Positions 1 through 64,000 of a DNA stretch of 64,000 bases are shown here, one piece after another. The notes under the pieces were generated by a model. That model was not told the origin of the DNA and ran no database searches. It worked only from the letters and a program-made list of their open reading frames with translations. Made by a program: the position numbers and the translations under genes. The first letter of the stretch is position 1; the number at the start of each line of letters is the position of its first letter. The stretch is taken from contig NZ_CP032674.1 in NCBI RefSeq assembly GCF_021730305.1, positions 2,961,001 to 3,025,000 of the forward strand, in the 5' to 3' direction. Origin of the DNA: Xanthobacter sp. YC-JY1 (GTDB lineage Bacteria > Pseudomonadota > Alphaproteobacteria > Rhizobiales > Xanthobacteraceae).

Positions 1-34
1 GGAGGGGGCAGCCGCAGCCGCCCCGGACCGGGCA

Positions 35-382
35 TCAGCCGCCCGCCTTCACGATGACCTTTCCGACCATGTGCGGGTGAAGGGAACAGAAATAAGAGTA
101 ATCTCCCGCAGTCGTGAAGGTGAAGGAGAACTTACCTTCCGTATCGAGAGCCTTCGACCGGAATGCCTGCTTCTTATCGACCACCGTATGAGGAATATCG
201 TCATTATTGACCCAGGTCACCGTGGTGCCTGGCGTGACGGTGACTTCGGCCGGTGTGAAGGTAAAATTGTCGATGCTGACCGTGACATCCTCGGCAGCGG
301 CCGGCGTCGCGAGGGCACCGAAGGCAAGACAGATGGCGAGGACCGCGACCTGAGGCGGAAGGGGAAGAGGCGACTGTTTCAC
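35..382 (-). CDS. Exported cupredoxin (plastocyanin-like blue copper protein)
   Basis: The 115-residue protein begins at a GTG preceded by a GGAG ribosome site. The N-terminus is a signal peptide ending near ATPAAAED, so the mature protein should be periplasmic. The mature part is a single cupredoxin domain of about 85 residues: NFTFTPAEVTVTPGTTVTWVN, a first His ligand in DIPHTV, and the C-terminal ligand loop YFCSLHPHM supplying Cys, His and Met. These are the four classic type-1 copper ligands. It lies 68 bp downstream of a metallophosphoesterase on the same strand and is probably co-transcribed. The electron-transfer partner is not evident. Family assignment is firm; the physiological role is not known. 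Confidence 0.9.
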   Translation of the reverse strand: MKQSPLPLPPQVAVLAICLAFGALATPAAAEDVTVSIDNFTFTPAEVTVTPGTTVTWVNNDDIPHTVVDKKQAFRSKALDTEGKFSFTFTTAGDYSYFCSLHPHMVGKVIVKAGG

Positions 383-450
383 AGATGAAGCTCCTGACGG
401 ATGACACCGGCCGCAGCCGGCCATGACGGAGGAAGGGCGACGGGGGCGGC

Positions 451-1419
451 TCAGCCTTCGAGCGGCGTGTCGATGATGGCGAGCGGCTCGGAGCCGCGGA
501 CGAAGTTGACCGTGGCGATGCCGAGATTCTTCTTCAGTTCGCCCGCCGGCAGCTTCAGCGGCCCGGGCGAGGGCGCGGTGCCGGGGGCGGGCTGCGGGAA
601 GGCCGTGGACCGTGCGGTGTGGAAGGAGACATTGCCCTCCACCTTCTGCATCACCTGGTGGATGTGCCCGTTGAGCACCGTCACCGAGCCGAACCTCTTC
701 AGGTAGGACAGGGCCTCCAGCCCATCGGCGGTGCCCCAGCCCCATTCGGGATAGACGGTCCACAGGGGGATGTGGGCGAACACCACGAGGGGTGTCGAGG
801 ACGGCAGGCCGGCGACATCGTTCTCCAGCCATTCCAGCTGCTCGGTGCCGAGATTGCCGAGGCCGCCCGCCTTCAGGTTCACCACGTTCACCAGCGCGAT
901 GAAATGCACGCCGCCATGGTCATAGCTGTACCAGCCGGCGCCCTTCGCGCCCTTGCCGTAGCGGTCGAGATAGGCCTTGCCCTGACCGTCGTCGAGGAGG
1001 TCGTGCTCGCCGGGCACGTAGAAGACGGGGATGCCGGCCTCCTTGATGATCTGATCGGCGTCGTCGAATTCCTTGTCCTTGGACAGGTGGCTGATGTCGC
1101 CGGTGTGGATCATGAAGGCGGGCTTCTCCTTCAGCGTCCGGATGCGGGCAACCGCCTCCCGCAGCGTGCCAAGCGCATCCGGATTGGCGGCCTTGTCGAA
1201 GCCCACATGGCTGTCGGAAATCTGCAGGAAGGTCAGCGCCTTCTGCGGCTCGGCCGCGAGCGCGCGCCCGAGACCGACGCCGCTCGCGACGCCGCCGGAG
1301 ATGGACCACAGGATGCCGGTGCCGGCCCAGGTCATGCACTCAAGGAAGCCGCGCCGGTCGATGCCGTCAGCATCAAGGCGCGGGGCGGTCTCGGAGGACG
1401 GCCGTTCGTGTCTGCTCAT
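451..1419 (-). CDS. Tat-exported metallophosphoesterase (calcineurin-like)
   Basis: The 322-residue protein is assigned from the ATG preceded by GGAGAG. A longer upstream frame exists but lacks a better ribosome site. A twin-arginine signal is visible near residue 20 (DRRGFLE then a hydrophobic stretch ending ALAAEP). The metallophosphoesterase motifs follow in order: QISDSH near residue 67, HTGDISH, GEHD, FAHIPLW and a C-terminal NGHIHQ. All metal-binding His, Asp and Asn positions appear intact, predicting a two-metal phosphoesterase acting in the periplasm. The substrate cannot be told from sequence. The next gene downstream encodes an exported cupredoxin, a pairing that suggests a shared periplasmic role. 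Confidence 0.88.
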   Translation of the reverse strand: MSRHERPSSETAPRLDADGIDRRGFLECMTWAGTGILWSISGGVASGVGLGRALAAEPQKALTFLQISDSHVGFDKAANPDALGTLREAVARIRTLKEKPAFMIHTGDISHLSKDKEFDDADQIIKEAGIPVFYVPGEHDLLDDGQGKAYLDRYGKGAKGAGWYSYDHGGVHFIALVNVVNLKAGGLGNLGTEQLEWLENDVAGLPSSTPLVVFAHIPLWTVYPEWGWGTADGLEALSYLKRFGSVTVLNGHIHQVMQKVEGNVSFHTARSTAFPQPAPGTAPSPGPLKLPAGELKKNLGIATVNFVRGSEPLAIIDTPLEG

Positions 1420-1546
1420 GGATCTCTCCGCATGGCGCCGGGGGCTCCCGGCGCTGCGACCGCGCACCCATATGGAGCGGCGCGGTCGAAGCGTGGGCGT
1501 CACCTCAGGGCGTCCCACATGGGCAAAGACCGGGGAGCGAGCCGGT

Positions 1547-2494
1547 TTATTCCCGACCGGAGAGATTTTTTGCGGCGGATGACACCGGCAAAGCGGCGAG
1601 CCGGCTTCGCAGGCGGGGCACGGTGAAGGTCACGAAGGCCCGCAGCTTAGCCGCCGGCAGGCGCGCCTCGGGATAGACGATGGCCACCGGCAGGGGCGGG
1701 CCTTCATAGTCCTCCAGCAGTAAAGAGAGGCGCCCGGCGGCCACCGCCTCCTCCACCTGATAGGAGAGCACGCGCGTGATGCCGCGCCCGCGCACGGCCG
1801 CGTCGATAGCCGCCTCGGCACCGTTCACCACATAGTGCGGGCGTACCGTCACCTGCTTGCGCGAGCCGCCTCCAGGACCAGGCGCGAAGCTCCAGATGGA
1901 ATTGTCGGTGATCTGGGAGAAGGAGACGATGCGGTGGCCGGCGAGGTCCGCCGGCACCTGCGGCATGCCGTGGGCGGCGAGATAGGCGGGGCTGGCGCAG
2001 ACCACGCGGCGCACCTCTCCCACCCGGGCGGCGACAAGGCTGGAATCCGGCAGGTGTCCGATGCGCACTGCCGCGTCGTGGCCTTCGTCGATCAGGCTCA
2101 CCACGCGATCCACAAGCAGCAGGCGCGCTTCCAGCTTCGGGTTCGCCTCCAGCAGGTCCTCCACCAGCGGCGCCACATGCAGCCGGCCGAAGGTGACGGG
2201 CGCAGTCAAGGAGAGGAGGCCGCGCGGGTCGGTGCGCTCGCCGGCCGCGAGCTGATCCGCCTCGGCGAGTTCGGCGAGGATGGCGCGGCAGGCTGCGAGA
2301 TAGCGCTCGCCGGCCTTAGTGAGGTGCAGCGCGCGCGTGGTGCGGTGAAGGAGGCGCGTGCCCAGCCGCTCCTCCAGCAGCGCCACTGCGCGCGTGATCG
2401 CTGCCGGCGAGCGCCCGAGCCGCCGCGCCGCGCCAGCAAGGCTCCCCTCGTCCAGCGCGGCGACGAAGGCGGTCATGGCGTCGATACGGTCCAT
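1547..2494 (-). CDS. LysR-family transcriptional regulator
   Basis: The 315-residue protein has an N-terminal winged helix-turn-helix (residues 1-60, with SLAGAARRLGRSPAAITRAV as the recognition region) and a substrate-binding-type effector domain. Length is normal for the family. It is divergent from the AhpD-like gene that starts about 135 bp away, the usual arrangement for a LysR regulator and its target. A perfect inverted repeat lies between them. The downstream metallophosphoesterase gene is on the same strand, 127 bp away. Effector and target are inferred from position only. Confidence 0.93.
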   Translation of the reverse strand: MDRIDAMTAFVAALDEGSLAGAARRLGRSPAAITRAVALLEERLGTRLLHRTTRALHLTKAGERYLAACRAILAELAEADQLAAGERTDPRGLLSLTAPVTFGRLHVAPLVEDLLEANPKLEARLLLVDRVVSLIDEGHDAAVRIGHLPDSSLVAARVGEVRRVVCASPAYLAAHGMPQVPADLAGHRIVSFSQITDNSIWSFAPGPGGGSRKQVTVRPHYVVNGAEAAIDAAVRGRGITRVLSYQVEEAVAAGRLSLLLEDYEGPPLPVAIVYPEARLPAAKLRAFVTFTVPRLRSRLAALPVSSAAKNLSGRE

Positions 2495-2501
2495 CGCCTG
2501 A

Positions 2502-2516
2502 TTTCAGATAATGAAA
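2502..2516. promoter_or_regulatory. Inverted repeat in the LysR/AhpD divergent promoter
   Basis: TTTCA-GATAA-TGAAA is a perfect 5-bp-arm inverted repeat 8 bp upstream of the LysR start codon, in a short AT-rich stretch unlike its GC-rich surroundings. It fits the kind of dyad that LysR regulators bind for autoregulation and control of a divergent gene. Binding is inferred. Confidence 0.45.
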
Positions 2517-2630
2517 CAATAGCTTTCAAATTATAGCCGTTCTGCACAAGAGCGGGAAGCCCTAGCTATTGGTCACCGGGCCGCGATGAAACGACGGCCC
2601 GCCCCGAAGCGAAATGCGAAAGGCGCGCCC

Positions 2631-3194
2631 GTGAACCACTCTTCGAGCCGCATCCCGGCCCTCGATCCCGCTACCACCACCGGCAAGGCGAAGGACCTGC
2701 TCGCCGCAGTCCAGGCGAAGTTCGGCGCCACCCCGAACCTCTTCAAGGTCGCCGCCAACGCCCCCGCCGCTCTGGAAGGCCTCATCGGCCTGTCCGGCGC
2801 GCTGGGCGGCGGCGCGCTGCCGGCGAAGATGCGCGAAAGCCTCGCCATCGCCGTCGCCGAGGTGAATGGCTGCGACTATTGCCTCTCCGCCCACACCCTC
2901 ATCGGCAAGGGCGCCGGCCTCTCCGACGCCGATATCACCCTGGCCCGCGCCGGCCGCGCGGCTGACAGCAAGGCGGAAGCCGCCATCGCCTTCGCCCGCG
3001 CGGTGGTCTCGCGCCGCGGCCAGGTGAGCGATGCGGACCTTTCCGCCGCCCGCGCCGCCGGCCTTGATGACGGCGCGCTGGTGGAGGTGGTGGCGCACGT
3101 CGCCGTGAACATCTTCACCAACTACCTCAACAACGTCGCCGGCACCGAGATCGACTTTCCCGTGGTGCGCTCCGGCACGCCGCGGGCCGCCTGA
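2631..3194 (+). CDS. AhpD-like carboxymuconolactone decarboxylase family protein
   Basis: The protein carries the AhpD-type redox motif in EVNGCDYCLSAH (Cys-x-x-Cys with following His) within a helical carboxymuconolactone-decarboxylase fold, then NIFTNYLNNVAGTEIDFP near the end. Such proteins act as peroxidases or disulfide-relay enzymes on organic peroxides. I chose the GTG at the position where family homology starts (187 residues); an ATG 45 bp upstream in frame (202 residues) is the alternative, and neither has a strong ribosome site. It is divergent from a LysR regulator that probably controls it. A strong GC hairpin follows about 90 bp after the stop. Confidence 0.88.
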   Translation: MNHSSSRIPALDPATTTGKAKDLLAAVQAKFGATPNLFKVAANAPAALEGLIGLSGALGGGALPAKMRESLAIAVAEVNGCDYCLSAHTLIGKGAGLSDADITLARAGRAADSKAEAAIAFARAVVSRRGQVSDADLSAARAAGLDDGALVEVVAHVAVNIFTNYLNNVAGTEIDFPVVRSGTPRAA

Positions 3195-3282
3195 GGCCTG
3201 CGGCCGGCATCCGAACGCGCTCCACCGGACGAACCGCCCCTCAAACGGCGGAGCGTGGGCGGGTGCCAGCCGAAGCCTCACA

Positions 3283-3306
3283 GCCGGGCCCCTCAGGGGG
3301 CCCGGC
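3283..3306. terminator. GC-rich perfect hairpin between AhpD-like and PNPOx-like genes
   Basis: A 10-bp perfect stem (GCCGGGCCCC / GGGGCCCGGC) with a 4-nt loop lies between two plus-strand genes, 27 bp before the downstream start codon. There is no U-tract, so it may be a weak terminator or an attenuating leader structure. Confidence 0.45.
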
Positions 3307-3333
3307 ACCTTGTGCTTTCAGAAGGAGGCTGTC

Positions 3334-3981
3334 ATGTCCGAACCCCTTACAATCACGCCCTCCAGCGATGTCGCCTTCACGGCGGCGGTGAAGGCGGCGC
3401 AGCAGGCGCGCGGCTCCCGCCAGGCCTATGCCCGCGTCGAGGCGCGCGGCGGCTTCCGCACGGAGCTGACGCCGGATTTCGTGCAATTCCTCGGCGGGAT
3501 CGACACCGCCTTCCTCGCCACCGCGAATGCCGACGGCCAGCCCTATGTCCAGCATCGCGGCGGGCCGAAGGGCTTCATCCGAGTCCTCGACGCGCACACC
3601 CTCGGCATGGCGGATTTCAGCGGCAACCGGCAGTACATCACGGTCGGCAATGCCTCGGAGAACCCGAAGGCCTTCCTCTTCCTGATGGACTACACCCACC
3701 GCCGCCGCATCAAGGTGTGGGGCGAGCTCTCCGTGGTGGAGGGCGATGCGGACCTCGTGGCGCGCGTGATGCCGGAGGATTACGGCGCCATTCCCGAGCG
3801 CGCCTTGCTCTTCAAGGTCTCGGTCTGGGACATCAACTGCCCGCAGCACATCCCGCAGAAGATCGACGCCCCGCTCGTCGCCGCCGCCCTGCAGGAGCGC
3901 GAGGCGCGCATCGCCGCGCTGGAGATGGAAGTCGCGCGCCTGCGCGGCCTGGTCGGCGCGGGCGATGCCGCAGGTACGTGA
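3334..3981 (+). CDS. Pyridoxamine 5'-phosphate oxidase-like flavin-binding protein
   Basis: The 215-residue protein starts at the ATG after a strong GAAGGAGG ribosome site. The split-barrel flavin-binding fold is recognisable from FLGGIDTAFLATANADGQPYVQHRGG, then GNRQYITVGN and a basic region (YTHRRRIKVWGE). The C-terminal quarter has a conserved IPQKI element followed by a short helix that could form a coiled coil. This subgroup is larger than PdxH and usually reduces or binds F420, FMN or heme-type ligands rather than making PLP, so the substrate is unknown. It stands alone on the plus strand after a hairpin. Confidence 0.85.
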   Translation: MSEPLTITPSSDVAFTAAVKAAQQARGSRQAYARVEARGGFRTELTPDFVQFLGGIDTAFLATANADGQPYVQHRGGPKGFIRVLDAHTLGMADFSGNRQYITVGNASENPKAFLFLMDYTHRRRIKVWGELSVVEGDADLVARVMPEDYGAIPERALLFKVSVWDINCPQHIPQKIDAPLVAAALQEREARIAALEMEVARLRGLVGAGDAAGT

Positions 3982-4079
3982 AGCAAATCCCCCGTTCACT
4001 CGTTCGTGATCGACGTAACGGGAGCCGCTTCCGCCGCGAATTCACTCACAGACAAGCAAAACCAGAACGGGGACGAGCC

Positions 4080-4898
4080 ATGATCGACCTGCGCGAGGGC
4101 GTGCGCACACGCGCCCCGGGGTCTGGAGACCTGTGCGCCATCGCCGTGATGGCGAAGGCGTCCGCACCGGGCCGCACCAAGACCCGGCTCTGTCCGCCGC
4201 TCGATCCCAGGGAGGCGGCGGCGTTCAACACCGCCTTCATCCAGGACATCGTGGGCAACATCCTCGCCGCCGGGCGAATGGCGCCCGTCACGCCCTACGT
4301 GGCCTATGGGCCGGCGGGGGCCGCGCATTTCTTCGATGCCGTGCTGCCGCCGGGCGTCGGCCGGATGGAGGCAGTGGCCCCCGACTTCGGCGCCTGCCTG
4401 ACGATGACCCTCGCTCACCTCTTCGACCTCGGACATCCCGCAGCGGCCGTATTGAATGCCGACAGCCCGACATTGCCCCCCGCCCTGCTCGCGGAACTCG
4501 CCGATGTGCTGGCCCAGCCCGGCGACCGCGCGGTTCTCGGCCCGTCCACGGACGGCGGCTATTACGTACTCGGCCTGAAAGCGCCGCACTGGCACCTGTT
4601 CGCAGACATCGACTGGAGCACTGAGCGCGTCTTTGAGCAAACGCTGGCCCGCGCCGCCGAGATCGGCCTTCCCGTCCATGTGCTGCCGCCCTGGTACGAC
4701 GTGGACGATGCGCAGGCGCTGCGCCTGCTCCATGGCGAGTTGATCGCAGGCGTCCCCTTCGGCACCGCGCCCCTCGCCCGCGGCGCGGCGCGCAACAGCG
4801 CGGACCTGCTCCGGCGCCTCCTCGCCCAGGGACGCCTCGCCGAACGGCTCGGCCTGCCCGTTGCCGATATCGATGCTCCCTGCCGCCGCGCCTCCTGA
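4080..4898 (+). CDS. TIGR04282-type (DUF2064) nucleotidyl/glycosyl transferase
   Basis: The 272-residue protein is read from the ATG after a GGGGA ribosome site. Its GT-A-like nucleotide-sugar fold begins with AVMAKASAPGRTKTRL, a pyrophosphorylase-like loop, and continues with VLNADSPTLP (the Asp-x-Asp-like region), GPSTDGGYYVLGL and WYDVDDAQ. This family is repeatedly found beside radical SAM enzymes and is annotated in databases as an arsenosugar-biosynthesis transferase. It opens a five-gene run with a radical SAM enzyme, a second glycosyltransferase, a nucleoside phosphorylase and a sugar kinase. The donor and acceptor are unknown. No arsenic methyltransferase is present here, so the arsenosugar label should not be taken literally. 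Confidence 0.87.
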   Translation: MIDLREGVRTRAPGSGDLCAIAVMAKASAPGRTKTRLCPPLDPREAAAFNTAFIQDIVGNILAAGRMAPVTPYVAYGPAGAAHFFDAVLPPGVGRMEAVAPDFGACLTMTLAHLFDLGHPAAAVLNADSPTLPPALLAELADVLAQPGDRAVLGPSTDGGYYVLGLKAPHWHLFADIDWSTERVFEQTLARAAEIGLPVHVLPPWYDVDDAQALRLLHGELIAGVPFGTAPLARGAARNSADLLRRLLAQGRLAERLGLPVADIDAPCRRAS

Positions 4899-4936
4899 TC
4901 GCGGCCGCCTCCCCCTTCCAGCAACGGATCCTGACG

Positions 4937-6004
4937 ATGAACGCTCTCACCCCCGGCGCGCCCGCCGTCTCCCGCCGCTATTTCGAGCGGGCGGAAACGG
5001 ACCGCACCAGCGTGCCGGTCCGAAAGCCGGTTTGCCTCTATCTGGAGACCACGAACCGCTGCAACCTGCTCTGCACCACCTGCCCGCGCACCTATGAGGA
5101 GCTCGAGCCGCCGGCGGACATGAGCTGGGAGCTGTTCACCTCCATCGTGGACCAGATCCCCGATCTCGAACGCTGCGTGCTGCATGGTGTCGGCGAGCCC
5201 ATGCTGGTGCCGGACCTCGACCGCATGGTCCGCTATCTCAAGGACCGCGGCACCTACGTGCTGTTCAACACCAACGGCACGGTGCTGACCGAGAAGAACG
5301 GCCGGGCGATGATCGCCGCCGGCCTCGACGAATTGCGCGTCTCCCTCGATGCCGCCAACGCGCATTCCTACCGCGCCATCCGCGGCAAGAACTACTTCGA
5401 CCGCATCCTGAAGAATGTGCGCGCCTTCCGTGACCTTCAGGAGCGCGAGGGCCACACCAATCCCCGCGTCTCCGCCTGGCTGACGGGCCTCAAGGAGACG
5501 ATCTCCGAACTACCGGACTTCGTGCGTGTGGCGGCGGAGCTGGGGGTGCGGGAAGTCTATCTTCAGCGCCTCGTCTTCTTCGAGCAGGAGGCCATCGGCC
5601 GGGCCCGCCCGGACCAGGCGCTCTATGAGCAGATCAACACCGACGAGGCCGCCTATATCGCCGAGGCGGCGCGGGTGGCGGCGGAGCTGGGGATGGTTTT
5701 CTCCGCCTCCGGCGCGGCATCCGAGCCCGGCATGAGCCTGAAGCGGCCGGAGGAAGGCTCGCCCTGGTCCATGTGCCGGCGGCCGTGGACGGTGATGTAC
5801 TTCACCGCCAACGGGCGCGCCCTGCCCTGCTGCATCGCGCCCTTCTCCCAGCGCGGCTACGAGAACTACACGCTGGGCGATGCGACAACCCAGTCGCTGT
5901 CCGACATCTGGCACGGCGACGCCTACAAGGCGTTCCGCGCCGGCCTCCTCTCCGAAACGCCGCCGGCCGCCTGTGCCAATTGCGGCCTGCGCTGGAGCCT
6001 CTAG
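4937..6004 (+). CDS. Radical SAM enzyme with C-terminal SPASM-like domain
   Basis: The 355-residue protein carries the radical SAM cluster motif C-x3-C-x2-C at residues 42, 46 and 49 (RCNLLCTTCP), followed by the GE-motif-like HGVGEPML and a TIM-barrel core. The C-terminal third has several further cysteines (SMCRRPW, LPCCIAP, AACANCG) in a SPASM-type arrangement expected to hold auxiliary Fe-S clusters. SPASM proteins modify peptides or small molecules by radical chemistry and release 5'-deoxyadenosine. No precursor peptide is visible nearby. The stop codon directly abuts the next gene's ATG, so it is translationally linked to a glycosyltransferase. Unlike ArsS, no DUF3641 region is apparent. 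Confidence 0.9.
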   Translation: MNALTPGAPAVSRRYFERAETDRTSVPVRKPVCLYLETTNRCNLLCTTCPRTYEELEPPADMSWELFTSIVDQIPDLERCVLHGVGEPMLVPDLDRMVRYLKDRGTYVLFNTNGTVLTEKNGRAMIAAGLDELRVSLDAANAHSYRAIRGKNYFDRILKNVRAFRDLQEREGHTNPRVSAWLTGLKETISELPDFVRVAAELGVREVYLQRLVFFEQEAIGRARPDQALYEQINTDEAAYIAEAARVAAELGMVFSASGAASEPGMSLKRPEEGSPWSMCRRPWTVMYFTANGRALPCCIAPFSQRGYENYTLGDATTQSLSDIWHGDAYKAFRAGLLSETPPAACANCGLRWSL

Positions 6005-6745
6005 ATGGCCCGCGCAGGCGCTCCGAGGGTCGCGCTCGTCATCCCGACGCTGAACGAGTCCGAGGCCATTGCCGGCACCCTCGCGGAGATTCCGACCGGC
6101 GTCGTGGATCTCGTGGTGGTCGCCGATGGCGGCTCCATCGACGGCACGCAGGAGATTGCGGCGGCGGCGGGGGCCACCGTGCTCGCCTCCGGCCGCGGCT
6201 TTGGCCGTGCCTGCCTGGAAGGCGTGTGCGAGGCCCGCGACGCCGACATCATCGCCTTCATGGATGCGGATGGGGCGGACGACCCTGCCTTCCTGCCGGC
6301 GCTGCTGAAGCCGCTCGTCGATGGGAAAGCCGACTTCGCCATCGCCTCCCGCACCCGTGGTGTGCGCGAGCCCGGCGCCATGGCCTGGCATCAGGTCGCG
6401 GCGGGGCGCGCGGCGGGCTTCGGCATCCGCGCCCTCTACGGCGTCGCCTATTCGGACATGTGCACCTTCCGCGCCATCCGCCGCGACGCGCTGGTCGGTC
6501 TCGGCATGCGGGAACTCACCTACGGCTGGAACATCGAGATGCAGATGCGCGCCGCCCGCGCCGGGCTCGCCATCGTCGAAATTCCCGTCGCCTACCGCCG
6601 CCGCAGGGGCGGCGTCTCGAAGGTCGCCGGCAACCTCTCCACCACCCTGACCGCCGGCACCCGCATCGTCTCCACCTTCCTGCGGGTCGCGACCGGAAAA
6701 GCCCCGCCAGCGGCCACCCCCGCCGTCGCGCCGAACAAGATGTGA
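6005..6745 (+). CDS. Family 2 glycosyltransferase
   Basis: The 246-residue protein has a GT2 fold: VALVIPTLNESEAIAGTL at the N-terminus, VVADGGSIDGT, and the metal-binding FMDADGADDP near residue 85. A dolichol-phosphate-mannose-synthase-like central region follows (YSDMCTFRAIRRDAL, then YGWNIEMQ) and a basic RRRRGGVSKV near the C-terminus. There is no convincing transmembrane segment, so it is probably soluble or peripheral. Its start codon follows the radical SAM stop with no gap. It probably transfers an activated sugar to the product of the upstream radical SAM step; acceptor and donor are inferred, not shown. Confidence 0.88.
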   Translation: MARAGAPRVALVIPTLNESEAIAGTLAEIPTGVVDLVVVADGGSIDGTQEIAAAAGATVLASGRGFGRACLEGVCEARDADIIAFMDADGADDPAFLPALLKPLVDGKADFAIASRTRGVREPGAMAWHQVAAGRAAGFGIRALYGVAYSDMCTFRAIRRDALVGLGMRELTYGWNIEMQMRAARAGLAIVEIPVAYRRRRGGVSKVAGNLSTTLTAGTRIVSTFLRVATGKAPPAATPAVAPNKM

Positions 6746-6754
6746 GTGATCGCC

Positions 6755-7645
6755 ATGCTGCTGCAGCCCCTCGACGAAGCCGACGACATCTCGCGCATGC
6801 GCGCCGTGCCTGTACCCTCCAGTTTCCTGCCGTCCGGTTTCCTGCCGCTGATCGAGCGGGCGGACCATCGCGCGCCGTCGGTGTTCCGGCCCGAGAACAT
6901 GATGCGCGAGGCGCGCCGCCAGAAAGGGCTCGACGCCGGCCCGGTGCCGCGCGTGGTGCTGCTCGATCCCGACGGCGACATGGTGGACTATGTGCGCGCG
7001 CATTTCGGCGCCGTCCGCTCGCCCTACTGGGCCTGCTACCACACGGACATGTGGACGTGGGAGGTGGAGGGCCTCTCCTTCGGCATCGTCGGCTATGCGG
7101 TGGGGGCGTCCTTCTCCGTGCTGGTGGCGGAGCAGGCCTTCGTCTGCGGCTGCGAGCTGCTGATCTCGGTCGCCTCGGCCGGGCAGATCGCCGAGCACGC
7201 GCCGCCCTCCTACCACATCATCATCGACCGGGCGCTGCGCGACGAGGGCACGAGCTACCACTACCTGCCGCCCGCGCCCTTCGCCCCGGCGGACCCGGAG
7301 GTCATCACCATCGCCCGCGCCGCCTGCAGCGAGGAAGCGGGGCCGGTGCTGACCGGCGCCACCTGGACCACCGACGCCCCCTTCCGCGAAACCGAGGCCG
7401 CCATCGCGCGTCGCAAGGCCGAGGGCCTGCTGGCGGTGGAGATGGAAGCCGCCGCGCTCTACGCCTTCGCCCACGCGCAGGCCAAGCCTGTGCTGTGCCT
7501 CGCCCACGTCACCAACCAGCTCGGCCGGGTGCATGGCGACTTCGAGAAGGGCGACCACAACGGCGCCGCGCGCTCCATCGCCCTCGCCGCCGGCTTCGCC
7601 ACCGCCTGGATGGCGCACTGCGCCGAAACCGTTTCCCTGCGCTGA
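6755..7645 (+). CDS. Nucleoside phosphorylase (PNP/UDP family)
   Basis: The 296-residue protein is a purine-nucleoside/uridine phosphorylase relative. The family signatures are GATWTTDAPFRET (substrate and phosphate region) and VEMEAAALYAFA (the ribose-binding Glu-Met-Glu element). An in-frame GTG 9 bp upstream, directly after the preceding stop, is an alternative start. The enzyme would cleave the glycosidic bond of an adenosine-like nucleoside with phosphate. Next to a radical SAM enzyme and a thioribose-kinase-like protein it could either salvage 5'-deoxyadenosine or strip adenine from an adenosyl-modified product. The usual recycling genes mtnA and an aldolase are absent here. Confidence 0.87.
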   Translation: MLLQPLDEADDISRMRAVPVPSSFLPSGFLPLIERADHRAPSVFRPENMMREARRQKGLDAGPVPRVVLLDPDGDMVDYVRAHFGAVRSPYWACYHTDMWTWEVEGLSFGIVGYAVGASFSVLVAEQAFVCGCELLISVASAGQIAEHAPPSYHIIIDRALRDEGTSYHYLPPAPFAPADPEVITIARAACSEEAGPVLTGATWTTDAPFRETEAAIARRKAEGLLAVEMEAAALYAFAHAQAKPVLCLAHVTNQLGRVHGDFEKGDHNGAARSIALAAGFATAWMAHCAETVSLR

Positions 7646-7658
7646 GAGGACGGCCCCG

Positions 7659-8921
7659 ATGCTCGACCGCACCGCCTATCTCGCCCTCGACGCCGTGAGC
7701 CTGCCACGCCGCCTCGGCGGACGGCCGGAGCTTCTGGACCGGCTCGGGCCGGCCGAGGCCTGGCAGGTGCGCGAGGTGGGGGACGGCAACCTCAATCTCG
7801 TCTTCATCGTCGAGGGGCCAAAGGGCTCCATCGTGGTGAAGCAGGCCCTGCCCTATGCCCGCGTGGTGGGCGAGAGCTGGCCCATGTCCCTCGACCGCGC
7901 CTTCTTCGAGCACGAAGCGCTCTCGCGCCTCGGCGCGCGCGATCCCGGCCGCACGCCGGAACTCATCGTCTTCGATCCCGCCCAGGCGATGCTCGCCATG
8001 GAGCACCTGACCCCGCACAAGGTGGCGCGCCGCGCTTTCATGGAGGGGGAGGAGCTGCCGCTCCTCGGCACGCATCTCGGGCTCTACCTCGCCCGCACGC
8101 TCTTCCGGGGCTCGGACTGGTCCATGCCCACGACGGCGCGCAAGGCCGATCTCGCCTTGTTCGCGGGCAATGCGGAGCTCGCCGGTATCACCGAGGAACT
8201 GGTCTTCTCCGACCCGTTCAAGGCCGCCGCCCTCAACCGGCACACGCCGGGGCTCGAAGACATCGCCGCCGCCTTCCGCGCCGACCGCCCGCTGAAGCTC
8301 GCGGCAGTGGAGATGAAGGCGCGGTTTGCGACCTGCGCCGAGACGCTTCTGCATGGCGACCTGCACACCGGATCGGTGATGGCGACGCCCACCGACACGC
8401 GGGTGATCGACGCCGAGTTCGCCCTCTATGGCCCCATGGGCTTCGACGTGGGCGTATGCCTCGCCAACCTCTGGATGGCCGCCTTCGCGCAGGAGGCCCA
8501 CCGCACCGACGCGCGGGCGGCGGCTACCTATTGCGAATTCCTGCTGGCCACCGCCGGCATCCTGTGGCGGACCTTCGAGGCGGAATTCTCCCGCCTCTGG
8601 GCGAGCGAACGCACCGGCATCCTCGGCGGCGCCGACCTGTTCGAGGCGCAGGGGGACGAGGCCGGCGCGAAGGCGGCCCTGACGACCCATCTCACGTCGG
8701 TCTGGCAGGATGCGCTGGGCTTCGCCGGCATGGAGATCAGCCGCCGCATCCTCGGCCTTGCCCACATAGCCGAGTTCGAGACCATCGCGGACATCGGCCT
8801 GCGCGCGCGACTGGAACGGCGCGCCCTCGCCTTCGGCCGGCACCTCGCGCTAAACCGGCGGCAGATCCCCTCCATCGAGGCGGCGAACCTCCTCGCGGAA
8901 ACGCAAAGGGCGCGGCCATGA
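7659..8921 (+). CDS. mtnK: S-methyl-5-thioribose kinase-like sugar kinase
   Basis: The 420-residue protein matches the MtnK branch of the choline-kinase/APH fold: EVGDGNLNLVFIV and SIVVKQALPY in the N-lobe, the catalytic loop LLHGDLHTGS, and VIDAEFALYGPMGFDVG, the metal-binding element. Start is the ATG after GAGAGGACGG. Known MtnK phosphorylates C1 of 5-methylthioribose, and homologues also accept 5-deoxyribose. It sits 13 bp after a nucleoside phosphorylase. A phosphorylase already yields the 1-phosphate, so the kinase is redundant in plain salvage, which argues for a different or branched substrate. It ends 16 bp before a convergent gene. Confidence 0.85.
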   Translation: MLDRTAYLALDAVSLPRRLGGRPELLDRLGPAEAWQVREVGDGNLNLVFIVEGPKGSIVVKQALPYARVVGESWPMSLDRAFFEHEALSRLGARDPGRTPELIVFDPAQAMLAMEHLTPHKVARRAFMEGEELPLLGTHLGLYLARTLFRGSDWSMPTTARKADLALFAGNAELAGITEELVFSDPFKAAALNRHTPGLEDIAAAFRADRPLKLAAVEMKARFATCAETLLHGDLHTGSVMATPTDTRVIDAEFALYGPMGFDVGVCLANLWMAAFAQEAHRTDARAAATYCEFLLATAGILWRTFEAEFSRLWASERTGILGGADLFEAQGDEAGAKAALTTHLTSVWQDALGFAGMEISRRILGLAHIAEFETIADIGLRARLERRALAFGRHLALNRRQIPSIEAANLLAETQRARP

Positions 8922-8937
8922 CCGCACCCTTTCCCGA

Positions 8938-9408
8938 TCAGCGCCGGGTGATGGCGATGCGGATGATGTCGTCCGCCGACACGTTCTGGCCCGCGCCCGC
9001 CGTCCAGGAGGCGAGCTTCGGCAGGTCGTCGCGGGGGATGTCGAGGAGCGCGATCTGCCGGCCGAGGATCGCCACCGTCTCGATGGGCACCGGCACCGGA
9101 CGTCCGCCACGGCCGAACCAGCCGCCCACCGGCACCACGAGCACGATGCCGCCCTCGGGTGTGCGCGCCACCTCGGTGACGAAGCCCAGTGTGCGGTCAT
9201 CGAAATCGAGCAGCGGCAGGCCCACGAGATCGCCCACCCGCACCTTCTGGGGAAAACGCTCCGCCATCCGCTCGGCGGGGGTGAGGTCGTCCTCCCCCGG
9301 CGCGGTCTGTGTGTTGGCGTGGGGTGGACCGCCCGCGAAGGCCGGCGCGCTGATACCGGCCGCGCCGAGAACAAGGGCGAGCGCAAGAACAGAACGACTT
9401 GGGCGCAT
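8938..9408 (-). CDS. Exported PRC-barrel domain protein
   Basis: The 156-residue protein starts at an ATG with GGAG upstream and has a clear signal peptide (MRPSRSVLALALVLGA, cleavage near AFAGG). The rest is a PRC-barrel-like beta domain (KVRVGDLVGLPLLDFDDRTLG, then VLVVPVGGWFG) expected in the periplasm. PRC barrels bind RNA or protein partners or act as structural modules; no specific role can be read. It is divergent from a cytochrome b561 gene across a 110-bp AT-rich region and convergent with the mtnK-like gene. Confidence 0.75.
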   Translation of the reverse strand: MRPSRSVLALALVLGAAGISAPAFAGGPPHANTQTAPGEDDLTPAERMAERFPQKVRVGDLVGLPLLDFDDRTLGFVTEVARTPEGGIVLVVPVGGWFGRGGRPVPVPIETVAILGRQIALLDIPRDDLPKLASWTAGAGQNVSADDIIRIAITRR

Positions 9409-9518
9409 GAAAAGACTCCATGTTCGTTTATCTGACGATATACATCGCCATATACGATCCGCGGTCAATATTTATTACACGATCCAAAACTAAATATAAT
9501 AAACCCGAAGCAAGAGTG
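9409..9518. promoter_or_regulatory. AT-rich divergent promoter region (PRC-barrel / cytochrome b561)
   Basis: This 110-bp gap is markedly AT-rich compared with everything around it, with runs such as CAATATTTATTAC and AAATATAATAAA. It must hold promoters for both divergent genes. The near-repeats CGATATACATCG and CCATATACGATC look like an imperfect regulator site. No GTAACC-type ECF element is present. Confidence 0.5.
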
Positions 9519-10190
9519 ATGCACATGAAAGAACATACATCAAGACGCATGCATCCGCTTGCCTTGCGGATCATGCACTGGACCAACGCCATCGCCATGA
9601 TCGTGATGATCGGCAGCGGCTGGAAAATCTACAATGACGAGGTGATCTTCGGCTTCCTGCACTTCCCGCAGCCGATCGTGCTCGGCGTGTGGGCCCAGCA
9701 CGCGCTGCAGTGGCACTTCTTCGGCATGTGGGTGCTGGTGCTGAACGGCCTCGCTTATCTCGCCTACGGCATCGCGACCGGCCGCTTCGCCCGCCTGCTC
9801 TTCCCCATTCGCCCGCGCGAAGTGATCGCCGAGGCCGTCGCCGCTTTGACCTTCCGCCTCAAGCACCAGGATCTGACCCACTACAATGCGGTGCAGAAGG
9901 TGCTCTATGTGGGTGTCATCACCATCATCGTGGTGCAGGTGGCCTCCGGCCTCGCCATCTGGAAGCCGGTGCAGTTCTCCGGGCTCGTCTCGATGTTCGG
10001 CGGCTTCCAGTCCGCACGGCTGATCCACTTCCTCGGCATGGCGACCATCGTGCTGTTCATGGTGGTGCACGTGGCCCTGGCGCTGCTGGTGCCGAAGACG
10101 CTGCTCGCCATGTTCACCGGCGGCCCCCGCCTGCCCGACCCCGCGCCCCTGCACGCCGATGGCGCGCCCGCGCCCGATCCCTCGCGCTGA
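9519..10190 (+). CDS. Cytochrome b561-family membrane protein
   Basis: The 223-residue protein has four membrane spans and paired histidines typical of di-heme cytochrome b561/Ni-Fe-hydrogenase-type subunits: MHPLALRIMHWTNAIAM in helix 1, the HALQWHFFGMW region, and ARLIHFLGMATIVLFMVVHVALAL near the end. I start at the ATG that follows AAGCAAGAG; a second ATG lies 6 bp on. The next gene, 15 bp downstream, encodes a Tat-exported molybdopterin oxidoreductase, so this protein probably passes quinol electrons to it. This resembles MsrPQ in logic, but the membrane partner is b561-type. Confidence 0.9.
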   Translation: MHMKEHTSRRMHPLALRIMHWTNAIAMIVMIGSGWKIYNDEVIFGFLHFPQPIVLGVWAQHALQWHFFGMWVLVLNGLAYLAYGIATGRFARLLFPIRPREVIAEAVAALTFRLKHQDLTHYNAVQKVLYVGVITIIVVQVASGLAIWKPVQFSGLVSMFGGFQSARLIHFLGMATIVLFMVVHVALALLVPKTLLAMFTGGPRLPDPAPLHADGAPAPDPSR

Positions 10191-10205
10191 CCTGAGGCCA
10201 CGCAA

Positions 10206-10997
10206 ATGTCCCTCCGCTCCTTCTTCCGGCCAAACCGGACCTCCATTGCGCGACCCGACCAGAGCCTCATGGTCGAGAACCGGGCCCTTCTCGAGCGTAT
10301 CGACCGCCGCAAGCTGCTGCGCGGCTCGCTGAGCCTCGGCGCGCTGTCGCTCCTCGCCGGCTGCGACATCTCCAATCGCGAAGAAGTCCAGGGGGTTCTA
10401 CGAACTGTCTCCGACTTCAACGACGGCGTGCAGGCCGCTTTGTTCGACCCGAAGCGGCTCGCCCCCACCTATTCCCGCGACCTCGTGGTGAAACCGCCAC
10501 GCTTCAACGCCTATTACGAGATCGACGAGGTGAAGCCGGTGGACCTCTCCACCTGGAAGCTGGAGCTGTCCGGCCTCGTGAAGGACAAGCGGCCGTGGAC
10601 GCTGGATCGCGTCAATGCCCTGCCGCAGCAGGAAGTGATCATCCGCCACATCTGCGTGGAGGGATGGGATTATATCGGCCAGTGGTCCGGCCCGAACCTG
10701 AGGGATTTCCTCACCCGCGTGGGCGCGGATCTCTCGGCCAAATACATCGCCTTCTACGGCAATGACGACTACATGGAGAGCATAGACATGGCCTCCGCGC
10801 TCCATCCGCAGACCATCCTCGCCACGCATTATGCGGGCGAGCCCATCACAGACCCGTTCGGCGCGCCCATGCGGCTGCGCACGGCGGTGAAGCTCGGGTT
10901 CAAGAATCCCAAATGGATCCGCGCCATCGAGGTGACCAACACCTACCCCCTCGGCTTCTGGGAGAAGCAGGGCTTCAACTGGTTCGCCGGCCTGTGA
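10206..10997 (+). CDS. Tat-exported molybdopterin-dependent oxidoreductase (sulfite oxidase fold)
   Basis: The 263-residue protein has a twin-arginine signal (IDRRKLLRG then a hydrophobic run). That run ends in LLAGC, which could also be a lipobox. The SUOX-type molybdopterin domain follows, with the probable Mo-ligand Cys in HICVEGWDYIGQWSG and cofactor-contacting segments ATHYAGEPITDPFGAPMRLR and KLGFKNPKWI. It lacks a C-terminal dimerisation domain, like MsrP (YedY). The substrate may be a sulfoxide or another oxidised compound; this is inferred from the fold and the preceding cytochrome b561 gene, with which it forms an operon. Confidence 0.88.
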   Translation: MSLRSFFRPNRTSIARPDQSLMVENRALLERIDRRKLLRGSLSLGALSLLAGCDISNREEVQGVLRTVSDFNDGVQAALFDPKRLAPTYSRDLVVKPPRFNAYYEIDEVKPVDLSTWKLELSGLVKDKRPWTLDRVNALPQQEVIIRHICVEGWDYIGQWSGPNLRDFLTRVGADLSAKYIAFYGNDDYMESIDMASALHPQTILATHYAGEPITDPFGAPMRLRTAVKLGFKNPKWIRAIEVTNTYPLGFWEKQGFNWFAGL

Positions 10998-11016
10998 CGG
11001 CCGGCGCCGCCCGCTA

Positions 11017-13029
11017 ATGGTGTCCCTGCCGAGCCTTCTCTCGTGCATCCCGCTGGCGCTCCTCCTGTGGGTCACGCCGGGCTGGTTTCTGGCGCGCGGA
11101 CTGGGCCAAGGCCGAACGGCGGCGCTGGCGCTGGCGCCCGCGCTCGGCTGGGCGACGCAGAACCCCGCCGCCCTCGCCCTGGCCCATCTGTTCGGCCTTT
11201 CGCCCGCCGTGGTCATTGGATCGGCGGCGCTGGTGAGCCTGTGCGCGCTCGCCCTTCCGCGTGCCTCGGCTGGAGCGCGATTTCCCGTACTCGCGCTCGC
11301 CTTCGCCGGGCTGCTAGCGCTGGTGCCTATGCTGGGCGTGCTGCCGAAGGTGATGCCGGACGGGGTCATCGCGCTCGCCTCCCCCATCTACGACCACGCC
11401 AAGATCATCCTGATCGACGAGATCGCACAGAACGGCACCATCCCACCCGCCAATCCGGTGTTCGGGGCAGGCGGCGCGGCGGGGACGGTGGCCTATTATT
11501 ATCTCTGGCACTTCGGCGCGGCGGAACTCGCCATCCTGTCCGGCGCGCACGGCTGGGCGGCAGATGCGGCGGCCACCTGGTTCACCGGCTTCGCAGCGCT
11601 CGCGCTGGTAGGGGCTCTCGCCTTCCGACTGCGCCCCGGCATGTCCGCCCCACTCCTTGCGCTCCTCGCCGCATCGGCGGGCTCGCTGCGGCCGGTGGCG
11701 GCGGCGCTCTTCGGCGGGGCGCGGGTGGATTTCGCGCTTGAACCCGCCTCGGGCCTCGCCGGCCTCCTCTACCAGACGAGCTGGAGCCCGCATCATGTCG
11801 CCTCCGCCACGGCCTGCGTGACCGCGGTGCTGCTGATGGCACGGTTGCGCACGGGCTCCGGTGCCGGGCCAGGGGCGGTGATTGCGGGGCTGATCGGGCT
11901 CGCCGCAGCAGCGGCCTTCGGCAGTTCCCTGTGGGTGGGCGGCGTCACCTTCGCGATGGCGGGGACGACGGCGGCGCTGGTGCTGGCATTCTCCCGCCCG
12001 GCGAAGGGCCGCCTGCGCTTTCTCGCGGCGCTCGCGGGCGCGGCGCTCGTGGCGCTGGTGCTGGTCGCCCCTCTGCTGGTGGCGCAGATCCATGCGGCGG
12101 CGGCACGGGGCGGCGGCACGCCGCTTCAGTTCGCGCCCCTGCCCGTGCTCGGCCCCGGATGGACGGAAGCCGCACGCGCGGTGCTCGATCCCCTCGCCTA
12201 TTGGCTGGTGCTGCTGCCGGTGGAATTCCCCGCCAACCTGTTCGCGGGGGTGGCGGGCCTCGCTCTCGTGCTGGCCGGGCGCACGGGCGGCAAGCCGGCC
12301 CGGCGGCTCGCGCCGCCACTGGCGGCGCTGGCGATTGTCGCGCTGGCGGTGAGCGCCACCCTGCAGAGCACGGCGGGAGAGAACAACGATCTCGGCTGGC
12401 GCGCCGTGCTGCCCGCCATTCTGGTGCTGGCAGCCTTCGCGGGCGCGGCACTGTCGGCGGCACTGTCTTGGGCCGTGCAATCGATGCGCGCTCGGCAAGG
12501 TCGCGTCGGTCTCGCCGTCGGTCTCGCTCTTGTTGCTCTCGGACTGCCGGACACCTTCGCCCTCACCCACCGCAACATCGTGGGCGAACCGAGCACAGAC
12601 GGCCGCGTCTTCGCCGACGACCCGGCTCTGTGGCGGGCAGTGCGACGGGAGATCGGTCCTGAGGTGCGGATCGCCAGCAATCCGGCGCGGCTGGAAAAGC
12701 TGACGCCCTGGCCCATCAACCTGTCGTGGGCCCTCCTGTCGCGCCGCCGCTCGTGCTTCGGCGGGCCGGAGATGGCGCTCGCCTTCGCCCCACTCTCGGC
12801 GGCGGAGCGCGCTGAAGCGGCGATGCTCTTTGAACGGGTTTTCGCTGGCACCGGAACGGCGGAGGACGTTGCGACCTTGCGCCGGACCTTCGGCTGCGGC
12901 GCCATCGTCGTCACCGCGCAGGATGGCGCCTGGAGTGCCGATCCCTTCGCGTCCAGCCCGCTCTATCGGCTGGTGGAGGAAGAAGATGGTCGGTGGCGCA
13001 TCTATGTGGCGAGCGAGCCCGTGCGCTGA
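11017..13029 (+). CDS. Large polytopic membrane protein, uncharacterised (GT-C/DUF2298-like)
   Basis: The 670-residue protein has roughly a dozen hydrophobic segments and a soluble C-terminal tail of about 130 residues. The region SPIYDHAKIILIDEI ... PPANPVFGAG ... VAYYYLWHF resembles the conserved loops of GT-C-type glycosyltransferases and of DUF2298 proteins. An acidic residue in an early external loop and the YYY run are suggestive. I do not recognise a named family with confidence. It starts 19 bp after the molybdo-enzyme, so co-transcription is likely, but a functional link is not obvious. A perfect terminator hairpin follows. Confidence 0.6.
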   Translation: MVSLPSLLSCIPLALLLWVTPGWFLARGLGQGRTAALALAPALGWATQNPAALALAHLFGLSPAVVIGSAALVSLCALALPRASAGARFPVLALAFAGLLALVPMLGVLPKVMPDGVIALASPIYDHAKIILIDEIAQNGTIPPANPVFGAGGAAGTVAYYYLWHFGAAELAILSGAHGWAADAAATWFTGFAALALVGALAFRLRPGMSAPLLALLAASAGSLRPVAAALFGGARVDFALEPASGLAGLLYQTSWSPHHVASATACVTAVLLMARLRTGSGAGPGAVIAGLIGLAAAAAFGSSLWVGGVTFAMAGTTAALVLAFSRPAKGRLRFLAALAGAALVALVLVAPLLVAQIHAAAARGGGTPLQFAPLPVLGPGWTEAARAVLDPLAYWLVLLPVEFPANLFAGVAGLALVLAGRTGGKPARRLAPPLAALAIVALAVSATLQSTAGENNDLGWRAVLPAILVLAAFAGAALSAALSWAVQSMRARQGRVGLAVGLALVALGLPDTFALTHRNIVGEPSTDGRVFADDPALWRAVRREIGPEVRIASNPARLEKLTPWPINLSWALLSRRRSCFGGPEMALAFAPLSAAERAEAAMLFERVFAGTGTAEDVATLRRTFGCGAIVVTAQDGAWSADPFASSPLYRLVEEEDGRWRIYVASEPVR

Positions 13030-13046
13030 CACCCTCCTGAAACGCG

Positions 13047-13086
13047 AAAAGCCGGCCGCGATGGGAAACCACCGCGGCCGGCTTTT
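13047..13086. terminator. Bidirectional intrinsic terminator
   Basis: A 14-bp perfect stem (AAAAGCCGGCCGCG with its exact complement) encloses a 12-nt loop and gives a U-run on both strands. It lies exactly between two convergent genes, the large membrane protein and the small secreted protein, and should stop transcription from both sides. Confidence 0.93.
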
Positions 13087-13097
13087 GTGAGAGGCGC

Positions 13098-13367
13098 TCA
13101 GCTGTTGCCGAGGCCGCGATCACCGAGCTTGAACAGCGCGCGATCGGCATCGGAGAGGTTGTGCTCGGGCTTCTGCGCGCCGGCAAAGCCGTGGTGCGCC
13201 CCGGTATCGACGCCATAGCCGAGCGGCGCATGATCGGTGGGGGTGATGCCGGCCGCGACGCGCAGGCTTTCGCGGTTAACGGCAGTCTCGGTCTCGTCGG
13301 CGAAGGCGGCGGTGCCGAAGGCCAGCGCAGAAGCGAGGACGGCGAGGGAAAGGATCGACTTACGCAT
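13098..13367 (-). CDS. Small secreted protein of unknown function
   Basis: The 89-residue protein begins at an ATG preceded by GGAG. A standard signal peptide (MRKSILSLAVLASALAFG, cleavage after AFA) leaves a mature chain of about 65 residues with no cysteines. The mature part is hydrophilic (HAPLGYGVDTGAHHGF) and I do not recognise a family. Its promoter region carries a near match to the ECF motif used by the divergent sigma-factor gene, so it is probably a target of that regulator and part of an envelope stress response. Confidence 0.65.
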   Translation of the reverse strand: MRKSILSLAVLASALAFGTAAFADETETAVNRESLRVAAGITPTDHAPLGYGVDTGAHHGFAGAQKPEHNLSDADRALFKLGDRGLGNS

Positions 13368-13404
13368 GTATTTTCTCCAGTATCGAAGCGTTGATGCTGG
13401 ATAT

Positions 13405-13430
13405 TCCGCAAATCCGGGCATTCAAGTTAC
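13405..13430 (-). promoter_or_regulatory. Near-match SigF-type ECF promoter for the small secreted protein
   Basis: Read on the minus strand: GTAACT, 16 nt, then CGGA. This differs by one base in each half from GTAACC-N16-CGAA, which occurs perfectly in front of the divergent sigma gene. It lies about 40 bp upstream of the start codon, a suitable distance for a promoter. Confidence 0.55.
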
Positions 13431-13563
13431 AGGCAAGACGAAATAGACGTTCAACAGATATTGAGATCTGGTGCGCGCCTGCCGAAAGACGCCCAAACGC
13501 AGTCCCGGCAAGGTCTCCCCGGCCTTTCCCCGCCGCCCTCGCATCCTCGTGATCTCGTCGCCT

Positions 13564-13589
13564 GTAACCTTTCAGCGCCGCCCCGCGAA
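13564..13589 (+). promoter_or_regulatory. SigF-type ECF promoter of the sigma-factor gene
   Basis: GTAACC, exactly 16 nt, CGAA. As I recall it, this is the motif reported for promoters of Caulobacter SigF, the ECF factor paired with NrsF (DUF1109). It sits about 25 bp upstream of the sigma-factor start codon, implying autoregulation. Confidence 0.75.
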
Positions 13590-13613
13590 TTCGTGCTCAT
13601 GAGGGGGATCTTC

Positions 13614-14165
13614 ATGAGCCGAGAAACCGATCTGGAAGCGCTGATGCGCGCGAGCCAGTCCGGCGATGCCGAGGCGCACCGGGCGCTTCTGCAGCATTTG
13701 TCCGTGCGTCTGCGCAGCTATTTCCGCAACCGCCTGCGCCGCAGCGGCGCCGGGGCGGACGATGCGGAGGACCTGGTGCAGGACACCCTTCTGGTGCTGC
13801 ATACCAAGCGCCATACCTATGATGGCTCCTCGCCCGTCCTCGCCTGGACCTACGGCATCGCCCGCTACAAGCTCATCGACCATTTGCGTCTCAACGCGCG
13901 GGCGCTCCGCAACGTGCAGATCGACGACATGGACGATCTGGCCGACGTGGACAGATACGAGGCGGTGGATACTTCGCGTGAACTGCACCGGGCGCTGGAG
14001 ACCCTGCCCCGGCATTTCCGGCTGCCCATCGAATACGTGAAAATCGAGGGCCTCAGCATCGCCGAGGCCGCAGCCCGCATCGGCATGACGGATGCCGCAG
14101 TGAAAATCGGAATCCATCGCGGCATGAAGAAGCTTGCTGCCCTTTTGTCGGAGGCACGCCCATGA
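13614..14165 (+). CDS. ECF RNA polymerase sigma factor, SigF-like
   Basis: The 183-residue protein starts at an ATG after GAGGGGG. Region 2 is visible as DDAEDLVQDTLLVLHTKRHTYD and region 4 as LPIEYVKIEGLSIAEAAARIGMTDAAVKIGIHRGMKKL. It directs RNA polymerase to a small regulon and is held inactive by the membrane protein encoded immediately downstream, whose ATG overlaps this stop by 4 nt. DUF1109-linked ECF factors respond to chromate, oxidative or metal stress in Caulobacter; the same here is inference. A perfect promoter motif for this class precedes the gene. Confidence 0.93.
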   Translation: MSRETDLEALMRASQSGDAEAHRALLQHLSVRLRSYFRNRLRRSGAGADDAEDLVQDTLLVLHTKRHTYDGSSPVLAWTYGIARYKLIDHLRLNARALRNVQIDDMDDLADVDRYEAVDTSRELHRALETLPRHFRLPIEYVKIEGLSIAEAAARIGMTDAAVKIGIHRGMKKLAALLSEARP

Positions 14166-14800
14166 ACACCGACGACCTCATCGATTTCCTCGCCACACGC
14201 GTCGAGGCGGTGGACCCGGGCCGGCAGGACCGCCTGCTGACGCTCGCCATGGCGGGCTCGCTCTGCCTTGCGGCGGTCGCCTGCGTCTTCGCGCTGGGGG
14301 TGCGGCCGGACCTGTTGCGGGCGGTGGGCACGTTCGACTTCGTGCTGAAGGTCGGCTTCCTCGCCACCATGGTGGCCATCGCCGCCCACGGGCTGCGCCG
14401 CGCCGCGCGAGCCGGGCGGGCAAGCGGCAAGCTGCTCCGCCTCGCCCTTTTGCCGCTAGCGCTGGTGTGGTTCGCGGCGGTGATGCAGATCGTCGCCACG
14501 CCCGCGACCAGCGGCATGGCGACCATGTTCAACGACTGGTACGTCTGCGTGCTCGCCATTCCGCTTCTGTCGGTCATTCCGCTCGTGGTGCTCACGCTGG
14601 TGCTGCGCGAGACAGCACCGACCGACCTGCACTATTGCGGGGCGCTGCTCGGCCTTGTGGCCGGCGGCATCGGCGCGCTCGCCTATGCGTCCTTCTGCGT
14701 GAACGATGCGCCGGTCTATGTGGGCATCTGGTACGCGGCGGGCCTTGCCATCGTCGCCGGCTTCGGTTGGCTGACGGGGCCGCGCTTTCTCAAGTGGTGA
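14162..14800 (+). CDS. nrsF: DUF1109/NrsF-family membrane anti-sigma factor
   Basis: The 212-residue protein has six predicted transmembrane helices after a short N-terminal cytoplasmic segment (MNTDDLIDFLATRVEAVDPG). Length and layout match the DUF1109/NrsF family. Cysteines occur in helices or loops at YVCVLAI, HYCGALLG and SFCVNDAP; in Caulobacter NrsF conserved cysteines are needed for signal response, so these are candidate sensors. It overlaps the sigma-factor gene by 4 nt (ATGA), ensuring coupled synthesis. It should sequester the sigma factor at the inner membrane until stress. Confidence 0.9.
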   Translation: MNTDDLIDFLATRVEAVDPGRQDRLLTLAMAGSLCLAAVACVFALGVRPDLLRAVGTFDFVLKVGFLATMVAIAAHGLRRAARAGRASGKLLRLALLPLALVWFAAVMQIVATPATSGMATMFNDWYVCVLAIPLLSVIPLVVLTLVLRETAPTDLHYCGALLGLVAGGIGALAYASFCVNDAPVYVGIWYAAGLAIVAGFGWLTGPRFLKW

Positions 14801-14807
14801 GCCACGC

Positions 14808-14848
14808 CCCGGCCGCCGCCCGCGCGGGAAACGCGGACGGCGGCCGGG
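14808..14848. terminator. GC-rich hairpin after the sigma/anti-sigma operon
   Basis: An 11-bp perfect stem (CCCGGCCGCCG with its complement) closes over an inner region that can extend the pairing. It lies between the anti-sigma gene and a convergent hydrolase gene. There is no T-run, so strength is uncertain. Confidence 0.6.
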
Positions 14849-14859
14849 TCATGTTCCCC

Positions 14860-15900
14860 TCAACGCGCGGCGGGCTTGCCGGGCGCGATGGCGGGGAGCG
14901 AGCGCGCGAGGAAGTCGCGCATCAGGACGGCGATCTCGGCGCCCTTGTCTTCCAGGGCGAAATGGCCGCTGTTCAGCAGATAAAGCTCCGCCTTCGGCAG
15001 ATCCCTGAGATAGGCCCGCGCGCCGGCGGCCGGGAAGATCTCGTCATTGGCGCCCCAGACGATGAGCGTCGGCGGCTTCCTCTCCCGGAAGAAGGCGTGG
15101 AACTGCGGATAGAGGGCGATGTTGCTCGCATAATCCTTGAACAGATCGAGCATGATCTCGTCCACGCCGGGCCGGTCGAGCAGCGCCTGATCCACCAGCC
15201 AGGTGTCGGGATCGATGCGGGAGACGTCGGCAACGCCGTTCACATATTGGGAGCGGGTCGCCTCGGGCGTCAGGCCCGCGCGCAACGCCTCCCGGTTGGC
15301 CTGAGATCCGTCCGCCCAATAGGCCTTGAGCGGCGACCAGAAGGGGCTCAGGCCGTCTTCGTAGGCATTGCCGTTCTGCACCACCAGCGCCGTCACGCGC
15401 TCGGGGTGCTTGAGCGCCAGCCGGTAGCCCACCGGCGCGCCGTAATCCATCACATAGAGTGCGTAGCGCTCGGCCCCGAGGGTGCCCATGAGCCCGTCCA
15501 CGAGATCGGCGAAGGCGGCGAACCCATAGGTGAATTGCGCGCGGTCCGGCACGCCGCTGTGGCCGAAGCCCGGATAGTCCGGCGCGATCACCCGGTAGCG
15601 GTCGGCGAGCAGCGGAATGAGGTTTCGGAACATGTGCGAGGACGAGGGAAAGCCGTGCAGCAGCAGGAGCACCGGCGCATCCACAGGCCCCGCCTCGCGA
15701 TAGAAGATCTCGACTCCGCCGATGCTTTTGGACCGGTAGTGCACCGTGGGCGAGAAGGCGGCCGGCACCGTGGGCGTGGCGGCGGGCGCGGCCGGCGAAG
15801 CGGCGGATGTGGGGGTGGGCAGCGACAGGGCGACGAGGACGGCCATCGCGGCGAGCGAAATCCGTCCCGAAATTGAGGTTGGGGAAAGCGTCAGGGGCAC
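14860..15900 (-). CDS. Exported alpha/beta hydrolase with Asp nucleophile
   Basis: The 346-residue protein has an N-terminal signal peptide (hydrophobic run ending TPTSAASPA) and a proline/alanine-rich linker. An alpha/beta-hydrolase domain follows: oxyanion [20 protein letters not shown], and the nucleophile elbow [10 protein letters not shown], where Asp replaces Ser. An Asp nucleophile is typical of haloalkane dehalogenases, epoxide hydrolases and fluoroacetate dehalogenases. The catalytic acid lies near [10 protein letters not shown] and the His is in SGHFALED. It is a clear paralogue of the next gene but is exported. Substrate unknown. Confidence 0.87.
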
Positions 15901-15964
15901 GAGGCTGGCTCCATTGGAGGGCCGCCGCGCCGGAGGGCCCGGCGCGGCGGTGTCGGGATCGATC

Positions 15965-16867
15965 TCAGGCGATGCGGGCGAGAAAGCCGCGGATGGCGCC
16001 GGCGATCTCCGGCAGATGGGTTTCCAGCGCGAAGTGGCCGGCGTCGTATGTGTGCACTTCGGTCGCGGGCACCAGCGCCTTGAACAGGTCGCGGCCCTCG
16101 GCGGTGAAGAAGGGATCGTTGTCGCCCCACACCACGAGGATGTTGGGCTGGCGGTCCTTCAGATAGGCCTGGAAGGCGGGATAGGCGCCCACATTGTCCT
16201 GGTAGCGATAGAGCAGTTCCAGCTGGATCCGGTCGTTGCCGGGGCGGTCGAGCAGCGCCTGGTCGTGGGTCCAGGTGTCGGGCGAGAGGCGGTCGGCGCG
16301 GGTGGACGAGCCGTGCTCGTACTGGAAGCGCGTGGTCTCGGCGGCGAGGAAGCCGCGGACGGGCTTCTCCGTCTCCGCGTTGCGGTCGGTCCAGTAGGGG
16401 CCGAATGCGGCGGCCGCATTGGCGTGGAAGCCTTCGAGGTTCGCCACCGCGTTCTGCACGATGAGCCCCGTGACCCGCTCGGGATGCCGGGCCGCGAGCC
16501 GGAAGCCAACGGGGCCGCCATAATCCTGCATGTAGAGCGCATAACGGCGGATGCCGAGCCCTTCGAGCAGCGCCTCAACCACATCGGCGAGCTTGTCGAA
16601 GCTGTAGGCGAACGCCTCGGGCGCCGGCGCGCTGGACTGGCCGAAGCCCGGATAGTCCGGGGCGATCACCCGGTAGCGGTCGGCCAGCGCGGGAATGAGG
16701 TTGCGGAACATGTGAGAGGAGGAGGGAAAGCCATGCAGCAGCACGACCACCGGCGCATCGGCCGGGCCGGCCTCCCGATAAAAGATGTCGAGCCCCTGGA
16801 TGGCGGCGCGGTGATAGGCGACCTCGGTCCGGGCGCCGGGGCGCGCGGGGGTGTTGACGGCATGCAT
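15965..16867 (-). CDS. Cytosolic alpha/beta hydrolase with Asp nucleophile
   Basis: The 300-residue protein is read from the ATG after GGAGACATTCC. The same motif set as its neighbour is present: [20 protein letters not shown], nucleophile [18 protein letters not shown] and AGHFALET. No signal peptide is seen, so it is cytosolic. It shares long identical stretches with the downstream paralogue, indicating tandem duplication with one copy gaining a signal peptide. It is divergent from a CGNR-type regulator and its promoter contains repeated GGTTAC motifs, so it is likely induced by that regulator. Database hits would probably name it haloalkane dehalogenase or epoxide hydrolase. Confidence 0.88.
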
Positions 16868-16880
16868 GGAATGTCTCCGC

Positions 16881-17006
16881 GTAACTGGCTTAATGCCACT
16901 TATGGGGTTACACGCCATTCATAACCTGTCAATGCCATTTTATAAGGTTACGTCCGCAATGCGCGCTTGTGCGCACCCGGTAATCGCTTATCTTTCCGGT
17001 TACACG
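16881..17006. promoter_or_regulatory. Divergent control region with repeated GGTTAC motifs
   Basis: Between the hydrolase and the CGNR regulator lie two direct repeats of about 20 bp, at 16892-16911 (AATGCCACTTATGGGGTTAC) and 16931-16951, which share AATGCCA and GGTTAC ends. A third, looser copy ends in GGTTACACG at 16998-17006. GGTTA and TAACC also form an inverted pair around 16906-16925. This layout suggests a regulator operator controlling both genes. Confidence 0.6.
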
Positions 17007-17065
17007 TCCGCCGAAGCCTCACCGGCACAATGCAGGGTCAGGCGGCAGACAGACGAGAGAATCGC

Positions 17066-17641
17066 GTGAACACACCGCAGGAGAACGATTTCCGCGACGG
17101 GATGCCCTTTTTGGGCAGTCGCCTGTGGATCGATCTCGTCAATTCCGCCCCGGCCGCACTGGGCGATTTTCTCGCCACGGACGATGGCTGGCACCGCTGG
17201 CTGCAAGCTGCCGGGCTCGATGCCGGCGCCGCCGATGCGCTGCGGTCACAGGCGCTCGCTCTGCGTGAAACGCTCGCCCGCCTGTTCGAATGCCTCAGGA
17301 CCGGCAGCAGGCCGAAGCCCGCCGACCTCGAGCGCGTCAACGACCTGCTTGCGGCGGGTGCGCCCCAGCCGCGCCTCGCCTGGCGGGGCGGCGCGCTGGT
17401 GGTGGAAGAGCACAGGCCGGAGGGTGCCGGCCCGCTCGCCGCCATCGCCGCCGATTTCGCGGATTTTGCCGCCCGTCACGAGCCGGCGCGGCTCCGGCAC
17501 TGCGCCAATCCCGAGTGCAGCCTCGTCTTCTACGACACCGCGCGCAACGGCACCCGGCGCTGGTGCTCCATGGCCGCCTGCGGAAACCGCAGCAAGGTGC
17601 GCAGCCACCGCCTGCGCGCATCGGCTGTCACCGAGGGATAG
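17066..17641 (+). CDS. CGNR zinc-finger (ABATE domain) regulator
   Basis: The protein has an N-terminal ABATE-type domain (FLGSRLWIDLVNSAPA ... ARLFECLRTGSRP) and a C-terminal zinc finger with CANPECSLVFYD followed by RRWCSMAACGNRSKVRSHR. This is the signature CGNR motif, with four Cys ligands. Such proteins are putative stress-linked transcription regulators. I use the GTG after GAGAGAATC (191 residues); an upstream in-frame ATG at 17030 is possible. It is divergent from the cytosolic alpha/beta hydrolase with repeat motifs between. No ligand is known for this family. Confidence 0.85.
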   Translation: MNTPQENDFRDGMPFLGSRLWIDLVNSAPAALGDFLATDDGWHRWLQAAGLDAGAADALRSQALALRETLARLFECLRTGSRPKPADLERVNDLLAAGAPQPRLAWRGGALVVEEHRPEGAGPLAAIAADFADFAARHEPARLRHCANPECSLVFYDTARNGTRRWCSMAACGNRSKVRSHRLRASAVTEG

Positions 17642-17648
17642 GCCCCGT

Positions 17649-19535
17649 TCAGCAGGCCCGCTGGCCCGCGTCCCGTTCCACCGCGCCCGGCGGCACGAAG
17701 ACCGCCGCCTGGCCAAGGCGCGCCTCGAACTCCTCCGCAGGCACCGGGCGGCCGAACAGATAGCCCTGCCCTTCCGGACAATGGCGCTCGGCGAGGTAGG
17801 CCCGCTCGGCCTCGGTCTCGATGCCCTCGGCGATCACGTCCATGTCGAGAGCCCGCCCCATCTCCAGGATGGCGGCGATGACCGCCGCCTCGCGCGGCGC
17901 GTGCAGCATGGCCTGAACGAAGCTGCGATCGAGCTTGATGCAGCTCACCGGAAACCGGGTCAGCAGGCTGAGCGAGGCATAGCCGGTGCCGAAATCGTCG
18001 AAGGCGATACGGACGCCCATCTGCCGCAGCCGCGCCAAGGCGTCGATGGCGTTGGAATGATCCGAGAGCACGATGTTCTCGGTGATCTCAAGCTCCAGCG
18101 CCTCCGGCGGCAGACCGTGCCGCGCCAGCGACTCCTCCACCTCGCGGGGTAGATCGCCGGTGCGAAACTGCGAGGCGAAGAGATTGACGGCCATGCGGAA
18201 ATCGGCGGCGCCCTGCCGTCGCCAGCGGGCCGCCTGGGCGCACCCCTCCTCGATGACCCAACGCCCAACCTGGGGCGCCAGCGCACTCCCCTCCAGCGTC
18301 GGCAGGAAGGCCGCCGGAGACAGCAGGCCGCGGCTGGGATGCATCCAGCGGATGAGCGCTTCCGCGCCGATCAGCGCCCCGTCCGACAGGCGCACCTGCG
18401 GCTGATAGAAAAGCAGGAATTCCCCGTTCGCCACCGCCCGGTGGAGATCGATGCTGGAGAGACGACGGTCCATCGCATCGGTGCGCAGCGCCGGAGAATA
18501 GAGCGCCACGTTCGCGCTCGCCTCGGCCTTGGCGGCGTGGAGCGCGAGGTCGGCATCGCCGATCAGTTCCACCGGCTCCTGCGCATCGCGCGGGGACAGC
18601 GCAATGCCGCAGCTCGCACTGATCCGCATGTCTTCGTGCCCGATGGGGGCAAGCTCGGAGATCTTGGCCAGAAGCTGGCGGGCGAAGGGCTTGGCCGCCT
18701 CCGCCGTCAGCCCGCAGACCAGCATCGCGAACTCGTCTCCACCCACGCGCGCGACGGCGGTGCCGCCCGACGCCTCGGCGACCAGAAGCTGGCCGATGGC
18801 CCTCAACACATCGTCGCCCGCGGCAGGGCCGAGGATGTTGTTGATGTCCTTGAAGCCGTCCACGTCCACCATCAGCAGTCCGCAGGCGCGGCCGGAGAGA
18901 AGCGCCGCCTCGACCGCCCGGTAGAACTGGCGGCGGTTGGGCAGACCGGTCAAGGCGTCGATCTGGGCGAGGTGCGCGAGGTGCTCCGGCCCTACGACCC
19001 GGTTCGGGGCTGCCGTTCGGCCCGCCGACGCGGCCATGGCGATGCGGCGAATTTCCAGCCGATCCATCACCATGTGGGCGAGGTCGCTCAGGCGGACACG
19101 ATCCTCGGCGCTGAAGCCGTCATAGGGCACGGTATCGAGAATGCAGAGCACGCCGATGGCGTGGCCTTCCGCCGAGAGCAGTGGCACGCCGGCATAGAAG
19201 CGGATGTTGGTGGGGCCGGAAACCAGCGGATTGTCGTGAAAGCGATCATCGTGCGTGGCGTCCGGCACGACCATGGTGGCGCCCTGGAGGATGGTGTGGG
19301 CGCAGAAGGACACTTCCCGGCGCTTGTCCACGTCATCGCCAAACCCGGCGCTTGCCGCGAAGAACACGCTATCGGCGCCGATCATGTTCACGGCGGCCAT
19401 CGGTACGTTGAAGACCCGCAGGGCCATCTCGACCAGCGGCGTCAGGCCGGCGACTGTCCCCTGGCCGTCCAGGCCATAACTATCGAGCGCCGCGAGACGG
19501 TCTTTCTCGTGGGGAGGTATTTGAGGACATTTCAT
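17649..19535 (-). CDS. GAF-GGDEF-EAL cyclic-di-GMP signalling protein
   Basis: The 628-residue protein starts at an ATG after GGGGGAAAAGGG. Residues about 10-160 form a GAF sensor (VNMIGADSVFFAASAGFG ... FYAGVPLLSAEGHAIGVLCILD). The GGDEF domain follows with TGLPNRRQFY and an intact RVGGDEF. No RxxD inhibitory site is seen five residues upstream. The EAL domain has intact GAEALIRW, ITENIV, DDFGTGYASL and AEGIETEAE, so both synthesis and breakdown of cyclic-di-GMP are possible. It is cytosolic, with no membrane segment. It is convergent with the CGNR gene, their stop codons being 7 bp apart. Confidence 0.92.
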   Translation of the reverse strand: MKCPQIPPHEKDRLAALDSYGLDGQGTVAGLTPLVEMALRVFNVPMAAVNMIGADSVFFAASAGFGDDVDKRREVSFCAHTILQGATMVVPDATHDDRFHDNPLVSGPTNIRFYAGVPLLSAEGHAIGVLCILDTVPYDGFSAEDRVRLSDLAHMVMDRLEIRRIAMAASAGRTAAPNRVVGPEHLAHLAQIDALTGLPNRRQFYRAVEAALLSGRACGLLMVDVDGFKDINNILGPAAGDDVLRAIGQLLVAEASGGTAVARVGGDEFAMLVCGLTAEAAKPFARQLLAKISELAPIGHEDMRISASCGIALSPRDAQEPVELIGDADLALHAAKAEASANVALYSPALRTDAMDRRLSSIDLHRAVANGEFLLFYQPQVRLSDGALIGAEALIRWMHPSRGLLSPAAFLPTLEGSALAPQVGRWVIEEGCAQAARWRRQGAADFRMAVNLFASQFRTGDLPREVEESLARHGLPPEALELEITENIVLSDHSNAIDALARLRQMGVRIAFDDFGTGYASLSLLTRFPVSCIKLDRSFVQAMLHAPREAAVIAAILEMGRALDMDVIAEGIETEAERAYLAERHCPEGQGYLFGRPVPAEEFEARLGQAAVFVPPGAVERDAGQRAC

Positions 19536-19863
19536 CCCTTTTCCCCCTTTCGTCAGCAGCTTAGGCCAAGCGAAATCGGGCATTTATTCGCCTCAAAGTA
19601 GCACGATGCGACCTTGAGCGCGAGCAGGGGGTGTCCTGAGCCGTCTCGGGATCGATACGTAAACCGGTGCGTACCCGGCTCCCTCCCTCACCGGCGAAAC
19701 GCAAAAGGGCCGCCTTGCGGCGACCCTTTTGAGACCTTGGAACCAAGGATTTGGTTGCGGGGGTGCGCAGTGACCGGCCCCCGCCGAGCGGCTCAGGCGC
19801 CCTGCTGCGGCGGATGTCGGCCTTATCCGCTTCATCGACTGCGGAGGCGGAAGCTTTGGCCGA
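19536..19863. other. Gene-free stretch carrying the left tRNA-end repeat
   Basis: I see no convincing gene in these 328 bp. The upstream region of the GGDEF-EAL gene occupies the left part. From 19647 it contains the duplicated element described separately, then a short unassigned GC-rich stretch up to the end of the truncated thiolase. Confidence 0.7.
19647..19769 (-). repeat. Left copy of a tRNA(fMet)-3'-end/terminator repeat (putative att-like site)
   Basis: The core, 19697-19769, matches 40749-40821 at 71 of 73 positions in the same orientation, and weaker similarity extends 32 nt further left (19647-19678). On the minus strand it reads CCCCCGCAACCA, the 3' end of an initiator-tRNA-Met-like gene including CCA. 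A short spacer and a 12-bp terminator hairpin with a U-run (19703-19730) follow. No other tRNA sequence is present, so it is a 3'-end fragment. Such fragments mark island attachment sites in many alphaproteobacteria. Confidence 0.75.
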
Positions 19864-20715
19864 TCAGGGTTCGATGCGCTCAATGATGGTCGCGGTGCCG
19901 ATGCCGCCACCACAGCACATGGATTGCAGACCGAACCGCCCACCACGCCGCTCAAGCTCGCCGATCAGCAGCGTCATCAGCCGCGCCCCGGACGAGCCCA
20001 GCGGATGGCCCATGGCAATAGCCCCGCCGTTCACGTTCACCCGAGAGAGGTCGGGTTGGATATCCTCGATCCAGTCCCCGAGCACCGAAGCAAATGCCTC
20101 GTTGATCTCGAACAGATCAATGTCGCCCAGCGCCAGCCCGGCGCGGCTGAGTATGCCCCGTGTCGCCGGGATCGGGCCGGTGAGCATGATCTCAGGATCT
20201 ACACCGACGACCAATTGCGCATGGAGGCGGGCGCGGGGCGTAAGCCCCAGAAAGCGGGCCTTGCTGGCGCTCATGAGCAGGAGTGCGGCCGCGCCATCCG
20301 AGACCTGACTGGCATTGCCCGCCGTCACCCGCCCGGCCGGCCGGAACGACGGCTTCAGCGTGGCGAGCTTCTCCACGCTTGATCCCGGCCGCACACCCTC
20401 GTCCCGCGTGAGCACTACGCCGTCGGCTCCCTCGACAGGGATCATGTCGGCGTCGAAGCGGCCCGCCTCCTGCGCCGCGGCGGCGCGGCGATGGCTTTCC
20501 ACGGAGAGCTCATCCAGATAGATGCGATCGAGGTGCCACCGTTCCGCGATCCGCTCGGCCGCTTCCCCCATGCTGGGCATGGAGAAGCGCTCTACCAGAT
20601 CCTTCGGATAACGCGCGCCGTAGCGCGTGTCGTCATTGCCGCCACGGGTGGCCGACATGATTTCGACACCGCCGGCCACAACCACATCGCAGACGCCGGA
20701 TCGGATCACCTCAGT
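19864..20715 (-). pseudogene. Thiolase (acetyl-CoA acyltransferase), 5'-truncated remnant
   Basis: The C-terminal two-thirds of a thiolase is intact: IRSGVCDVVVAGGVEIMS, FEINEAFASVL, the His motif GHPLGSSGARLM and the terminal Cys in CCGGGIG. Everything upstream is missing, including the nucleophilic Cys segment (normally C-x-S-S). An open frame continues upstream to 21060, but that part is antisense to a flavoprotein fragment and shows no thiolase similarity. The break is at about 20713-20722, where an oppositely oriented flavoprotein remnant begins. It cannot be an active thiolase. Confidence 0.8.
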
Positions 20716-20721
20716 TGGAGC

Positions 20722-21165
20722 GTCGACAACGCGCGTGAGATCGAGGCTGGAATCTTCCACCGCGCCGATACCCTTGAAGGGCTTGCGGTGCTGATGGGCG
20801 TGCCCGGGCCTAAGCTGCGCACCACCGTGGAAGCCTGGAATGCCGCTGTCGCGGCGGGCCGCGACACGGCGTTTGGACGGCTGCCGGAAACCATGGCGCC
20901 AATCAGCGAGCCTCCCTTCTATTTCGGGCGGGTTCGCCCCATCGTCATCAACACCCAGGGTGGTCCGTGCCACGATGTGCGCCAGCGCGTGCTGGACCCC
21001 TTCGGCGCGCCAATCCCCGGCCTCTACGCCGCGGGGGAACTCGGCAGCCTGTTCGGTCACATCTATATGAGCGGCGGCAACCTCGCCGAATGTGTCGTCG
21101 GCGGCCGCACCGCCGGCCGGCAGGCGGCCGAGGCGCGATCACGGGCGCTCCAGCCTGAGGCGTAG
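20722..21165 (+). pseudogene. FAD-binding-2 flavoprotein (ketosteroid dehydrogenase/fumarate reductase type), C-terminal remnant
   Basis: About 147 codons match the C-terminus of FAD-dependent 3-ketosteroid-dehydrogenase/fumarate-reductase-like proteins: ADTLEGLAVLMGVP, LRTTVEAWN, PIVINTQGGPCHD, and the FAD-closing segment GLYAAGELGSLFGHIYMSGGNLAECVVGGR. The N-terminal dinucleotide-binding domain (GxGxxG) is absent. The frame is open further left, to 20491, only because it runs antisense to the thiolase remnant. Together with the thiolase it looks like debris of a deleted catabolic (steroid or acyl-CoA) cluster. Confidence 0.78.
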
Positions 21166-21243
21166 AAGTGGGCCAGAGATCTCGATCTAGGCGGCTCGAT
21201 CGAGCCCGAGCTACTGAATGGCTGCCGTGCGCCTTGACCCGAC

Positions 21244-21621
21244 CTACACGCTGGCGAGCGGGCCGTAAGCCCAGGCCTTGCAGACGATCTTCCAGCCGTC
21301 GGCATACTTTACCAAAAGGAGGTCATCGACGAAGCGGTTGGGCAGCAAAGCGTCACGCACCCGCACATGGGCGGTGGAGGGGCTGGTCAGCGTGACGGCG
21401 ACCACTTCGTCGTGGCGCGGGTCGTTGCGCGAGGCAGGGGCGGCCCGTCCCGCCACCCGCTCCATATAGGCATCCATGCCGAGGGCCGCGGTGTTTCCGC
21501 CCTCGGAGGAGAAGAGCTGGGCCTGCGGATGGAAGGCCTTCCGGAAGCCTTCGACGCTACCGAAGTAGAGCGCATCGAAATAGCCCTGCACCACGGCCAG
21601 AATGTCTTCGATCTCGTTCAT
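21244..21621 (-). CDS. NTF2-like (lumazine-binding/SnoaL-type) small protein
   Basis: The 125-residue protein has the NTF2-like cone fold signature: an initial helix (IEDILAVVQGYFDALYFGSVEGFRKAF), HPQAQLFSS, and beta strands ending DDLLLVKYADGWKIVCKAW. Such proteins bind or turn over small organic molecules. Its ATG overlaps the stop of the upstream aminotransferase by 4 nt, so the two are translationally coupled and probably serve one pathway. The catalytic role is not predictable. Confidence 0.82.
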   Translation of the reverse strand: MNEIEDILAVVQGYFDALYFGSVEGFRKAFHPQAQLFSSEGGNTAALGMDAYMERVAGRAAPASRNDPRHDEVVAVTLTSPSTAHVRVRDALLPNRFVDDLLLVKYADGWKIVCKAWAYGPLASV

Positions 21622-22937
21622 CCCCGGGCGCCTTCCATTGCCGTGTTGTGCTCGCGATCCGCGAGAAAGAGGTTTTCATCGAGAATGCCAAGAAGGGTCT
21701 CGGCTTCCTGCTCCGCGATGATGAGGGGCGGCGCGAGGAAGAGGGAGACCTGCTCCCCGCTGGTGCCGATCACCGCGCCCTGGGCCAGCGCGCCCGCCGC
21801 CACTCGCGAGGCGATGGGAGGCTCAGCCGTATCGGCGCGCCAGTCGCGCCAGTCCGGGCCGAACAATTCGATGGTCCAGTGGAGGCCCTGTCCGGCCACC
21901 CGGGCAACACTGGGATGGCGGGCGGCGATCTCGCGCAGGCGGCGGGCGAAGAGCGTTTCCAGCGCCGCGACCCGCGCCAGCAGGTCCTCCTCCACAAGGA
22001 TATCCAGATAGGCGGACACCGCGGCCATCGCCATGGGATGGCCGCGCAATGTGCCGTAGTTCTGCCAGCTCTTTCCGTCGAGCTCGGCCAGCACGTCCTT
22101 GGAGAGGATGATCGCCGCAACCGGCGCCATGCCGCCGCCGAGGCCCTTGCCCAGCGTGACTATGTCCGGCCGGCTCGCACCCCCGGTGAAGGCGAAGTGG
22201 CGGCCGGCGCGGCCGAGGCCGGTCACCACCTCGTCGGCGATCCAGAGCGTGCCGCAGCTGCGCGCGAGGTCCGCCATCGCATCCTGATAGGCCGCGTCGT
22301 GATAGAAGCCTCCCTGGGTGTAGTCGACGATCACGGCGGCCGACTGGGACAGCTTGCCGGCTTCGCCCGCGAGGCGCTCTGCGGCAGAGACCTGAGACGG
22401 GGCGGCATCGGCGAGATAGAGTGCGCCATCGGGCGCGGGCAACACATGCACCTGCGCGCCGGGCGGCGGCACCTTGGTGACGCCCGGGGCGGCGAGGCCG
22501 CCATGCCAGTGCGGCTGGACCGTGACATCGCGGCTCAGACCGACAAGGCCGTGATAGGCGCGCTCGCGGGTGGCGATGGCCTTCCGGCCCGTAATGGCCT
22601 GCGACAGCGAGAGCGCGAGGTCGTTGGCCTCGCTGCCGCTCAAGCAGAAGCGCACGGCGCCCGCCCAGTGCGTCTCCTCGCTCAGGCCCACCTCGAAGAG
22701 ACGCTCGGCTGCGGCGTCCCGCCCGCGCCAGTTCCAGCCCTCGCTCACCATCGGAAGGGAGGCCGCCTCGCGCAGTGCAGCGGCCATGCGCGGATGGCCA
22801 TGCCCCAGCGGACCGCCGGTATTGCTGCCGTCGAGAACCCTGCGTCCGTCGCTGAGATGGAAATAGACGCCCTCGCCCCCCACCACCAGCGGCGCAGCCG
22901 AGCCGGCGTTAAGACCCGTCCGAAGCAGCCTGCTCAT
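21618..22937 (-). CDS. Class III PLP-dependent aminotransferase
   Basis: The protein begins at an ATG after AAGGA (439 residues); an ATG seven codons upstream is less well placed. Fold-type-I class III motifs are visible: GGPLGHGHPRM, CLSGSEANDLAL, IADEVVTGLGRAGRHFAF with the PLP-ring Asp, and the Schiff-base lysine in TLGKGLGGGMAP. The closest known relatives would be glutamate-1-semialdehyde aminomutase-like and omega-amino-acid transaminases. It lies downstream of a MocR regulator, HyuA/HyuB and a peptide-type transporter on the same strand, which suggests that the amine or amino acid freed by the hydantoinase is its substrate. Confidence 0.9.
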   Translation of the reverse strand: MSRLLRTGLNAGSAAPLVVGGEGVYFHLSDGRRVLDGSNTGGPLGHGHPRMAAALREAASLPMVSEGWNWRGRDAAAERLFEVGLSEETHWAGAVRFCLSGSEANDLALSLSQAITGRKAIATRERAYHGLVGLSRDVTVQPHWHGGLAAPGVTKVPPPGAQVHVLPAPDGALYLADAAPSQVSAAERLAGEAGKLSQSAAVIVDYTQGGFYHDAAYQDAMADLARSCGTLWIADEVVTGLGRAGRHFAFTGGASRPDIVTLGKGLGGGMAPVAAIILSKDVLAELDGKSWQNYGTLRGHPMAMAAVSAYLDILVEEDLLARVAALETLFARRLREIAARHPSVARVAGQGLHWTIELFGPDWRDWRADTAEPPIASRVAAGALAQGAVIGTSGEQVSLFLAPPLIIAEQEAETLLGILDENLFLADREHNTAMEGARG

Positions 22938-23016
22938 TGCGCGTTCCTTACCCGTCATGGGGGCGAACCTAGAAAGGCACGCTGGATCGCGATAGCTCCA
23001 GTTTCAGGGATAATCG

Positions 23017-23025
23017 GTGAGCCAG
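23017..23025. promoter_or_regulatory. GTGAGCCAG motif upstream of the aminotransferase
   Basis: This 9-mer lies in the 92-bp gap between the MocR gene and the aminotransferase start and recurs at 33468-33476 upstream of the transporter operon. A shared MocR operator is a reasonable guess; a 9-bp match could also be chance. Confidence 0.3.
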
Positions 23026-23029
23026 ATTT

Positions 23030-24475
23030 CTAGGCCGGAAAGAGCGCGGCGACGGCCGAGAGCTTGCCGAACGCCTCCTCCTTGGGGAGCCGGCCATAGC
23101 CGATGATCAGTCCCTGGCGATCCGCCGGCCCCACGTAGCATTGCGAAAGAGGCTGCACGAAATGGCCGGTGCCGCGACTGCGGCGGGAAATGTCCGTGTC
23201 GCTGATGCGGTCCGCGAGGCCGGGACGGAACTGTGCCGTCAGGTGCAGGCCAGCTGGGAGCGAGGCGATTTCCACCTTGTTGCCCATCAGCGCCTCGACC
23301 GCATCGATCACCGCCTTCTGGCGTTCCGCATACACCTTGCGCATGCGCCGGATGTACCGCAGCAGGTGGCCTTCGCGCAGGAACCGCGCGAGCGCGAGCT
23401 GAGCGGTACCTGCGGGATGCACGTCGACCCGCGCGCGGCCGCGGCCGAAGGCGTCGACAAAGCGCGGGCTCGCCACCAGATAGCCCATGCGCAGGCTCGG
23501 CAGCATGACCTTTGAGAAGGTCCCGAGATAGACCACCCGCCCCGAGCGATCGAGCGACTTGAGGGAGGCTGTCATGCTGCCGCGATGGCGGAATTCGGAA
23601 TTGTAATCGTCCTCGATGATCCAGCTGCCCTGCCGGTTGGCCCATTCCAGCAGCGCCTGGCGCCGCTCCAGCGCCATAGGCACGCCGAGCGGAAACTGGT
23701 GCGAGGGCGTCACGACCGCCACCTTGGCGTTGGGCGCGCGCCGGATCCCCTCCTCTACCACCAGTCCCTTGTCGTCCACCGGCACCGGAACGAGCCGTGC
23801 GCCGGCGGCCTTCAGGCTCCAGCGGGCCTCGATGAAGCCGGGCTCCTCCACCCACACCTCGTCACCCGGATTGAGCAGCATGCGGCTGCACAGATTGAGC
23901 GCGCCGGAACTGGCGGAGGTGATGGCCACCTCCTCCGGCTGGCACAGCAGGCCGCGCACCGCACCGAGATATTCCGCCGTCGCCTCGCGCAAGGGCGTCC
24001 AGCCCAGCGGCGACATGTCGATACAGGCGGAGGGCGGCGGGTTCGCCCAGCTCTGGCGCAGCATCCGCGACCAGACCTCGAACGGGAAGGTGGAGAGATC
24101 CGGGGCGCCCGGACTGAAGGGGGAGCCGAGGTCGAACTCGTAGCCGGTCTCCAGCACCGCCTGCCAGGCGTCGGACAGCCAGTCCCCATCGGTCCCGGCT
24201 TCGGCGACGGGCAAAGCGGCGCCCGAGGATTTCGCCACGGCGGCGACCTCGACGCCGCCGCGCGGCACCGAGCGCAGATAGCCTTCCGAATAGAGGAGGT
24301 CGAAGGCGGTGAGGACGATGGCGCGCGAGCAGCCCAGCTCTTCCGCCAGCGTCCTCGACCCCGCCAGCCGCGTGCCGGCCTGGAGCCGGCCGTCCAGGAT
24401 CTGATTGCGCAGATGGGCGGCAACCTGCTGGTAGAGTGGCAGGTCGGAGCCGCGGTCCAGTCCGAGCCCGGCCAT
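23030..24475 (-). CDS. MocR/PdxR-type GntR regulator with aminotransferase domain
   Basis: The 481-residue protein combines a GntR winged helix (DLPLYQQVAAHLRNQILDGRLQAGTRLAGSRTLAEELGCSRAIVLTAF region, residues about 10-75) with a fold-type-I aminotransferase-like domain. The PLP lysine sits in GTFSKVMLPSLRMGY and PLP-phosphate contacts lie near GYDRLPKEE-like residues at the end. MocR regulators bind PLP or a PLP-amino acid adduct and act on nearby transport or catabolic genes. It is embedded between HyuB and the aminotransferase, so it probably controls this operon. The start is chosen by domain homology; the ribosome site is weak. Confidence 0.9.
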   Translation of the reverse strand: MAGLGLDRGSDLPLYQQVAAHLRNQILDGRLQAGTRLAGSRTLAEELGCSRAIVLTAFDLLYSEGYLRSVPRGGVEVAAVAKSSGAALPVAEAGTDGDWLSDAWQAVLETGYEFDLGSPFSPGAPDLSTFPFEVWSRMLRQSWANPPPSACIDMSPLGWTPLREATAEYLGAVRGLLCQPEEVAITSASSGALNLCSRMLLNPGDEVWVEEPGFIEARWSLKAAGARLVPVPVDDKGLVVEEGIRRAPNAKVAVVTPSHQFPLGVPMALERRQALLEWANRQGSWIIEDDYNSEFRHRGSMTASLKSLDRSGRVVYLGTFSKVMLPSLRMGYLVASPRFVDAFGRGRARVDVHPAGTAQLALARFLREGHLLRYIRRMRKVYAERQKAVIDAVEALMGNKVEIASLPAGLHLTAQFRPGLADRISDTDISRRSRGTGHFVQPLSQCYVGPADRQGLIIGYGRLPKEEAFGKLSAVAALFPA

Positions 24476-24551
24476 GGAAATGCGGCGCCCGGCGGCGGCA
24501 GGCCCGGCGACGCGGCGTTCCCTGGGTTGGCTCGGCACGGTTCGGCGCCCC

Positions 24552-26138
24552 TCAGCTCGAAGGCGGTGGCGCTCCAAAGCCGCCCCCGCCGCATCCCTCT
24601 ATGGTGACGAGATCGCCCGCCTCAAGCAGAAGGTTGGCCTTGCCCGGCAGGGCCGAGACGACCCCGTCGCGCTCGAGGGTGATCACATAGGGCGCGCCCG
24701 CTTCGCCACCTTGCAGGCCATAGGGCGGAATCTTCGTGCGCTCCACGCAGGTGGTCAACCACATGGAGGGCGCCAGCACCCGGTAGCTGCGCACAATCCC
24801 GTCGCCGCCCACATACCGGCCCTTGCCGCCCGCACCCCGGCGGATGGACTGGCGCTCCACCCGAATGGCATAGTTGGCCTCGATCACCTCGGCGGGGGTG
24901 TTGGAGGTGTTGGCGAGGTGGACACGGGTCGCGGGCGCGCCATCCCGGTCGTGTCGCGCGCCCTCTCCCCCGCCATGGACCTCGTAGAGCATCCGCCAGC
25001 TCTCGTCCGGCAGCGGCTCGGCAAAGGCGAGGAGGCCGGACGTGGCCGGGCCGCCCGCCGAAAGGCGCTCGGGGATGACATTTTCCATGGCCCGGAACAC
25101 CGCATCCACGACCCGCATGGAGGTCTCATGGTTGCCGGCGGCCACCGCCGCCTTCCACCCCGGCTCCAGAATGGATCCCGGCCGGGTGATGATGGTGAGC
25201 GGGCGCAGGGCGCCGGCATTTTGCTGCATGTCCCGCCCGCTCAGGATGCGCGCCGCATAGACGACGGCGGAGCGGGCGATGAACGGCGTCGTGTTGCAGA
25301 AGGTGGCCACCCGGTCGGCGGAGCCGGACAGGTCAAAGGTGGCCTCATCGCCGCGGATCTCGATGCGCACATGGATGCGCGAGGGGGCAGCATCCGGCCC
25401 GCCGTCATCGAGGAAGTCGTCCCCCTCATAGGTGCCGTCCGGCAGGTCGGCGATGGCCGCCCGCATCTCGGCCTCGGAGAGGTCGTGAAGACGCGCCATG
25501 GCGGCAATGAAGGTGTCGGTGCCGTGCTGCGCGCACATTTCGCGGATGCGCCGCTCGGCCGCGCTCGTGGCGGCCAGCTGCGCCAGCAGATCGCCCTCGC
25601 AGGACACGGGATCGCGAACATTGGCGAGGATGAAGTCGAGGACGGGACGGTTGACGCCATCCGTGTTGGCGATCAGCAGCGGGGGAATGCGGATGGCCTC
25701 CTGGAAGGTATCCACCGCATTCGCCAGATAGCTGCCCGGCCAGGTGCCGCCCACGTCCGGCCAATGGGCCAAGCTCAAGGCGAACGCAACCAGTCGGCCG
25801 TCAACGAACACGGGGCGTGCGACCTTCACGTCGTTGAGGTGGTTTCCGCCAAGCGCGCCCACATTGTAGACGATCGCGTCTCCCTCGCGCATGGTCGCGG
25901 CGGGATACACCTTCAGCAGTTCCGGGACCGTGTAGCACATGGCGCCCAGATGGATGGGGATGTCCCGGCCCTGGCCGACAAGGCCCCCGGCCGCATCCAT
26001 GATCGCAGACGACAGGTCTCCCGCCTCCCGCAGCAGCGGGGAGCGCGCGGAGCGGGTCATCACGAGGCTCATCTCCTCGGCCGCAGCCGAGAGGCCATGA
26101 CGGATCACCTCGACGACGAAGGGGTCCAGGGTGCTCAT
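24552..26138 (-). CDS. hyuB: Hydantoinase B/oxoprolinase family protein
   Basis: The 528-residue protein is of normal family length. Characteristic segments include VEVIRHGLSAAAEEMS, TRSARSPLLREAGDLSSAI, GQGRDIPIHLGAM, GDAIVYNVGALGGNHLNDV and the glycine-rich C-terminus GCGGGGFGAPP. HyuB pairs with HyuA to hydrolyse cyclic amides such as N-methylhydantoin or 5-oxoproline at the expense of ATP. Its ATG overlaps the HyuA stop by 4 nt. The presence of a dipeptide-type ABC transporter upstream and an aminotransferase downstream suggests catabolism of an imported cyclic amide. Confidence 0.92.
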   Translation of the reverse strand: MSTLDPFVVEVIRHGLSAAAEEMSLVMTRSARSPLLREAGDLSSAIMDAAGGLVGQGRDIPIHLGAMCYTVPELLKVYPAATMREGDAIVYNVGALGGNHLNDVKVARPVFVDGRLVAFALSLAHWPDVGGTWPGSYLANAVDTFQEAIRIPPLLIANTDGVNRPVLDFILANVRDPVSCEGDLLAQLAATSAAERRIREMCAQHGTDTFIAAMARLHDLSEAEMRAAIADLPDGTYEGDDFLDDGGPDAAPSRIHVRIEIRGDEATFDLSGSADRVATFCNTTPFIARSAVVYAARILSGRDMQQNAGALRPLTIITRPGSILEPGWKAAVAAGNHETSMRVVDAVFRAMENVIPERLSAGGPATSGLLAFAEPLPDESWRMLYEVHGGGEGARHDRDGAPATRVHLANTSNTPAEVIEANYAIRVERQSIRRGAGGKGRYVGGDGIVRSYRVLAPSMWLTTCVERTKIPPYGLQGGEAGAPYVITLERDGVVSALPGKANLLLEAGDLVTIEGCGGGGFGAPPPSS

Positions 26139-28138
26139 GCTGCGCTCCGCGTCATGAAGAGATTGCCGAGGTCGTCGGGGCGCACCTGCCAGCCGGGGGG
26201 CACCACCACCGTGGACCAGGCATCCTCGATAATGGCTGGACCGAAGGTGACGCCGGACATGGTCTCGCGCGGAACAATGGCCGTCTCGACGGCACCGGAG
26301 GCATCGAACACGCACAGGCGCGACCGTGCCGTCCCCTGTGCCCGTCCCACGTCCGGACGCGAGAACGGAACCGACGAGGGCTTTCGCGCCTGGATCCGGA
26401 GGGCTTCGATGACGCAGGCCTCCTCCGTCGCATAGCCGAACAGGTCCCGGTGGCGGCGATGGAAGTCCGCCTCGAGCCGCGCCTGGTCCAGCGGCATGGT
26501 GAAGGGGACAGGGATGCTGTCGCTCTGGGCGCTGTAGCGCATCAGCGCCACATGCTCCACGGTGATCTCCTCCCGCGCGATTCCGTTGGCCAGGAGTGGC
26601 CCGGTCGCCTCCCCCGAAAGCTCCGCAACCCGCGCGGCGAAGGCCGCGTGCGGGAAGTTAGCGAGCGGCATCCGCACCGTACCCTGCTGGAGAAAAGAGA
26701 AGTCGGCCGTAAGGCATCCGAGCGCCGAGAACGCGCTGGACGCGGCTGGCACGATGATCTCCGAGAGGCCGTACATGTCGGCGAGCCCCGCCGCATGCAT
26801 GGGGCCGCCACCGCCGAAGGCAAGGAGGGTGCAATCGCGTCCGTCCACGCCCCGCTCAACCGTCACGCGCCGCAGCGCCCGCGCCATGGCGGCGCCCGCC
26901 ACCTTGATGATGCCCATCGCCGTCTCGGTGATGCCGAAGCCCAGCTCGGCGGCAATGGGCGCGATGACCCGCCGCGCCGCCTCCACGTCGATCTGGATCG
27001 TATCGCCAAGCCGTGCCTCGGGATCGAGATAGCCCAGCACCGCATTGGCATCGGTGATGGTGGGCCGATCGCCGCCGCGCCCGTAGCAGGCCGGCCCGGG
27101 CATGGAACCGGCGCTCTTCGGGCCTACCGCCAGGCCACCCGGCCCGAGCGTGACGATAGAGCCGCCGCCGGCCCCGATGGAATGCACCGCGAGCATGGGC
27201 TGGCGCAGGGGGCGCCCACCCATCATGCGGGTGTCGGTCATCTCGGCGGCGCCATCGACGATCAGGCACACATCGGTGGTGGTGCCGCCCATGTCGAAGG
27301 TGAGCACCCGCGGCCGGTCGAGGGTGCGGGCCATGCGGGCGGAGGCTGAGACGCCGGCGGCAGGGCCGGACATGGCCATCACCAGCGGGCGGCGCTTCAC
27401 CGCCGGCACGGGCACCATGGCGCCGGCCGAATGGAACACCTGCAGTCCCGCGCCGATGGGCAGGCGGCGCTCCAGCTCGGTGAGATACTCCACGGCGATC
27501 GGCATGGCCGCCGCGTTGAAGGCCGTGGAAGAGGCCCGCTCATATTCGCGCGCCTCGGGATTGATCTCGTGCGACACGCAGACATGGGGAACTACGCCTT
27601 CGAGCGCCGCCCCGATCTCCTTCTCGTGCGCCGGGTTGGCATAGGAGTGCAGCAGGCAGATCGCGACGCTCTCCACCGCATTGGCCACGAGCCACGCCTT
27701 GAGGCGCTCGACCTCGGCTTTAGCCAGCGCTTCGACCACCTTGCCCGTGGGGTCGAGGCGCTCCCGGATGCCGAAGCATAGGCTCGCCGGCACCAGCGGC
27801 AGCGCCTTGGGCCTGATGTCGAGGCGGTAGAGTTCCTCGCGACGATAGCGGGCGATTTCCAGCACGTCCTCGAAGCCGGCGGTCGCCACCAGCGCCACGC
27901 GCGGCAGGCGCTCCTCCACCAGAGCGTTGGTGACGCGGGTGGTGCCGTGGACGAAGCGGCGCACCGCTTCCGGCGCCACGCCCACCGCCGCCAGGGCTTC
28001 GAGCATGGCGGTGACCGGGGCATCGGGGCGGGAGGGGACCTTGGCGATCCGCGTCTCGTTGGTGTCGGGCCTGACGGCGATGATATCGGTGAACGTGCCG
28101 CCGATGTCTGTGCCGATGTCCCATAGCCTCGTCGTCAC
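26135..28138 (-). CDS. hyuA: Hydantoinase A/5-oxoprolinase family protein
   Basis: The 667-residue protein has the actin/acetate-kinase-like ATP-binding motifs of HyuA: IGTDIGGTFTDI at the N-terminus, FVHGTTRVTNAL, TFDMGGTTTDV and SIGAGGGSI in the centre, then FGGGGPMHAAGLADM. I select the GTG after AGGAGAG; a GTG eight codons upstream gives a slightly longer form. HyuA phosphorylates or activates the lactam for ring opening. It is separated from the transporter ATPase gene by about 30 bp and overlaps HyuB. No acetone-carboxylase gamma subunit is present, favouring hydantoinase/oxoprolinase over acetone carboxylation. Confidence 0.92.
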   Translation of the reverse strand: MTTRLWDIGTDIGGTFTDIIAVRPDTNETRIAKVPSRPDAPVTAMLEALAAVGVAPEAVRRFVHGTTRVTNALVEERLPRVALVATAGFEDVLEIARYRREELYRLDIRPKALPLVPASLCFGIRERLDPTGKVVEALAKAEVERLKAWLVANAVESVAICLLHSYANPAHEKEIGAALEGVVPHVCVSHEINPEAREYERASSTAFNAAAMPIAVEYLTELERRLPIGAGLQVFHSAGAMVPVPAVKRRPLVMAMSGPAAGVSASARMARTLDRPRVLTFDMGGTTTDVCLIVDGAAEMTDTRMMGGRPLRQPMLAVHSIGAGGGSIVTLGPGGLAVGPKSAGSMPGPACYGRGGDRPTITDANAVLGYLDPEARLGDTIQIDVEAARRVIAPIAAELGFGITETAMGIIKVAGAAMARALRRVTVERGVDGRDCTLLAFGGGGPMHAAGLADMYGLSEIIVPAASSAFSALGCLTADFSFLQQGTVRMPLANFPHAAFAARVAELSGEATGPLLANGIAREEITVEHVALMRYSAQSDSIPVPFTMPLDQARLEADFHRRHRDLFGYATEEACVIEALRIQARKPSSVPFSRPDVGRAQGTARSRLCVFDASGAVETAIVPRETMSGVTFGPAIIEDAWSTVVVPPGWQVRPDDLGNLFMTRSAA

Positions 28139-28168
28139 GTCGGTTCTCTCCTGCCTCGCCACGCGCCA

Positions 28169-29812
28169 TCAGGCGGTGGCGGCCTGCACGGGTTCGAAAT
28201 GAGGGATGGCACCGAGCAGTTCGCGGGTGTACGCGGCCTGCGGATTGCGGAAGAGGGCGTGGCTTTCCCCCTCCTCCACGATGCGGCCGTGGCGCATGAC
28301 GATCGTGCGCTCGCACATCATCCGCACCACGTTGAGGTCGTGGCTGACGAACAGAAAGGCGAGGCCCTCGTCGCGCCGCAGATCGTCGAGCAGTTTCAGC
28401 ACCACCGCCTGCACAGAAACATCGAGGGCCGCCGTGGGCTCGTCCAGCACCAGGAGGCGCGGCTCCACCGCGACGGCGCGGGCGATGCCGATGCGCGCCT
28501 TCTGGCCGCCTGAGAGCTGATGGGGGAAGCGCGAGAGCAGGTCCGGCGACAGGCCGCAGCGTTCGGCCACCTCTTCCACCCGCCGCTTCACCTGCGCCCC
28601 ATCAGTGAGCTTGGCGAGGCGCCGCACCGGCCGGGCGATGCATTCGAAGGCGGTGAAGCGGGGATTGAGGCTCTCGTGCGGATCCTGGAACACGATCTGG
28701 ATCTCGCGTCGCCAGGGAGACTCGTGAAAGGTCCTCAGGGGGATCGCACCGATGTCCACCCCATCGAACAGGAGGCGTCCGCCGTCCGCATCTGCAAGCC
28801 GGCAGACGATGCGCGACAGGGTGCTCTTGCCCGAACCGGACTCTCCCACCAGGCCAAGGCTTTCGCCGGCTTTCAGGGTGAGGGAGACATCCTCGACCGC
28901 CAGCGTGCTGTCGAAGCGCTTCACGATGCTCGACGCGTCCAGCAGCACCCGCGCCTCGCGTGGCACGGCGAATGGGGCGCGTGCGACACTAGGCGTCTCG
29001 CCCACCAGTTCGTCGACGGTGGAGGTCGGCGTCGGGGAAGCAGCCACCAGCCTGCGGGTGTAGGGATGGGACGGATGGCGGAAGATGTCGACGGCGGGCG
29101 CGGCCTCGACCACCCGGCCCTGCTGCATCACCATCACGTCCCGGCAATAGCTGGCGGCCAGCCCCAGATCATGGGTGATGAGGATGAGCGCCATGCCCCG
29201 CTCGGCCGTGAGCCCCGCGATGAGGTCCATCACCGTCTTCTGGGTGGTGACGTCGAGGCCCGTGGTCGGCTCGTCGGCAATGAGCAAAGAGGGGTTGCAG
29301 GCGATGGCCATGGCGATCATGACCCGCTGGCACATGCCCCCAGACAGCTCCGCCGGATAGGCGTCGAAGCGCTTGTCCGCGTCACGGATGCGAACCGCCT
29401 CCAGCAGCTCCAGCGCGCGGGCCCGCAGCACCGCCTTGGGCAGGTTCTCGTGGGCGGCGATGGCGTCCATGACCTGGAGGCCAATGGAGCGGATGGGATT
29501 GAGGGCCGTGCGCGGGCTCTGGAACACCATGGAGATGGCGGCCCCGCGCAGCGCCTTCATGCGGGCCGGATCGGCGCGGGTGATGTCCTCGCCCCGGAAC
29601 AGGATGCGGCCCTTGGGGATGCGCGCGGCCCGGTCCAGAAGCTGCGTCACGGCATAGGCAGTCACCGATTTGCCCGAGCCGCTCTCGCCCACCACCGCCA
29701 GCGTGCCGCCCGGCGCGAGTTGGAGGTCGATGCCGCGGACCGCCTCCACCATTCCCGCGCGGGTGCTGAAGGCAACGTGCAGGTTCTGAATGTCGAGGAG
29801 GGGGCCGCTCAC
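28169..29812 (-). CDS. Dipeptide-type ABC transporter, fused double ATP-binding protein
   Basis: The 547-residue protein contains two complete ABC domains, as in GsiA or DppDF fusions. The first has Walker A GESGSGKSVTAY and signature LSGGMCQRV, the second Walker A GESGSGKSTLSR and signature LSGGQKARI; each has a Walker B (LLIADEPTTGLD, LLVLDEPTAALD) and the oligopeptide-ATPase C-terminal tail. The GTG start overlaps the stop of the DppC-type permease (GTGA). It energises import through the two permeases encoded just upstream, and is followed by the hydantoinase genes. Confidence 0.93.
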   Translation of the reverse strand: MSGPLLDIQNLHVAFSTRAGMVEAVRGIDLQLAPGGTLAVVGESGSGKSVTAYAVTQLLDRAARIPKGRILFRGEDITRADPARMKALRGAAISMVFQSPRTALNPIRSIGLQVMDAIAAHENLPKAVLRARALELLEAVRIRDADKRFDAYPAELSGGMCQRVMIAMAIACNPSLLIADEPTTGLDVTTQKTVMDLIAGLTAERGMALILITHDLGLAASYCRDVMVMQQGRVVEAAPAVDIFRHPSHPYTRRLVAASPTPTSTVDELVGETPSVARAPFAVPREARVLLDASSIVKRFDSTLAVEDVSLTLKAGESLGLVGESGSGKSTLSRIVCRLADADGGRLLFDGVDIGAIPLRTFHESPWRREIQIVFQDPHESLNPRFTAFECIARPVRRLAKLTDGAQVKRRVEEVAERCGLSPDLLSRFPHQLSGGQKARIGIARAVAVEPRLLVLDEPTAALDVSVQAVVLKLLDDLRRDEGLAFLFVSHDLNVVRMMCERTIVMRHGRIVEEGESHALFRNPQAAYTRELLGAIPHFEPVQAATA

Positions 29813-30654
29813 GTGCGCATCCTCGGATCGAGAATGTCGCGCAGGCCATCGCCCAGGAGGTTGAAGCAGAGCACGGCCAGCATCAGCGCGAGGCCGGGAA
29901 AGGCCACCAGCCACCATTGGCCGTTGCCGATGAAGCGGGCGCCCTCGGCTACCATGATCCCCCATTCCGGGGTGGGGGCCTGCACGCCGAGGCCGAGGAA
30001 GGACAGGCCCGCCGCGTTCAGGATGGCCCAGCCGAGATTGAGCGATATCTGCACCGCCATGGCCGGCAGGATGTTGGGCAGGAGATAAGCGAGAACGATG
30101 GTGGCGTGGCTTTCTCCACCGGCCCGCGCCGCTTCCACCCAGCCGGCATGGCGGCGCACGTTCACCTCGGCACGGGCGAAGCGGATGTAGAAGGGCAGAT
30201 TGATGAGCGCGGTGGCGATGACGATGTTCTCCACCCGGTTGCCGAGCGCGGCCACCAGTGCCATGGCCAACACGAACAGCGGAAAGGCCATCAGCACATC
30301 CACCAGACGGCCCACAGAGCGGTCGACGCGGCCGCCCGCATAGCCGCACAGGGCCCCGATGGTCGCGCCGGCCGCGAAAGACAGGAGGACCGCGGAGACG
30401 GCGATGCCGAGATCGAGCCGCGTGGCCCCGATCAGACGGCTGAAGATGTCACGGCCCAGCTGATCGGTGCCCGCCCAGTGGGTCGCGGATGGCGGCTGGA
30501 GCGCGGCGGGGACGTTGGAGGCGATGGGATCATAGGGCGTGATCCACGGCGCGAGGACGGCGATGGCGACGAGCACCACGGCGCCGGCCGCCGCGCAGGC
30601 CGTCACCGGATTGCCGCGCAGCACCCATCCGGCATGGCGAAGCGTGGCGCTCAT
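29809..30654 (-). CDS. Dipeptide-type ABC transporter permease (DppC family)
   Basis: The 281-residue protein has six membrane helices and the DppC-type motifs WAGTDQLGRDIFSRLIGATR and the EAA loop around EAARAGGESHATIVLAYLLPNI. An N-terminal helix precedes a periplasmic loop (ITPYDPIASN). It overlaps both neighbours by 4 nt, so the operon is tightly coupled. It forms the membrane channel with the DppB-type subunit. Confidence 0.93.
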   Translation of the reverse strand: MSATLRHAGWVLRGNPVTACAAAGAVVLVAIAVLAPWITPYDPIASNVPAALQPPSATHWAGTDQLGRDIFSRLIGATRLDLGIAVSAVLLSFAAGATIGALCGYAGGRVDRSVGRLVDVLMAFPLFVLAMALVAALGNRVENIVIATALINLPFYIRFARAEVNVRRHAGWVEAARAGGESHATIVLAYLLPNILPAMAVQISLNLGWAILNAAGLSFLGLGVQAPTPEWGIMVAEGARFIGNGQWWLVAFPGLALMLAVLCFNLLGDGLRDILDPRMRT

Positions 30655-31682
30655 TGGAGGGAGATCCGCGGATCGACGATGCCGTAGAGGACATCGATGA
30701 TGAGATTGACCATCACGAAGATGACCGCGATGAGCAGCACGAAGCCCTGCACCGGCGCATAGTCAGAGGCGAGGAGCGCATCGAGCGCGTAGGAGCCGAT
30801 GCCGGGCCAGGAAAACACCTTCTCCACCAGCACGTTTGCGCCGAGCATGGTGGAGAAGACGATACCGATGATGGTCAGCACCGGCAGCAGCGCGTTCCTG
30901 AGCGCATAGACCACGACCACCCGCCAATCCGACATGCCGACCGAGCGGGCGGTGCGGATGAAGTCCGAGCCGAGCACCGAGAGCAGCGACGCCCGTGTCA
31001 TGCGCGCCAGCGGCGCAAGCACGAAGAGCGCCATGGTGCAGGCCGGGAGGATGAGCTGCCCGAAGGCCGCCTTCCAGCCCGCCAGATCCCCCACCAGGAG
31101 GAAATCGATCAGCAGGAAGCCGGTGATCCCCGGCGGGGGTGCTGCGAAAATATCGACGCGCCCTGTGGGATCGGGCGCGAGGCCGAGCAGATAGTAGAAC
31201 ACATAGATCAAGAGCAGGCCGGTGACGAAGGTCGGCACGCACACGCCGAGCGTGCACACGAACCGCACGCCGTGGTCCAGCAGGGAGTTCGGCCGCAGGG
31301 CCGCGAGGATGCCCAGTGGCAGCGCCAGCGCCAGGGCCAGCACCAGGGCAAACAGGGTCAGCTCCAGCGAGGCGGGCATCCGCTCGGCGAGATCGGCGAT
31401 CACCGGCTGGCCGGTTGTCATGGACTGGCCGAGATTGCCCCGAGCGAGGTCGCCCACATAGCGCACGAACTGCTCCGGGATGGGCCGATCAAGGCCCATC
31501 GTCTCGCGGATCTGGGCCATCTCGGCCTGTCCGGCATTGGGCCCGGAGGCGAAGAACGCCGCCGGGTCTCCCGGCAGCACGCGCATCAGCAGGAAGGTGA
31601 ACAGGACCACCCCGAAGAGCGCCGGCAGGGAGGCCAGAAGATGCTTCCCCACCCTGCGGCCGATATTGAGCAGCGCGGACAT
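30651..31682 (-). CDS. Dipeptide-type ABC transporter permease (DppB family)
   Basis: The 343-residue protein starts at an ATG 4 bp after the substrate-binding-protein stop. It is a typical DppB-type subunit: N-terminal helix LLASLPALFGVVLFTFLLMRVLPGDPA, the periplasmic region IRETMGLDRPIPEQFVRYV, and the EAA-type loop near RTARSVGMSDWRVVVVYALRNALLPVL. It is the partner of the DppC-type permease, whose gene overlaps its stop. It belongs to the transport part of the hydantoinase operon. Confidence 0.93.
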   Translation of the reverse strand: MSALLNIGRRVGKHLLASLPALFGVVLFTFLLMRVLPGDPAAFFASGPNAGQAEMAQIRETMGLDRPIPEQFVRYVGDLARGNLGQSMTTGQPVIADLAERMPASLELTLFALVLALALALPLGILAALRPNSLLDHGVRFVCTLGVCVPTFVTGLLLIYVFYYLLGLAPDPTGRVDIFAAPPPGITGFLLIDFLLVGDLAGWKAAFGQLILPACTMALFVLAPLARMTRASLLSVLGSDFIRTARSVGMSDWRVVVVYALRNALLPVLTIIGIVFSTMLGANVLVEKVFSWPGIGSYALDALLASDYAPVQGFVLLIAVIFVMVNLIIDVLYGIVDPRISLQ

Positions 31683-31686
31683 GCCC

Positions 31687-33327
31687 TCAGGCCCTGCGCA
31701 GGTCTCGGTAGTCCACCTGCCCATGAAACCAGTAGGTGTAGCCGTCGATGGCGGGAGCCATCACCGCGTCCTGGTTGGGTTGCCAAACCATGATCATCGG
31801 CACGTCGCGGGCCGCGATGTCGACCATCTGGCGACAGGTGGCCTCGTACGTGGCCGCGTCGGCCTCGAAACGCGCGGCCTGCGCCAGCGCGTCCAGCTTG
31901 GGATCGGAGAAGCCGCTGAAGTTCCAGCGGTGGTCGCCGGTGAAATAGTTGCGCAGGAAATAGTCCGGCGCCGGCAGCCAAGCCGTTCCTGCGGAGATGA
32001 AGAACGGCACGCGCCGCTCCACTTCCATGCTGGCCATCTGGGCCGGAGGCAGCTTCTGGATGGACACGTCCACGCCGACGGCGCCAAGGGCCTCCCGGAT
32101 CAGCGTCGCCATCGGCTCGGCGACGGCGGCGACGCCGGCCGAGAAGGAGAAGGTGGTCTTGAAGCCATTGGGGAAGCCCGCTTCCGCCAGCAGCGCCTTC
32201 GCCTTGGCGGGGTCGGTCCGGAAAGGCAGGGGCTGGGGGAAGGTGCCGTTGGGCGCCTCGGTCCAGGTGGCACCGAACAGGGCCCGGCCCCGGCGGAACA
32301 GGGCGGCCTCGAACATGGCCTCGTAGGGAAGCGCGGCCGCGAGCGCGGCCCGCACCTTGGGATTGTCGAACGGCGCCATGCGGGTGTTGAACACGATGGC
32401 GGTGAAGCCATTGATCTGCGGCGTCGCCACCAGCTTGATCTTGCCGCGCGCTTCCAGCGCACTGATGTCGCTGGACTGCAGATCGATGGCGATGTCTGCA
32501 TCGCCGCGCTCAAGAAGGTTGGCGCGGGTGGCGGCTTCCGGGACGGTCTGGGCGATGACGCGGCGGAAGTAGGGAAGCATCCCGCCCGCGCCATTCTTCC
32601 ACGCCTCGTTGCGCTTCAGGATGGTCTGCTGGCCGGACTTATACTGCTCCACCACATAGGCGCCGCCGCCGGCGGTGTTCTCCTTGAGCCAGGTCTGCGC
32701 CCACGGATCCTCGGCGGTGGCGTTACGGCGCGCCAGCGTGCTGTTGAACATGGGCGAGAGCGGAACCGCGAGATTGGCGAGCGCGAGCCGGTCCGGCCTG
32801 TCGAGGGAGACTTCGACCACCCCCTCGCCGAGCACCTTGAACTGTTCCGGCTTCACCAGCGAGCCGGTGGCGATCTGCCCCGCCGCAAGGGATTTGGCGG
32901 AAACGGCGCGATCGAGCGACCATTTCACATCCTCGGCAGTGACCGGGGAACCGTCGTGCCAGGTGGCGCCCTTGCGCAGATGGAAGGTGAAGGTGCGACC
33001 GTCCGCGGAGCGGTCGACCTTCTCAGCGAGCTCGCCGCGAATGTTATCGAAGTCGAAGACCCAGGAGCCATTGACCTGCTTGCGGCCGTAGGAAGCCAGG
33101 CGATCGTACACTGCGGTGGACAGGCCGAAGGATTCGCGCGTGGCCCCTGGCGTGGTCGGGTCCAGGGTGTTCACGGTGCCGGCGAGCACGTGGCGCAGGG
33201 TCTCTGCACGGGTCTGCGCCTGCGCGTCAGCCACGCGGCCGAACGCACCCAAGGCCCCTCCGGCTGCGGACGCGAGCACGGCTTTCAGGCCCTGCCTTCT
33301 GGTGAAGGCGAAGCGATCGAAACTCAT
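31687..33327 (-). CDS. Extracellular solute-binding protein family 5 (peptide/opine-type ABC transporter)
   Basis: The 546-residue protein begins with a twin-arginine-like signal (FTRRQGLKAVLASAAGG, cleavage near AQAQT). The SBP_bac_5 fold follows: LAGTVNTLDPTT, a DGRTFTFHLRKGATWHDGSPVTAEDVKWSLDR segment that is the family hallmark, and the C-terminal WFHGQVDYRDLR. It would capture a peptide-like or cyclic amide compound in the periplasm. It is the first gene of a minus-strand run leading through permeases, ATPase, HyuA and HyuB. Ligand unknown; linkage to hydantoinase suggests a hydantoin or oxoproline-like molecule. Confidence 0.92.
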   Translation of the reverse strand: MSFDRFAFTRRQGLKAVLASAAGGALGAFGRVADAQAQTRAETLRHVLAGTVNTLDPTTPGATRESFGLSTAVYDRLASYGRKQVNGSWVFDFDNIRGELAEKVDRSADGRTFTFHLRKGATWHDGSPVTAEDVKWSLDRAVSAKSLAAGQIATGSLVKPEQFKVLGEGVVEVSLDRPDRLALANLAVPLSPMFNSTLARRNATAEDPWAQTWLKENTAGGGAYVVEQYKSGQQTILKRNEAWKNGAGGMLPYFRRVIAQTVPEAATRANLLERGDADIAIDLQSSDISALEARGKIKLVATPQINGFTAIVFNTRMAPFDNPKVRAALAAALPYEAMFEAALFRRGRALFGATWTEAPNGTFPQPLPFRTDPAKAKALLAEAGFPNGFKTTFSFSAGVAAVAEPMATLIREALGAVGVDVSIQKLPPAQMASMEVERRVPFFISAGTAWLPAPDYFLRNYFTGDHRWNFSGFSDPKLDALAQAARFEADAATYEATCRQMVDIAARDVPMIMVWQPNQDAVMAPAIDGYTYWFHGQVDYRDLRRA

Positions 33328-33791
33328 GGTCCAGACCCCTCTGGTCGGAAGGAAGGTTCGACGTCATTCGACGTTCGGATCTTTTTCTGGCTCAGAACAT
33401 GACAGCTCCGCGGCTAATCGATAGGTCCAGAATTGGCTCAAAAGAATGTGCCAGATCCCCTCATAGCGTGAGCCAGCGACAGGAATAAGTTCTATATTAC
33501 CTCAATCGATGAGCGTGACTTTGCCCCTTCTTGCCCCGCAGCAGGTGCCGCGAAGTTCATGCATCAGCGAGGTGTGAAGCCCTCAATCGCCTGCCTGCTG
33601 GCGGAGTCGGCCGCTGCCAGCGGCACGACGGCAGGCATCACGCTCGACCCGACATTCACGATCACACCGGAGCGCCGAATGCGGCGCGACCATGCGCGCG
33701 CCTCATTGACGTTACGTAATATGCTACGAACCGGAGCAGGCTGGGTGCGCACCGCGGCGCGCGACCGGCGGACGGCGGCGGAGGCGTTACG
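33328..33791. other. Divergent intergenic region (transporter operon / universal stress protein)
   Basis: These 464 bp separate two divergent transcription units. Visible are an 8-bp direct repeat TTCGACGT at 33357-33364 and 33367-33374 (10-bp period), the TGGCTCA/TGAGCCA pair listed separately, and an 8-bp palindrome TTACGTAA at 33712-33719 about 70 bp before the stress-protein start. Small open frames in the region have no recognisable product. Confidence 0.55.
33434..33476. promoter_or_regulatory. TGGCTCA ... TGAGCCA inverted motif upstream of the transporter operon
   Basis: TGGCTCA (33434-33440) and TGAGCCA (33469-33475) are exact inverted copies separated by 28 bp. The right arm lies within GTGAGCCAG, the same 9-mer found upstream of the aminotransferase. 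GTGCCAGAT between them is a partial copy. Possible binding site for the MocR regulator encoded in the operon. Confidence 0.35.
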
Positions 33792-34622
33792 ATGATGAGA
33801 AACCTGTTGCTTCTGCTCGGGGAAAGCCCCGCCGGCACGGTTGCCAACGCGTATGCGAGAGCGCTTGCCCGGCGCGGCGAGGTTTCCCTGACTGCACTTA
33901 GCGGGATCGATCTTTCCTACATCGAAGCCCCCATGCTGGGGACCATTGGGGCCGCCGCCTATCATGCGCGCATGGAAAGCGGCCTCCAGACTGAGGCCGA
34001 GCGTGCCAGCAATACCTTGACCGAGGCGTTCGCGCGGGATTGCGCGCGCGAAGGCATCCCCGCCACCCAGCTTGCCTTCAAGGGAGACCCCTTCGAGCAG
34101 GTCACAGCCGCAAGTGCGCTCTGCGATCTCGTCGTCACCGGCCACGACGTGACGTTCCGCGGCACCGGCAGCGAGCGCAATTCGGATACGCTGAGCCAGC
34201 TCCTCCACGCCGCGCCACGGCCCGTGCTGGTCTGCCCCGACGTGGCGCCGGCCGGCGGCGACGTGCTGGTGGCCTATGACGGCAGCCTCCCCGCCATGCG
34301 CGCGCTCCAGCTCTTCGTGCTGCTGGGGTGCTGGGCGGACCGCAGGATCACCGTCGTCTCGGTCGATACGCAGGGCGAGACGGCGGAACGCCTCGCGGCG
34401 GATGCTCAGACCTATCTCAGCCGGCATGGCTACGAGGTGTCGATCAGGCCGATCACCTCAGGCGCCCATCCCTCCGAGGTCATCGACAGGCATGTGGTGG
34501 ACGGATTCGAGCTCCTGGTGATGGGCGCCTATGGGCGCCGCGGCCTCAGGGAGTTCATCTTCGGCTCCACCACGCAAACCGTCGTGGGCCTGCCGAAAAC
34601 CTGTGTCTTCCTGTATCACTGA
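33792..34622 (+). CDS. Universal stress protein with two UspA domains
   Basis: The 276-residue protein is a tandem of two Usp domains. The second domain is canonical, with VLVAYDGSLPAMRAL at its start and the ATP-binding motif LLVMGAYGRRGLREFIFGSTTQTVV at its end. The first domain is degenerate, lacking a clear G-x2-G-x9-G(S/T) motif. A second ATG follows directly. It stands about 100 bp upstream of the mrp operon on the same strand; two-domain Usps often accompany ion-homeostasis or energy-stress genes. Function in this organism is not defined. Confidence 0.9.
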   Translation: MMRNLLLLLGESPAGTVANAYARALARRGEVSLTALSGIDLSYIEAPMLGTIGAAAYHARMESGLQTEAERASNTLTEAFARDCAREGIPATQLAFKGDPFEQVTAASALCDLVVTGHDVTFRGTGSERNSDTLSQLLHAAPRPVLVCPDVAPAGGDVLVAYDGSLPAMRALQLFVLLGCWADRRITVVSVDTQGETAERLAADAQTYLSRHGYEVSIRPITSGAHPSEVIDRHVVDGFELLVMGAYGRRGLREFIFGSTTQTVVGLPKTCVFLYH

Positions 34623-34724
34623 GGCGGGGGCGGTCACCTCCGCCGCCGGCACTTCCCGGCGGCTCCGCGGGGGCTTCGGCCTCATCCACCTGACATCCCG
34701 CAGGCGAGACGAGACCTCGACCGC

Positions 34725-37574
34725 ATGACACTCCTTCTCGTTGTTCTCGTGCCGTTTTTCGGCGCGCTGCTGCCGCCGCTGGTCATCCGCTCGGGCCGCA
34801 ACACCTGTGCGATGGCGACAGGGGCCGTCACGCTGCTGGCTCTCGCACTGCTTATGAGCCACGCGCCGGCCGTGTTCTTGGGCGAGGTTCCGAAAGCGGA
34901 AATACCATGGGTACCGGCCATTGGCCTGTCTTTCTCGGTGTTCGCGGACGGGCTCGGCTTCTTCTTCGCCGCGATGATCCTCACCATCGGCCTCCTCGTC
35001 ATCATCTATGCGCGCTATTACCTGTCGCGCGAGGATCCCATGGGCCGCTTCTTCACCTATCTGCTCCTGTTCCAGGGGGCGATGGTGGGAGTGGTGCTGT
35101 CGGACAACGTCATCGCGCTGCTCGTCTTCTGGGAGATGACGAGCCTCACCTCCTTCCTGCTCATCGGCTTCTGGCGCAAGCGCGCCGACGCGCGGCAGGG
35201 CGCGCGCATGGCTCTGGTGGTGACAGGCGGCGGCGGCCTCGCGCTCATCGCCGGGTTGCTGCTGGTGGCGGAAGCCGCAGGCTCCTACCAGTTGTCGGAA
35301 ATCCTGGTGCGGGGCGACATCGTGCGCGCCTCCCCGCTCTACCTGCCGGCGCTGCTGCTGGTGCTCCTGGGGGCCTTCACCAAGTCGGCCCAGTTCCCGT
35401 TCCATTTCTGGCTGCCCCACGCCATGGCGGCGCCGACCCCGGTCTCGGCCTATCTGCACTCCGCCACCATGGTGAAGGCAGGCGTGTTCCTGCTCGCGCG
35501 CCTGTGGCCGGTGCTCGCCGGCACGGACGTCTGGTTCCTGATCGTTGCCCCGGTGGGCCTTGCCACCATGCTGATCGGCGCGGTGATCGCCCTGTTCAAG
35601 GATGATCTGAAGGCGCTGCTGGCCTTCTCCACCGTGAGCCATCTGGGCCTCATGACCATGCTGCTCGGCTTCGGCACACCCATGGCAGCGGTGGCGGCGG
35701 TGTTCCATATCGTCAACCACGCCACCTTCAAGGCCGCCCTGTTCATGAGCGCCGGCATCGTGGATCACGAGACGGGCACGCGCGACATCCGGCGTCTCGG
35801 TGGGCTCGTGTGGCTGATGCCCGTCACGGGCACGCTGGCGCTGCTGGCGTCCGCCTCCATGGCCGGCGTGCCGCTGTTCAACGGCTTCCTGTCCAAGGAG
35901 ATGATGCTGGAGGAGGCCGCCCACACCGCCTATCTCGGCCTCGACTTCCTGTTCCCCGTGCTGGCGACGGTGGCCGCGCTGTTCTCGGTGGCCTATTCGG
36001 CTCGCTTCGCCATCGGCACCTTCCTGGGCAAGGCGCGGCACGATTATCCCCACCAGCCACACGATCCGCCGGTGGGCATGTGGCTGCCCGTGGCCGTGCT
36101 GGTGGTGCCGGTCATCGCCATCGGCATCCTGCCCGGCGTCGTCGCGGGCCCGCTGGTGGCGCTGACCGCCGGCGCGGTGATCGGCGGCCCGCTGCCGGAG
36201 TATCATCTCGCTTTGTGGCACGGCATCACCCCCGCTTTGGTCATGAGCCTTGCCGCTTTCGCCGGCGCCGCGCTGCTCCTGCTCGGTTTCGGCCGCGCCG
36301 ATGCGCTGCGCCTCCGCCTGCCGCGCCCGGATGCCAAGGCCATGTTCGAGACGGCCAGCGCCGGGCTGGTCGTCGCCAGCCGCCGCGCCGTGGCGGCGGT
36401 CCATGACGGATCGCTGCCGCGCTATGCCGGCGTGATCCTCGCCACGCTGGTGGCGGTCGGCGGCTACGGTTTCTGGAGCGCGACGCATGCGGCCGGAACC
36501 CGGCCGCTGCTGCCGGTGAGCCTGCCGGCCGCGACCGCCTTCCTTGCCCTGCTGCTCGCCAGCGGCATGGTTCTGCTGCGCCATGGCGACCGGCTCACCG
36601 CGCTGATCCTCACCGGCGTGGTGGGCGTCATCGTGGCCCTCGCCTTCCTCCAGTTTTCCGCGCCCGATCTCGCCTTGACGCAGATTTCCGTGGACGTGGT
36701 GACGACCATCCTGATGCTGCTTGCCCTCAACCTTCTGCCGAAGACGACGCCGCCTGAGGAAAGCCGTGCCGTGCGGTGGCGCGACGGTCTCCTGGCAGGG
36801 CTCGCGGGCCTCGGCGTCGCCGCTCTCGCCTATGGCGTGATGACCCGGGACGGCACCTCCATCTCGGACTATTACCTCGCCGAATCCAAACCCGGCGGCG
36901 GCGGCACGAACGTCGTCAACGTGATCCTGGTGGACTTCCGCGGCTACGATACCTTTGCCGAGATCATCGTGCTCGGCATCGCCGCCCTCGCCATCTATGC
37001 GCTGCTGGACCCGGCCCTGAAAGGCGCCGCCGTGCGCCGGATCAAGGCGATGCTGCCGCACGAGGAGGCGATGGACGCCCATCCCCTGCTTCTCGTTATG
37101 GCGACCCGCGTGCTGCTGCCGCTGTCGCTGGTGGTGGGCACCTACATCTTCCTGCGCGGTCACAACGAGCCGGGCGGCGGCTTCATCGCCGGCCTCGTGG
37201 TGGCCATCGCCCTGATCATGCAATACATCGCCTCCGGCTATGGCTGGGCGGCGGAGCGCATGCGGGTGGATGCGCAATCCTACATCGGCGCGGGCGTCGC
37301 CATCGCCGGCCTCACGGGCGTGGCGGCCTTCCTGTTCGGGCGGCCCTTCCTCACCTCCACCTTCGGCTATCTGACGTGGCCTGTGGTGGGCAAGTTCGAG
37401 GTCGCGTCCGCCATGGCGTTCGATCTCGGCGTGTTCCTCACCGTGGTGGGCGTGATGGTGCTGTCGCTGGCCCAGCTCTCCCGCGTCGCACGGCGGATCG
37501 ATCCCGCCCCGCACAATCCGGAGCCCATGGATGTCCGGCTGGAGCCCGCCGCCTCCCGGGCGCGGGAGGGCTGA
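34725..37574 (+). CDS. mrpA: Fused Mrp (Pha) cation/proton antiporter subunit A-B
   Basis: The 949-residue protein has the MrpA proton-channel domain related to NuoL (VFWEMTSLTSFLLIGFW with the key Glu, then TKSAQFPFHFWLPHAM with Lys and His, and HSATMVKAGVFLLARLWP) and further C-terminal helices. From about residue 785 an MrpB domain follows (RVLLPLSLVVGTYIFLRGHNEPGGGFIAGL). The A-B fusion is typical of rhizobial PhaAB. It is the first gene of a six-gene operon making a multisubunit Na+/H+ or K+/H+ antiporter in the inner membrane. Confidence 0.95.
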   Translation: MTLLLVVLVPFFGALLPPLVIRSGRNTCAMATGAVTLLALALLMSHAPAVFLGEVPKAEIPWVPAIGLSFSVFADGLGFFFAAMILTIGLLVIIYARYYLSREDPMGRFFTYLLLFQGAMVGVVLSDNVIALLVFWEMTSLTSFLLIGFWRKRADARQGARMALVVTGGGGLALIAGLLLVAEAAGSYQLSEILVRGDIVRASPLYLPALLLVLLGAFTKSAQFPFHFWLPHAMAAPTPVSAYLHSATMVKAGVFLLARLWPVLAGTDVWFLIVAPVGLATMLIGAVIALFKDDLKALLAFSTVSHLGLMTMLLGFGTPMAAVAAVFHIVNHATFKAALFMSAGIVDHETGTRDIRRLGGLVWLMPVTGTLALLASASMAGVPLFNGFLSKEMMLEEAAHTAYLGLDFLFPVLATVAALFSVAYSARFAIGTFLGKARHDYPHQPHDPPVGMWLPVAVLVVPVIAIGILPGVVAGPLVALTAGAVIGGPLPEYHLALWHGITPALVMSLAAFAGAALLLLGFGRADALRLRLPRPDAKAMFETASAGLVVASRRAVAAVHDGSLPRYAGVILATLVAVGGYGFWSATHAAGTRPLLPVSLPAATAFLALLLASGMVLLRHGDRLTALILTGVVGVIVALAFLQFSAPDLALTQISVDVVTTILMLLALNLLPKTTPPEESRAVRWRDGLLAGLAGLGVAALAYGVMTRDGTSISDYYLAESKPGGGGTNVVNVILVDFRGYDTFAEIIVLGIAALAIYALLDPALKGAAVRRIKAMLPHEEAMDAHPLLLVMATRVLLPLSLVVGTYIFLRGHNEPGGGFIAGLVVAIALIMQYIASGYGWAAERMRVDAQSYIGAGVAIAGLTGVAAFLFGRPFLTSTFGYLTWPVVGKFEVASAMAFDLGVFLTVVGVMVLSLAQLSRVARRIDPAPHNPEPMDVRLEPAASRAREG

Positions 37575-37577
37575 GCC

Positions 37578-37928
37578 ATGGAGCTGCTTCTCGCCGCCGG
37601 CATCGGCATCCTCACCGCCGTCGGGCTCTATCTGGTGTTCCGAGCGCACACGTTCCCGGTGATCCTCGGCCTCACCTTCCTGTCCTACGCGGTGAACCTC
37701 TTCCTGTTCGCCATGGGCCGGCTCGCCATCGATCGGCCGCCGGTGATCGTGCCCGATGCGGCCGCCTACACCGACCCGCTGCCGCAGGCGCTGGTGCTCA
37801 CCGCCATCGTCATCTCCTTCGGCATGACCGCCTTGATCGTCGTCCTGGCGCTGCGCGGCTTCCTGGAGACCGGCTCCGACAGCTCCCACCTCGACGCGCC
37901 GCGCGGCGGCAAGGGAGATGCGTCGTGA
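37578..37928 (+). CDS. mrpC: Mrp antiporter subunit C
   Basis: The 116-residue protein has three transmembrane helices and is homologous to NuoK: LTAVGLYLVFRAHTFPVILGL, LSYAVNLFLFAMGRL and a last helix VLTAIVISFGMTALIVVLAL. It starts 3 bp after MrpA-B and its stop overlaps the MrpD GTG start. It is an essential structural subunit of the complex. Confidence 0.94.
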   Translation: MELLLAAGIGILTAVGLYLVFRAHTFPVILGLTFLSYAVNLFLFAMGRLAIDRPPVIVPDAAAYTDPLPQALVLTAIVISFGMTALIVVLALRGFLETGSDSSHLDAPRGGKGDAS

Positions 37929-39466
37929 CGCCCGCCATCTCCGCCCTCGACCACGCCATCATCCTGCCGGTGCTGCTGCCCGCGCTCACCGCCGCCTTTC
38001 TCGTGCTCGCGCTGCGCCATCACCTGCGTCGCGAGCGCATCGTCTCTCTCGCGGCAACCGGGCTGTTGCTTGCCCTCGCAATAGTCCTGTTCGCGCTCGC
38101 CTCCGATGGGACGGTCCGCGCCTACCGGCTCGGCGACTGGCCGGCGCCCTACGGGATCACCCTGGTGCTGGACCGGCTCTCGGCGACGATGCTGCTCCTC
38201 ACCGCCGTTCTCGCCGGCTGCGTGCTGATCTATGCGGCCGGCGGGGTGGATGGGCGCGGACGGCATTTCCACCCGCTGTTCCAGTTCCAGCTCATGGGCA
38301 TCAACGGCGCCTTCCTCACCGGCGACGTGTTCAACCTGTTCGTGTTCTTCGAGGTGATGCTGATCGCCTCATACGGCCTGATGTTGCACGGCGGCGGCCC
38401 CGGTCGGCTGAAGGCCGGATTCCAGTATGTCGCGATCAACCTGCTCGCTTCCGCCGTCTTCCTGGTGGGCGTCGGCCTGATCTATGCCGTCACCGGCACG
38501 CTCAACATGGCCGACCTCGCGGTGAAGGTGCCGCAGGTTGCGCCGGCCGATGCCGCCTTGCTGAAGACGGGCGCACTGCTGCTCTTCCTCGTCTTCGCCA
38601 CTAAGGCCGCGCTGGTGCCGCTGCACTGGTGGCTGCCGGCCACCTATGCCGGCACGTCCGCGCCAGCCGCCGCTTTGTTCATGATCATGACCAAGGTCGG
38701 CGCCTACGCCATCATCCGCGTCTATGGCCTGGTCTTCGGGGCCGGTGCCGGGCCCCTTGCGCTGGCGGCGGCCCCCTTTGTGATGCCCGCCGCGCTGGCG
38801 ACGCTGGTGGTGGGGACGATCGGGCTCGTGGGGAGCCGGAAGCTGCGCGATCTCAGCGCCTTCGCGGTCATCGCATCCATGGGCACGCTGCTCATCGCCG
38901 TGGGCTTGTTCGATGTCGAGGGTCTGTCTGCCGGCCTCTATTATCTCGTGCACTCGACGCTGGCCGGGGCGGCGCTCTTCCTCATCGCCGGCATCGTGCA
39001 GGAGCAGCGCGGCGCCGCAAGCGACCGGCTGATCCCGGCCCCCGCCATGGGCGGGGAGACGCTGCTCGGCGGGCTCTTCTTCCTCGCCGCCATCGCCCTC
39101 GTGGGCCTGCCGCCGCTGTCCGGCTTCATCGGCAAGGTGATGATCCTCCAAGCCGTGCGCACCTGTGCCATCTGGCCCTGGATCTGGGCTGCCATCCTCG
39201 GCGCAAGCCTCTTGATGACCTTCGGATTTGCCCGGGCGGGCTCGGTGCTGTTCTGGGCCAGCGGGCCGGTCTCGGAGCGAAAGCCCCTGCCAGCGCTGCC
39301 GGGGCTTGCGGCAGTGGTGCTCCTGCTCGCGGCCATCGTCGGATGGGCGCTCGCGGCAGGGCCGGCCACGCAGGCGCTCAGCCTTGCCGCCCGGCAGGCC
39401 CTCGACCGCAATTCCTACATCGAGGCCGTGCTGCTGCCCGGCGCGCCCGCCGCATCGGAGAAGTGA
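37925..39466 (+). CDS. mrpD: Mrp antiporter subunit D
   Basis: The 513-residue protein, with a GTG start overlapping the MrpC stop, belongs to the NuoN/NuoM-like subunits. Key residues are visible: the conserved Glu in NLFVFFEVMLIASYGL, the Lys/His region TKAALVPLHWWLPATY followed by FMIMTKVGAYAIIRV, and multiple membrane helices throughout. It forms a proton-translocating channel paired with MrpA. Confidence 0.95.
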   Translation: MTPAISALDHAIILPVLLPALTAAFLVLALRHHLRRERIVSLAATGLLLALAIVLFALASDGTVRAYRLGDWPAPYGITLVLDRLSATMLLLTAVLAGCVLIYAAGGVDGRGRHFHPLFQFQLMGINGAFLTGDVFNLFVFFEVMLIASYGLMLHGGGPGRLKAGFQYVAINLLASAVFLVGVGLIYAVTGTLNMADLAVKVPQVAPADAALLKTGALLLFLVFATKAALVPLHWWLPATYAGTSAPAAALFMIMTKVGAYAIIRVYGLVFGAGAGPLALAAAPFVMPAALATLVVGTIGLVGSRKLRDLSAFAVIASMGTLLIAVGLFDVEGLSAGLYYLVHSTLAGAALFLIAGIVQEQRGAASDRLIPAPAMGGETLLGGLFFLAAIALVGLPPLSGFIGKVMILQAVRTCAIWPWIWAAILGASLLMTFGFARAGSVLFWASGPVSERKPLPALPGLAAVVLLLAAIVGWALAAGPATQALSLAARQALDRNSYIEAVLLPGAPAASEK

Positions 39467-39467
39467 C

Positions 39468-39959
39468 ATGCGCGCGCGGCTTCTCCCCCATCCCTTGCTG
39501 ACGTTGCTCCTCATCCTCGTCTTCATCTTCCTGATGAACGAAGCGACGCCGGGCGTGGTGGTGCTCGGCATCGTCCTCGGCATCGTCATCCCGCTCCTCA
39601 CCGCGCCGTTCTGGCCCGGCCGGCCCATGCTGAAGGCGCCGCTGACGATCGCGAGCTACGTGCTGATCGTGCTGTGGGACATCGTTCGATCCAACATCGA
39701 GGTCGCGGGGATCATCCTGTTCCGGCCGGCCGACAGGCTGCGCACCCGCTATGTGACCGTGCCCCTCGACATCGTGACGCCGGAGGCCATCGCCGTCCTC
39801 GCCGGCACCATCACCATGACACCGGGCACCGTGAGCGCCGACCTCAGTGCGGACGGCAGGGCCCTTCTGGTGCACTGCCTCGACGCAGGCGACCCCGAAG
39901 GCGCCGTCGCCGCCATAAAGGCGCGCTACGAAAGCCGGCTGAAGAGGATCTTCGAATGA
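39468..39959 (+). CDS. mrpE: Mrp antiporter subunit E
   Basis: The 163-residue protein starts at an ATG one base after the MrpD stop. Two or three N-terminal membrane helices (LLTLLLILVFIFLMNE, TPGVVVLGIVLGIVIPLL) and the conserved soluble part VPLDIVTPEAIAVLAGTITMTPGTVSADLS identify MrpE. The motif TITMTPGT is a hallmark. Its stop overlaps the MrpF start. Confidence 0.94.
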   Translation: MRARLLPHPLLTLLLILVFIFLMNEATPGVVVLGIVLGIVIPLLTAPFWPGRPMLKAPLTIASYVLIVLWDIVRSNIEVAGIILFRPADRLRTRYVTVPLDIVTPEAIAVLAGTITMTPGTVSADLSADGRALLVHCLDAGDPEGAVAAIKARYESRLKRIFE

Positions 39960-40225
39960 TCACCATCGCCATCGCCATCGCGGCGGGCGCCATCTGCCTG
40001 GCCCTCGGCCTCACCCTGTACCGGCTGGTGGTCGGTCCCGATGCCACCGACCGGGTGCTGGCGCTGGACACGCTGGTGATCGAGGCCATCGCGCTGATCG
40101 TGCTGATCGGCATCGCCTACGGCACAGGCATGTATTTCGAGGCGGCGCTGCTGTTCGCCATGGTCGGCTTCGTCACCACCGTGGCCTTCTGCAAGTTCCT
40201 GCTGCGCGGCAACGTGATCGAATAG
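39956..40225 (+). CDS. mrpF: Mrp antiporter subunit F
   Basis: The 89-residue, three-helix protein contains the family motif RLVVGPDATDRVLALDTL, with the membrane Asp residues proposed for ion translocation, and ends FCKFLLRGNVIE. Its ATG overlaps the MrpE stop by 4 nt. Confidence 0.94.
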   Translation: MITIAIAIAAGAICLALGLTLYRLVVGPDATDRVLALDTLVIEAIALIVLIGIAYGTGMYFEAALLFAMVGFVTTVAFCKFLLRGNVIE

Positions 40226-40234
40226 GAGGGGCGC

Positions 40235-40606
40235 ATGAACCCGGTCATCGAGGCTGTCGTCGCCGCGCTCATTCTGGTCGGCGCTTTCTTTCTGCTCGTG
40301 GGCGCACTCGGCCTCGCCCGCCTGCCGAACATGATGTCCCGCCTGCACGGGCCGACCAAGGCGACCACGCTGGGCATCGGCTCCCTGCTGATCGCCTCCA
40401 TCGTCTATTTCACCGCGACACGGGGCAGCTTCTCCGTTCACGAACTGCTTATCACCCTGTTTCTTTTCCTAACCGCTCCCGTCAGCGCGCAGATGCTGGC
40501 GAAGGCCCATCTCCTGCGCAGTCGGGAGGAGCAGAGCCGTGTGACCCCAACCGGCCGGCCGGCGGATTGGGCGACGCTCGCAAAAGGTACCCACGACGCC
40601 TCGTAG
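40235..40606 (+). CDS. mrpG: Mrp antiporter subunit G
   Basis: The 123-residue protein starts at an ATG after GGAGGGG. It has three membrane helices and the MrpG signature LARLPNMMSRLHGPTKATTLG. It closes the operon. The hairpin of the right-hand repeat at 40755-40782 could serve as its terminator, 149 bp downstream, since it has T-runs on both strands. Confidence 0.93.
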   Translation: MNPVIEAVVAALILVGAFFLLVGALGLARLPNMMSRLHGPTKATTLGIGSLLIASIVYFTATRGSFSVHELLITLFLFLTAPVSAQMLAKAHLLRSREEQSRVTPTGRPADWATLAKGTHDAS

Positions 40607-41059
40607 GGGCGGGCGACTTGCTGTGAGCTTCGGGCGACTGGTGTGCCTCCATAGCGCGCCATCACCTGCCCCCTAAGCTCGGCGCGAATTGGGGGCGTGA
40701 TATTCCATGTGACGGGATCGAAATCGGCTTCGGTGCGGACCCGGGCCCAAACGCAAAAGGGCCGCCTTGCGGCGACCCTTTTGAGACCTTGAAACCAAGG
40801 ATTTGGTTGCGGGGGCGCGCAACCATCTCAACTTGCTGTTCCGATCCGCGGCATAGTGACGTCGTGCGGAACTTCATGTCCGCGCCCTCTACCGCCATCG
40901 GCATAAGGTGGAACCTGTTCGCCACTCAAGAACTGGCGCAATATCGCCACCCGGAACGCCCGATGCGGGCATACCTTTTTCTCCACTCGCACATCGTCGC
41001 AGACGTCATCTCCTAGCATATATAACGTGTCCTGAGCCAATCAGTGCTCGGGCATGGTT
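40607..41059. other. Gene-free stretch carrying the right tRNA-end repeat
   Basis: No convincing gene is seen in these 453 bp. The duplicated tRNA-3'-end/terminator element lies at 40713-40821. Between 40822 and 41059 are only short open frames without recognisable homology. A short string, CGTGTCCTGAGCC, near 41027 resembles one at 19631 but is too brief to interpret. Confidence 0.7.
40713..40821 (-). repeat. Right copy of the tRNA(fMet)-3'-end/terminator repeat
   Basis: The core, 40749-40821, differs from the left copy at two positions only. On the minus strand it reads CCCCCGCAACCA followed by AAATCC-type spacer sequence and the hairpin AAAAGGGTCGCC-GCAA-GGCGGCCCTTTT (40755-40782). The upstream 32 nt (40713-40744) are about 70% identical to 19647-19678, and this copy lacks 14 nt present between the blocks in the left copy. 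No further tRNA sequence is attached. Confidence 0.75.
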
Positions 41060-41893
41060 TCAGGGGCGGGCGACCTGATCAAAATCACGATCGTGACGGT
41101 GCGCGGCATCGTAGGCGGTTTCGGAGAGCCCTCGCTTCCAGTAGCCGATCGCCACCAGGGCGGCCTGAGGCATCCCGCGGTCCCTGACGAGATGCGATCG
41201 AATGGTTCGCACCGACGCGGATTCGGCTGCGATCCAGGCTGAACAGCCGGTGTCGCAAGGCCGGTCCAGCGCAACGACCGCATCGGCGAGCAGGCGCGTG
41301 GTTCCCGGCGCCGCGCCGCGCCGCATGAGCCAGGCAACCTCCATCCCAGCAGGCTTTTGCAGCGGCAGGCAATCCTCCTCGTCGTCCACCTCGATGAAGC
41401 AGGCGCCCCGTGCACGGCCAGGCAGGCGTTCGAGAATGCTCGCGATCGATGGCAGTCCGCAGTCATCGCCGACGAGCAGATGAAAGTCCGCATCCGGCAG
41501 GATCCGTCCGCCGGGGCCGCCGACGCCCACCAGATCGCCGGGACGGGCGCGGCGAGCAAACTGCGCAGCCGGTCCGTCGCCCCCGTGGCAAGCGAAATCC
41601 ACCGTCAGTTCGCCCCTGTCTGCATCGAACCGACGGGCCGAAAACGTCCGAACGGCAGGACGTCGCCCGTCCGCCGGCCAAATGGGGTGACCATCGCGAT
41701 CCGCCAGCGGCCATTCGGGTGGGGAAAGACCAGCTGGCGGAATGAGCAGCTTTATGTTGGGGCCATCGCCGAACCCCTCGATCTCCGCGCCGCCGAGCAC
41801 GATGCGGCGCATACGCCGCGCGACCTGTTCCGTGCGCAGCACCTCCAGCACCCGGATGCCGCGATAGCGCGCGGCGCGACCCTTCGCCGTCAA
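41060..41893 (-). CDS. Siderophore-interacting protein (ViuB-type ferric reductase)
   Basis: The 277-residue protein has the SIP fold: an FAD-binding barrel with RTFSARRFD (the R-x-Y/F-S/T motif), DFACHGGDGPAAQFARRARPGD and GVGGPGG, then a nucleotide-binding half with HLLVGDDCGLPSIASIL and YWKRGLSETAYD near the end. It reduces imported ferric siderophore to release iron in the cytosol. The start is a TTG overlapping the esterase stop (TTGA), so translation is coupled. It is last in a three-gene minus-strand run after a receptor and an esterase. Confidence 0.92.
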   Translation of the reverse strand: MTAKGRAARYRGIRVLEVLRTEQVARRMRRIVLGGAEIEGFGDGPNIKLLIPPAGLSPPEWPLADRDGHPIWPADGRRPAVRTFSARRFDADRGELTVDFACHGGDGPAAQFARRARPGDLVGVGGPGGRILPDADFHLLVGDDCGLPSIASILERLPGRARGACFIEVDDEEDCLPLQKPAGMEVAWLMRRGAAPGTTRLLADAVVALDRPCDTGCSAWIAAESASVRTIRSHLVRDRGMPQAALVAIGYWKRGLSETAYDAAHRHDRDFDQVARP

Positions 41894-42831
41894 CGGCGCC
41901 CCTCGCCTGCCGGCACCGGGCCGAGAAAGGCAGCAAGGCCCATAAGGAGGGCGTAGGGCGCAGCGGACGTATGCGTCTGGCCGGGAATAACGAACAAGGT
42001 CACGTCCAGCGGTGCGCCCGGCAAGGCGGCAAGTTCGGCAGCGAGATCGCGGGCGCTGTCCACCATCCGCCGCTCGGCGAGCTTGCGGGCCAAGGCTTCG
42101 GAATCCTCCCGATCGCGAAGGGCGGGATGGAGGTCCTGCTCATAGGCACCGACGGTGATGAGGACACGGCGGGGCGGCTTCGGTAGCCGCCCCGCGAGCC
42201 CATCCGCCTCCTTGAGCACCGCGCCATCCGCCCACCACAGGGAGGGGCTCGCGGCGACATACGTGGAGAAGGCAGCCGGACGCGTGAACAGTACATGCAA
42301 CGTGAACAGGCCACCGAAGGAATGGCCGATCAGGGCTTGCCGGGAGGGGTCAACCCTGAAGGCACCAGCGATGACCGGCTTGAGTTCGTCCTCGATAAAG
42401 GCAAGGAAGGCGTCCGCACCCCCCGTGCCTTCGGGTGTGAGATAGGTCCACGATCCCTTCTGCGGCGTCGCCTTCACCGAGGTGAGGTCGAGCGCACGCC
42501 GCGTCATGTTGATAGGCGCGTCGCCGGGATAGCCGATGGCGACCATCAGGGCCGGCTCCATCAATCCACCCTGGGCGCGGGTCTGTGTGCGGACGATGTC
42601 GGCGAGGGTGCCGGCGACCGAATTGCCGTCCAGCACGTAGGCCACGGGATAGCCGGCGGTGGGCGGCGGCTCCTTCGGCACCGCGATGAAGATGCGATAC
42701 GGCAGGCCGGCCTTGGAAATGAGGGTGCGTTCCTCGAGGCCCGGGATCGCCACCGGGTCCGCCGCGACGGAAAGACCCGGTATCAATGCAAGGCCTGCGG
42801 CAAGCGCGAGGGGAGCGAGGGTCTTCAGCAT
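41890..42831 (-). CDS. Exported alpha/beta hydrolase, siderophore esterase (IroE-like)
   Basis: The 313-residue protein has a signal peptide (MLKTLAPLALAAGLALIPG, cleavage near VAADP) and an esterase-D/Fes-like domain: VAYVLDGNSVAGTLADIV, the nucleophile GHSFGGLF, and the His in GQTHTSAAPY. Proteins of this kind cleave ester bonds of trilactone catecholates. Export implies periplasmic action. It sits between a TonB-dependent receptor (2-bp gap) and a siderophore reductase (overlap), which strongly supports siderophore processing. Confidence 0.88.
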   Translation of the reverse strand: MLKTLAPLALAAGLALIPGLSVAADPVAIPGLEERTLISKAGLPYRIFIAVPKEPPPTAGYPVAYVLDGNSVAGTLADIVRTQTRAQGGLMEPALMVAIGYPGDAPINMTRRALDLTSVKATPQKGSWTYLTPEGTGGADAFLAFIEDELKPVIAGAFRVDPSRQALIGHSFGGLFTLHVLFTRPAAFSTYVAASPSLWWADGAVLKEADGLAGRLPKPPRRVLITVGAYEQDLHPALRDREDSEALARKLAERRMVDSARDLAAELAALPGAPLDVTLFVIPGQTHTSAAPYALLMGLAAFLGPVPAGEGRR

Positions 42832-42833
42832 GG

Positions 42834-45071
42834 TCAGTAGGTCGCGCTCACTTTCAGCCAGTAGCCGCGCGGCTCGCCGTAGAAATTGAAAAGGGCCGTC
42901 GATCCGACGCGGGTGTAGTAGACTTCGTCGAAGAGATTGGTGGCGGTGAGGGTCGCCTTCCAGTTCTCGTTGAATTTGTAGCCCAGTTGCGCGTCCACCA
43001 CCGTGTAACCGTCCTCCGTGAGGGTCACGCCGCCGGACTTGGTGTAGAAGCTGGAGAGGATCTTGATGCCGCCCGCCACATGCCAGCCCTTCAGGGTGGG
43101 GTCCTGGAACTCGTACTTGGTCCACAGATTGTAGTTGTGCTTCGGCGTATAGGTGCTGAAGCCCGCTTTCAGCTGGGCCGGCGTGGCGGTGAGATATTCC
43201 GTCTCGGTGTAGGTATAGCCGGCATAGATCTCCCAGCCCGGCGCCAGCTTGCCGCTGACTTCCGCCTCCCAGCCCAAGACCTGCACCTCTCCCGAGGCGA
43301 CGTAGACATTCGCAACATCGGTTGCGAGCGCGCGGTTGTTGTCGCGAATGAGGAACATGGCCGCCGAAGCATTGAGAGCCCCGTCGAAGAAGGAGCCCTT
43401 CAGCCCCGCCTCATACTGGTAGCCTTGGCGTGGCGGCAGCACGTCGCCGGCGGCGTTCAGCTCGGTCTGGGGCACGAAGGTGGTGGTGTAGCTGCCATAG
43501 GCCGAAACCTCCTTGGTGAGATCCACCACGAAGCCGGCATAGGGCAGGAATTCGTTGTCGACATCCACGGAACTCGTGGTGCGCGTGAGGCTGCCGCCGG
43601 TTGCGGTGGTCACGTTCGAGGTCGCGTCGTACCAGGACAACCGCCCGCCGAGGATGATGTGCACCTGCTCGATGGGGTTGATCTTGGCCTGGCCATAGAC
43701 GCCGTACTGGGTGGGGTCGGTCACGCTCTCCCGATTGTAGAGTGTGACAGGCTCGAGCACCGCATAGGGATTGAAATTATAGATGTTGTAGGTGCCGGGC
43801 AGCGTGGTCGAGGTGGGCGAGAGCTGGGTCTGGTCCACGCTGCGGAAGTCGGCGCCCACCGTGATGTTATGCTCCTGGCCAAAGGCCTGGACCGGCGTTG
43901 CCACATGGGCATCCCCGGAGAGGGAAGTCTCCCACACCTTCGCCGCCGTGTATTGCATGGTGAAATTGCCGAGCGTCGCGGGATTGATGCTCACGGCGGA
44001 CCGGCCATAGGCGTATTTGTAATCGATGTAGCGGTCCGAATAGCGCAGAGAGGCCTTGGCCTCGCCGCCGTCGGCGAGGTCGTGCTTCAACTCGGCGAGA
44101 TAGTCCGTGGTCTCATTGTCGAAGCGGTTCCACAAGCCGCCCACGAAGGTCGAGCGCGGCACGTCGAGCAGTTTGCCCTCGCCATTCCCAAGATTGATGG
44201 CCGGCAGCCCGTTGAAGGGCAGCATCTCGCGCTCCTGGTGCCAGGCATAGAGCGAGAGGGTGGTGTCGTCGGTGATGTCGAAGGCGAGGGTGCCGTAGCC
44301 GACCCAGACCTGATTCTGGTTGTAGTCGACGAAGCTGTCGCGGTCCTGGAAGGCGCCGCCGATGCGCGCGCGCACCGTGCCCTTCTCGTTGAGCTTGCCG
44401 CCCGCGTCCACCTCGGCGCGCACGAAGTCCCACGAGCCGTAGCTGACGTCGGAATTGAGGAAATATTTGTCGAGGGCCGGCTTCAGCGTGCCGTTGATGA
44501 CGCCGCCCGGCCCTCCGTTGCCGCCGCCGGCGCTGCCGTAGAAGAGACCGGCCGGCCCCTTCAGCACGTCGAGGCGGTCGAAGATGAAGAGGTCCGGCTG
44601 GGTGCCGAGGATGGAGGAGAGCGGTGCCGGCAGGTTATTCACCAACAACGTGTCGATCTCGAAGCCGCGGGAGAAGATGGAGGAGCGGCCCTGGTCGTTG
44701 GCGAGAATCACCATGCCGGTGGTGCGGCGCATGGCGTCTTCAAGTTGGGTGAAGTTCTGGTCATCGATGCGCTGGCGCGTCACCGTGGAAATGGACTGGG
44801 GGATTTCCCGCACCGGCGTCGGCGCACCGACGCCCACGGTTGTTTCGGAGGCCGTGTAGGTGTCCTTGCCCTCGGTATAGACCCCCGCCTGCCCGCTCTC
44901 GGCGTCCACCGACACCGTGCCGATAAAGGTCTCCGGCTCCACCGTCTGCGCAAGTGCCGGAACCGCCGCCAGAGCCGAGACTACCACACCGGAAATCAGC
45001 GCCGCTCCGGCGCGGCGTGCAGGCAGTTCGGGCGCAACCGCACCTTTGTTCGAAAGTCGAAAACGACGCAT
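42834..45071 (-). CDS. TonB-dependent siderophore receptor
   Basis: The 745-residue outer-membrane protein has a long signal peptide ending PALAQ, a plug domain (REIPQSISTVTRQRIDDQN, VILANDQGRSSIFSRGFEID, LDVLKGPAGLFYGSAGGGNGG) and a 22-strand barrel ending with the consensus terminal Tyr (WLKVSATY). A TonB-box-like segment may lie near VEPETFIGTVSV. It belongs to the siderophore receptor subfamily (FhuA/FoxA/FiuA-like). It heads an operon with an esterase and a reductase and is divergent from an AraC regulator across a region with an iron-box-like dyad. Confidence 0.94.
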   Translation of the reverse strand: MRRFRLSNKGAVAPELPARRAGAALISGVVVSALAAVPALAQTVEPETFIGTVSVDAESGQAGVYTEGKDTYTASETTVGVGAPTPVREIPQSISTVTRQRIDDQNFTQLEDAMRRTTGMVILANDQGRSSIFSRGFEIDTLLVNNLPAPLSSILGTQPDLFIFDRLDVLKGPAGLFYGSAGGGNGGPGGVINGTLKPALDKYFLNSDVSYGSWDFVRAEVDAGGKLNEKGTVRARIGGAFQDRDSFVDYNQNQVWVGYGTLAFDITDDTTLSLYAWHQEREMLPFNGLPAINLGNGEGKLLDVPRSTFVGGLWNRFDNETTDYLAELKHDLADGGEAKASLRYSDRYIDYKYAYGRSAVSINPATLGNFTMQYTAAKVWETSLSGDAHVATPVQAFGQEHNITVGADFRSVDQTQLSPTSTTLPGTYNIYNFNPYAVLEPVTLYNRESVTDPTQYGVYGQAKINPIEQVHIILGGRLSWYDATSNVTTATGGSLTRTTSSVDVDNEFLPYAGFVVDLTKEVSAYGSYTTTFVPQTELNAAGDVLPPRQGYQYEAGLKGSFFDGALNASAAMFLIRDNNRALATDVANVYVASGEVQVLGWEAEVSGKLAPGWEIYAGYTYTETEYLTATPAQLKAGFSTYTPKHNYNLWTKYEFQDPTLKGWHVAGGIKILSSFYTKSGGVTLTEDGYTVVDAQLGYKFNENWKATLTATNLFDEVYYTRVGSTALFNFYGEPRGYWLKVSATY

Positions 45072-45228
45072 CACAATCCCCGCCTGATACCCATAAGCCA
45101 AGACAAACCATGCGGGAACGGAGTCTTGCCTAAATTGGCCGTAGGGTCCTTTGCGGGATGATGCAAATCTTTTGAGCGCTCGCCTAAAGAATGGAACTGA
45201 TAGAGCTTCAGGCTCACGAATTCTCACT

Positions 45229-45252
45229 GATTGGAATGATAATAAATCAATC
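45229..45252. promoter_or_regulatory. Fur-box-like dyad between receptor and AraC gene
   Basis: GATTG and CAATC are inverted arms around an AT-rich centre containing AATGATAATA, which resembles the Fur hexamer repeats. It lies in the 230-bp divergent region of the first receptor and its AraC regulator. Iron control is expected for such genes; the exact repressor (Fur, Irr or RirA) is not determined. Confidence 0.45.
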
Positions 45253-45301
45253 CTTTCTGGCCCCGGTTGACAGGCGCGGGTGAGGCGCGCCCATTTGGAC
45301 C

Positions 45302-46318
45302 ATGAGCGATCCTTCACCGCATCGACGCCTGCAGGGGCGGCCGGTGGCCCCGCCGATGGGCGAGGACCAACTGGTGAGCTGCGCCCAGATCGCCGCCTTG
45401 TCGCGCCTCGCCGGCACCGCCTTTTCCGTGACGGCGCCGCAGTCCGTAGCCAACGTGCCGGTGCTGCGCGGCAGCTATGTGATGACCGCGCTGCGCAGCG
45501 GCGTCGTCGTTCACGCCACCGACACCTGGGATCTGCACGACCTGACAAGCCAAGTGGTGCATTCCGAGGGCATTACGCTGAGCCTGTTTCTGGAAGGCCA
45601 TGCGGACGTGTCGCTTGGCGGACGGCCGTTCCGCTTTGGTCGGGCGGCTGGCGGCGATGCGGCGGTGCTGGTGCGCACCCAGCCGGACCTGTTCATCCGC
45701 AAGGGCCGGCGCGGACTGCACGTGCGCAAGGTGAATATCACCGTTCCTGCCGAATGGCTCGCCGCCGCGGAGGCGGACAGGATGGATCGGCAGGGGCAGA
45801 TGCGCCGCATCACCGGCGACCACCTCGCCAACGTGCGCTGGACCGCCTCCGCCCGGCTCGCCGCTATCGCCGAGCAGATTCTGCTGGCGCCGCCCTATGC
45901 TCCATTCCTGCGCGATCTCTATTTGGAGAGCCGGGCGATGGAATTGCTGTTCGAGGCCTTCTCCATGATCGGGGACGGAGCGGTCGAGTCAGAACGCCCG
46001 CGGCCTCGGCTCAAGCAGCGCATGTGGCACGTGCAGGATTATCTGGAAGCACGCCTCGGCGAGGGGCTCAGCCTGGAGCAGGTGGCGCAGGAGGCCGGCA
46101 TGAGCGTCACCAGCCTGCAGCGCGCCTTCCGCAGCGTCTTCGGAAGCACCGTGTTCGAATACGTCAGGAAGCGCCGGCTGGAGCGGGCACGCGATGCGCT
46201 GGTGGCGGAAGGCATCTCCGTGACCGAAGCCGCGACCATTGCTGGCTACACCTCCTCCGCCAATTTTTCGACCGCCTTCAAGCGCGCCTTCGGCGTGCCA
46301 CCCAAATCCATGCGGTGA
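45302..46318 (+). CDS. AraC-family regulator of siderophore uptake (PchR-like)
   Basis: The 338-residue protein has an N-terminal ligand-sensing part (EGITLSLFLEGHADVSLGGRPFRFG) and a C-terminal AraC helix-turn-helix pair: LSLEQVAQEAGMSVTSLQRAFRSVFG and VTEAATIAGYTSSANFSTAFKRAFG. It ends with the typical VPPKSMR. PchR-type regulators respond to the ferri-siderophore and activate the divergent receptor gene. It is paralogous to a second AraC gene farther right. Confidence 0.92.
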   Translation: MSDPSPHRRLQGRPVAPPMGEDQLVSCAQIAALSRLAGTAFSVTAPQSVANVPVLRGSYVMTALRSGVVVHATDTWDLHDLTSQVVHSEGITLSLFLEGHADVSLGGRPFRFGRAAGGDAAVLVRTQPDLFIRKGRRGLHVRKVNITVPAEWLAAAEADRMDRQGQMRRITGDHLANVRWTASARLAAIAEQILLAPPYAPFLRDLYLESRAMELLFEAFSMIGDGAVESERPRPRLKQRMWHVQDYLEARLGEGLSLEQVAQEAGMSVTSLQRAFRSVFGSTVFEYVRKRRLERARDALVAEGISVTEAATIAGYTSSANFSTAFKRAFGVPPKSMR

Positions 46319-46391
46319 TGCCGGTGCCTGGCCTTACACCCGGCGCGGCAAAGGGCTGCGGCACAAGTCGCCTGCACCCGGATGTGCATTC

Positions 46392-46409
46392 TCTAGAATA
46401 AATGCTAAA
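46392..46409. promoter_or_regulatory. Irr/ICE-like box upstream of the siderophore ABC importer
   Basis: TCTAGAAT-AAA-TGCTAAA resembles the rhizobial Irr target (TTTAGAA with inverted TTCTAAA) and sits 67 bp before the start of the solute-binding protein gene. It also overlaps GCATT ... AATGC, an inverted pair. Motif match is imperfect. Confidence 0.35.
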
Positions 46410-46475
46410 AGTTTCAAATATATATGGATCTTTGAGTAATCGTCAAAAACATTTGCGGGAACGGCGCGCGTATCC

Positions 46476-47435
46476 ATGTCAGCTCTTGTTCGCAGGTCAA
46501 ATTCGTTTGGCTTCGCCCGCCTGGCGTGGCTGTTGCTGACGATCGTCGGCGCGACGCCGCTGCTGGCGCCGGCGGTCCAGGCGGCCGATGTCATCGTGGA
46601 ACACGCGCGCGGCAAGACGGCAGTCAACGCGCCTCCGCAAAGAACCATCGTCTTCGACATCGGTGCGCTCGATACGCTCCACGCGCTGGGGGCTGCGGTC
46701 GTCGGCGTGCCTGGCTCCAATCTTCCCGACTACCTTGGGACGTATCGTGACCGCCGCTACGCGAAGGTCGGCACCCTGTTCGAACCCGATTACGAGGCCG
46801 TGAACGCGGCAGAGCCGGATCTCATCATCGTAGGGCCGCGTTCGGCCGCGAAATATGCAGACTTGTCGCGTCTCGCGCCCACCGTCGACCTCACCGTGCC
46901 CGCAGACCGCTTCGTGTCGGGCACGCGGGCTCAGGTTGAACTCCTGGGCCGTCTCTATGGCAAGGAGGGGGAGGCCTCCGCGCTGACGGCACGGCTCGAT
47001 GCTGCCATCGGACGGGTCAAGGCTGTGGCTTCCAAGGCCGGCACCGTCCTGCTGGTGATGGTCAACGGCGGCAAGCTCACAGCCTTCGGTGCCGGCTCGC
47101 GCTTCGGCTGGCTCTACGACGAGTTGGGGCTGAGGCCCATCGCCAAGAGCGCCGCTGCATCCGCCCATGGCGAGGTCGTGTCCTTCGAATACATCCTCAA
47201 GACGGACCCGGATTGGCTTCTGGTGCTCGACCGCGATGCGGCGACCGGCCATGCGGGCATGGCAGCGCGTGCCGTGATGGACAACGAGATCATCGCCGCC
47301 ACCCACGCCGCGCGCAACGGCCGCATCCTCTATTTGGACCCGGTCCGTTGGTACATCGTCGGCAACGGCGGCGCTGCTTTGCCGACCATTGTCGAGACAC
47401 TCGCCTCCGCCTTCGAGGCGAAGCAGGGTCAGTAG
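46476..47435 (+). CDS. Ferric siderophore ABC transporter substrate-binding protein (FatB/CeuE/VctP type)
   Basis: The 319-residue protein has an N-terminal signal (hydrophobic stretch ending AVQAADV) without a lipobox, and a class III periplasmic binding fold: PPQRTIVFDIGALDTLHALG, KVGTLFEPDYEAVNAAEPDLIIVG, GRLYGKEGEA and the C-terminal RILYLDPVRWYIVGNGG. This subgroup binds catecholate siderophores, often their hydrolysed linear forms. It is the first gene of a four-gene importer operon. Confidence 0.92.
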   Translation: MSALVRRSNSFGFARLAWLLLTIVGATPLLAPAVQAADVIVEHARGKTAVNAPPQRTIVFDIGALDTLHALGAAVVGVPGSNLPDYLGTYRDRRYAKVGTLFEPDYEAVNAAEPDLIIVGPRSAAKYADLSRLAPTVDLTVPADRFVSGTRAQVELLGRLYGKEGEASALTARLDAAIGRVKAVASKAGTVLLVMVNGGKLTAFGAGSRFGWLYDELGLRPIAKSAAASAHGEVVSFEYILKTDPDWLLVLDRDAATGHAGMAARAVMDNEIIAATHAARNGRILYLDPVRWYIVGNGGAALPTIVETLASAFEAKQGQ

Positions 47436-47437
47436 AC

Positions 47438-48436
47438 ATGCTGCCCCGCGAGGGATCTCCCGGCGCCGCGCGCATGTTCTCGCCACCATTCGCCGGCGCA
47501 CTCGCCGGTCTCGTGGCGCTGGCCGGGGTGAGCGTGCTCGTCGGGGTCGGCGTGACACCGCTGGCGCTGTTCACGGGTGAGGCGGGACACGGTCTGCTGG
47601 TGCTGGCGGCGAGCCGTATCCCCCGCACGCTGGCACTGGTGTTCGCCGGCCTCGCCATGGGCGTCTGCGCGGCGCTCATGCAGATGATGTTCCGCAACCG
47701 CTTCGTGGAGCCGACCACGGCCGGGACAGCGCAGGCGGCGACGCTTGGCCTCCTCGTCGCCACCATCGCCGCGCCGGACTGGCCGCCGCTTGCGAAGATG
47801 GCGGTGGCAACCGCCTTCGCCCTCGTCGCCACCTTGCTCTTTCTCAAGATCATCGCCCGCGTGGCCTTCCGCGGCGCGGTGCTGGTGCCACTGGTGGGGC
47901 TGATGCTCGGCGGGGTCATCGACGCCCTCTCCGTCTTCATCGCCTATCGCTATGATCTTCTGCAGGCGCTGGGGGCGTGGACGACAGGAAATTTCTCCGG
48001 CGTGCTGCGGGGGCGCTATGAACTGCTCTGGCTCACGGTTGTGCTGGCGGGCATCGCCTATGCCACTGCCGATCGCTTCACCGCCGCTGGGTTGGGGGAT
48101 GCCTTCGCCACCAATCTCGGCCTCGATTACCGGCGCATCGTCGCCATGGGCCTCGCCATCGTCGCCCTCGCCACCGCCGCCTGCATCGCCACGGCCGGAA
48201 CCGTCCCCTTCCTCGGCCTGATCGTCGCCAATCTGGTGGCCCTGGCGCTCGGCGACAATCTTCGCCGGACGCTGCCTTGGATCGCTCTGTCCGGAGCGGC
48301 CTTCCTGCTGGCCTGCGATATCGTCGGGCGGCTGGTGCGCTATCCCTACGAAATTCCGGTGGGTACCGTGGCCGGCGTCGCGGGCAGCGCGCTGTTTCTC
48401 TATCTTCTCCTCAGGCGGCGGCTGCGCCTTGGCTGA
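47438..48436 (+). CDS. Ferric siderophore ABC transporter permease 1
   Basis: The 332-residue FecCD-type permease has about nine membrane helices, with the motifs RIPRTLALVFAGLAMGVCAALMQ and a coupling region AGTVPFLGLIVANLVALALGDNLRR. Its ATG is 2 bp after the preceding stop. It forms a heterodimer with the next gene product. Confidence 0.93.
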   Translation: MLPREGSPGAARMFSPPFAGALAGLVALAGVSVLVGVGVTPLALFTGEAGHGLLVLAASRIPRTLALVFAGLAMGVCAALMQMMFRNRFVEPTTAGTAQAATLGLLVATIAAPDWPPLAKMAVATAFALVATLLFLKIIARVAFRGAVLVPLVGLMLGGVIDALSVFIAYRYDLLQALGAWTTGNFSGVLRGRYELLWLTVVLAGIAYATADRFTAAGLGDAFATNLGLDYRRIVAMGLAIVALATAACIATAGTVPFLGLIVANLVALALGDNLRRTLPWIALSGAAFLLACDIVGRLVRYPYEIPVGTVAGVAGSALFLYLLLRRRLRLG

Positions 48437-49391
48437 GGCAGGACACACCCGGGCACGCAATGTGCTCCTTCTCCTCGGCTTCGTTGCGCTGCTGGCGATG
48501 GCGAGCTTCATGACCGTGGGCGCACGCGGAAACTGGGGCTTCGTTCTCACTCTGCGCGGCGGCAAGCTGGCGGGGCTGGTGCTGGTGGGCATTGCGGTCG
48601 CGGTGTCCACGGTGCTGTTCCAGACACTCACGGAAAACCGCATTCTCACGCCTGCCGTGATGGGCTTCGACGCCCTGTATGTGACGCTGCAGACGCTCGC
48701 TGTGTTCGGGCTCGGTGGAGGCGCCGCGACGGCGCTCGATCCCCGCCTTCGCTTTTTCGCGGAGGCGGTGCTTCTGACCGCTGCGGTGCTCGCCCTGTTC
48801 CGCTGGCTGTTCGACGGGCGTCGGGGGCTTCATCTAGTGGTGCTGTCCGGCCTCGTCTTCGGGGTGCTGTGCCGCGGGCTCGCCAATCTCCTCCAGCGCA
48901 TCCTGGACCCGAATGAGTTCTCGGTGCTCCAGTCCATGATGTTCACCCGCTTCAACATGGTGGACACGAACCTGCTGCCGGTGGCCGCCCTGATTATCCT
49001 CGCCGCCTGCGTCGTGGCAGTGCGGCTCGTGCCGGTGCTTGACGTGCTCGCGCTGGGGCGCGACGCGGCGATCAGCCTGGGCGTGGACCACGGCCGCATG
49101 GTGAAGCTCCTCATCGTGCTGGTGGCGCTGCTGGTGTCCGTGTCCACGGCGCTGGTCGGGCCGGTGATGTTCTTCGGACTGCTGGTCTCGAACTTCGCCT
49201 ACATCGCCCTGGGCACTGACCGCCACCGCTACACCCTGCCGGCCGCCGCCCTGATCGCCATCGCCTGCCTTGCCGCCGGCCAGACCGTGCTGGAGCGCGT
49301 GCTGGGCTATGACGCGGCCCTGAGCGTGGTCATTGAGTTCGGCGGCGGCATCGTCTTCATCCTGCTACTGCTGCGCGGGGCGCGTGCATGA
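48429..49391 (+). CDS. Ferric siderophore ABC transporter permease 2
   Basis: The 320-residue FecCD-type permease uses a TTG start overlapping the previous stop by 8 nt. Motifs include RGGKLAGLVLVGIAVAVSTVLFQTL, VMGFDALYVTLQTL, and the coupling region GPVMFFGLLVSNFAYIALGTDRHR. Resembles FatC/VctG-type subunits of catecholate uptake systems. Confidence 0.92.
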   Translation: MAEAGHTRARNVLLLLGFVALLAMASFMTVGARGNWGFVLTLRGGKLAGLVLVGIAVAVSTVLFQTLTENRILTPAVMGFDALYVTLQTLAVFGLGGGAATALDPRLRFFAEAVLLTAAVLALFRWLFDGRRGLHLVVLSGLVFGVLCRGLANLLQRILDPNEFSVLQSMMFTRFNMVDTNLLPVAALIILAACVVAVRLVPVLDVLALGRDAAISLGVDHGRMVKLLIVLVALLVSVSTALVGPVMFFGLLVSNFAYIALGTDRHRYTLPAAALIAIACLAAGQTVLERVLGYDAALSVVIEFGGGIVFILLLLRGARA

Positions 49392-50146
49392 TCAAGGTCG
49401 CCAACGTCTCCAAATCCTATGGCACCACGCGTGTGCTCGACGATGTGAGCCTGAGCCTGCCGAAGGGCGGCCTCACCGCCCTCATCGGGCCGAACGGCGC
49501 CGGCAAGTCCACCCTCCTCTCCATCATGGCCCGCCTGCTCTCACCCGATGCGGGGACTGTGCACGTGGATGGGCTGGACGTCTTCGCGACCCCCGGCGCG
49601 GTTCTGGCCCGCCGGCTCGCCATCCTGAAGCAAAACAACCAGATCACGCCGCGCCTTACGGTGGCCGAGCTGGTCGCCTTCGGCCGCTTCCCCTATTCCC
49701 GGGGCCGCCTTACGCGCGAGGACGCCGAGCGGGTTTCCGACGCCATCGCCTATGTGGACCTGTCTGCGGTGCAGGACCGTCTCATCGACGAACTGTCCGG
49801 CGGGCAGAGGCAACGCGCCTTCATCGCCATGGTGCTCGCGCAGGATCCCGCCTGCCTGCTGCTGGACGAGCCGCTGAACAATCTCGACATGAAACATGCC
49901 GCGGCGATCATGCGCCTGCTGCGCCGCGCCGCTGACGATCTCGGCAAGACGGTGGTGGTGGTGATCCACGACATCAATTTCGCGTCGTGCCACGCGGACC
50001 GGATCGTCGCCATGAAGGAGGGGCGGTTGATCCTCCAGGAGGCTCCCGCGGCCGTCATGCGCCCGGAGGTCCTGCGAGCCGTCTACGACATGGACATTGC
50101 CGTGCACGAGATCGCGGGCACGCGCCTCGCGGCCTATTATCGATAG
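49388..50146 (+). CDS. Ferric siderophore ABC transporter ATP-binding protein
   Basis: The 252-residue ATPase has Walker A GPNGAGKSTLL, Q-loop LKQNNQIT, signature ELSGGQRQRAF, Walker B CLLLDEPLNNLD and switch VVVIHDINFA. It belongs to the FepC/FecE family and its ATG overlaps the permease stop by 4 nt. It ends 7 bp from the convergent esterase gene. Confidence 0.94.
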   Translation: MIKVANVSKSYGTTRVLDDVSLSLPKGGLTALIGPNGAGKSTLLSIMARLLSPDAGTVHVDGLDVFATPGAVLARRLAILKQNNQITPRLTVAELVAFGRFPYSRGRLTREDAERVSDAIAYVDLSAVQDRLIDELSGGQRQRAFIAMVLAQDPACLLLDEPLNNLDMKHAAAIMRLLRRAADDLGKTVVVVIHDINFASCHADRIVAMKEGRLILQEAPAAVMRPEVLRAVYDMDIAVHEIAGTRLAAYYR

Positions 50147-50153
50147 TCTCGCC

Positions 50154-51845
50154 CTAGAGACGCGGCAGGAGCGCGAGCAGGGCATCGGCGAGGGCACCGC
50201 GCCAGACCAGATAATCGTGCCCGCCGGCATATTCAAGGTAACTCACGTCATATCCCTTCGCCCGCAGCACATCGCGCAGGTGGCGCGATGTCTCCAGAAT
50301 GCCGGGCGTATCCTCGTGTGCCGCCTCGAACAGGCCGGCGGTCAGGTGAAAGCGCACGGCGCGAACCGGCTCCGTCGCAACCTGCTCGGCCACATGCTCC
50401 GGAGCGTCCGCGGGCGCGCTGTCCGGATGCCACCAGAACGACCCGGACAAGGCGATGGCGTTGCCGAAGCGGTCTGGATGGCGCAGCGCGACCGTCGCGG
50501 CCGCGAGCCCGCCATAGCTCGATCCCGCGAGGATGGTGCGCACGGCTGGGATGTTCGCCCCGGTCCGGGACCGGACGAGAGGGAGGACCTCGCCCGCCAT
50601 GTAATCAGCGAAGGCGTCATTGCCCGGAAGTTCCCGGCTGCGTGTCGGCGGATCGATTTCGGAGACGAAGACGGCGACCACAGGCGGAAGCCGTCCCTCA
50701 GCGATGAGATTGTCGAGGATGGTCGGGGTCGGCACCTTGGTGAGATAGGCGCGGGCGTCGAACACAATGAGCAACACGTTGCGCGGGTCCTTCGGATCAA
50801 AGCCCGGCGGGGTGTAGATCGTGATCGTGCGGGTGTTGCCGAGGCGCCGGCTCGCAATCCGAACCTCCGAAAGGGCACCGTGGGGGACATTCCTCGGGGT
50901 CAGGCCGGGCTGGACCGGAGCCCCGGGCAGTTCCAGCGTCGAATCCTGATTGTAGGCGTCCGGGGCGTCGGCGGGCCAGGGCGCGTGGTTCAGCGGGTCG
51001 GCTGCGGCCGTGGCCAGCAGAGCCATGCGGCGTTCCCGCCGGCTGCCGGGAAGGTCCGGCACGTCCGGCGCCAGCTTGTAGGACAGGCGGGTGTCGGGAG
51101 GAACCCGAAAGCTCTCGAACCAGACATCGCTGTCGCCAAGCCGCTGCAACCATTCATGGTCGCCGGAGGGAGCGCCGACGAGGCGGACGTTGGTGCGGGC
51201 GCCCCGCGCGAGGAAAGTGAGGATGACGTCGCCGTCTCCACCCGGCTCGACCAGGGGCGTGCCGCGCTGCCTCACCTCCTCCCAGAATGTCTGCGTCGTC
51301 CCGCCGCGTGCGATCTCTGCCGAGAGTGCGGCCATCCTCGGGCTCATCAGCGAGGAGGCCGGCGCCGTCTGTTGACCGGGGGCAAGCCGCATCGTGATCT
51401 CGAGCGACGCCATCCCGGCGGCGCGGGCCGTTGCCACCAACCGCAGGCCGGTCTGCGGCACCATGAACTGGAAGGTCGCCACCCCCTCGGCATCGCTGGC
51501 GAGCCGCCTGAGGTGACGGCCGTCGGCGAAGATGAGGTCGAGGTCGAAGCGACCCGCCTTCACCTTCAACTGGCCCCGGACATAGTCGCCCGGATGCGCA
51601 TCCAGCGCGAGGATGGCGCTGCTGCCGACCGGCATCTCCGGCAGGTCGACACGCCCACCACCCGCGAGACGCGCGGATGCCAAAGGCCGATCCATCGCAG
51701 TCCCCTGCGCCGCTGCGCGCAGCGGCGCAGGGGCAAACGCCAGTATGGCCAACGCGAACAGGATGCGAGCCGCGCAAAGAACGGGGCGCGCACAAAGCCC
51801 GCTCCATTCTGTCGGCCCGCCCCCACATGATGCAGTGCTCCTCAC
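50154..51845 (-). CDS. Enterochelin-esterase (Fes)-family hydrolase with N-terminal export signal
   Basis: The 563-residue protein is longer than Fes (about 400). Its N-terminus has a hydrophobic signal segment (ARILFALAILAFAPAPLRAAA), then an extra beta-rich domain of about 120 residues. Next come the Fes N-terminal module (FWEEVRQRGTPLVEP ... VWFESFRVPPDTRLSYKL) and the catalytic alpha/beta domain with NVLLIVFDARAYL, GSSYGGLAAATVAL (Ser nucleophile) and GGHDYLVW (His). The GTG start overlaps the receptor stop (GTGA). It should hydrolyse ester bonds of a catecholate lactone, apparently outside the cytosol. Confidence 0.9.
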   Translation of the reverse strand: MRSTASCGGGPTEWSGLCARPVLCAARILFALAILAFAPAPLRAAAQGTAMDRPLASARLAGGGRVDLPEMPVGSSAILALDAHPGDYVRGQLKVKAGRFDLDLIFADGRHLRRLASDAEGVATFQFMVPQTGLRLVATARAAGMASLEITMRLAPGQQTAPASSLMSPRMAALSAEIARGGTTQTFWEEVRQRGTPLVEPGGDGDVILTFLARGARTNVRLVGAPSGDHEWLQRLGDSDVWFESFRVPPDTRLSYKLAPDVPDLPGSRRERRMALLATAAADPLNHAPWPADAPDAYNQDSTLELPGAPVQPGLTPRNVPHGALSEVRIASRRLGNTRTITIYTPPGFDPKDPRNVLLIVFDARAYLTKVPTPTILDNLIAEGRLPPVVAVFVSEIDPPTRSRELPGNDAFADYMAGEVLPLVRSRTGANIPAVRTILAGSSYGGLAAATVALRHPDRFGNAIALSGSFWWHPDSAPADAPEHVAEQVATEPVRAVRFHLTAGLFEAAHEDTPGILETSRHLRDVLRAKGYDVSYLEYAGGHDYLVWRGALADALLALLPRL

Positions 51846-53870
51846 CAATTGTATTTCACGCTCCCGGTCACTGAGAGACCCTCCCCGTAGAAGCACGCAT
51901 AGGCATTGGCGCAGGAGGCCACATAGGTCAGGTCGCCGATATTCTTGGCATTGACCTGCAACTGGGCCCCCTTCATCCGGGCGTCGAGCACGCCGAGGTC
52001 ATACTTCAGCATGGCATCGAACAGGGTATAGGCCGGCACCTCGAAGGTGTTGGCATTGTTGCCCCAGCTGGTGCCGATGTAGCGCACGCCTCCGCCCACC
52101 TCCAGCCCGCGCAGGGTGCCGCTGTCGAAGGCGTAGGTGGCCCACAGCGACGCCGTGTTCTGCGGGATGCGCGAGGGGGTCTTGCCCAGCTCGCTCGCCA
52201 CGCCGGTCTCCGTGATGGTGCTGTCGATATAGGAATAGGCGGCGATAAGTGAGATGTTCTTGTTCACCTCGGTGCGGGCGGAGAATTCGAAGCCGCGATT
52301 GTGGACCTCGCCGATCTGCTGATAGACATAGGCGCCATAAGCCGGGACATAGATGTTCTGCACCACGTTCTGCTGCCAGATGTCGTAGAAGGCTGCGGTG
52401 AGCAGGGTGCGGGTGCCTTCCGGCGCATACTTCACGCCCACCTCGAACTGCTGCGCGGTGGTCGGCTTGAACGGCGCCTCGCCGGAGGGCGGCGCATAGA
52501 TCGCCGGCTCGAACGAGGTGGAATAGCTCGCATAGGGCGCGATGCCGTTCGAGAAGGTGTAAAGGGCGCCGACCCGATAGGTGAAGGCGCTGTCATTGTA
52601 GCCCACCGCGCTCGGGCTCACATATTCGGTGATGGACGTATCGGCCCAGTCCTCGCGGATGCCGGCGATCAGGTGCAGGTCGCCGATCTTGACCTGATCC
52701 TGAAGGTAGAGGCCGAGCTGGCCCGCGGACATTTCCTGGTCCGAATAGGGGCTGAGCACCAGATTGGAGAAATTATAGCCGTAGATGGGGTTGGTGAGGC
52801 TGATGGTGGGCACGTCCGACCAGTTGTAGCCCCAGTTGTACTCGCGCGAGCGGAAGCGATAGTCGAGGCCGGCGAGGATGGTGTGTTCCGCGGGACCGGT
52901 GGAAAGCTTGAACTCGGCCTGATTGTCGTTGGTGAAAGTGCCCCAGGTATCGCCGCCGCCGGAAGCCGTGCGGTGAACCACGGTGTTGGCCCCCGTCTTT
53001 GGAGTAGCCATAGCCCTTGATGGGCCACACCGTGCCGGCCGCATCGAGGAAGTTGCGGTAGCCGAAGTCCGGTTCGTACTCGAAGCCGGAAAGAATGGTG
53101 AGGGTCGTGTCGGCGCTGGGCGCCCAGGTCAGCGAGGGGGCGATGGCGATGCCCTGCTGCTTGGCAAAATTCTCCTGCAGATTGGTGGAAAGGCCGGTTC
53201 CGACGATGCGGAAGGCCAGGGTGTCGCTGCCGACGATGCGGTCGGAGAAGTCGAACGAGCCCTGGAACATCATGTTGTTGCCGATGGTCAGTTCCACCTC
53301 GCGCAGGGGATGGTCGAAGATCGGCTTCTTGCTGACCATGTTGATGATGCCGCCGGGATTGACCTGGCCATAAAGCACCGACGAGGGACCGGCGAGCAGT
53401 TCGACCCGCTCGAGCAGGTAAGGGTAGATCTTGGCATAGTCGGCGTCACCGCCCAGCAGCATGCCGTCGAGATAGCGCGGCACATAGGCGAAGCCACGGA
53501 CGATAACCTCGTCGCGCACGTTCGAGGCGCCGCGATACTCCGAGAACACACCGGGCGTGTACCGCAGGGCCTCGGCGACCGACTCGACCTGCTGGTCTTC
53601 CATCTGCTGCCGCGGCACCACGGAGATGGATTGCGGGGTCTCCGCGATGGGCGTGTCCGTCTTGGTGCCGCTCAGGCTCTGGCGCGCGACATAGCCCTGC
53701 ACCGGGCCGTCGCCGCGCTCATCGAGGGCGTCGACATTCACCGTTCCCAGCGCGACAGCGGGGCTCTCCTGCGCCTGAGCGGCGCTGACCGCCAGCAGGC
53801 TGACAGCACCAAGGAGACCGGCGTGAAAAGCCGTGCGAGAACCGAAAGCGGATCGGCAATGAAAGACCAT
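51842..53870 (-). pseudogene. TonB-dependent siderophore receptor with a single-base frameshift
   Basis: Two adjacent frames together make a full receptor: a signal peptide ending AAQAQE, plug motifs (AETPQSISVVPRQQMEDQQ, VIVRGFAYVPRYLDGML, VELLAGPSSVLYGQVNPGG), then, in another frame, the barrel to a C-terminal SVTGSVKYNW. The break falls at the C5 run 52990-52994 on the plus strand (G5 in the coding sense). Removing one G joins KDG to ANTVVHR and restores one frame of about 675 residues. It may be a true mutation, a phase-variable tract or an assembly error. The Fes-family gene follows with a 4-nt overlap. Confidence 0.85.
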
Positions 53871-54042
53871 GGTCCAAGCCCCTGAAAACACGTCACGCGC
53901 GCCCCTTCGCGTGAGAAACCTTGACGCAGCACCACATGTATAAGATTTAGTATTTCATGCGTCGACGTCAGTGGTCGTTGCGCGAGCAGAAAAGATTTTC
54001 GCAAAAACGGCATGCGGGCAGCGCGAACTGCATGTCTTGAAT

Positions 54043-54058
54043 CTTAGGAATTCTAAAG
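54043..54058. promoter_or_regulatory. Irr/ICE-like palindrome upstream of the second AraC gene
   Basis: CTTAGGAATTCTAAAG is a near-perfect dyad similar to the Irr-binding ICE motif. It lies 13 bp upstream of the AraC start and in the divergent region shared with the frameshifted receptor, so it could mediate iron control of one or both. Confidence 0.45.
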
Positions 54059-54071
54059 TGCGGTCTTGAGA

Positions 54072-54929
54072 ATGGATATCCCACAGCATTTGTTCGTCGG
54101 AACCGTCGACGGGGAGCCAAATTGCGCACCCGACACAACGGTTTATGAGATTTGGCCGAAATTCGTCGTGATGGTGCTGCTGCAGGGAGCCCAGCATTTC
54201 GTCATCGATGACGCGCCATTCCGGATCGACGCCGGCTGCGGCGACGATGCGCGTCCGGTTGTCTTCCTGCTCAATGTTGCCCGATTTGCCCGTCTGCGAT
54301 TCGAGAACGACAGCACCATTCCCTTGCGGAAGATTATGATCTCGGCCCCCCATCCCTGGATGGATTGGCTCATGCGGACCCGCGGAAACGGCAGCTCTGC
54401 GCTGCACGATTTCCTGTCGACGCATCTGGCCCAGCTGAGCTTTCCCGTCAGCGTCCACATCCGGCAACTCGCGGAGCAGATCCTCCAGCCGCCGCCGTCC
54501 ATGGAAGGGGAAGTGCGCGCGCTCTACCGCAACTCGCGGGCCCTCGACATCATGTGCCTCGCCTGCGTCGCCATGTCCGAACGTTCGGAGGAGGAACGGC
54601 CCCGGCCTCAGCTGGTGAGCCGACGGCGCAGCGAGCGGGTGCGCGATTATGTGCTGGAGAATCTCGACAAGAGCCTGACCATCGAGGAGATCGCCGCGGA
54701 AGTGGGGGCCAGCGTCTCCTCAGTGCAGCGGCACTTCAAGGAACACTTCCAGATGACCGTGTTCGAGTTCATTCGCCGCGAGCGGCTGGCGCAGGCTTGT
54801 GCCTCTCTGGAGCGCGAGGGCGTCACCATCGCTCAAGCCGCCTATTCGGCCGGATATGCCGACCCTTCCAACTTCACGGTGGCCTTCAAGAAGGTCTATG
54901 GCGTGCCGCCCAAGTTCAAGCGTCGGTAG
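54072..54929 (+). CDS. AraC-family regulator (second siderophore regulator)
   Basis: The 285-residue protein has an N-terminal sensing half and a C-terminal AraC domain: LTIEEIAAEVGASVSSVQRHFKEHFQ and VTIAQAAYSAGYADPSNFTVAFKKVYG, ending VPPKFKRR. It is paralogous to the AraC protein at 45.3 kb, with a shorter sensing part. It is divergent from the frameshifted receptor and convergent with entA, stop to stop in 3 bp. It probably activates receptor or biosynthesis genes when the siderophore is present. Confidence 0.92.
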   Translation: MDIPQHLFVGTVDGEPNCAPDTTVYEIWPKFVVMVLLQGAQHFVIDDAPFRIDAGCGDDARPVVFLLNVARFARLRFENDSTIPLRKIMISAPHPWMDWLMRTRGNGSSALHDFLSTHLAQLSFPVSVHIRQLAEQILQPPPSMEGEVRALYRNSRALDIMCLACVAMSERSEEERPRPQLVSRRRSERVRDYVLENLDKSLTIEEIAAEVGASVSSVQRHFKEHFQMTVFEFIRRERLAQACASLEREGVTIAQAAYSAGYADPSNFTVAFKKVYGVPPKFKRR

Positions 54930-54932
54930 GCA

Positions 54933-55694
54933 TCAGCCGCGCAGGGTCGCCCCGCCATCCACATAGAGGTCGGCCATGGTGATGTGGCCGGCCCGATCGG
55001 AGGCGAGGAAAACCACCGCGTCCGCCACGTCCTGTGGCGTCGCGAGCTTGCCGAGCGGAATCCCGGCCTTGAAGGTTTGCGGCGAGCCGGCGATGACGGC
55101 TGCGGCGCCTTCCGGACCGGCCCACATGCCGGTCTGCATCGGCGTCAGGGTCGATCCGGGGGCGACGATGTTGCAGCGGATGCCATGCGGCGCCAGTTCC
55201 AGCCCGAGGCAGCGGGTGAACATGGTGGCGGCGGCCTTGGAGGCGGCATAGGCAGCCATGGCATGGCGCGGCACGCCTGCGGCATTCGAGCTGACCACCA
55301 CGATGACCCCTTCCCCGCGTGGCGCCATGCGCCGACCCAACGCACGGCCCAGGTGGAACACCCCATCCACGTTCACGGCAAAGACGCGGCGCCAGTCGGC
55401 GTCGGACATCTGCGTCACCAGTCCCGTGGCCAGGATGCCGGCGACGCTGATGCCGGCATGGATCGGGCCGAGCCGCTTCTCCACCTCCGCCACCAGGGCT
55501 TCGGTGGCGGCGGAATCCGCAACGTCGAGCGCCATGGGGTGCAGGCGATCGGAGGGCGAAAGTCTTGAAATATCAACGTCTGTCGCCACAACCCGCGCGC
55601 CTTCTGCGAGGAAGGCCTCGGCCACGGCGCGGCCGATGCCACCTGAGGCGCCGGTGACGAGGACGAGCCTGCCTTCAAGGCCGGATGAACGCAT
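54933..55694 (-). CDS. entA: 2,3-dihydro-2,3-dihydroxybenzoate dehydrogenase
   Basis: The 253-residue short-chain dehydrogenase begins at an ATG after GGGAGG. It has the NAD-binding TGASGGIGRAVAEAF, the catalytic Ser in VVSSNAAGVPRHAM and the Tyr-x3-Lys in YAASKAA. The terminal DLYVDGGATL is typical of EntA/DhbA. It oxidises the product of isochorismatase to 2,3-dihydroxybenzoate. Last gene of the NRPS-entC-entE-entB-entA run. Confidence 0.93.
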   Translation of the reverse strand: MRSSGLEGRLVLVTGASGGIGRAVAEAFLAEGARVVATDVDISRLSPSDRLHPMALDVADSAATEALVAEVEKRLGPIHAGISVAGILATGLVTQMSDADWRRVFAVNVDGVFHLGRALGRRMAPRGEGVIVVVSSNAAGVPRHAMAAYAASKAAATMFTRCLGLELAPHGIRCNIVAPGSTLTPMQTGMWAGPEGAAAVIAGSPQTFKAGIPLGKLATPQDVADAVVFLASDRAGHITMADLYVDGGATLRG

Positions 55695-55713
55695 CAGTAC
55701 CTCCCGCGACGGG

Positions 55714-56391
55714 TCACAGGACATCCATAGCCTGCTGCGCGACCAGCGGCACACCGCACACGTCCGCAACGTAAGCAATTGCGGAATCGTGCTTTTCCCG
55801 AGAGAAGTCGGCGACCGCATCGGCGATGAAGAAGGGCTCGATGTCGCGCATGAAGGCGTCGGCGGCGGTGAGCAGGCAGCCAATGTGGGCGTAGACGCCG
55901 CAGATGACGAGCTGGTCACGGCCGCGGGCGCGCATCAGCGCTTCAAGATTGCTCCGCTGGAATCCACTGTACCGGTGTTTGACAAGCACGATGTCCGTAT
56001 CGTTCGGGGCCAGTTCAGGCACGATCGGGCGGTGTTCAGTAGGGTCAGTCATGCCGGCGCCCCAGAGATCGGCCTGGAGCCCCCGGTCGCGCCGGTCCTG
56101 CTTCACCTCCTGCGCGGTGTAGAATATCGGGATACCTGCGCCGCGGCAGTGCGCAACCAGTCGGGCGATGTTGGCGACAACCGGCGCGAGGGGGCTCTCT
56201 TCCGCGGCGTAGGGACGCAGGAAATAGCGCTGCATGTCGTGCACCAGCAGCGCCGCCCGCTGACGCTCGGCGACCCAGGGCGCGCGCGCCTTCGGCAAGT
56301 CGGACTGGGTGGGCAGCGCATAGGGGGCGATGGCAGGAAGGCCGGGCCGCGGGGTGACGGCGGCCATGGTGCGGGCGGTTGCGGCGGACAT
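55714..56391 (-). CDS. entB: Isochorismatase lacking the aryl-carrier domain
   Basis: The 225-residue protein aligns with the isochorismatase part of EntB/DhbB: LPKARAPWVAERQRAALLVHDMQRYFL, VLVKHRYSGFQ and VYAHIGCLLTAADAFMRDIEPFFIADAVADFS. It ends at QQAMDVL where the bifunctional enzymes continue into a carrier domain of about 75 residues. No phosphopantetheine Ser motif is present. It hydrolyses isochorismate to 2,3-dihydro-2,3-dihydroxybenzoate. Its start overlaps the EntE stop by one base. Confidence 0.93.
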   Translation of the reverse strand: MSAATARTMAAVTPRPGLPAIAPYALPTQSDLPKARAPWVAERQRAALLVHDMQRYFLRPYAAEESPLAPVVANIARLVAHCRGAGIPIFYTAQEVKQDRRDRGLQADLWGAGMTDPTEHRPIVPELAPNDTDIVLVKHRYSGFQRSNLEALMRARGRDQLVICGVYAHIGCLLTAADAFMRDIEPFFIADAVADFSREKHDSAIAYVADVCGVPLVAQQAMDVL

Positions 56392-58025
56392 CAGGCGGTT
56401 TCCTTCTCGCGGGCGATGAGCATGTCCCTTAGTCGGGCGCGCAGCTCCTTGCGGCTGACCTTGCCAGCGGCGGTGGTGGCGAAGGCGTCCACCAGCACCA
56501 CCTGGTTCGGCACCTTGAACGGGGCGATATCGCGCCCGCGCATGAAGGCCTTCACCTCCGAAGCCTTCAGCCCCGGCACCTTGGCGATGACGAAGGCGCA
56601 GCTGCGCTCTCCGAGCATGGGGTCGGGCATGGCCACCACGGCAGCATCAAAGATGGCGGGATGGGCGAGGAGATGGTCCTCCACCTCCTCGGCCGAGATC
56701 TTCTCGCCAGCGCGGTTGATGTGGTCGCCCGCCCGCCCCTGCACGTCGAGATAGCCGCCGGGCAGGCGCCGCACGATGTCGCCGGTGCGGTAGAAGCCGT
56801 CCGCCGTGAAGCTCCGCGCATTGGCGGCGGGGTCGTCGTAATAGGCGCGGATGGTATAGGGGCCGCGCGTCAGCAGATGCCCCGGCGTGCCGTCCGGCAC
56901 GGGATGGCCAAGGTCGTCCACCACCAGCACCTCGTCGTCGGGGCTGATGGGGCGGCCCTGGGTCTCGATCACCGCCGCGTCGGGGTCGTCGAGCCGGGTG
57001 TAGTTCACCAGCCCCTCAGCCATGCCGAACACCTGCTGGAGCGCGCAGCCGAGAGTGGGCCGCACCCGCCGCGCCGCCTCGGGCGCGAATTTGGCGCCGC
57101 CCACCTGAAGCACCTCCAGGCTGGAAAGATCGTGCCCCGTCGTCGCCGCCGCCTGCATCCACAGGAGCGCCAGGGGCGGCACGAGGCCGGTGAGCGTGAC
57201 CTTCTCGCGGGCGATGAGGGGAAAGGCCACCTCCGGGCTCGGCGCCGGCGCCAGCACCACGCGGCCGCCCGCATGGAGCGTGCCCATGTGGCCCGGCGAG
57301 CTCATGGGAAAATTGTGCGCCACCGGCAAAGCGGCGAGATAGACCGTGCGGGCGGTGACACCGCAGATCTCATTGCTGGCGCGGAAACTGTAGATGTAGT
57401 CGTCATGGGTGCGGGGAATGAGCTTCGGCAGGCCTGTGCTGCCACCGGAAATCTGCAGGAAGGCGACCGAGGCCGGATCGGGATCGTCCGGCAAGGGTCC
57501 AGCGCCGGTCACGGCGTCGAGGGGCAAAAAGCCATCCAGGCCATCCCCCTCCCCCGCAATCACCACATGGCGCAGCGCCGGGGCCTCGACCCTGAGGGCG
57601 CGGGCGAGCGGGCGATAGTCGAAGCCGGCATAGTGGTCGCAGGCCACATAGCCGGCCGCCTCCGAGCGCCGGGCGAGATGGGCCACCTCGGCAAGGCGGT
57701 GGGCCGCCAGCGCATAGACCGGCACAAGCCCGGCGCGGAACAGGCCGAAGACGACGGAAAAGAACTCCGCCACATTGCCGAGTTGCACCAGCACCCGCGC
57801 CCCGGGCGCGAGCCCGAGGGCGAGGAATCCGGCCGCATGGGCCTCGGCGCGGCGGTTCAGCTCGCCATAGGTCCAGCGCCGCTCCCCGTCCACGATGGCC
57901 ACGGCGTCGGGCCGCTCCGCCGCCTGCCGCCGGAGCATGGCGGGGAAGGTCTCGCCGCGCCAGTAGCCGGCGGCCCGGTAGCGGGCGGCGAAGGCCTCGG
58001 GCCAGATCTGCCGGGGGCTGCTCAC
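56391..58025 (-). CDS. entE: 2,3-dihydroxybenzoate-AMP ligase
   Basis: The 544-residue adenylate-forming enzyme has core motifs [31 protein letters not shown] (the Asn that binds the hydroxybenzoate is typical of DHB/salicylate ligases), [20 protein letters not shown] and the C-terminal lysine in [12 protein letters not shown]. It activates 2,3-dihydroxybenzoate for loading onto an aryl carrier protein. The GTG start overlaps the EntC stop. Confidence 0.95.
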
Positions 58026-59266
58026 GAGCGGGCTCCGGGTGTCGCGGCAATTCCGAGCGCGTTCAGCAGGGCGCCGAACTTGGCGGCCGTCTCCTCGGTT
58101 TCCGCCTGCGGGTCGGAGCCGGGCACGATCCCGGCCCCGGCATAGAGGCGGGCCGTGGCGCCGGAGATTTCCGCACAGCGGATGGTTACGTACCAGGCGC
58201 CGTCGCCGCGCCCGTCACACCAGCCCGCCGTCCCGGCATAGAAATCCCGGTCATAGCCTTCGAGCGTGCCGATGTGACGGGCGGCCGCCGCGCGGGGCAC
58301 GCCGCACACGGCGGGGGTCGGGTGCAGCGTGGCGGCGAGCAGAGCGGCGGAGTGGTCGGGGTCCTTAAGGTCGCCCTTGATGCGGGTGCCGAGGTGCCAC
58401 ATGCTGGCCGTGCTGGCGAGGGCCATCCCCTCCGGCCGGAACAGGCGGCGGCAGAATGGCGCCAGCGTATCGAGGATGAATTCCACCACGAGGGCATGTT
58501 CGCGCCGGTCCTTGCCCGATGCGGCGAGACCGGCCGCGGCGGCCGCGTCCTCGGCAAGGTCGGCCCGGCGGCGGGCGGAACCGGCGAGCGGATGGGAGGA
58601 GATGCGTGCTCCGGATTTCGCCAGCAGCAGTTCCGGCGTCGCTCCGGCCATCACGCGAGGCACGCCGTCGCGTGGCAGCAGGGGCACGAGGAAGGCCGTG
58701 ACCGCGGGATCGACGGCCAGCCGGCGGAACAGGGCCGGCAGGTCGATGGCATGGTCGGCGGTGGCGAGGAGGCTGCGGGACAGCACGATCTTCCTGAGCC
58801 CGCCAGGCTGGCCCGCCTCCACCGCCATTTGCGCGAGGGCCTTTTGCACCGACGCGGCGTAGCCCTCTGCGGAGGGCTCCGGAACGAGCTGCCAGCCCTG
58901 GCCGGGCGCGGCCGGCACCGGGCTCAGCGGCGCGGCGCAGCGCACCGCCTCGGCGGCCTGCCAGAGGCAATCCCCGGCGCCGCGATCGAACGGCAGGGCG
59001 CCCGCCACCACGGCCTCGCGGCCCGCCTCCCCGAAGAAGGCATCCAGCCGCGCACCCAGCGTGTCCGCCGCGCCGCGTGGCAGCGCCGCGGCGGCGCCGG
59101 TGCCATGCAGCAGTCGTCCGCGCGACTGGAAGGCGAACACGCTTCCCGCCGCGCCGGGACACGGGGCGGGGTCCAGCGCCGGCAGCGCGCCGAAAGCACG
59201 CAGCGGAGCGGGACGCAGGGACGCAGGAGCGGGTGGACGGACTGTGGGACGTGCCAGCACATTCAT
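58022..59266 (-). CDS. entC: Isochorismate synthase
   Basis: The 414-residue protein starts at an ATG after GGAGG. Chorismate-binding motifs: [59 protein letters not shown] and [15 protein letters not shown]. These match EntC/DhbC rather than salicylate synthase. It converts chorismate to isochorismate, the first committed step to 2,3-dihydroxybenzoate. Located 29 bp after the NRPS gene. Confidence 0.94.
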
Positions 59267-59295
59267 GGCCGACCTCCGTGCAGGTGAAAGGGAAA

Positions 59296-62200
59296 CTAGC
59301 CCGCCATCTGGCTGGCACGGCTCAGGCTTCGCCGCTGGCCCGCGTCGCTCTCCTCGATCAGCGCATTGAGCAGCGGACCGAGGATTTCCAGGGAGGCGGG
59401 GGAAACGATGTCCTCGTGCGAGCAATGGGCGAGACGATGGATGGAAAGCTGCCCGACCCGGGGCTTCCACGCCCCCTCGGGGTCGATCTCCGGCAGCATG
59501 GATTTCATGGCCACGAACAAGGTGACGTGGCCGTCGTAGTCTTCCGTCCGCGCCTGAGACAGCAATGTCACGGCGTCCCGGTAGTTCTCGAAGATGTGGC
59601 CGAACATTTCTTCCTTCTCGCGGCGGAAATCGTCGTCCATGACGTCGGCCATGGCCTCGTTGATGAACCTTTCCTGCTCGCGCTCGGCGCCGATATTGGC
59701 CTGTGCGCCCTCGGGATCGCTCCAGTCGTGGGCCTCGGCGGGATAGGTGTCGAGCAGGCCGAGGAAGCGCACCTCCTCGCCCAGACGGCGCAGGCGCACC
59801 GCCATGCCGTAGGCGATGGTGCCGCCCAGCGAATAGCCGAGGAGATAATAGGGGCCGCTCGGCTGCACCTCGCGCAGGATGGCGAGTTGGCGGTCGCACA
59901 CTTCGTCCATGTCGGCGCCCGTGGCGATGGGGCCGAGGGGCCGCGGCGACTGAAGGCCGACGATGGGCATGTCGCGCCGCAGATAGCGCGACAGCACGCT
60001 GTACTGCCACGACACCCCGGACGCCGGATAGATGCAGACGAGCGGCGCGCCGCGCCCCTCGCGCAGGCGGACGACAAGATCGAAGCCGCTTTTCGCCATG
60101 CCGCCCACGATGTCGCCGGCGACGAGATGCTCGGCGAGCCGCGCGACGGTGGGCATCAGCACGATCTGGCCCACGGAGACCTGCCGCTTCAGCTCGCGCC
60201 GGATGCGCGCGGCGAGTCGCATGGCCAGCAGGGAATGCCCGCCGAGGGCGAAGAAGTCGTCGTCCGCGGCGACGCTCTCGCGCTCCAGCAGATCGGCGAA
60301 GATGGCGGCGAGGCGGCTCTCCAGCCCCTCCGCCGGCGGACGGCCGCCCGTTCCGGCGTCAGAAAGGTTCGGCAGCGGCAGGGCCTTGCGGTCGAGCTTG
60401 CCGTTGGGCGAGACCGGGACGGCATCGAGGGTCACCAGCGCCGCCGGCACCATGTGGGCGGGCAGCACCGCCTTCAGGGCAGCCCGCACCGCATCGAGGT
60501 CGAGGGCCGCGCCGGGGGCCGGCACCAGATAGCCGACAATCTGGCGCGCATCGGCCCCCGCCACGGTCACCGCCCCGCCGAGGCTCGCCGCATGGGCGAT
60601 GGCGCGGGCCACGCCCGGCAGCCTCTCCATCTGCGCCTCGATCTCGCCCAGCTCCACGCGCTGGCCGCGGATCTTGATCTGGTGGTCGGTGCGGCCGAGA
60701 TACTCCACCTCGCCGCTCGCCAGCCAGCGGGCTACGTCGCCGGTGCGGTACATGCGCGCGCCCTCGGCGAAGGGATCGGCGACGAACCGCTCGGCGGTGA
60801 GGCCGGGGCGGTTGAGATAGCCGTGGCCGAGTTGCACGCCGCACAGATAAAGCTCGCCCGCGCCCCCCACCGGCACCGGTCGCAGATGATGGTCGAGGAT
60901 GCGCAGCGCGGTGTTCCACACCGGTCGTCCGATGGGCACGCCCCCCTCGCCCTCGGCGAGCGGCCCGGTGGCAGGCGCGGAGGTCACGTCCACGGCGGCC
61001 TCGGTGGGACCGTAGAGATTGTGCAGCCGGGCCTCCGGCAGAGCGGCGGCAAAGCTGCGGGCAAGGCCCTTCCCCAGCGCCTCGCCGCTGGCGAACACCG
61101 TGCGCAGGCTGCGGCAGTCGGTCCCCCGTCCGGCGTCTTCCACCGCATCGAGGAAGAGGACGAGCATGGACGGCACGAAATGCAGCGTCGTCACGCCATG
61201 GGTGGCGATGAGGCCGATGAGCGCGTCGGGATCGCGGTGCGCCTCCGGCGGCGGCATCACCAGCCGCGCGCCGACGACGTAGGACCAGAAGAATTCCCAC
61301 ACCGAGACATCGAAGCCGCACGGCGTTTTCTGCAGCACCACGTCGCTGCCATCGAGCGGATAGGCGTGCTGCATCCACAGGATGCGGTTGACGATGGCCC
61401 GGTGCGGGATCACCGCCGCCTTGGGCCGGCCGGTGGTGCCGGAGGTGTAGAGCACATAGGCCGGATGATCGGGCGCGAGGCCATCCGTCGGCACGTGTTC
61501 CCCGGCCTCGACATCGGGGTCGGCGAGGATATCGAAGACCAGTGCCGGCATGTGCTCCGGAAGCAGGGCGCGCGTTGCGCTGTCGGTGACGACGAGCCGG
61601 GGCGCGGCGTCGTCGAGCATGTAGGCGAGCCGTTCGGAGGGATAGCCGAGGTCGAGGGGCAGGAAGGCGGCGCCCGCCTCGATCACCGCCAGCAAAGCGA
61701 GGCTGAGCCGCGCCGAGCGCGGCAGCGCCACCGCCACCACGTCGCCGGGCCGGACCCCGGCCGCGCGCAGGTCCCGCGCGAGGCGCAGCACCTGGTGGCG
61801 GACCTCCCTGAAAGTCAGGGCACCGGCCTCGTCGACCAGCGCCACCGCCTCCGGCGTGCGCGCCGCCTGCGCCACCAGGAGGTCACGCAGGGTGAGCGCA
61901 GGCAGCGGCCGCTCCGTGGCGTTGACGGACGCCATGAAGGCGAGGTCCTCGGCGGAGGCCATGGGGAGCGCGGCGAGCGGCAGGCCGGGCGCGGTGGCGA
62001 GGGCCTCGAGGAGGCCGGCGATGCGCCGGACGAAGGCGCCGGCATCGGCCAGGGCGCCCCGGTTTTCCACCAGCAGCGTCAGCGCCGCGCCGGGCAGCAC
62101 CAGCAAGGCGAGCGGATAATGGCTGTAGCCGCGGTTGCGGATGTCGGCGAGCCTGAGGCCGGCCATGTCCTGGTCGAGATAGTCGCTGTCGGGATAGTTC

Positions 62201-64000
62201 TCCACCACCAGAAGGGTATCGAACAGGGCGCCGCTGCCGGCGGCTTCCTGGATCTCGCCGAGCCCCAGGCCGTCGTGCTCCATCAGCCGGGCGTGGCGGG
62301 ACTGCATGGCCTCCATCTGGTCCCACAGGCTCGCGCCGGCCTCGAGACGGACGCGGACGGGGACGGTGTTGAGGAACAGGCCGACCTGAGCCTCGATCCC
62401 GGGCACCTGCGCGGCGCGGCCGGAGACGGGGGTGCCGAACACCACGTCATCGCGCCCTGCCATGACACCGACCACTGCCGCCCACACCGCCTGCATGAGA
62501 ACGTTGAGCGTGACCCCGCGCCGACGCGCCTCGCCGAGCAGCGCCTCGGTCCGCTCGGGGCTCAGCGCGAAGACGGCCTCCTCCACGGTGCCGGTGGGCG
62601 GGACCTGCTCAAACAACCGGCACGGAGCCACGCCGGCGAGCGCCTCCGCCCATATCGACCGGCTTTCCGAGAGGTCCCGTGCCGCCAGGGTTCGCACCAC
62701 CTCCCCGTAGGAGACCGGCAGCGCCGGAAGCGGAGCGTCCTCGCGATAGGCGCGGATGACGTCACGCAGCAGGAGCGGCGTGGACCAGCCGTCGATCATC
62801 AGGTGATGGACGAGGACGATAAGCACATGGCGCTCGGGCGCGAGGCGCACGAGGTCGGCATGGACAAGCCGCCGGAAGGCGGGCGCGACGAGGCTGCGCT
62901 CCCCTGCCCCGGTTTCGATCCGTTCGAGGGCGGCGGCGCGGGCGCCGGGCTCCAGCGCCAGGAGGTCATGGACGGCGAAGGGCCACAGGGCCCCCTCCCC
63001 TGGTTCCGGCACCACCAGCAGCGGCTCCTCGCCCGCCGTGTCGAACAGCCCGCCGAGCTGGGGATGCCGGCGCATCACCGCATCGAACGCCCGCCTGAGG
63101 CGCGGCACGTCGAGGGGACCTTCCAGCTCGATGCGGGTGAAGGCGTTGTAATTGTCCGCCTGTCCGCCGAGCTGGGCGTGGAACAGCATGCCCTTCTGCG
63201 TCGGCAGCACCGGCAGAACCTCGTCGATGGCGCCGTAGCGCGCCTTGAGCGCGATCATCTCCATCTGCGCCACCCGGTGCTTCGGCGCGGGCGTCGCCGC
63301 GGCGGCGGGCGCAATGGCCGTCATGGCATGGGCCATGCGGCGGGGATCACGGCACAGGAAGACATCCCGCGGGCGCAGGGAAAAACCTTCCCCGCGCAGG
63401 AGATTGCAGAGCACGATGGCGCTGATGCTGTCGCCCCCCAGGGCGAAGAAGTCGCTTTCGGCATCCACGGCCGGCAATTTGAGGGCCGCCGCCATGGCCC
63501 GGGCCACGCGCATCTCCTCGGGTGTCGATGGCGCAACGGCCACCGCTGCGGACGGAGATGGGAGGCGGGCGCGGTCCACCTTCCCATTCACATTGAGCGG
63601 GAAGGCCTCCAGGATCGTGACGATGGCCGGCACCATATAGTCCGGCAGGCGATCCCTGAGCGAACTGCGCAGGTCCTGGGCGCGCCAGCCCCGCGCGCGG
63701 GGATCGTCCACGCCTTCCAGCGTGCAATAGGCGAGGAGACGGTGGCTCTCGTTGATGGGCTCGGCCACCACCAGCGCGGTCTCCACGCCAGGCAGCGCGG
63801 CCAGCGCGCTCTCGACCTCCGACAGCTCGACGCGGTAGCCGCGGATCTTCACCTGATGATCGGCGCGGCCGAGGAATTCGATCTGACCATCCGCTGTCCA
63901 GCGCACCAGATCGCCCGTGCGATACATGACCCCGCCGTCGGCGGCCGGATCAGCCACGAACCGCTCGGCGGTGAGGCCGGGCCGGCCGCAATAGCCGCGG
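59296..64000 (-). CDS. Nonribosomal peptide synthetase, partial (A-T-C-A(Ser)-T-TE visible)
   Basis: The gene enters from beyond the right edge, so its start is missing. Visible in order: the end of an adenylation domain (MYRTGDLVRW, NVNGKVDR), a carrier with GGDSISAI, a condensation domain with intact HHLMIDG (about 63230-61900), a second adenylation domain, a carrier with GGHSLLAM and a thioesterase with GYSLGGT. The second adenylation domain reads D-V-W (FDVSVWEF), H (TLHFVPS), F-S (VFASGEA), L-V-D (NLYGPTEAAVDV), the EntF serine code. It lengthens and cyclises a DHB-X-Ser chain. It leads the entC-entE-entB-entA run. Confidence 0.95.
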   Translation of the reverse strand, partial: RGYCGRPGLTAERFVADPAADGGVMYRTGDLVRWTADGQIEFLGRADHQVKIRGYRVELSEVESALAALPGVETALVVAEPINESHRLLAYCTLEGVDDPRARGWRAQDLRSSLRDRLPDYMVPAIVTILEAFPLNVNGKVDRARLPSPSAAVAVAPSTPEEMRVARAMAAALKLPAVDAESDFFALGGDSISAIVLCNLLRGEGFSLRPRDVFLCRDPRRMAHAMTAIAPAAAATPAPKHRVAQMEMIALKARYGAIDEVLPVLPTQKGMLFHAQLGGQADNYNAFTRIELEGPLDVPRLRRAFDAVMRRHPQLGGLFDTAGEEPLLVVPEPGEGALWPFAVHDLLALEPGARAAALERIETGAGERSLVAPAFRRLVHADLVRLAPERHVLIVLVHHLMIDGWSTPLLLRDVIRAYREDAPLPALPVSYGEVVRTLAARDLSESRSIWAEALAGVAPCRLFEQVPPTGTVEEAVFALSPERTEALLGEARRRGVTLNVLMQAVWAAVVGVMAGRDDVVFGTPVSGRAAQVPGIEAQVGLFLNTVPVRVRLEAGASLWDQMEAMQSRHARLMEHDGLGLGEIQEAAGSGALFDTLLVVENYPDSDYLDQDMAGLRLADIRNRGYSHYPLALLVLPGAALTLLVENRGALADAGAFVRRIAGLLEALATAPGLPLAALPMASAEDLAFMASVNATERPLPALTLRDLLVAQAARTPEAVALVDEAGALTFREVRHQVLRLARDLRAAGVRPGDVVAVALPRSARLSLALLAVIEAGAAFLPLDLGYPSERLAYMLDDAAPRLVVTDSATRALLPEHMPALVFDILADPDVEAGEHVPTDGLAPDHPAYVLYTSGTTGRPKAAVIPHRAIVNRILWMQHAYPLDGSDVVLQKTPCGFDVSVWEFFWSYVVGARLVMPPPEAHRDPDALIGLIATHGVTTLHFVPSMLVLFLDAVEDAGRGTDCRSLRTVFASGEALGKGLARSFAAALPEARLHNLYGPTEAAVDVTSAPATGPLAEGEGGVPIGRPVWNTALRILDHHLRPVPVGGAGELYLCGVQLGHGYLNRPGLTAERFVADPFAEGARMYRTGDVARWLASGEVEYLGRTDHQIKIRGQRVELGEIEAQMERLPGVARAIAHAASLGGAVTVAGADARQIVGYLVPAPGAALDLDAVRAALKAVLPAHMVPAALVTLDAVPVSPNGKLDRKALPLPNLSDAGTGGRPPAEGLESRLAAIFADLLERESVAADDDFFALGGHSLLAMRLAARIRRELKRQVSVGQIVLMPTVARLAEHLVAGDIVGGMAKSGFDLVVRLREGRGAPLVCIYPASGVSWQYSVLSRYLRRDMPIVGLQSPRPLGPIATGADMDEVCDRQLAILREVQPSGPYYLLGYSLGGTIAYGMAVRLRRLGEEVRFLGLLDTYPAEAHDWSDPEGAQANIGAEREQERFINEAMADVMDDDFRREKEEMFGHIFENYRDAVTLLSQARTEDYDGHVTLFVAMKSMLPEIDPEGAWKPRVGQLSIHRLAHCSHEDIVSPASLEILGPLLNALIEESDAGQRRSLSRASQMAG

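Follow-up and report, generated by a model that had tools for sequence, protein, structure and literature searches.

A five-gene radical SAM and transferase cassette of Xanthobacter as a candidate route to a lipid-linked 5-deoxy pentofuranose

Why should a radical SAM enzyme, two transferase-type proteins, a member of the nucleoside phosphorylase superfamily and a methylthioribose kinase be encoded side by side? The question is raised by a locus of Xanthobacter sp. YC-JY1, lying in a window of 64,000 nucleotides, the whole stretch of DNA that was analysed. The original prediction described a dedicated, one-strand block with almost no gaps, likened to arsenosugar pathways and leading either to a glycosylated, ribose-derived metabolite or to salvage for its own radical SAM enzyme. 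The layout is borne out, as the five open reading frames are near-contiguous on the plus strand, with gaps of 38, 0, 0 and 13 nt (Table 1); a scan for promoters and terminators found 0 and 0, the chance expectations being 0.4 and 1.6. The reading tentatively preferred here, at slightly less than an even chance, is that the cassette makes a lipid-linked 5-deoxy pentofuranose (5-methylthio or plain 5-deoxy), with which a glycan of the cell surface is then decorated.

Table 1. Positions in the window and proposed roles of the cassette genes and their downstream neighbours
Feature	Position	Strand	Family and proposed role
P0001	4080..4898	+	TIGR04282/DUF2064 protein, CofC-like; proposed sugar-1-phosphate nucleotidyltransferase
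P0002	4937..6004	+	Radical SAM with a SPASM-related, twitch-type C-terminal domain; may tailor the sugar, as an epimerase or dehydrogenase
P0003	6005..6745	+	GT2, AglJ/DPM-like; proposed polyprenyl-phosphate sugar synthase
P0004	6746..7645	+	PNP/UDP-phosphorylase superfamily; proposed nucleosidase
P0005	about 7659..8921 (start inferred)	+	MtnK, methylthioribose/5-deoxyribose 1-kinase
Cytochrome b561	9420..10190	+	Pfam Ni_hydr_CYTB; set A, frequent cassette neighbour
MsrP-like molybdopterin oxidoreductase	10206..10997	+	Pfam Oxidored_molyb; set A; proposed periplasmic sulfoxide reductase
MP670	11017..13029	+	Multi-helix membrane protein; candidate GT-C glycosyltransferase with a lipid-linked donor

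The TIGR04282, GT2, PNP-family and MtnK-like names first given to four of the proteins are matched by Pfam and NCBIfam profiles. P0001 passes TIGR04282 marginally (136.1 bits, cut-off 134) and stays under the cut-off of the CofC model TIGR03552 (26.5 bits, cut-off 105); its Pfam family is DUF2064, and its sole PDB match at E 0.001 is 3cgx, a 'putative nucleotide-diphospho-sugar transferase'. The NCBI label of TIGR04282 is arsenosugar glycosyltransferase; the family nonetheless resembles CofC. P0003 matches Pfam GT2 at 67 bits, with TIGR04182 (AglJ) as its best NCBIfam model (110 bits, under the cut-off of 325) and with glucosyl-3-phosphoglycerate synthase and dolichol monophosphate mannose synthase as PDB matches. 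P0005 scores 450 bits with the MtnK model TIGR01767 (cut-off 275) and aligns with MtnK 2olc over most of its length, retaining the HGDLHTGS and RR motifs.

P0004 matches Pfam PNP_UDP_1 at 99 bits; none of its 10 NCBIfam matches exceeds its own cut-off, and the MtnN profile gives 21.4 bits (cut-off 73.8). In an alignment to 1odi, weak in the N-terminal part that holds two of the three lost arginines, P0004 lacks the arginines with which DeoD-type enzymes bind phosphate, the roles of the aligned residues being those that we presume; most matches of a 17-sequence P0004 profile begin only past this weak part. In a second alignment Asn257 occupies the position of the base-site Asp of DeoD-type enzymes, so that adenine would not be favoured. 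The stretches LDPDGD, ALRDEGTS, WTTDAP and DFEKG are invariant. Since the 50 listed Foldseek matches of the structural model (pLDDT 83) are all uridine, purine or adenosine phosphorylases within a narrow range of E-values, the fold search does not settle the matter and by itself gives no preference to a nucleosidase. The proposal that P0004 may be a nucleosidase thus draws on residues, not on fold.

The description of P0002 as a SPASM radical SAM enzyme stands in part. Both Pfam Radical_SAM and SPASM match, yet in alignment the C-terminal domain carries four cluster-ligand-like cysteines (C280, C298, C346 and C349), and by the ligand rule that we take to apply these predicted ligands make up not a full SPASM domain but the 'twitch' form with a single cluster. 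Residues 278-349 are matched by the twitch model NF033640, with a score under its cut-off. In the family alignment C42/C46/C49, C280/C298 and the spare C33 and C299 are kept in 82/82 sequences and C346/C349 in 80, the other two having gaps. Among its 48 NCBIfam matches the 25 best all stay under their own cut-offs, the top one listed being TIGR04317, a tungsten-enzyme maturase (150 bits, cut-off 380). The best PDB sequence matches are BtrN, DesII, PqqE and cytosylglucuronate decarboxylase, of which BtrN, DesII and the decarboxylase presumably act on aminocyclitols and on nucleotide or nucleoside sugars. Membership in the adenosylhopane pair HpnH/HpnG was considered and rejected, both scores being far below cut-off (TIGR03470, 40 against 225 bits; TIGR03468, 26.5 against 187).

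All five genes and MP670 occur in the same 9 of 14 Xanthobacter genomes (MP670 being cut short in G005, where the contig ends); the other five hold no intact cassette gene, and one of them keeps a remnant. The adjacency is thus not due to chance, and co-inheritance supports the view of a dedicated cassette. The wider survey comprised 89 loci, the 80 named loci being the best 80 of 207. Removal of L014-L021 took out six repeat contigs together with L017 (G012) and L020 (G002), which belong to the window's genus, carry the full cassette and are not repeats, yet are left out of the counts; also left out were 27 of the remaining 81 loci, in which one flank was shorter than 3.5 kb. In the resulting 54, all chosen by presence of the radical SAM gene, a same-strand TIGR04282 homologue is found in 54, GT2 in 53 and PNP in 23.

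Recurrence elsewhere, as originally envisaged, holds for the TIGR04282, radical SAM and GT2 genes, whereas all five together were seen only in Xanthobacter; outside this genus the recurring core beside the radical SAM gene consists only of TIGR04282, GT2 and one GT-C-type protein. Of 26 genomes from other genera that carry the radical SAM gene (the record of L032 among them being G017 again), 3 gave an MtnK match at E 1e-20, which in one genome is a fragment and in another is split in two, and 23 gave none. PNP was not found at E 1e-10 in the carrier G015, a 99%-complete genome. Neither protein therefore looks like a core step.

MP670 has no Pfam or NCBIfam match; its model (pLDDT 79) finds AftA arabinosyltransferase, DPY19 and oligosaccharyltransferases as best Foldseek matches, that to AftA at a TM of only about 0.5, and a GT-C glycosyltransferase is proposed from this predicted fold. 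The protein of about 450 residues that accompanies P0002 in many loci proved to be no further radical SAM enzyme but a membrane protein, MP450, which lies narrowly above the GT87 gathering score in five of six members scanned and matches polyprenol-phosphomannose-dependent GT-C families under cut-off. One or the other, never both, is present in 51/54 radical SAM loci. The set A neighbours, cytochrome b561 and the MsrP-like molybdoenzyme (MsrP-like only, at 82.8 bits with MsrP NF003767, cut-off 207), occur in 27/54; alternative partners are SelD/selenate-transporter genes (set B) and Rv1679-1681-like genes (set C). MP670 is also encoded without the radical SAM gene in G021, G024, G030 and G031: alongside only the cytochrome and MsrP-like genes in G024 and G030, and with neither in G021. 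In G031 a block of MtnK (62% identity), cytochrome b561, MsrP-like protein and MP670 occurs with a cassette-family GT2/TIGR04282 pair, and radical SAM, PNP, MtnA and MtnP were not detected.

What, then, is the kinase for? MtnA (TIGR00512) and MtnP were each found in 0/14 genus genomes at E 1e-20, and MtnN in 0/14 at E 1e-8; control genomes match in 9, 9 and 8, respectively, and the MtnA search serves as a test for DrdI on the assumption that TIGR00512 reaches it. The sugar-1-phosphate made by MtnK is thus left without a known salvage exit, which agrees with the earlier view that ordinary salvage does not explain the kinase. Each of the 12 radical SAM carriers among 61 genomes has exactly one of MtnK and MtnP (9 MtnK only, 3 MtnP only), a rule based on 12 related genomes, 9 of them from one genus, with G015, G017 and G033 as the MtnP data from outside it. 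MtnP or MtnK is present in 12/12 carriers vs 34/49 non-carriers (Fisher p 0.028), a value that overstates independence since the set is phylogenetically nested and 14 of the 61 genomes come from one genus; by genus, PNP is present in three of the four that carry the radical SAM gene. MtnK would be unneeded where MtnP is present, because MtnP gives the 1-phosphate directly.

From gene content, co-inheritance, the salvage genes not found, and sequence and fold relationships, we infer the following pathway, with all its reactions, its substrate and its acceptor. As a nucleosidase, the PNP-like protein would release a 5-modified ribose from methylthioadenosine, from the 5'-deoxyadenosine that the radical SAM enzyme produces, or from deaminated forms of either. 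MtnK would phosphorylate this sugar at C1, the TIGR04282 protein would convert the sugar-1-phosphate into a nucleotide sugar, and GT2 would transfer the sugar onto polyprenyl phosphate, from which the GT-C protein (MP670 here, GT87-like MP450 elsewhere) would pass it on outside the membrane. Tailoring of the sugar, for example by altering the configuration of a ring carbon, may be the task of the twitch radical SAM enzyme. A glycosylated, ribose-derived product, as first predicted, is probably correct.

It is possible, if rather unlikely, that the sugar added by the core (TIGR04282, GT-C, radical SAM and GT2) is a common hexose or pentose which the radical SAM enzyme modifies, and that the PNP-like protein and MtnK just clear the 5'-deoxyadenosine which that enzyme releases. 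The many core loci and genomes without PNP and MtnK would fit, as would the nearest solved relatives of P0002, among them enzymes that presumably act on sugars and aminocyclitols. For the related kinase DrdK, 5-deoxyribose and methylthioribose give specificity constants of similar size, as reported in the available part of PMC6079011. Phosphorylation would however be a dead end, as an MtnA-type isomerase was found in 0/14 genomes; E. coli cells lacking the shunt get rid of 5-deoxyribose by excreting it as the free sugar, according to the portion available of PMC10986504; and G031 retains MtnK with no radical SAM protein of the P0002 family or PNP detected. Simple 5'-deoxyadenosine salvage was rejected as a complete account, no isomerase having been found in the 14 genomes, and the alternative of a dedicated salvage module is weakened, since the kinase has no detected isomerase to feed and G031 keeps MtnK beside glycosyltransferase genes with neither radical SAM nor PNP detected.

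The arsenosugar-like scheme, in which the radical SAM enzyme joins 5'-deoxyadenosyl to an acceptor, a phosphorylase strips the adenine and transferases glycosylate the ribose, has a similar parts list and a TIGR04282 protein that is over its cut-off by 2 bits. Its core step, adenosyl attachment with an obligatory phosphorylase, has lost ground: ArsS (TIGR04167) was found in 0/14 genus genomes at E 1e-10 (control genomes match in 5), PNP was not detected in carrier G015 nor MtnK in 23 of the 26 outside carriers, P0002 ends in a twitch-type domain, and HpnH and HpnG, another adenosyl-transfer pair, lie far under cut-off. This scheme is improbable, and arsenosugar membership proper was rejected, P0003 scoring 43.8 bits with TIGR04283 (cut-off 182) and TIGR04282 alone being passed among the arsenosugar profiles compared. 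More improbable still is a radical SAM protein that matures a peptide or a metalloenzyme such as the adjoining molybdoenzyme. The tungsten-enzyme maturase match, the molybdoenzyme found nearby in half of the loci and the peptide-acting PqqE among the solved relatives speak for it; that match is however below half of its cut-off, and TIGR04282 and GT2 are linked to P0002 more tightly than the molybdoenzyme is. Peptide-maturase membership, a grouping that would have told against the original prediction, was rejected, as no equivalog passes among the 25 best of 48 matches and there is no room between the five genes for a precursor-peptide gene.

Under the preferred reading of a lipid-linked 5-deoxy pentofuranose, MtnK without a downstream salvage enzyme would have a reason, and the unassigned P0002 family, whose relatives occupy 207 pattern-matched places in a GTDB scan, would gain a substrate class. 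A fuller version, unlikely as a whole, is that Alphaproteobacteria make a surface 5-methylthio- or 5-deoxy-pentofuranose from SAM by-products by a logic akin to mycobacterial methylthioxylose capping, with a new twitch radical SAM family setting the configuration, the MsrP-like genes of set A keeping a thioether reduced, and sets B and C hinting at sulfur or even selenium in the sugar. Searches of the open PMC library listed no paper on such a cassette, and the absence refers to these searches.

Among known systems, arsenosugar biosynthesis has the TIGR04282 family and a radical SAM enzyme in common with the cassette, which differs in lacking ArsS, in a GT2 below the TIGR04283 cut-off and in a radical SAM protein of another family (TIGR04167 is absent from the 25 best of its 48 NCBIfam matches); ArsM is not among the five genes. 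The DHAP shunt and methionine salvage likewise apply a nucleosidase and an MtnK-type kinase to 5'-deoxynucleoside waste, as described in the available parts of PMC6079011, PMC10986504 and PMC6302742. Xanthobacter differs in having no detected MtnA-type isomerase, and the cassette in having glycosylation-type genes and no aldolase. A close parallel in logic is the capping of lipoarabinomannan with methylthioxylose, for which Angala 2017 is said to be the primary paper. Its MtxS is presumably a GT2 enzyme, and we take its gene to be adjoined by the TIGR04282-like Rv0540 and a methylthioadenosine phosphorylase gene. Available portions of PMC11127046, PMC8780516 and PMC8081860 name MtxS (Rv0539) and MtxT (Rv0541c) for this capping, and suggest the likeness: a 5'-modified adenosine as start, a lipid-linked pentofuranose donor with its synthase, and an external GT-C transferase, all of them proposed for the cassette, the comparison being one of pathway logic. 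Three-component GT136 systems also add pentofuranose in the periplasm from a polyprenyl-phosphate donor by a GT-C enzyme; their donor, unlike that proposed here, comes from PRPP via polyprenyl phosphoribose synthase and a phosphatase, none of which is among the five genes (PMC11127046, in its available part). The cassette differs from the mycobacterial system in its Gram-negative alphaproteobacterial hosts, in its own radical SAM enzyme, and in a nucleosidase-like PNP plus MtnK where the latter has MtnP. As the available text of a 2024 paper has it, whether methylthioxylose addition occurs beyond lipoarabinomannan assembly is unclear (PMC11127046), and the cassette offers concrete, genetically tractable candidates for it in soil bacteria. 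If the proposal is true, a waste product of SAM chemistry would become an unusual cell-surface sugar by a route like that of the tuberculosis bacillus, with a radical enzyme added.

The five genes of the cassette share one strand, with spacings of 38, 0, 0 and 13 nt; there is no room between them for a precursor-peptide gene, and a promoter and terminator scan found none of either. Family scans bore out the name that the original prediction had given to each gene. The cassette may encode, in general form, a pathway for a lipid-linked 5-deoxy or 5-methylthio pentofuranose, a reading which is put forward tentatively.

Coordinates of the cassette, its neighbors and related fetched loci (L numbers)
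Feature	Location	Strand	Basis or occurrence
TIGR04282/DUF2064 protein (P0001)	window:4080-4898	+	family scan
Radical SAM protein with SPASM-related domain (P0002)	window:4937-6004	+	family scan
GT2 (P0003)	window:6005-6745	+	family scan
PNP_UDP_1 superfamily enzyme (P0004)	window:6746-7645	+	family scan
MtnK (P0005)	window:about 7659-8921	+	family scan, far above cut-off
Set A: cytochrome b561 and MsrP-like enzyme	window:9420-10997		27/54 loci
Membrane protein MP670	window:11017-13029	+	
ECF sigma factor gene and following gene	window:13512-14800		
Two alpha/beta-hydrolase-like ORFs	window:14860-16918	-	by eye
Set B: SelD fused to oxidoreductase domain			SelD fusion in 13/54 loci
Set C: Rv1679, Rv1680 and Rv1681 homologues			12/54 loci
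Partner-set examples besides the window	L053:10849-19034; L056:2544-5777		
Methyltransferase-like gene, then directly PNP-like gene	L144:8831-10281; L147:4537-5963; L149:3756-5170		only L144 methyltransferase family-scanned
Xanthobacter counterpart of gene after ECF sigma	L023:18209-18847		
NrsF match	L079:6859-7503		
TIGR04282 remnant in G011	L157:9038-9361		
MtnK to MP670 block in G031	L150:7926-16520		

The radical SAM family was found in 12 of the 61 compared genomes (the window's own and relatives; E 1e-30) and in 2 of 385 genomes from the class, the window's own counted (E 1e-60). A GTDB scan placed it at 207 sites; hosts among the best 80 of these, which were kept, include Xanthobacter, Methylobacterium, Bradyrhizobium, Bosea, Roseomonas, Rhodopila and Sphingomonas, and the window's protein shares 99% identity with its X. 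aminoxidans counterpart, which puts the window's genome in Xanthobacter or close to it. Neighborhoods were counted in those 54 loci where both sides of the radical SAM gene extend for 3.5 kb or more. TIGR04282 accompanies it in all 54 and GT2 in 53, always on its strand; the PNP-like gene is present in 23 (21 on that strand) and MtnK in 5, every one Xanthobacter. Of two membrane proteins, MP450 occurs in 39 loci and MP670, encoded downstream in the window, in 12; no locus has both, and 3 lack either. On a quick tree of the radical SAM proteins, proximity of the PNP-like gene requires at least 12 state changes, MP450 2 and MP670 3; the presence of exactly one membrane protein in 51/54 loci suggests that the two replace each other, although the tree counts just two or three swaps.

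Within the genus, the radical SAM, PNP-like, MtnK, MP670 and TIGR04282 genes and the GT2 orthologue (82% identity or more) all occur in the same 9 of 14 genomes (G000, G001, G002, G004, G005, G006, G008, G009 and G012). Intact copies are absent from the same remaining five (G003, G007, G010, G011 and G013), where the GT2 query retrieves only paralogues of at most 38% identity. The split gives a Fisher p of about 5e-4, a value that ignores kinship. One of the five, G011, probably lost the cassette, since a truncated TIGR04282 gene persists there beside the same upstream flank of LysR, AhpD-like and flavoprotein genes.

The radical SAM protein carries a CX3CX2C motif and four more cluster-type cysteines. 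Its top PDB sequence matches are BtrN (confined to the radical SAM core, residues 35-148), DesII, PqqE and cytosylglucuronate decarboxylase, followed by tetraether lipid synthase and MoaA, and it plausibly tailors a sugar. C33 and C299, outside the expected cluster ligands, are invariant in 82/82 sequences, and such a spare cysteine could act as hydrogen donor in an epimerase. As for the transferases, only one PDB entry, described as a putative nucleotide-diphospho-sugar transferase, matches the TIGR04282 protein at E 0.001, and the GT2 protein is similar to AglJ, to DPM synthase and to glucosyl-3-phosphoglycerate synthase. MP670 matches nothing in Pfam or NCBIfam; its structure model (pLDDT 79) matches GT-C enzymes, with AftA first (E 1e-6, TM about 0.5), then DPY19 and oligosaccharyltransferases. 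Of six MP450 members scanned, five pass the GT87 gathering score by a narrow margin, and MP450 also gives matches below cut-off to MptA or MptB. The tie of MP670 to the cassette is not exclusive, because G024 and G030 carry it cassette-free, next to cytochrome and MsrP-like genes, and G021 carries it alone.

In the PNP-like enzyme, alignment to the phosphorylase 1odi places M79, T100 and S141 at the positions of the three phosphate-binding arginines of hexameric PNPs, R24, R43 and R87 in E. coli numbering; the region of M79 and T100 is mostly unaligned with a 17-sequence profile, making these two less sure than S141. The PGDP.R loop of PNPs reads DPDGDM, and invariant stretches of the family include LDPDGD, ALRDEGTS, WTTDAP and DFEKG. 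This loss of phosphate-binding residues argues for predicted hydrolysis over phosphorolysis, which would suit a kinase acting next. Asn257 aligns with the DeoD-type base-site Asp, so that adenine is not assured as the base and a deaminated nucleoside is a possible substrate. The structure model (pLDDT 83) has the expected fold, and the 50 Foldseek matches listed are phosphorylases, the fold leaving the mechanism unsettled. Remote from the radical SAM gene, the PNP-like gene follows a methyltransferase-like gene in three fetched loci, a pairing which suggests that the family acts on SAM-derived nucleosides, e.g. SAH.

The PNP subfamily occurs in 11 of 12 genomes carrying the radical SAM family versus 6 of 49 non-carriers, including one fragment that contains a stop. 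Nine carriers have MtnK without MtnP, and three (G015, G017 and G033) MtnP without MtnK; both routes yield a 5-modified ribose-1-phosphate. A need of carriers for either enzyme is no more than suggestive, since 34 of 49 non-carriers also have one (p 0.028). The kinase matches TIGR01767 strongly and aligns with solved MtnK 2olc over most of its length. Profile searches, positive in control genomes, detected MtnA, MtnP and MtnN in 0/14 genus genomes, so that MtnK lacks a known salvage exit. The MtnA search is assumed to reach DrdI, 5-deoxyribose-1-phosphate isomerase, since a passage of PMC6079011 presents it as an MtnA paralogue. In G031, MtnK is followed by a PRC-like gene (by eye), cytochrome b561, MsrP-like and MP670 genes, and about 1.4 kb beyond lies a cassette-family GT2/TIGR04282 pair (71% and 58% identical, respectively, to the L074 counterparts); radical SAM, PNP, MtnA and MtnP genes were not detected in this genome. 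In this arrangement the link of MtnK is with the glycosylation genes and not with the radical enzyme. Against a general role of MtnK, a search of 26 carrier genomes from outside Xanthobacter (one of them G017, already among the 12 carriers) gave no match in 23.

In 51/54 loci the core is flanked by one of three partner sets that hardly ever coincide, a single locus combining A and B; the remaining three loci have none. Set B often adds a putative selenate/phosphonate-type ABC transporter, a methyltransferase and a second radical SAM protein, and a sulfur or selenium theme possibly underlies sets B and C. The MsrP-like enzyme of set A scores 82.8 bits against a cut-off of 207, and would suit a sugar thioether prone to sulfoxide formation.

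Further downstream in the window, the gene following the ECF sigma factor has a Xanthobacter counterpart that clusters by homology with a match to NrsF (negative regulator of sigma F). In L079 and L097, too, members of both the ECF sigma and the NrsF-type cluster are found close to the cassette, and such a pair possibly exerts stress control over the locus. The two adjacent hydrolase-like ORFs beyond are alike in sequence, apparently a tandem duplication.

The lipid-linked sugar route is tentatively preferred here over a rival reading, considered less likely, in which the PNP-like enzyme and MtnK do nothing but dispose of 5'-deoxyadenosine. The preferred route is likened to mycobacterial methylthioxylose capping, where mtxS and mtxT presumably have as neighbors an MTA phosphorylase gene and the DUF2064 gene Rv0540. 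The names MtxS (Rv0539) and MtxT (Rv0541c) are those given in passages of PMC8780516 and PMC8081860.
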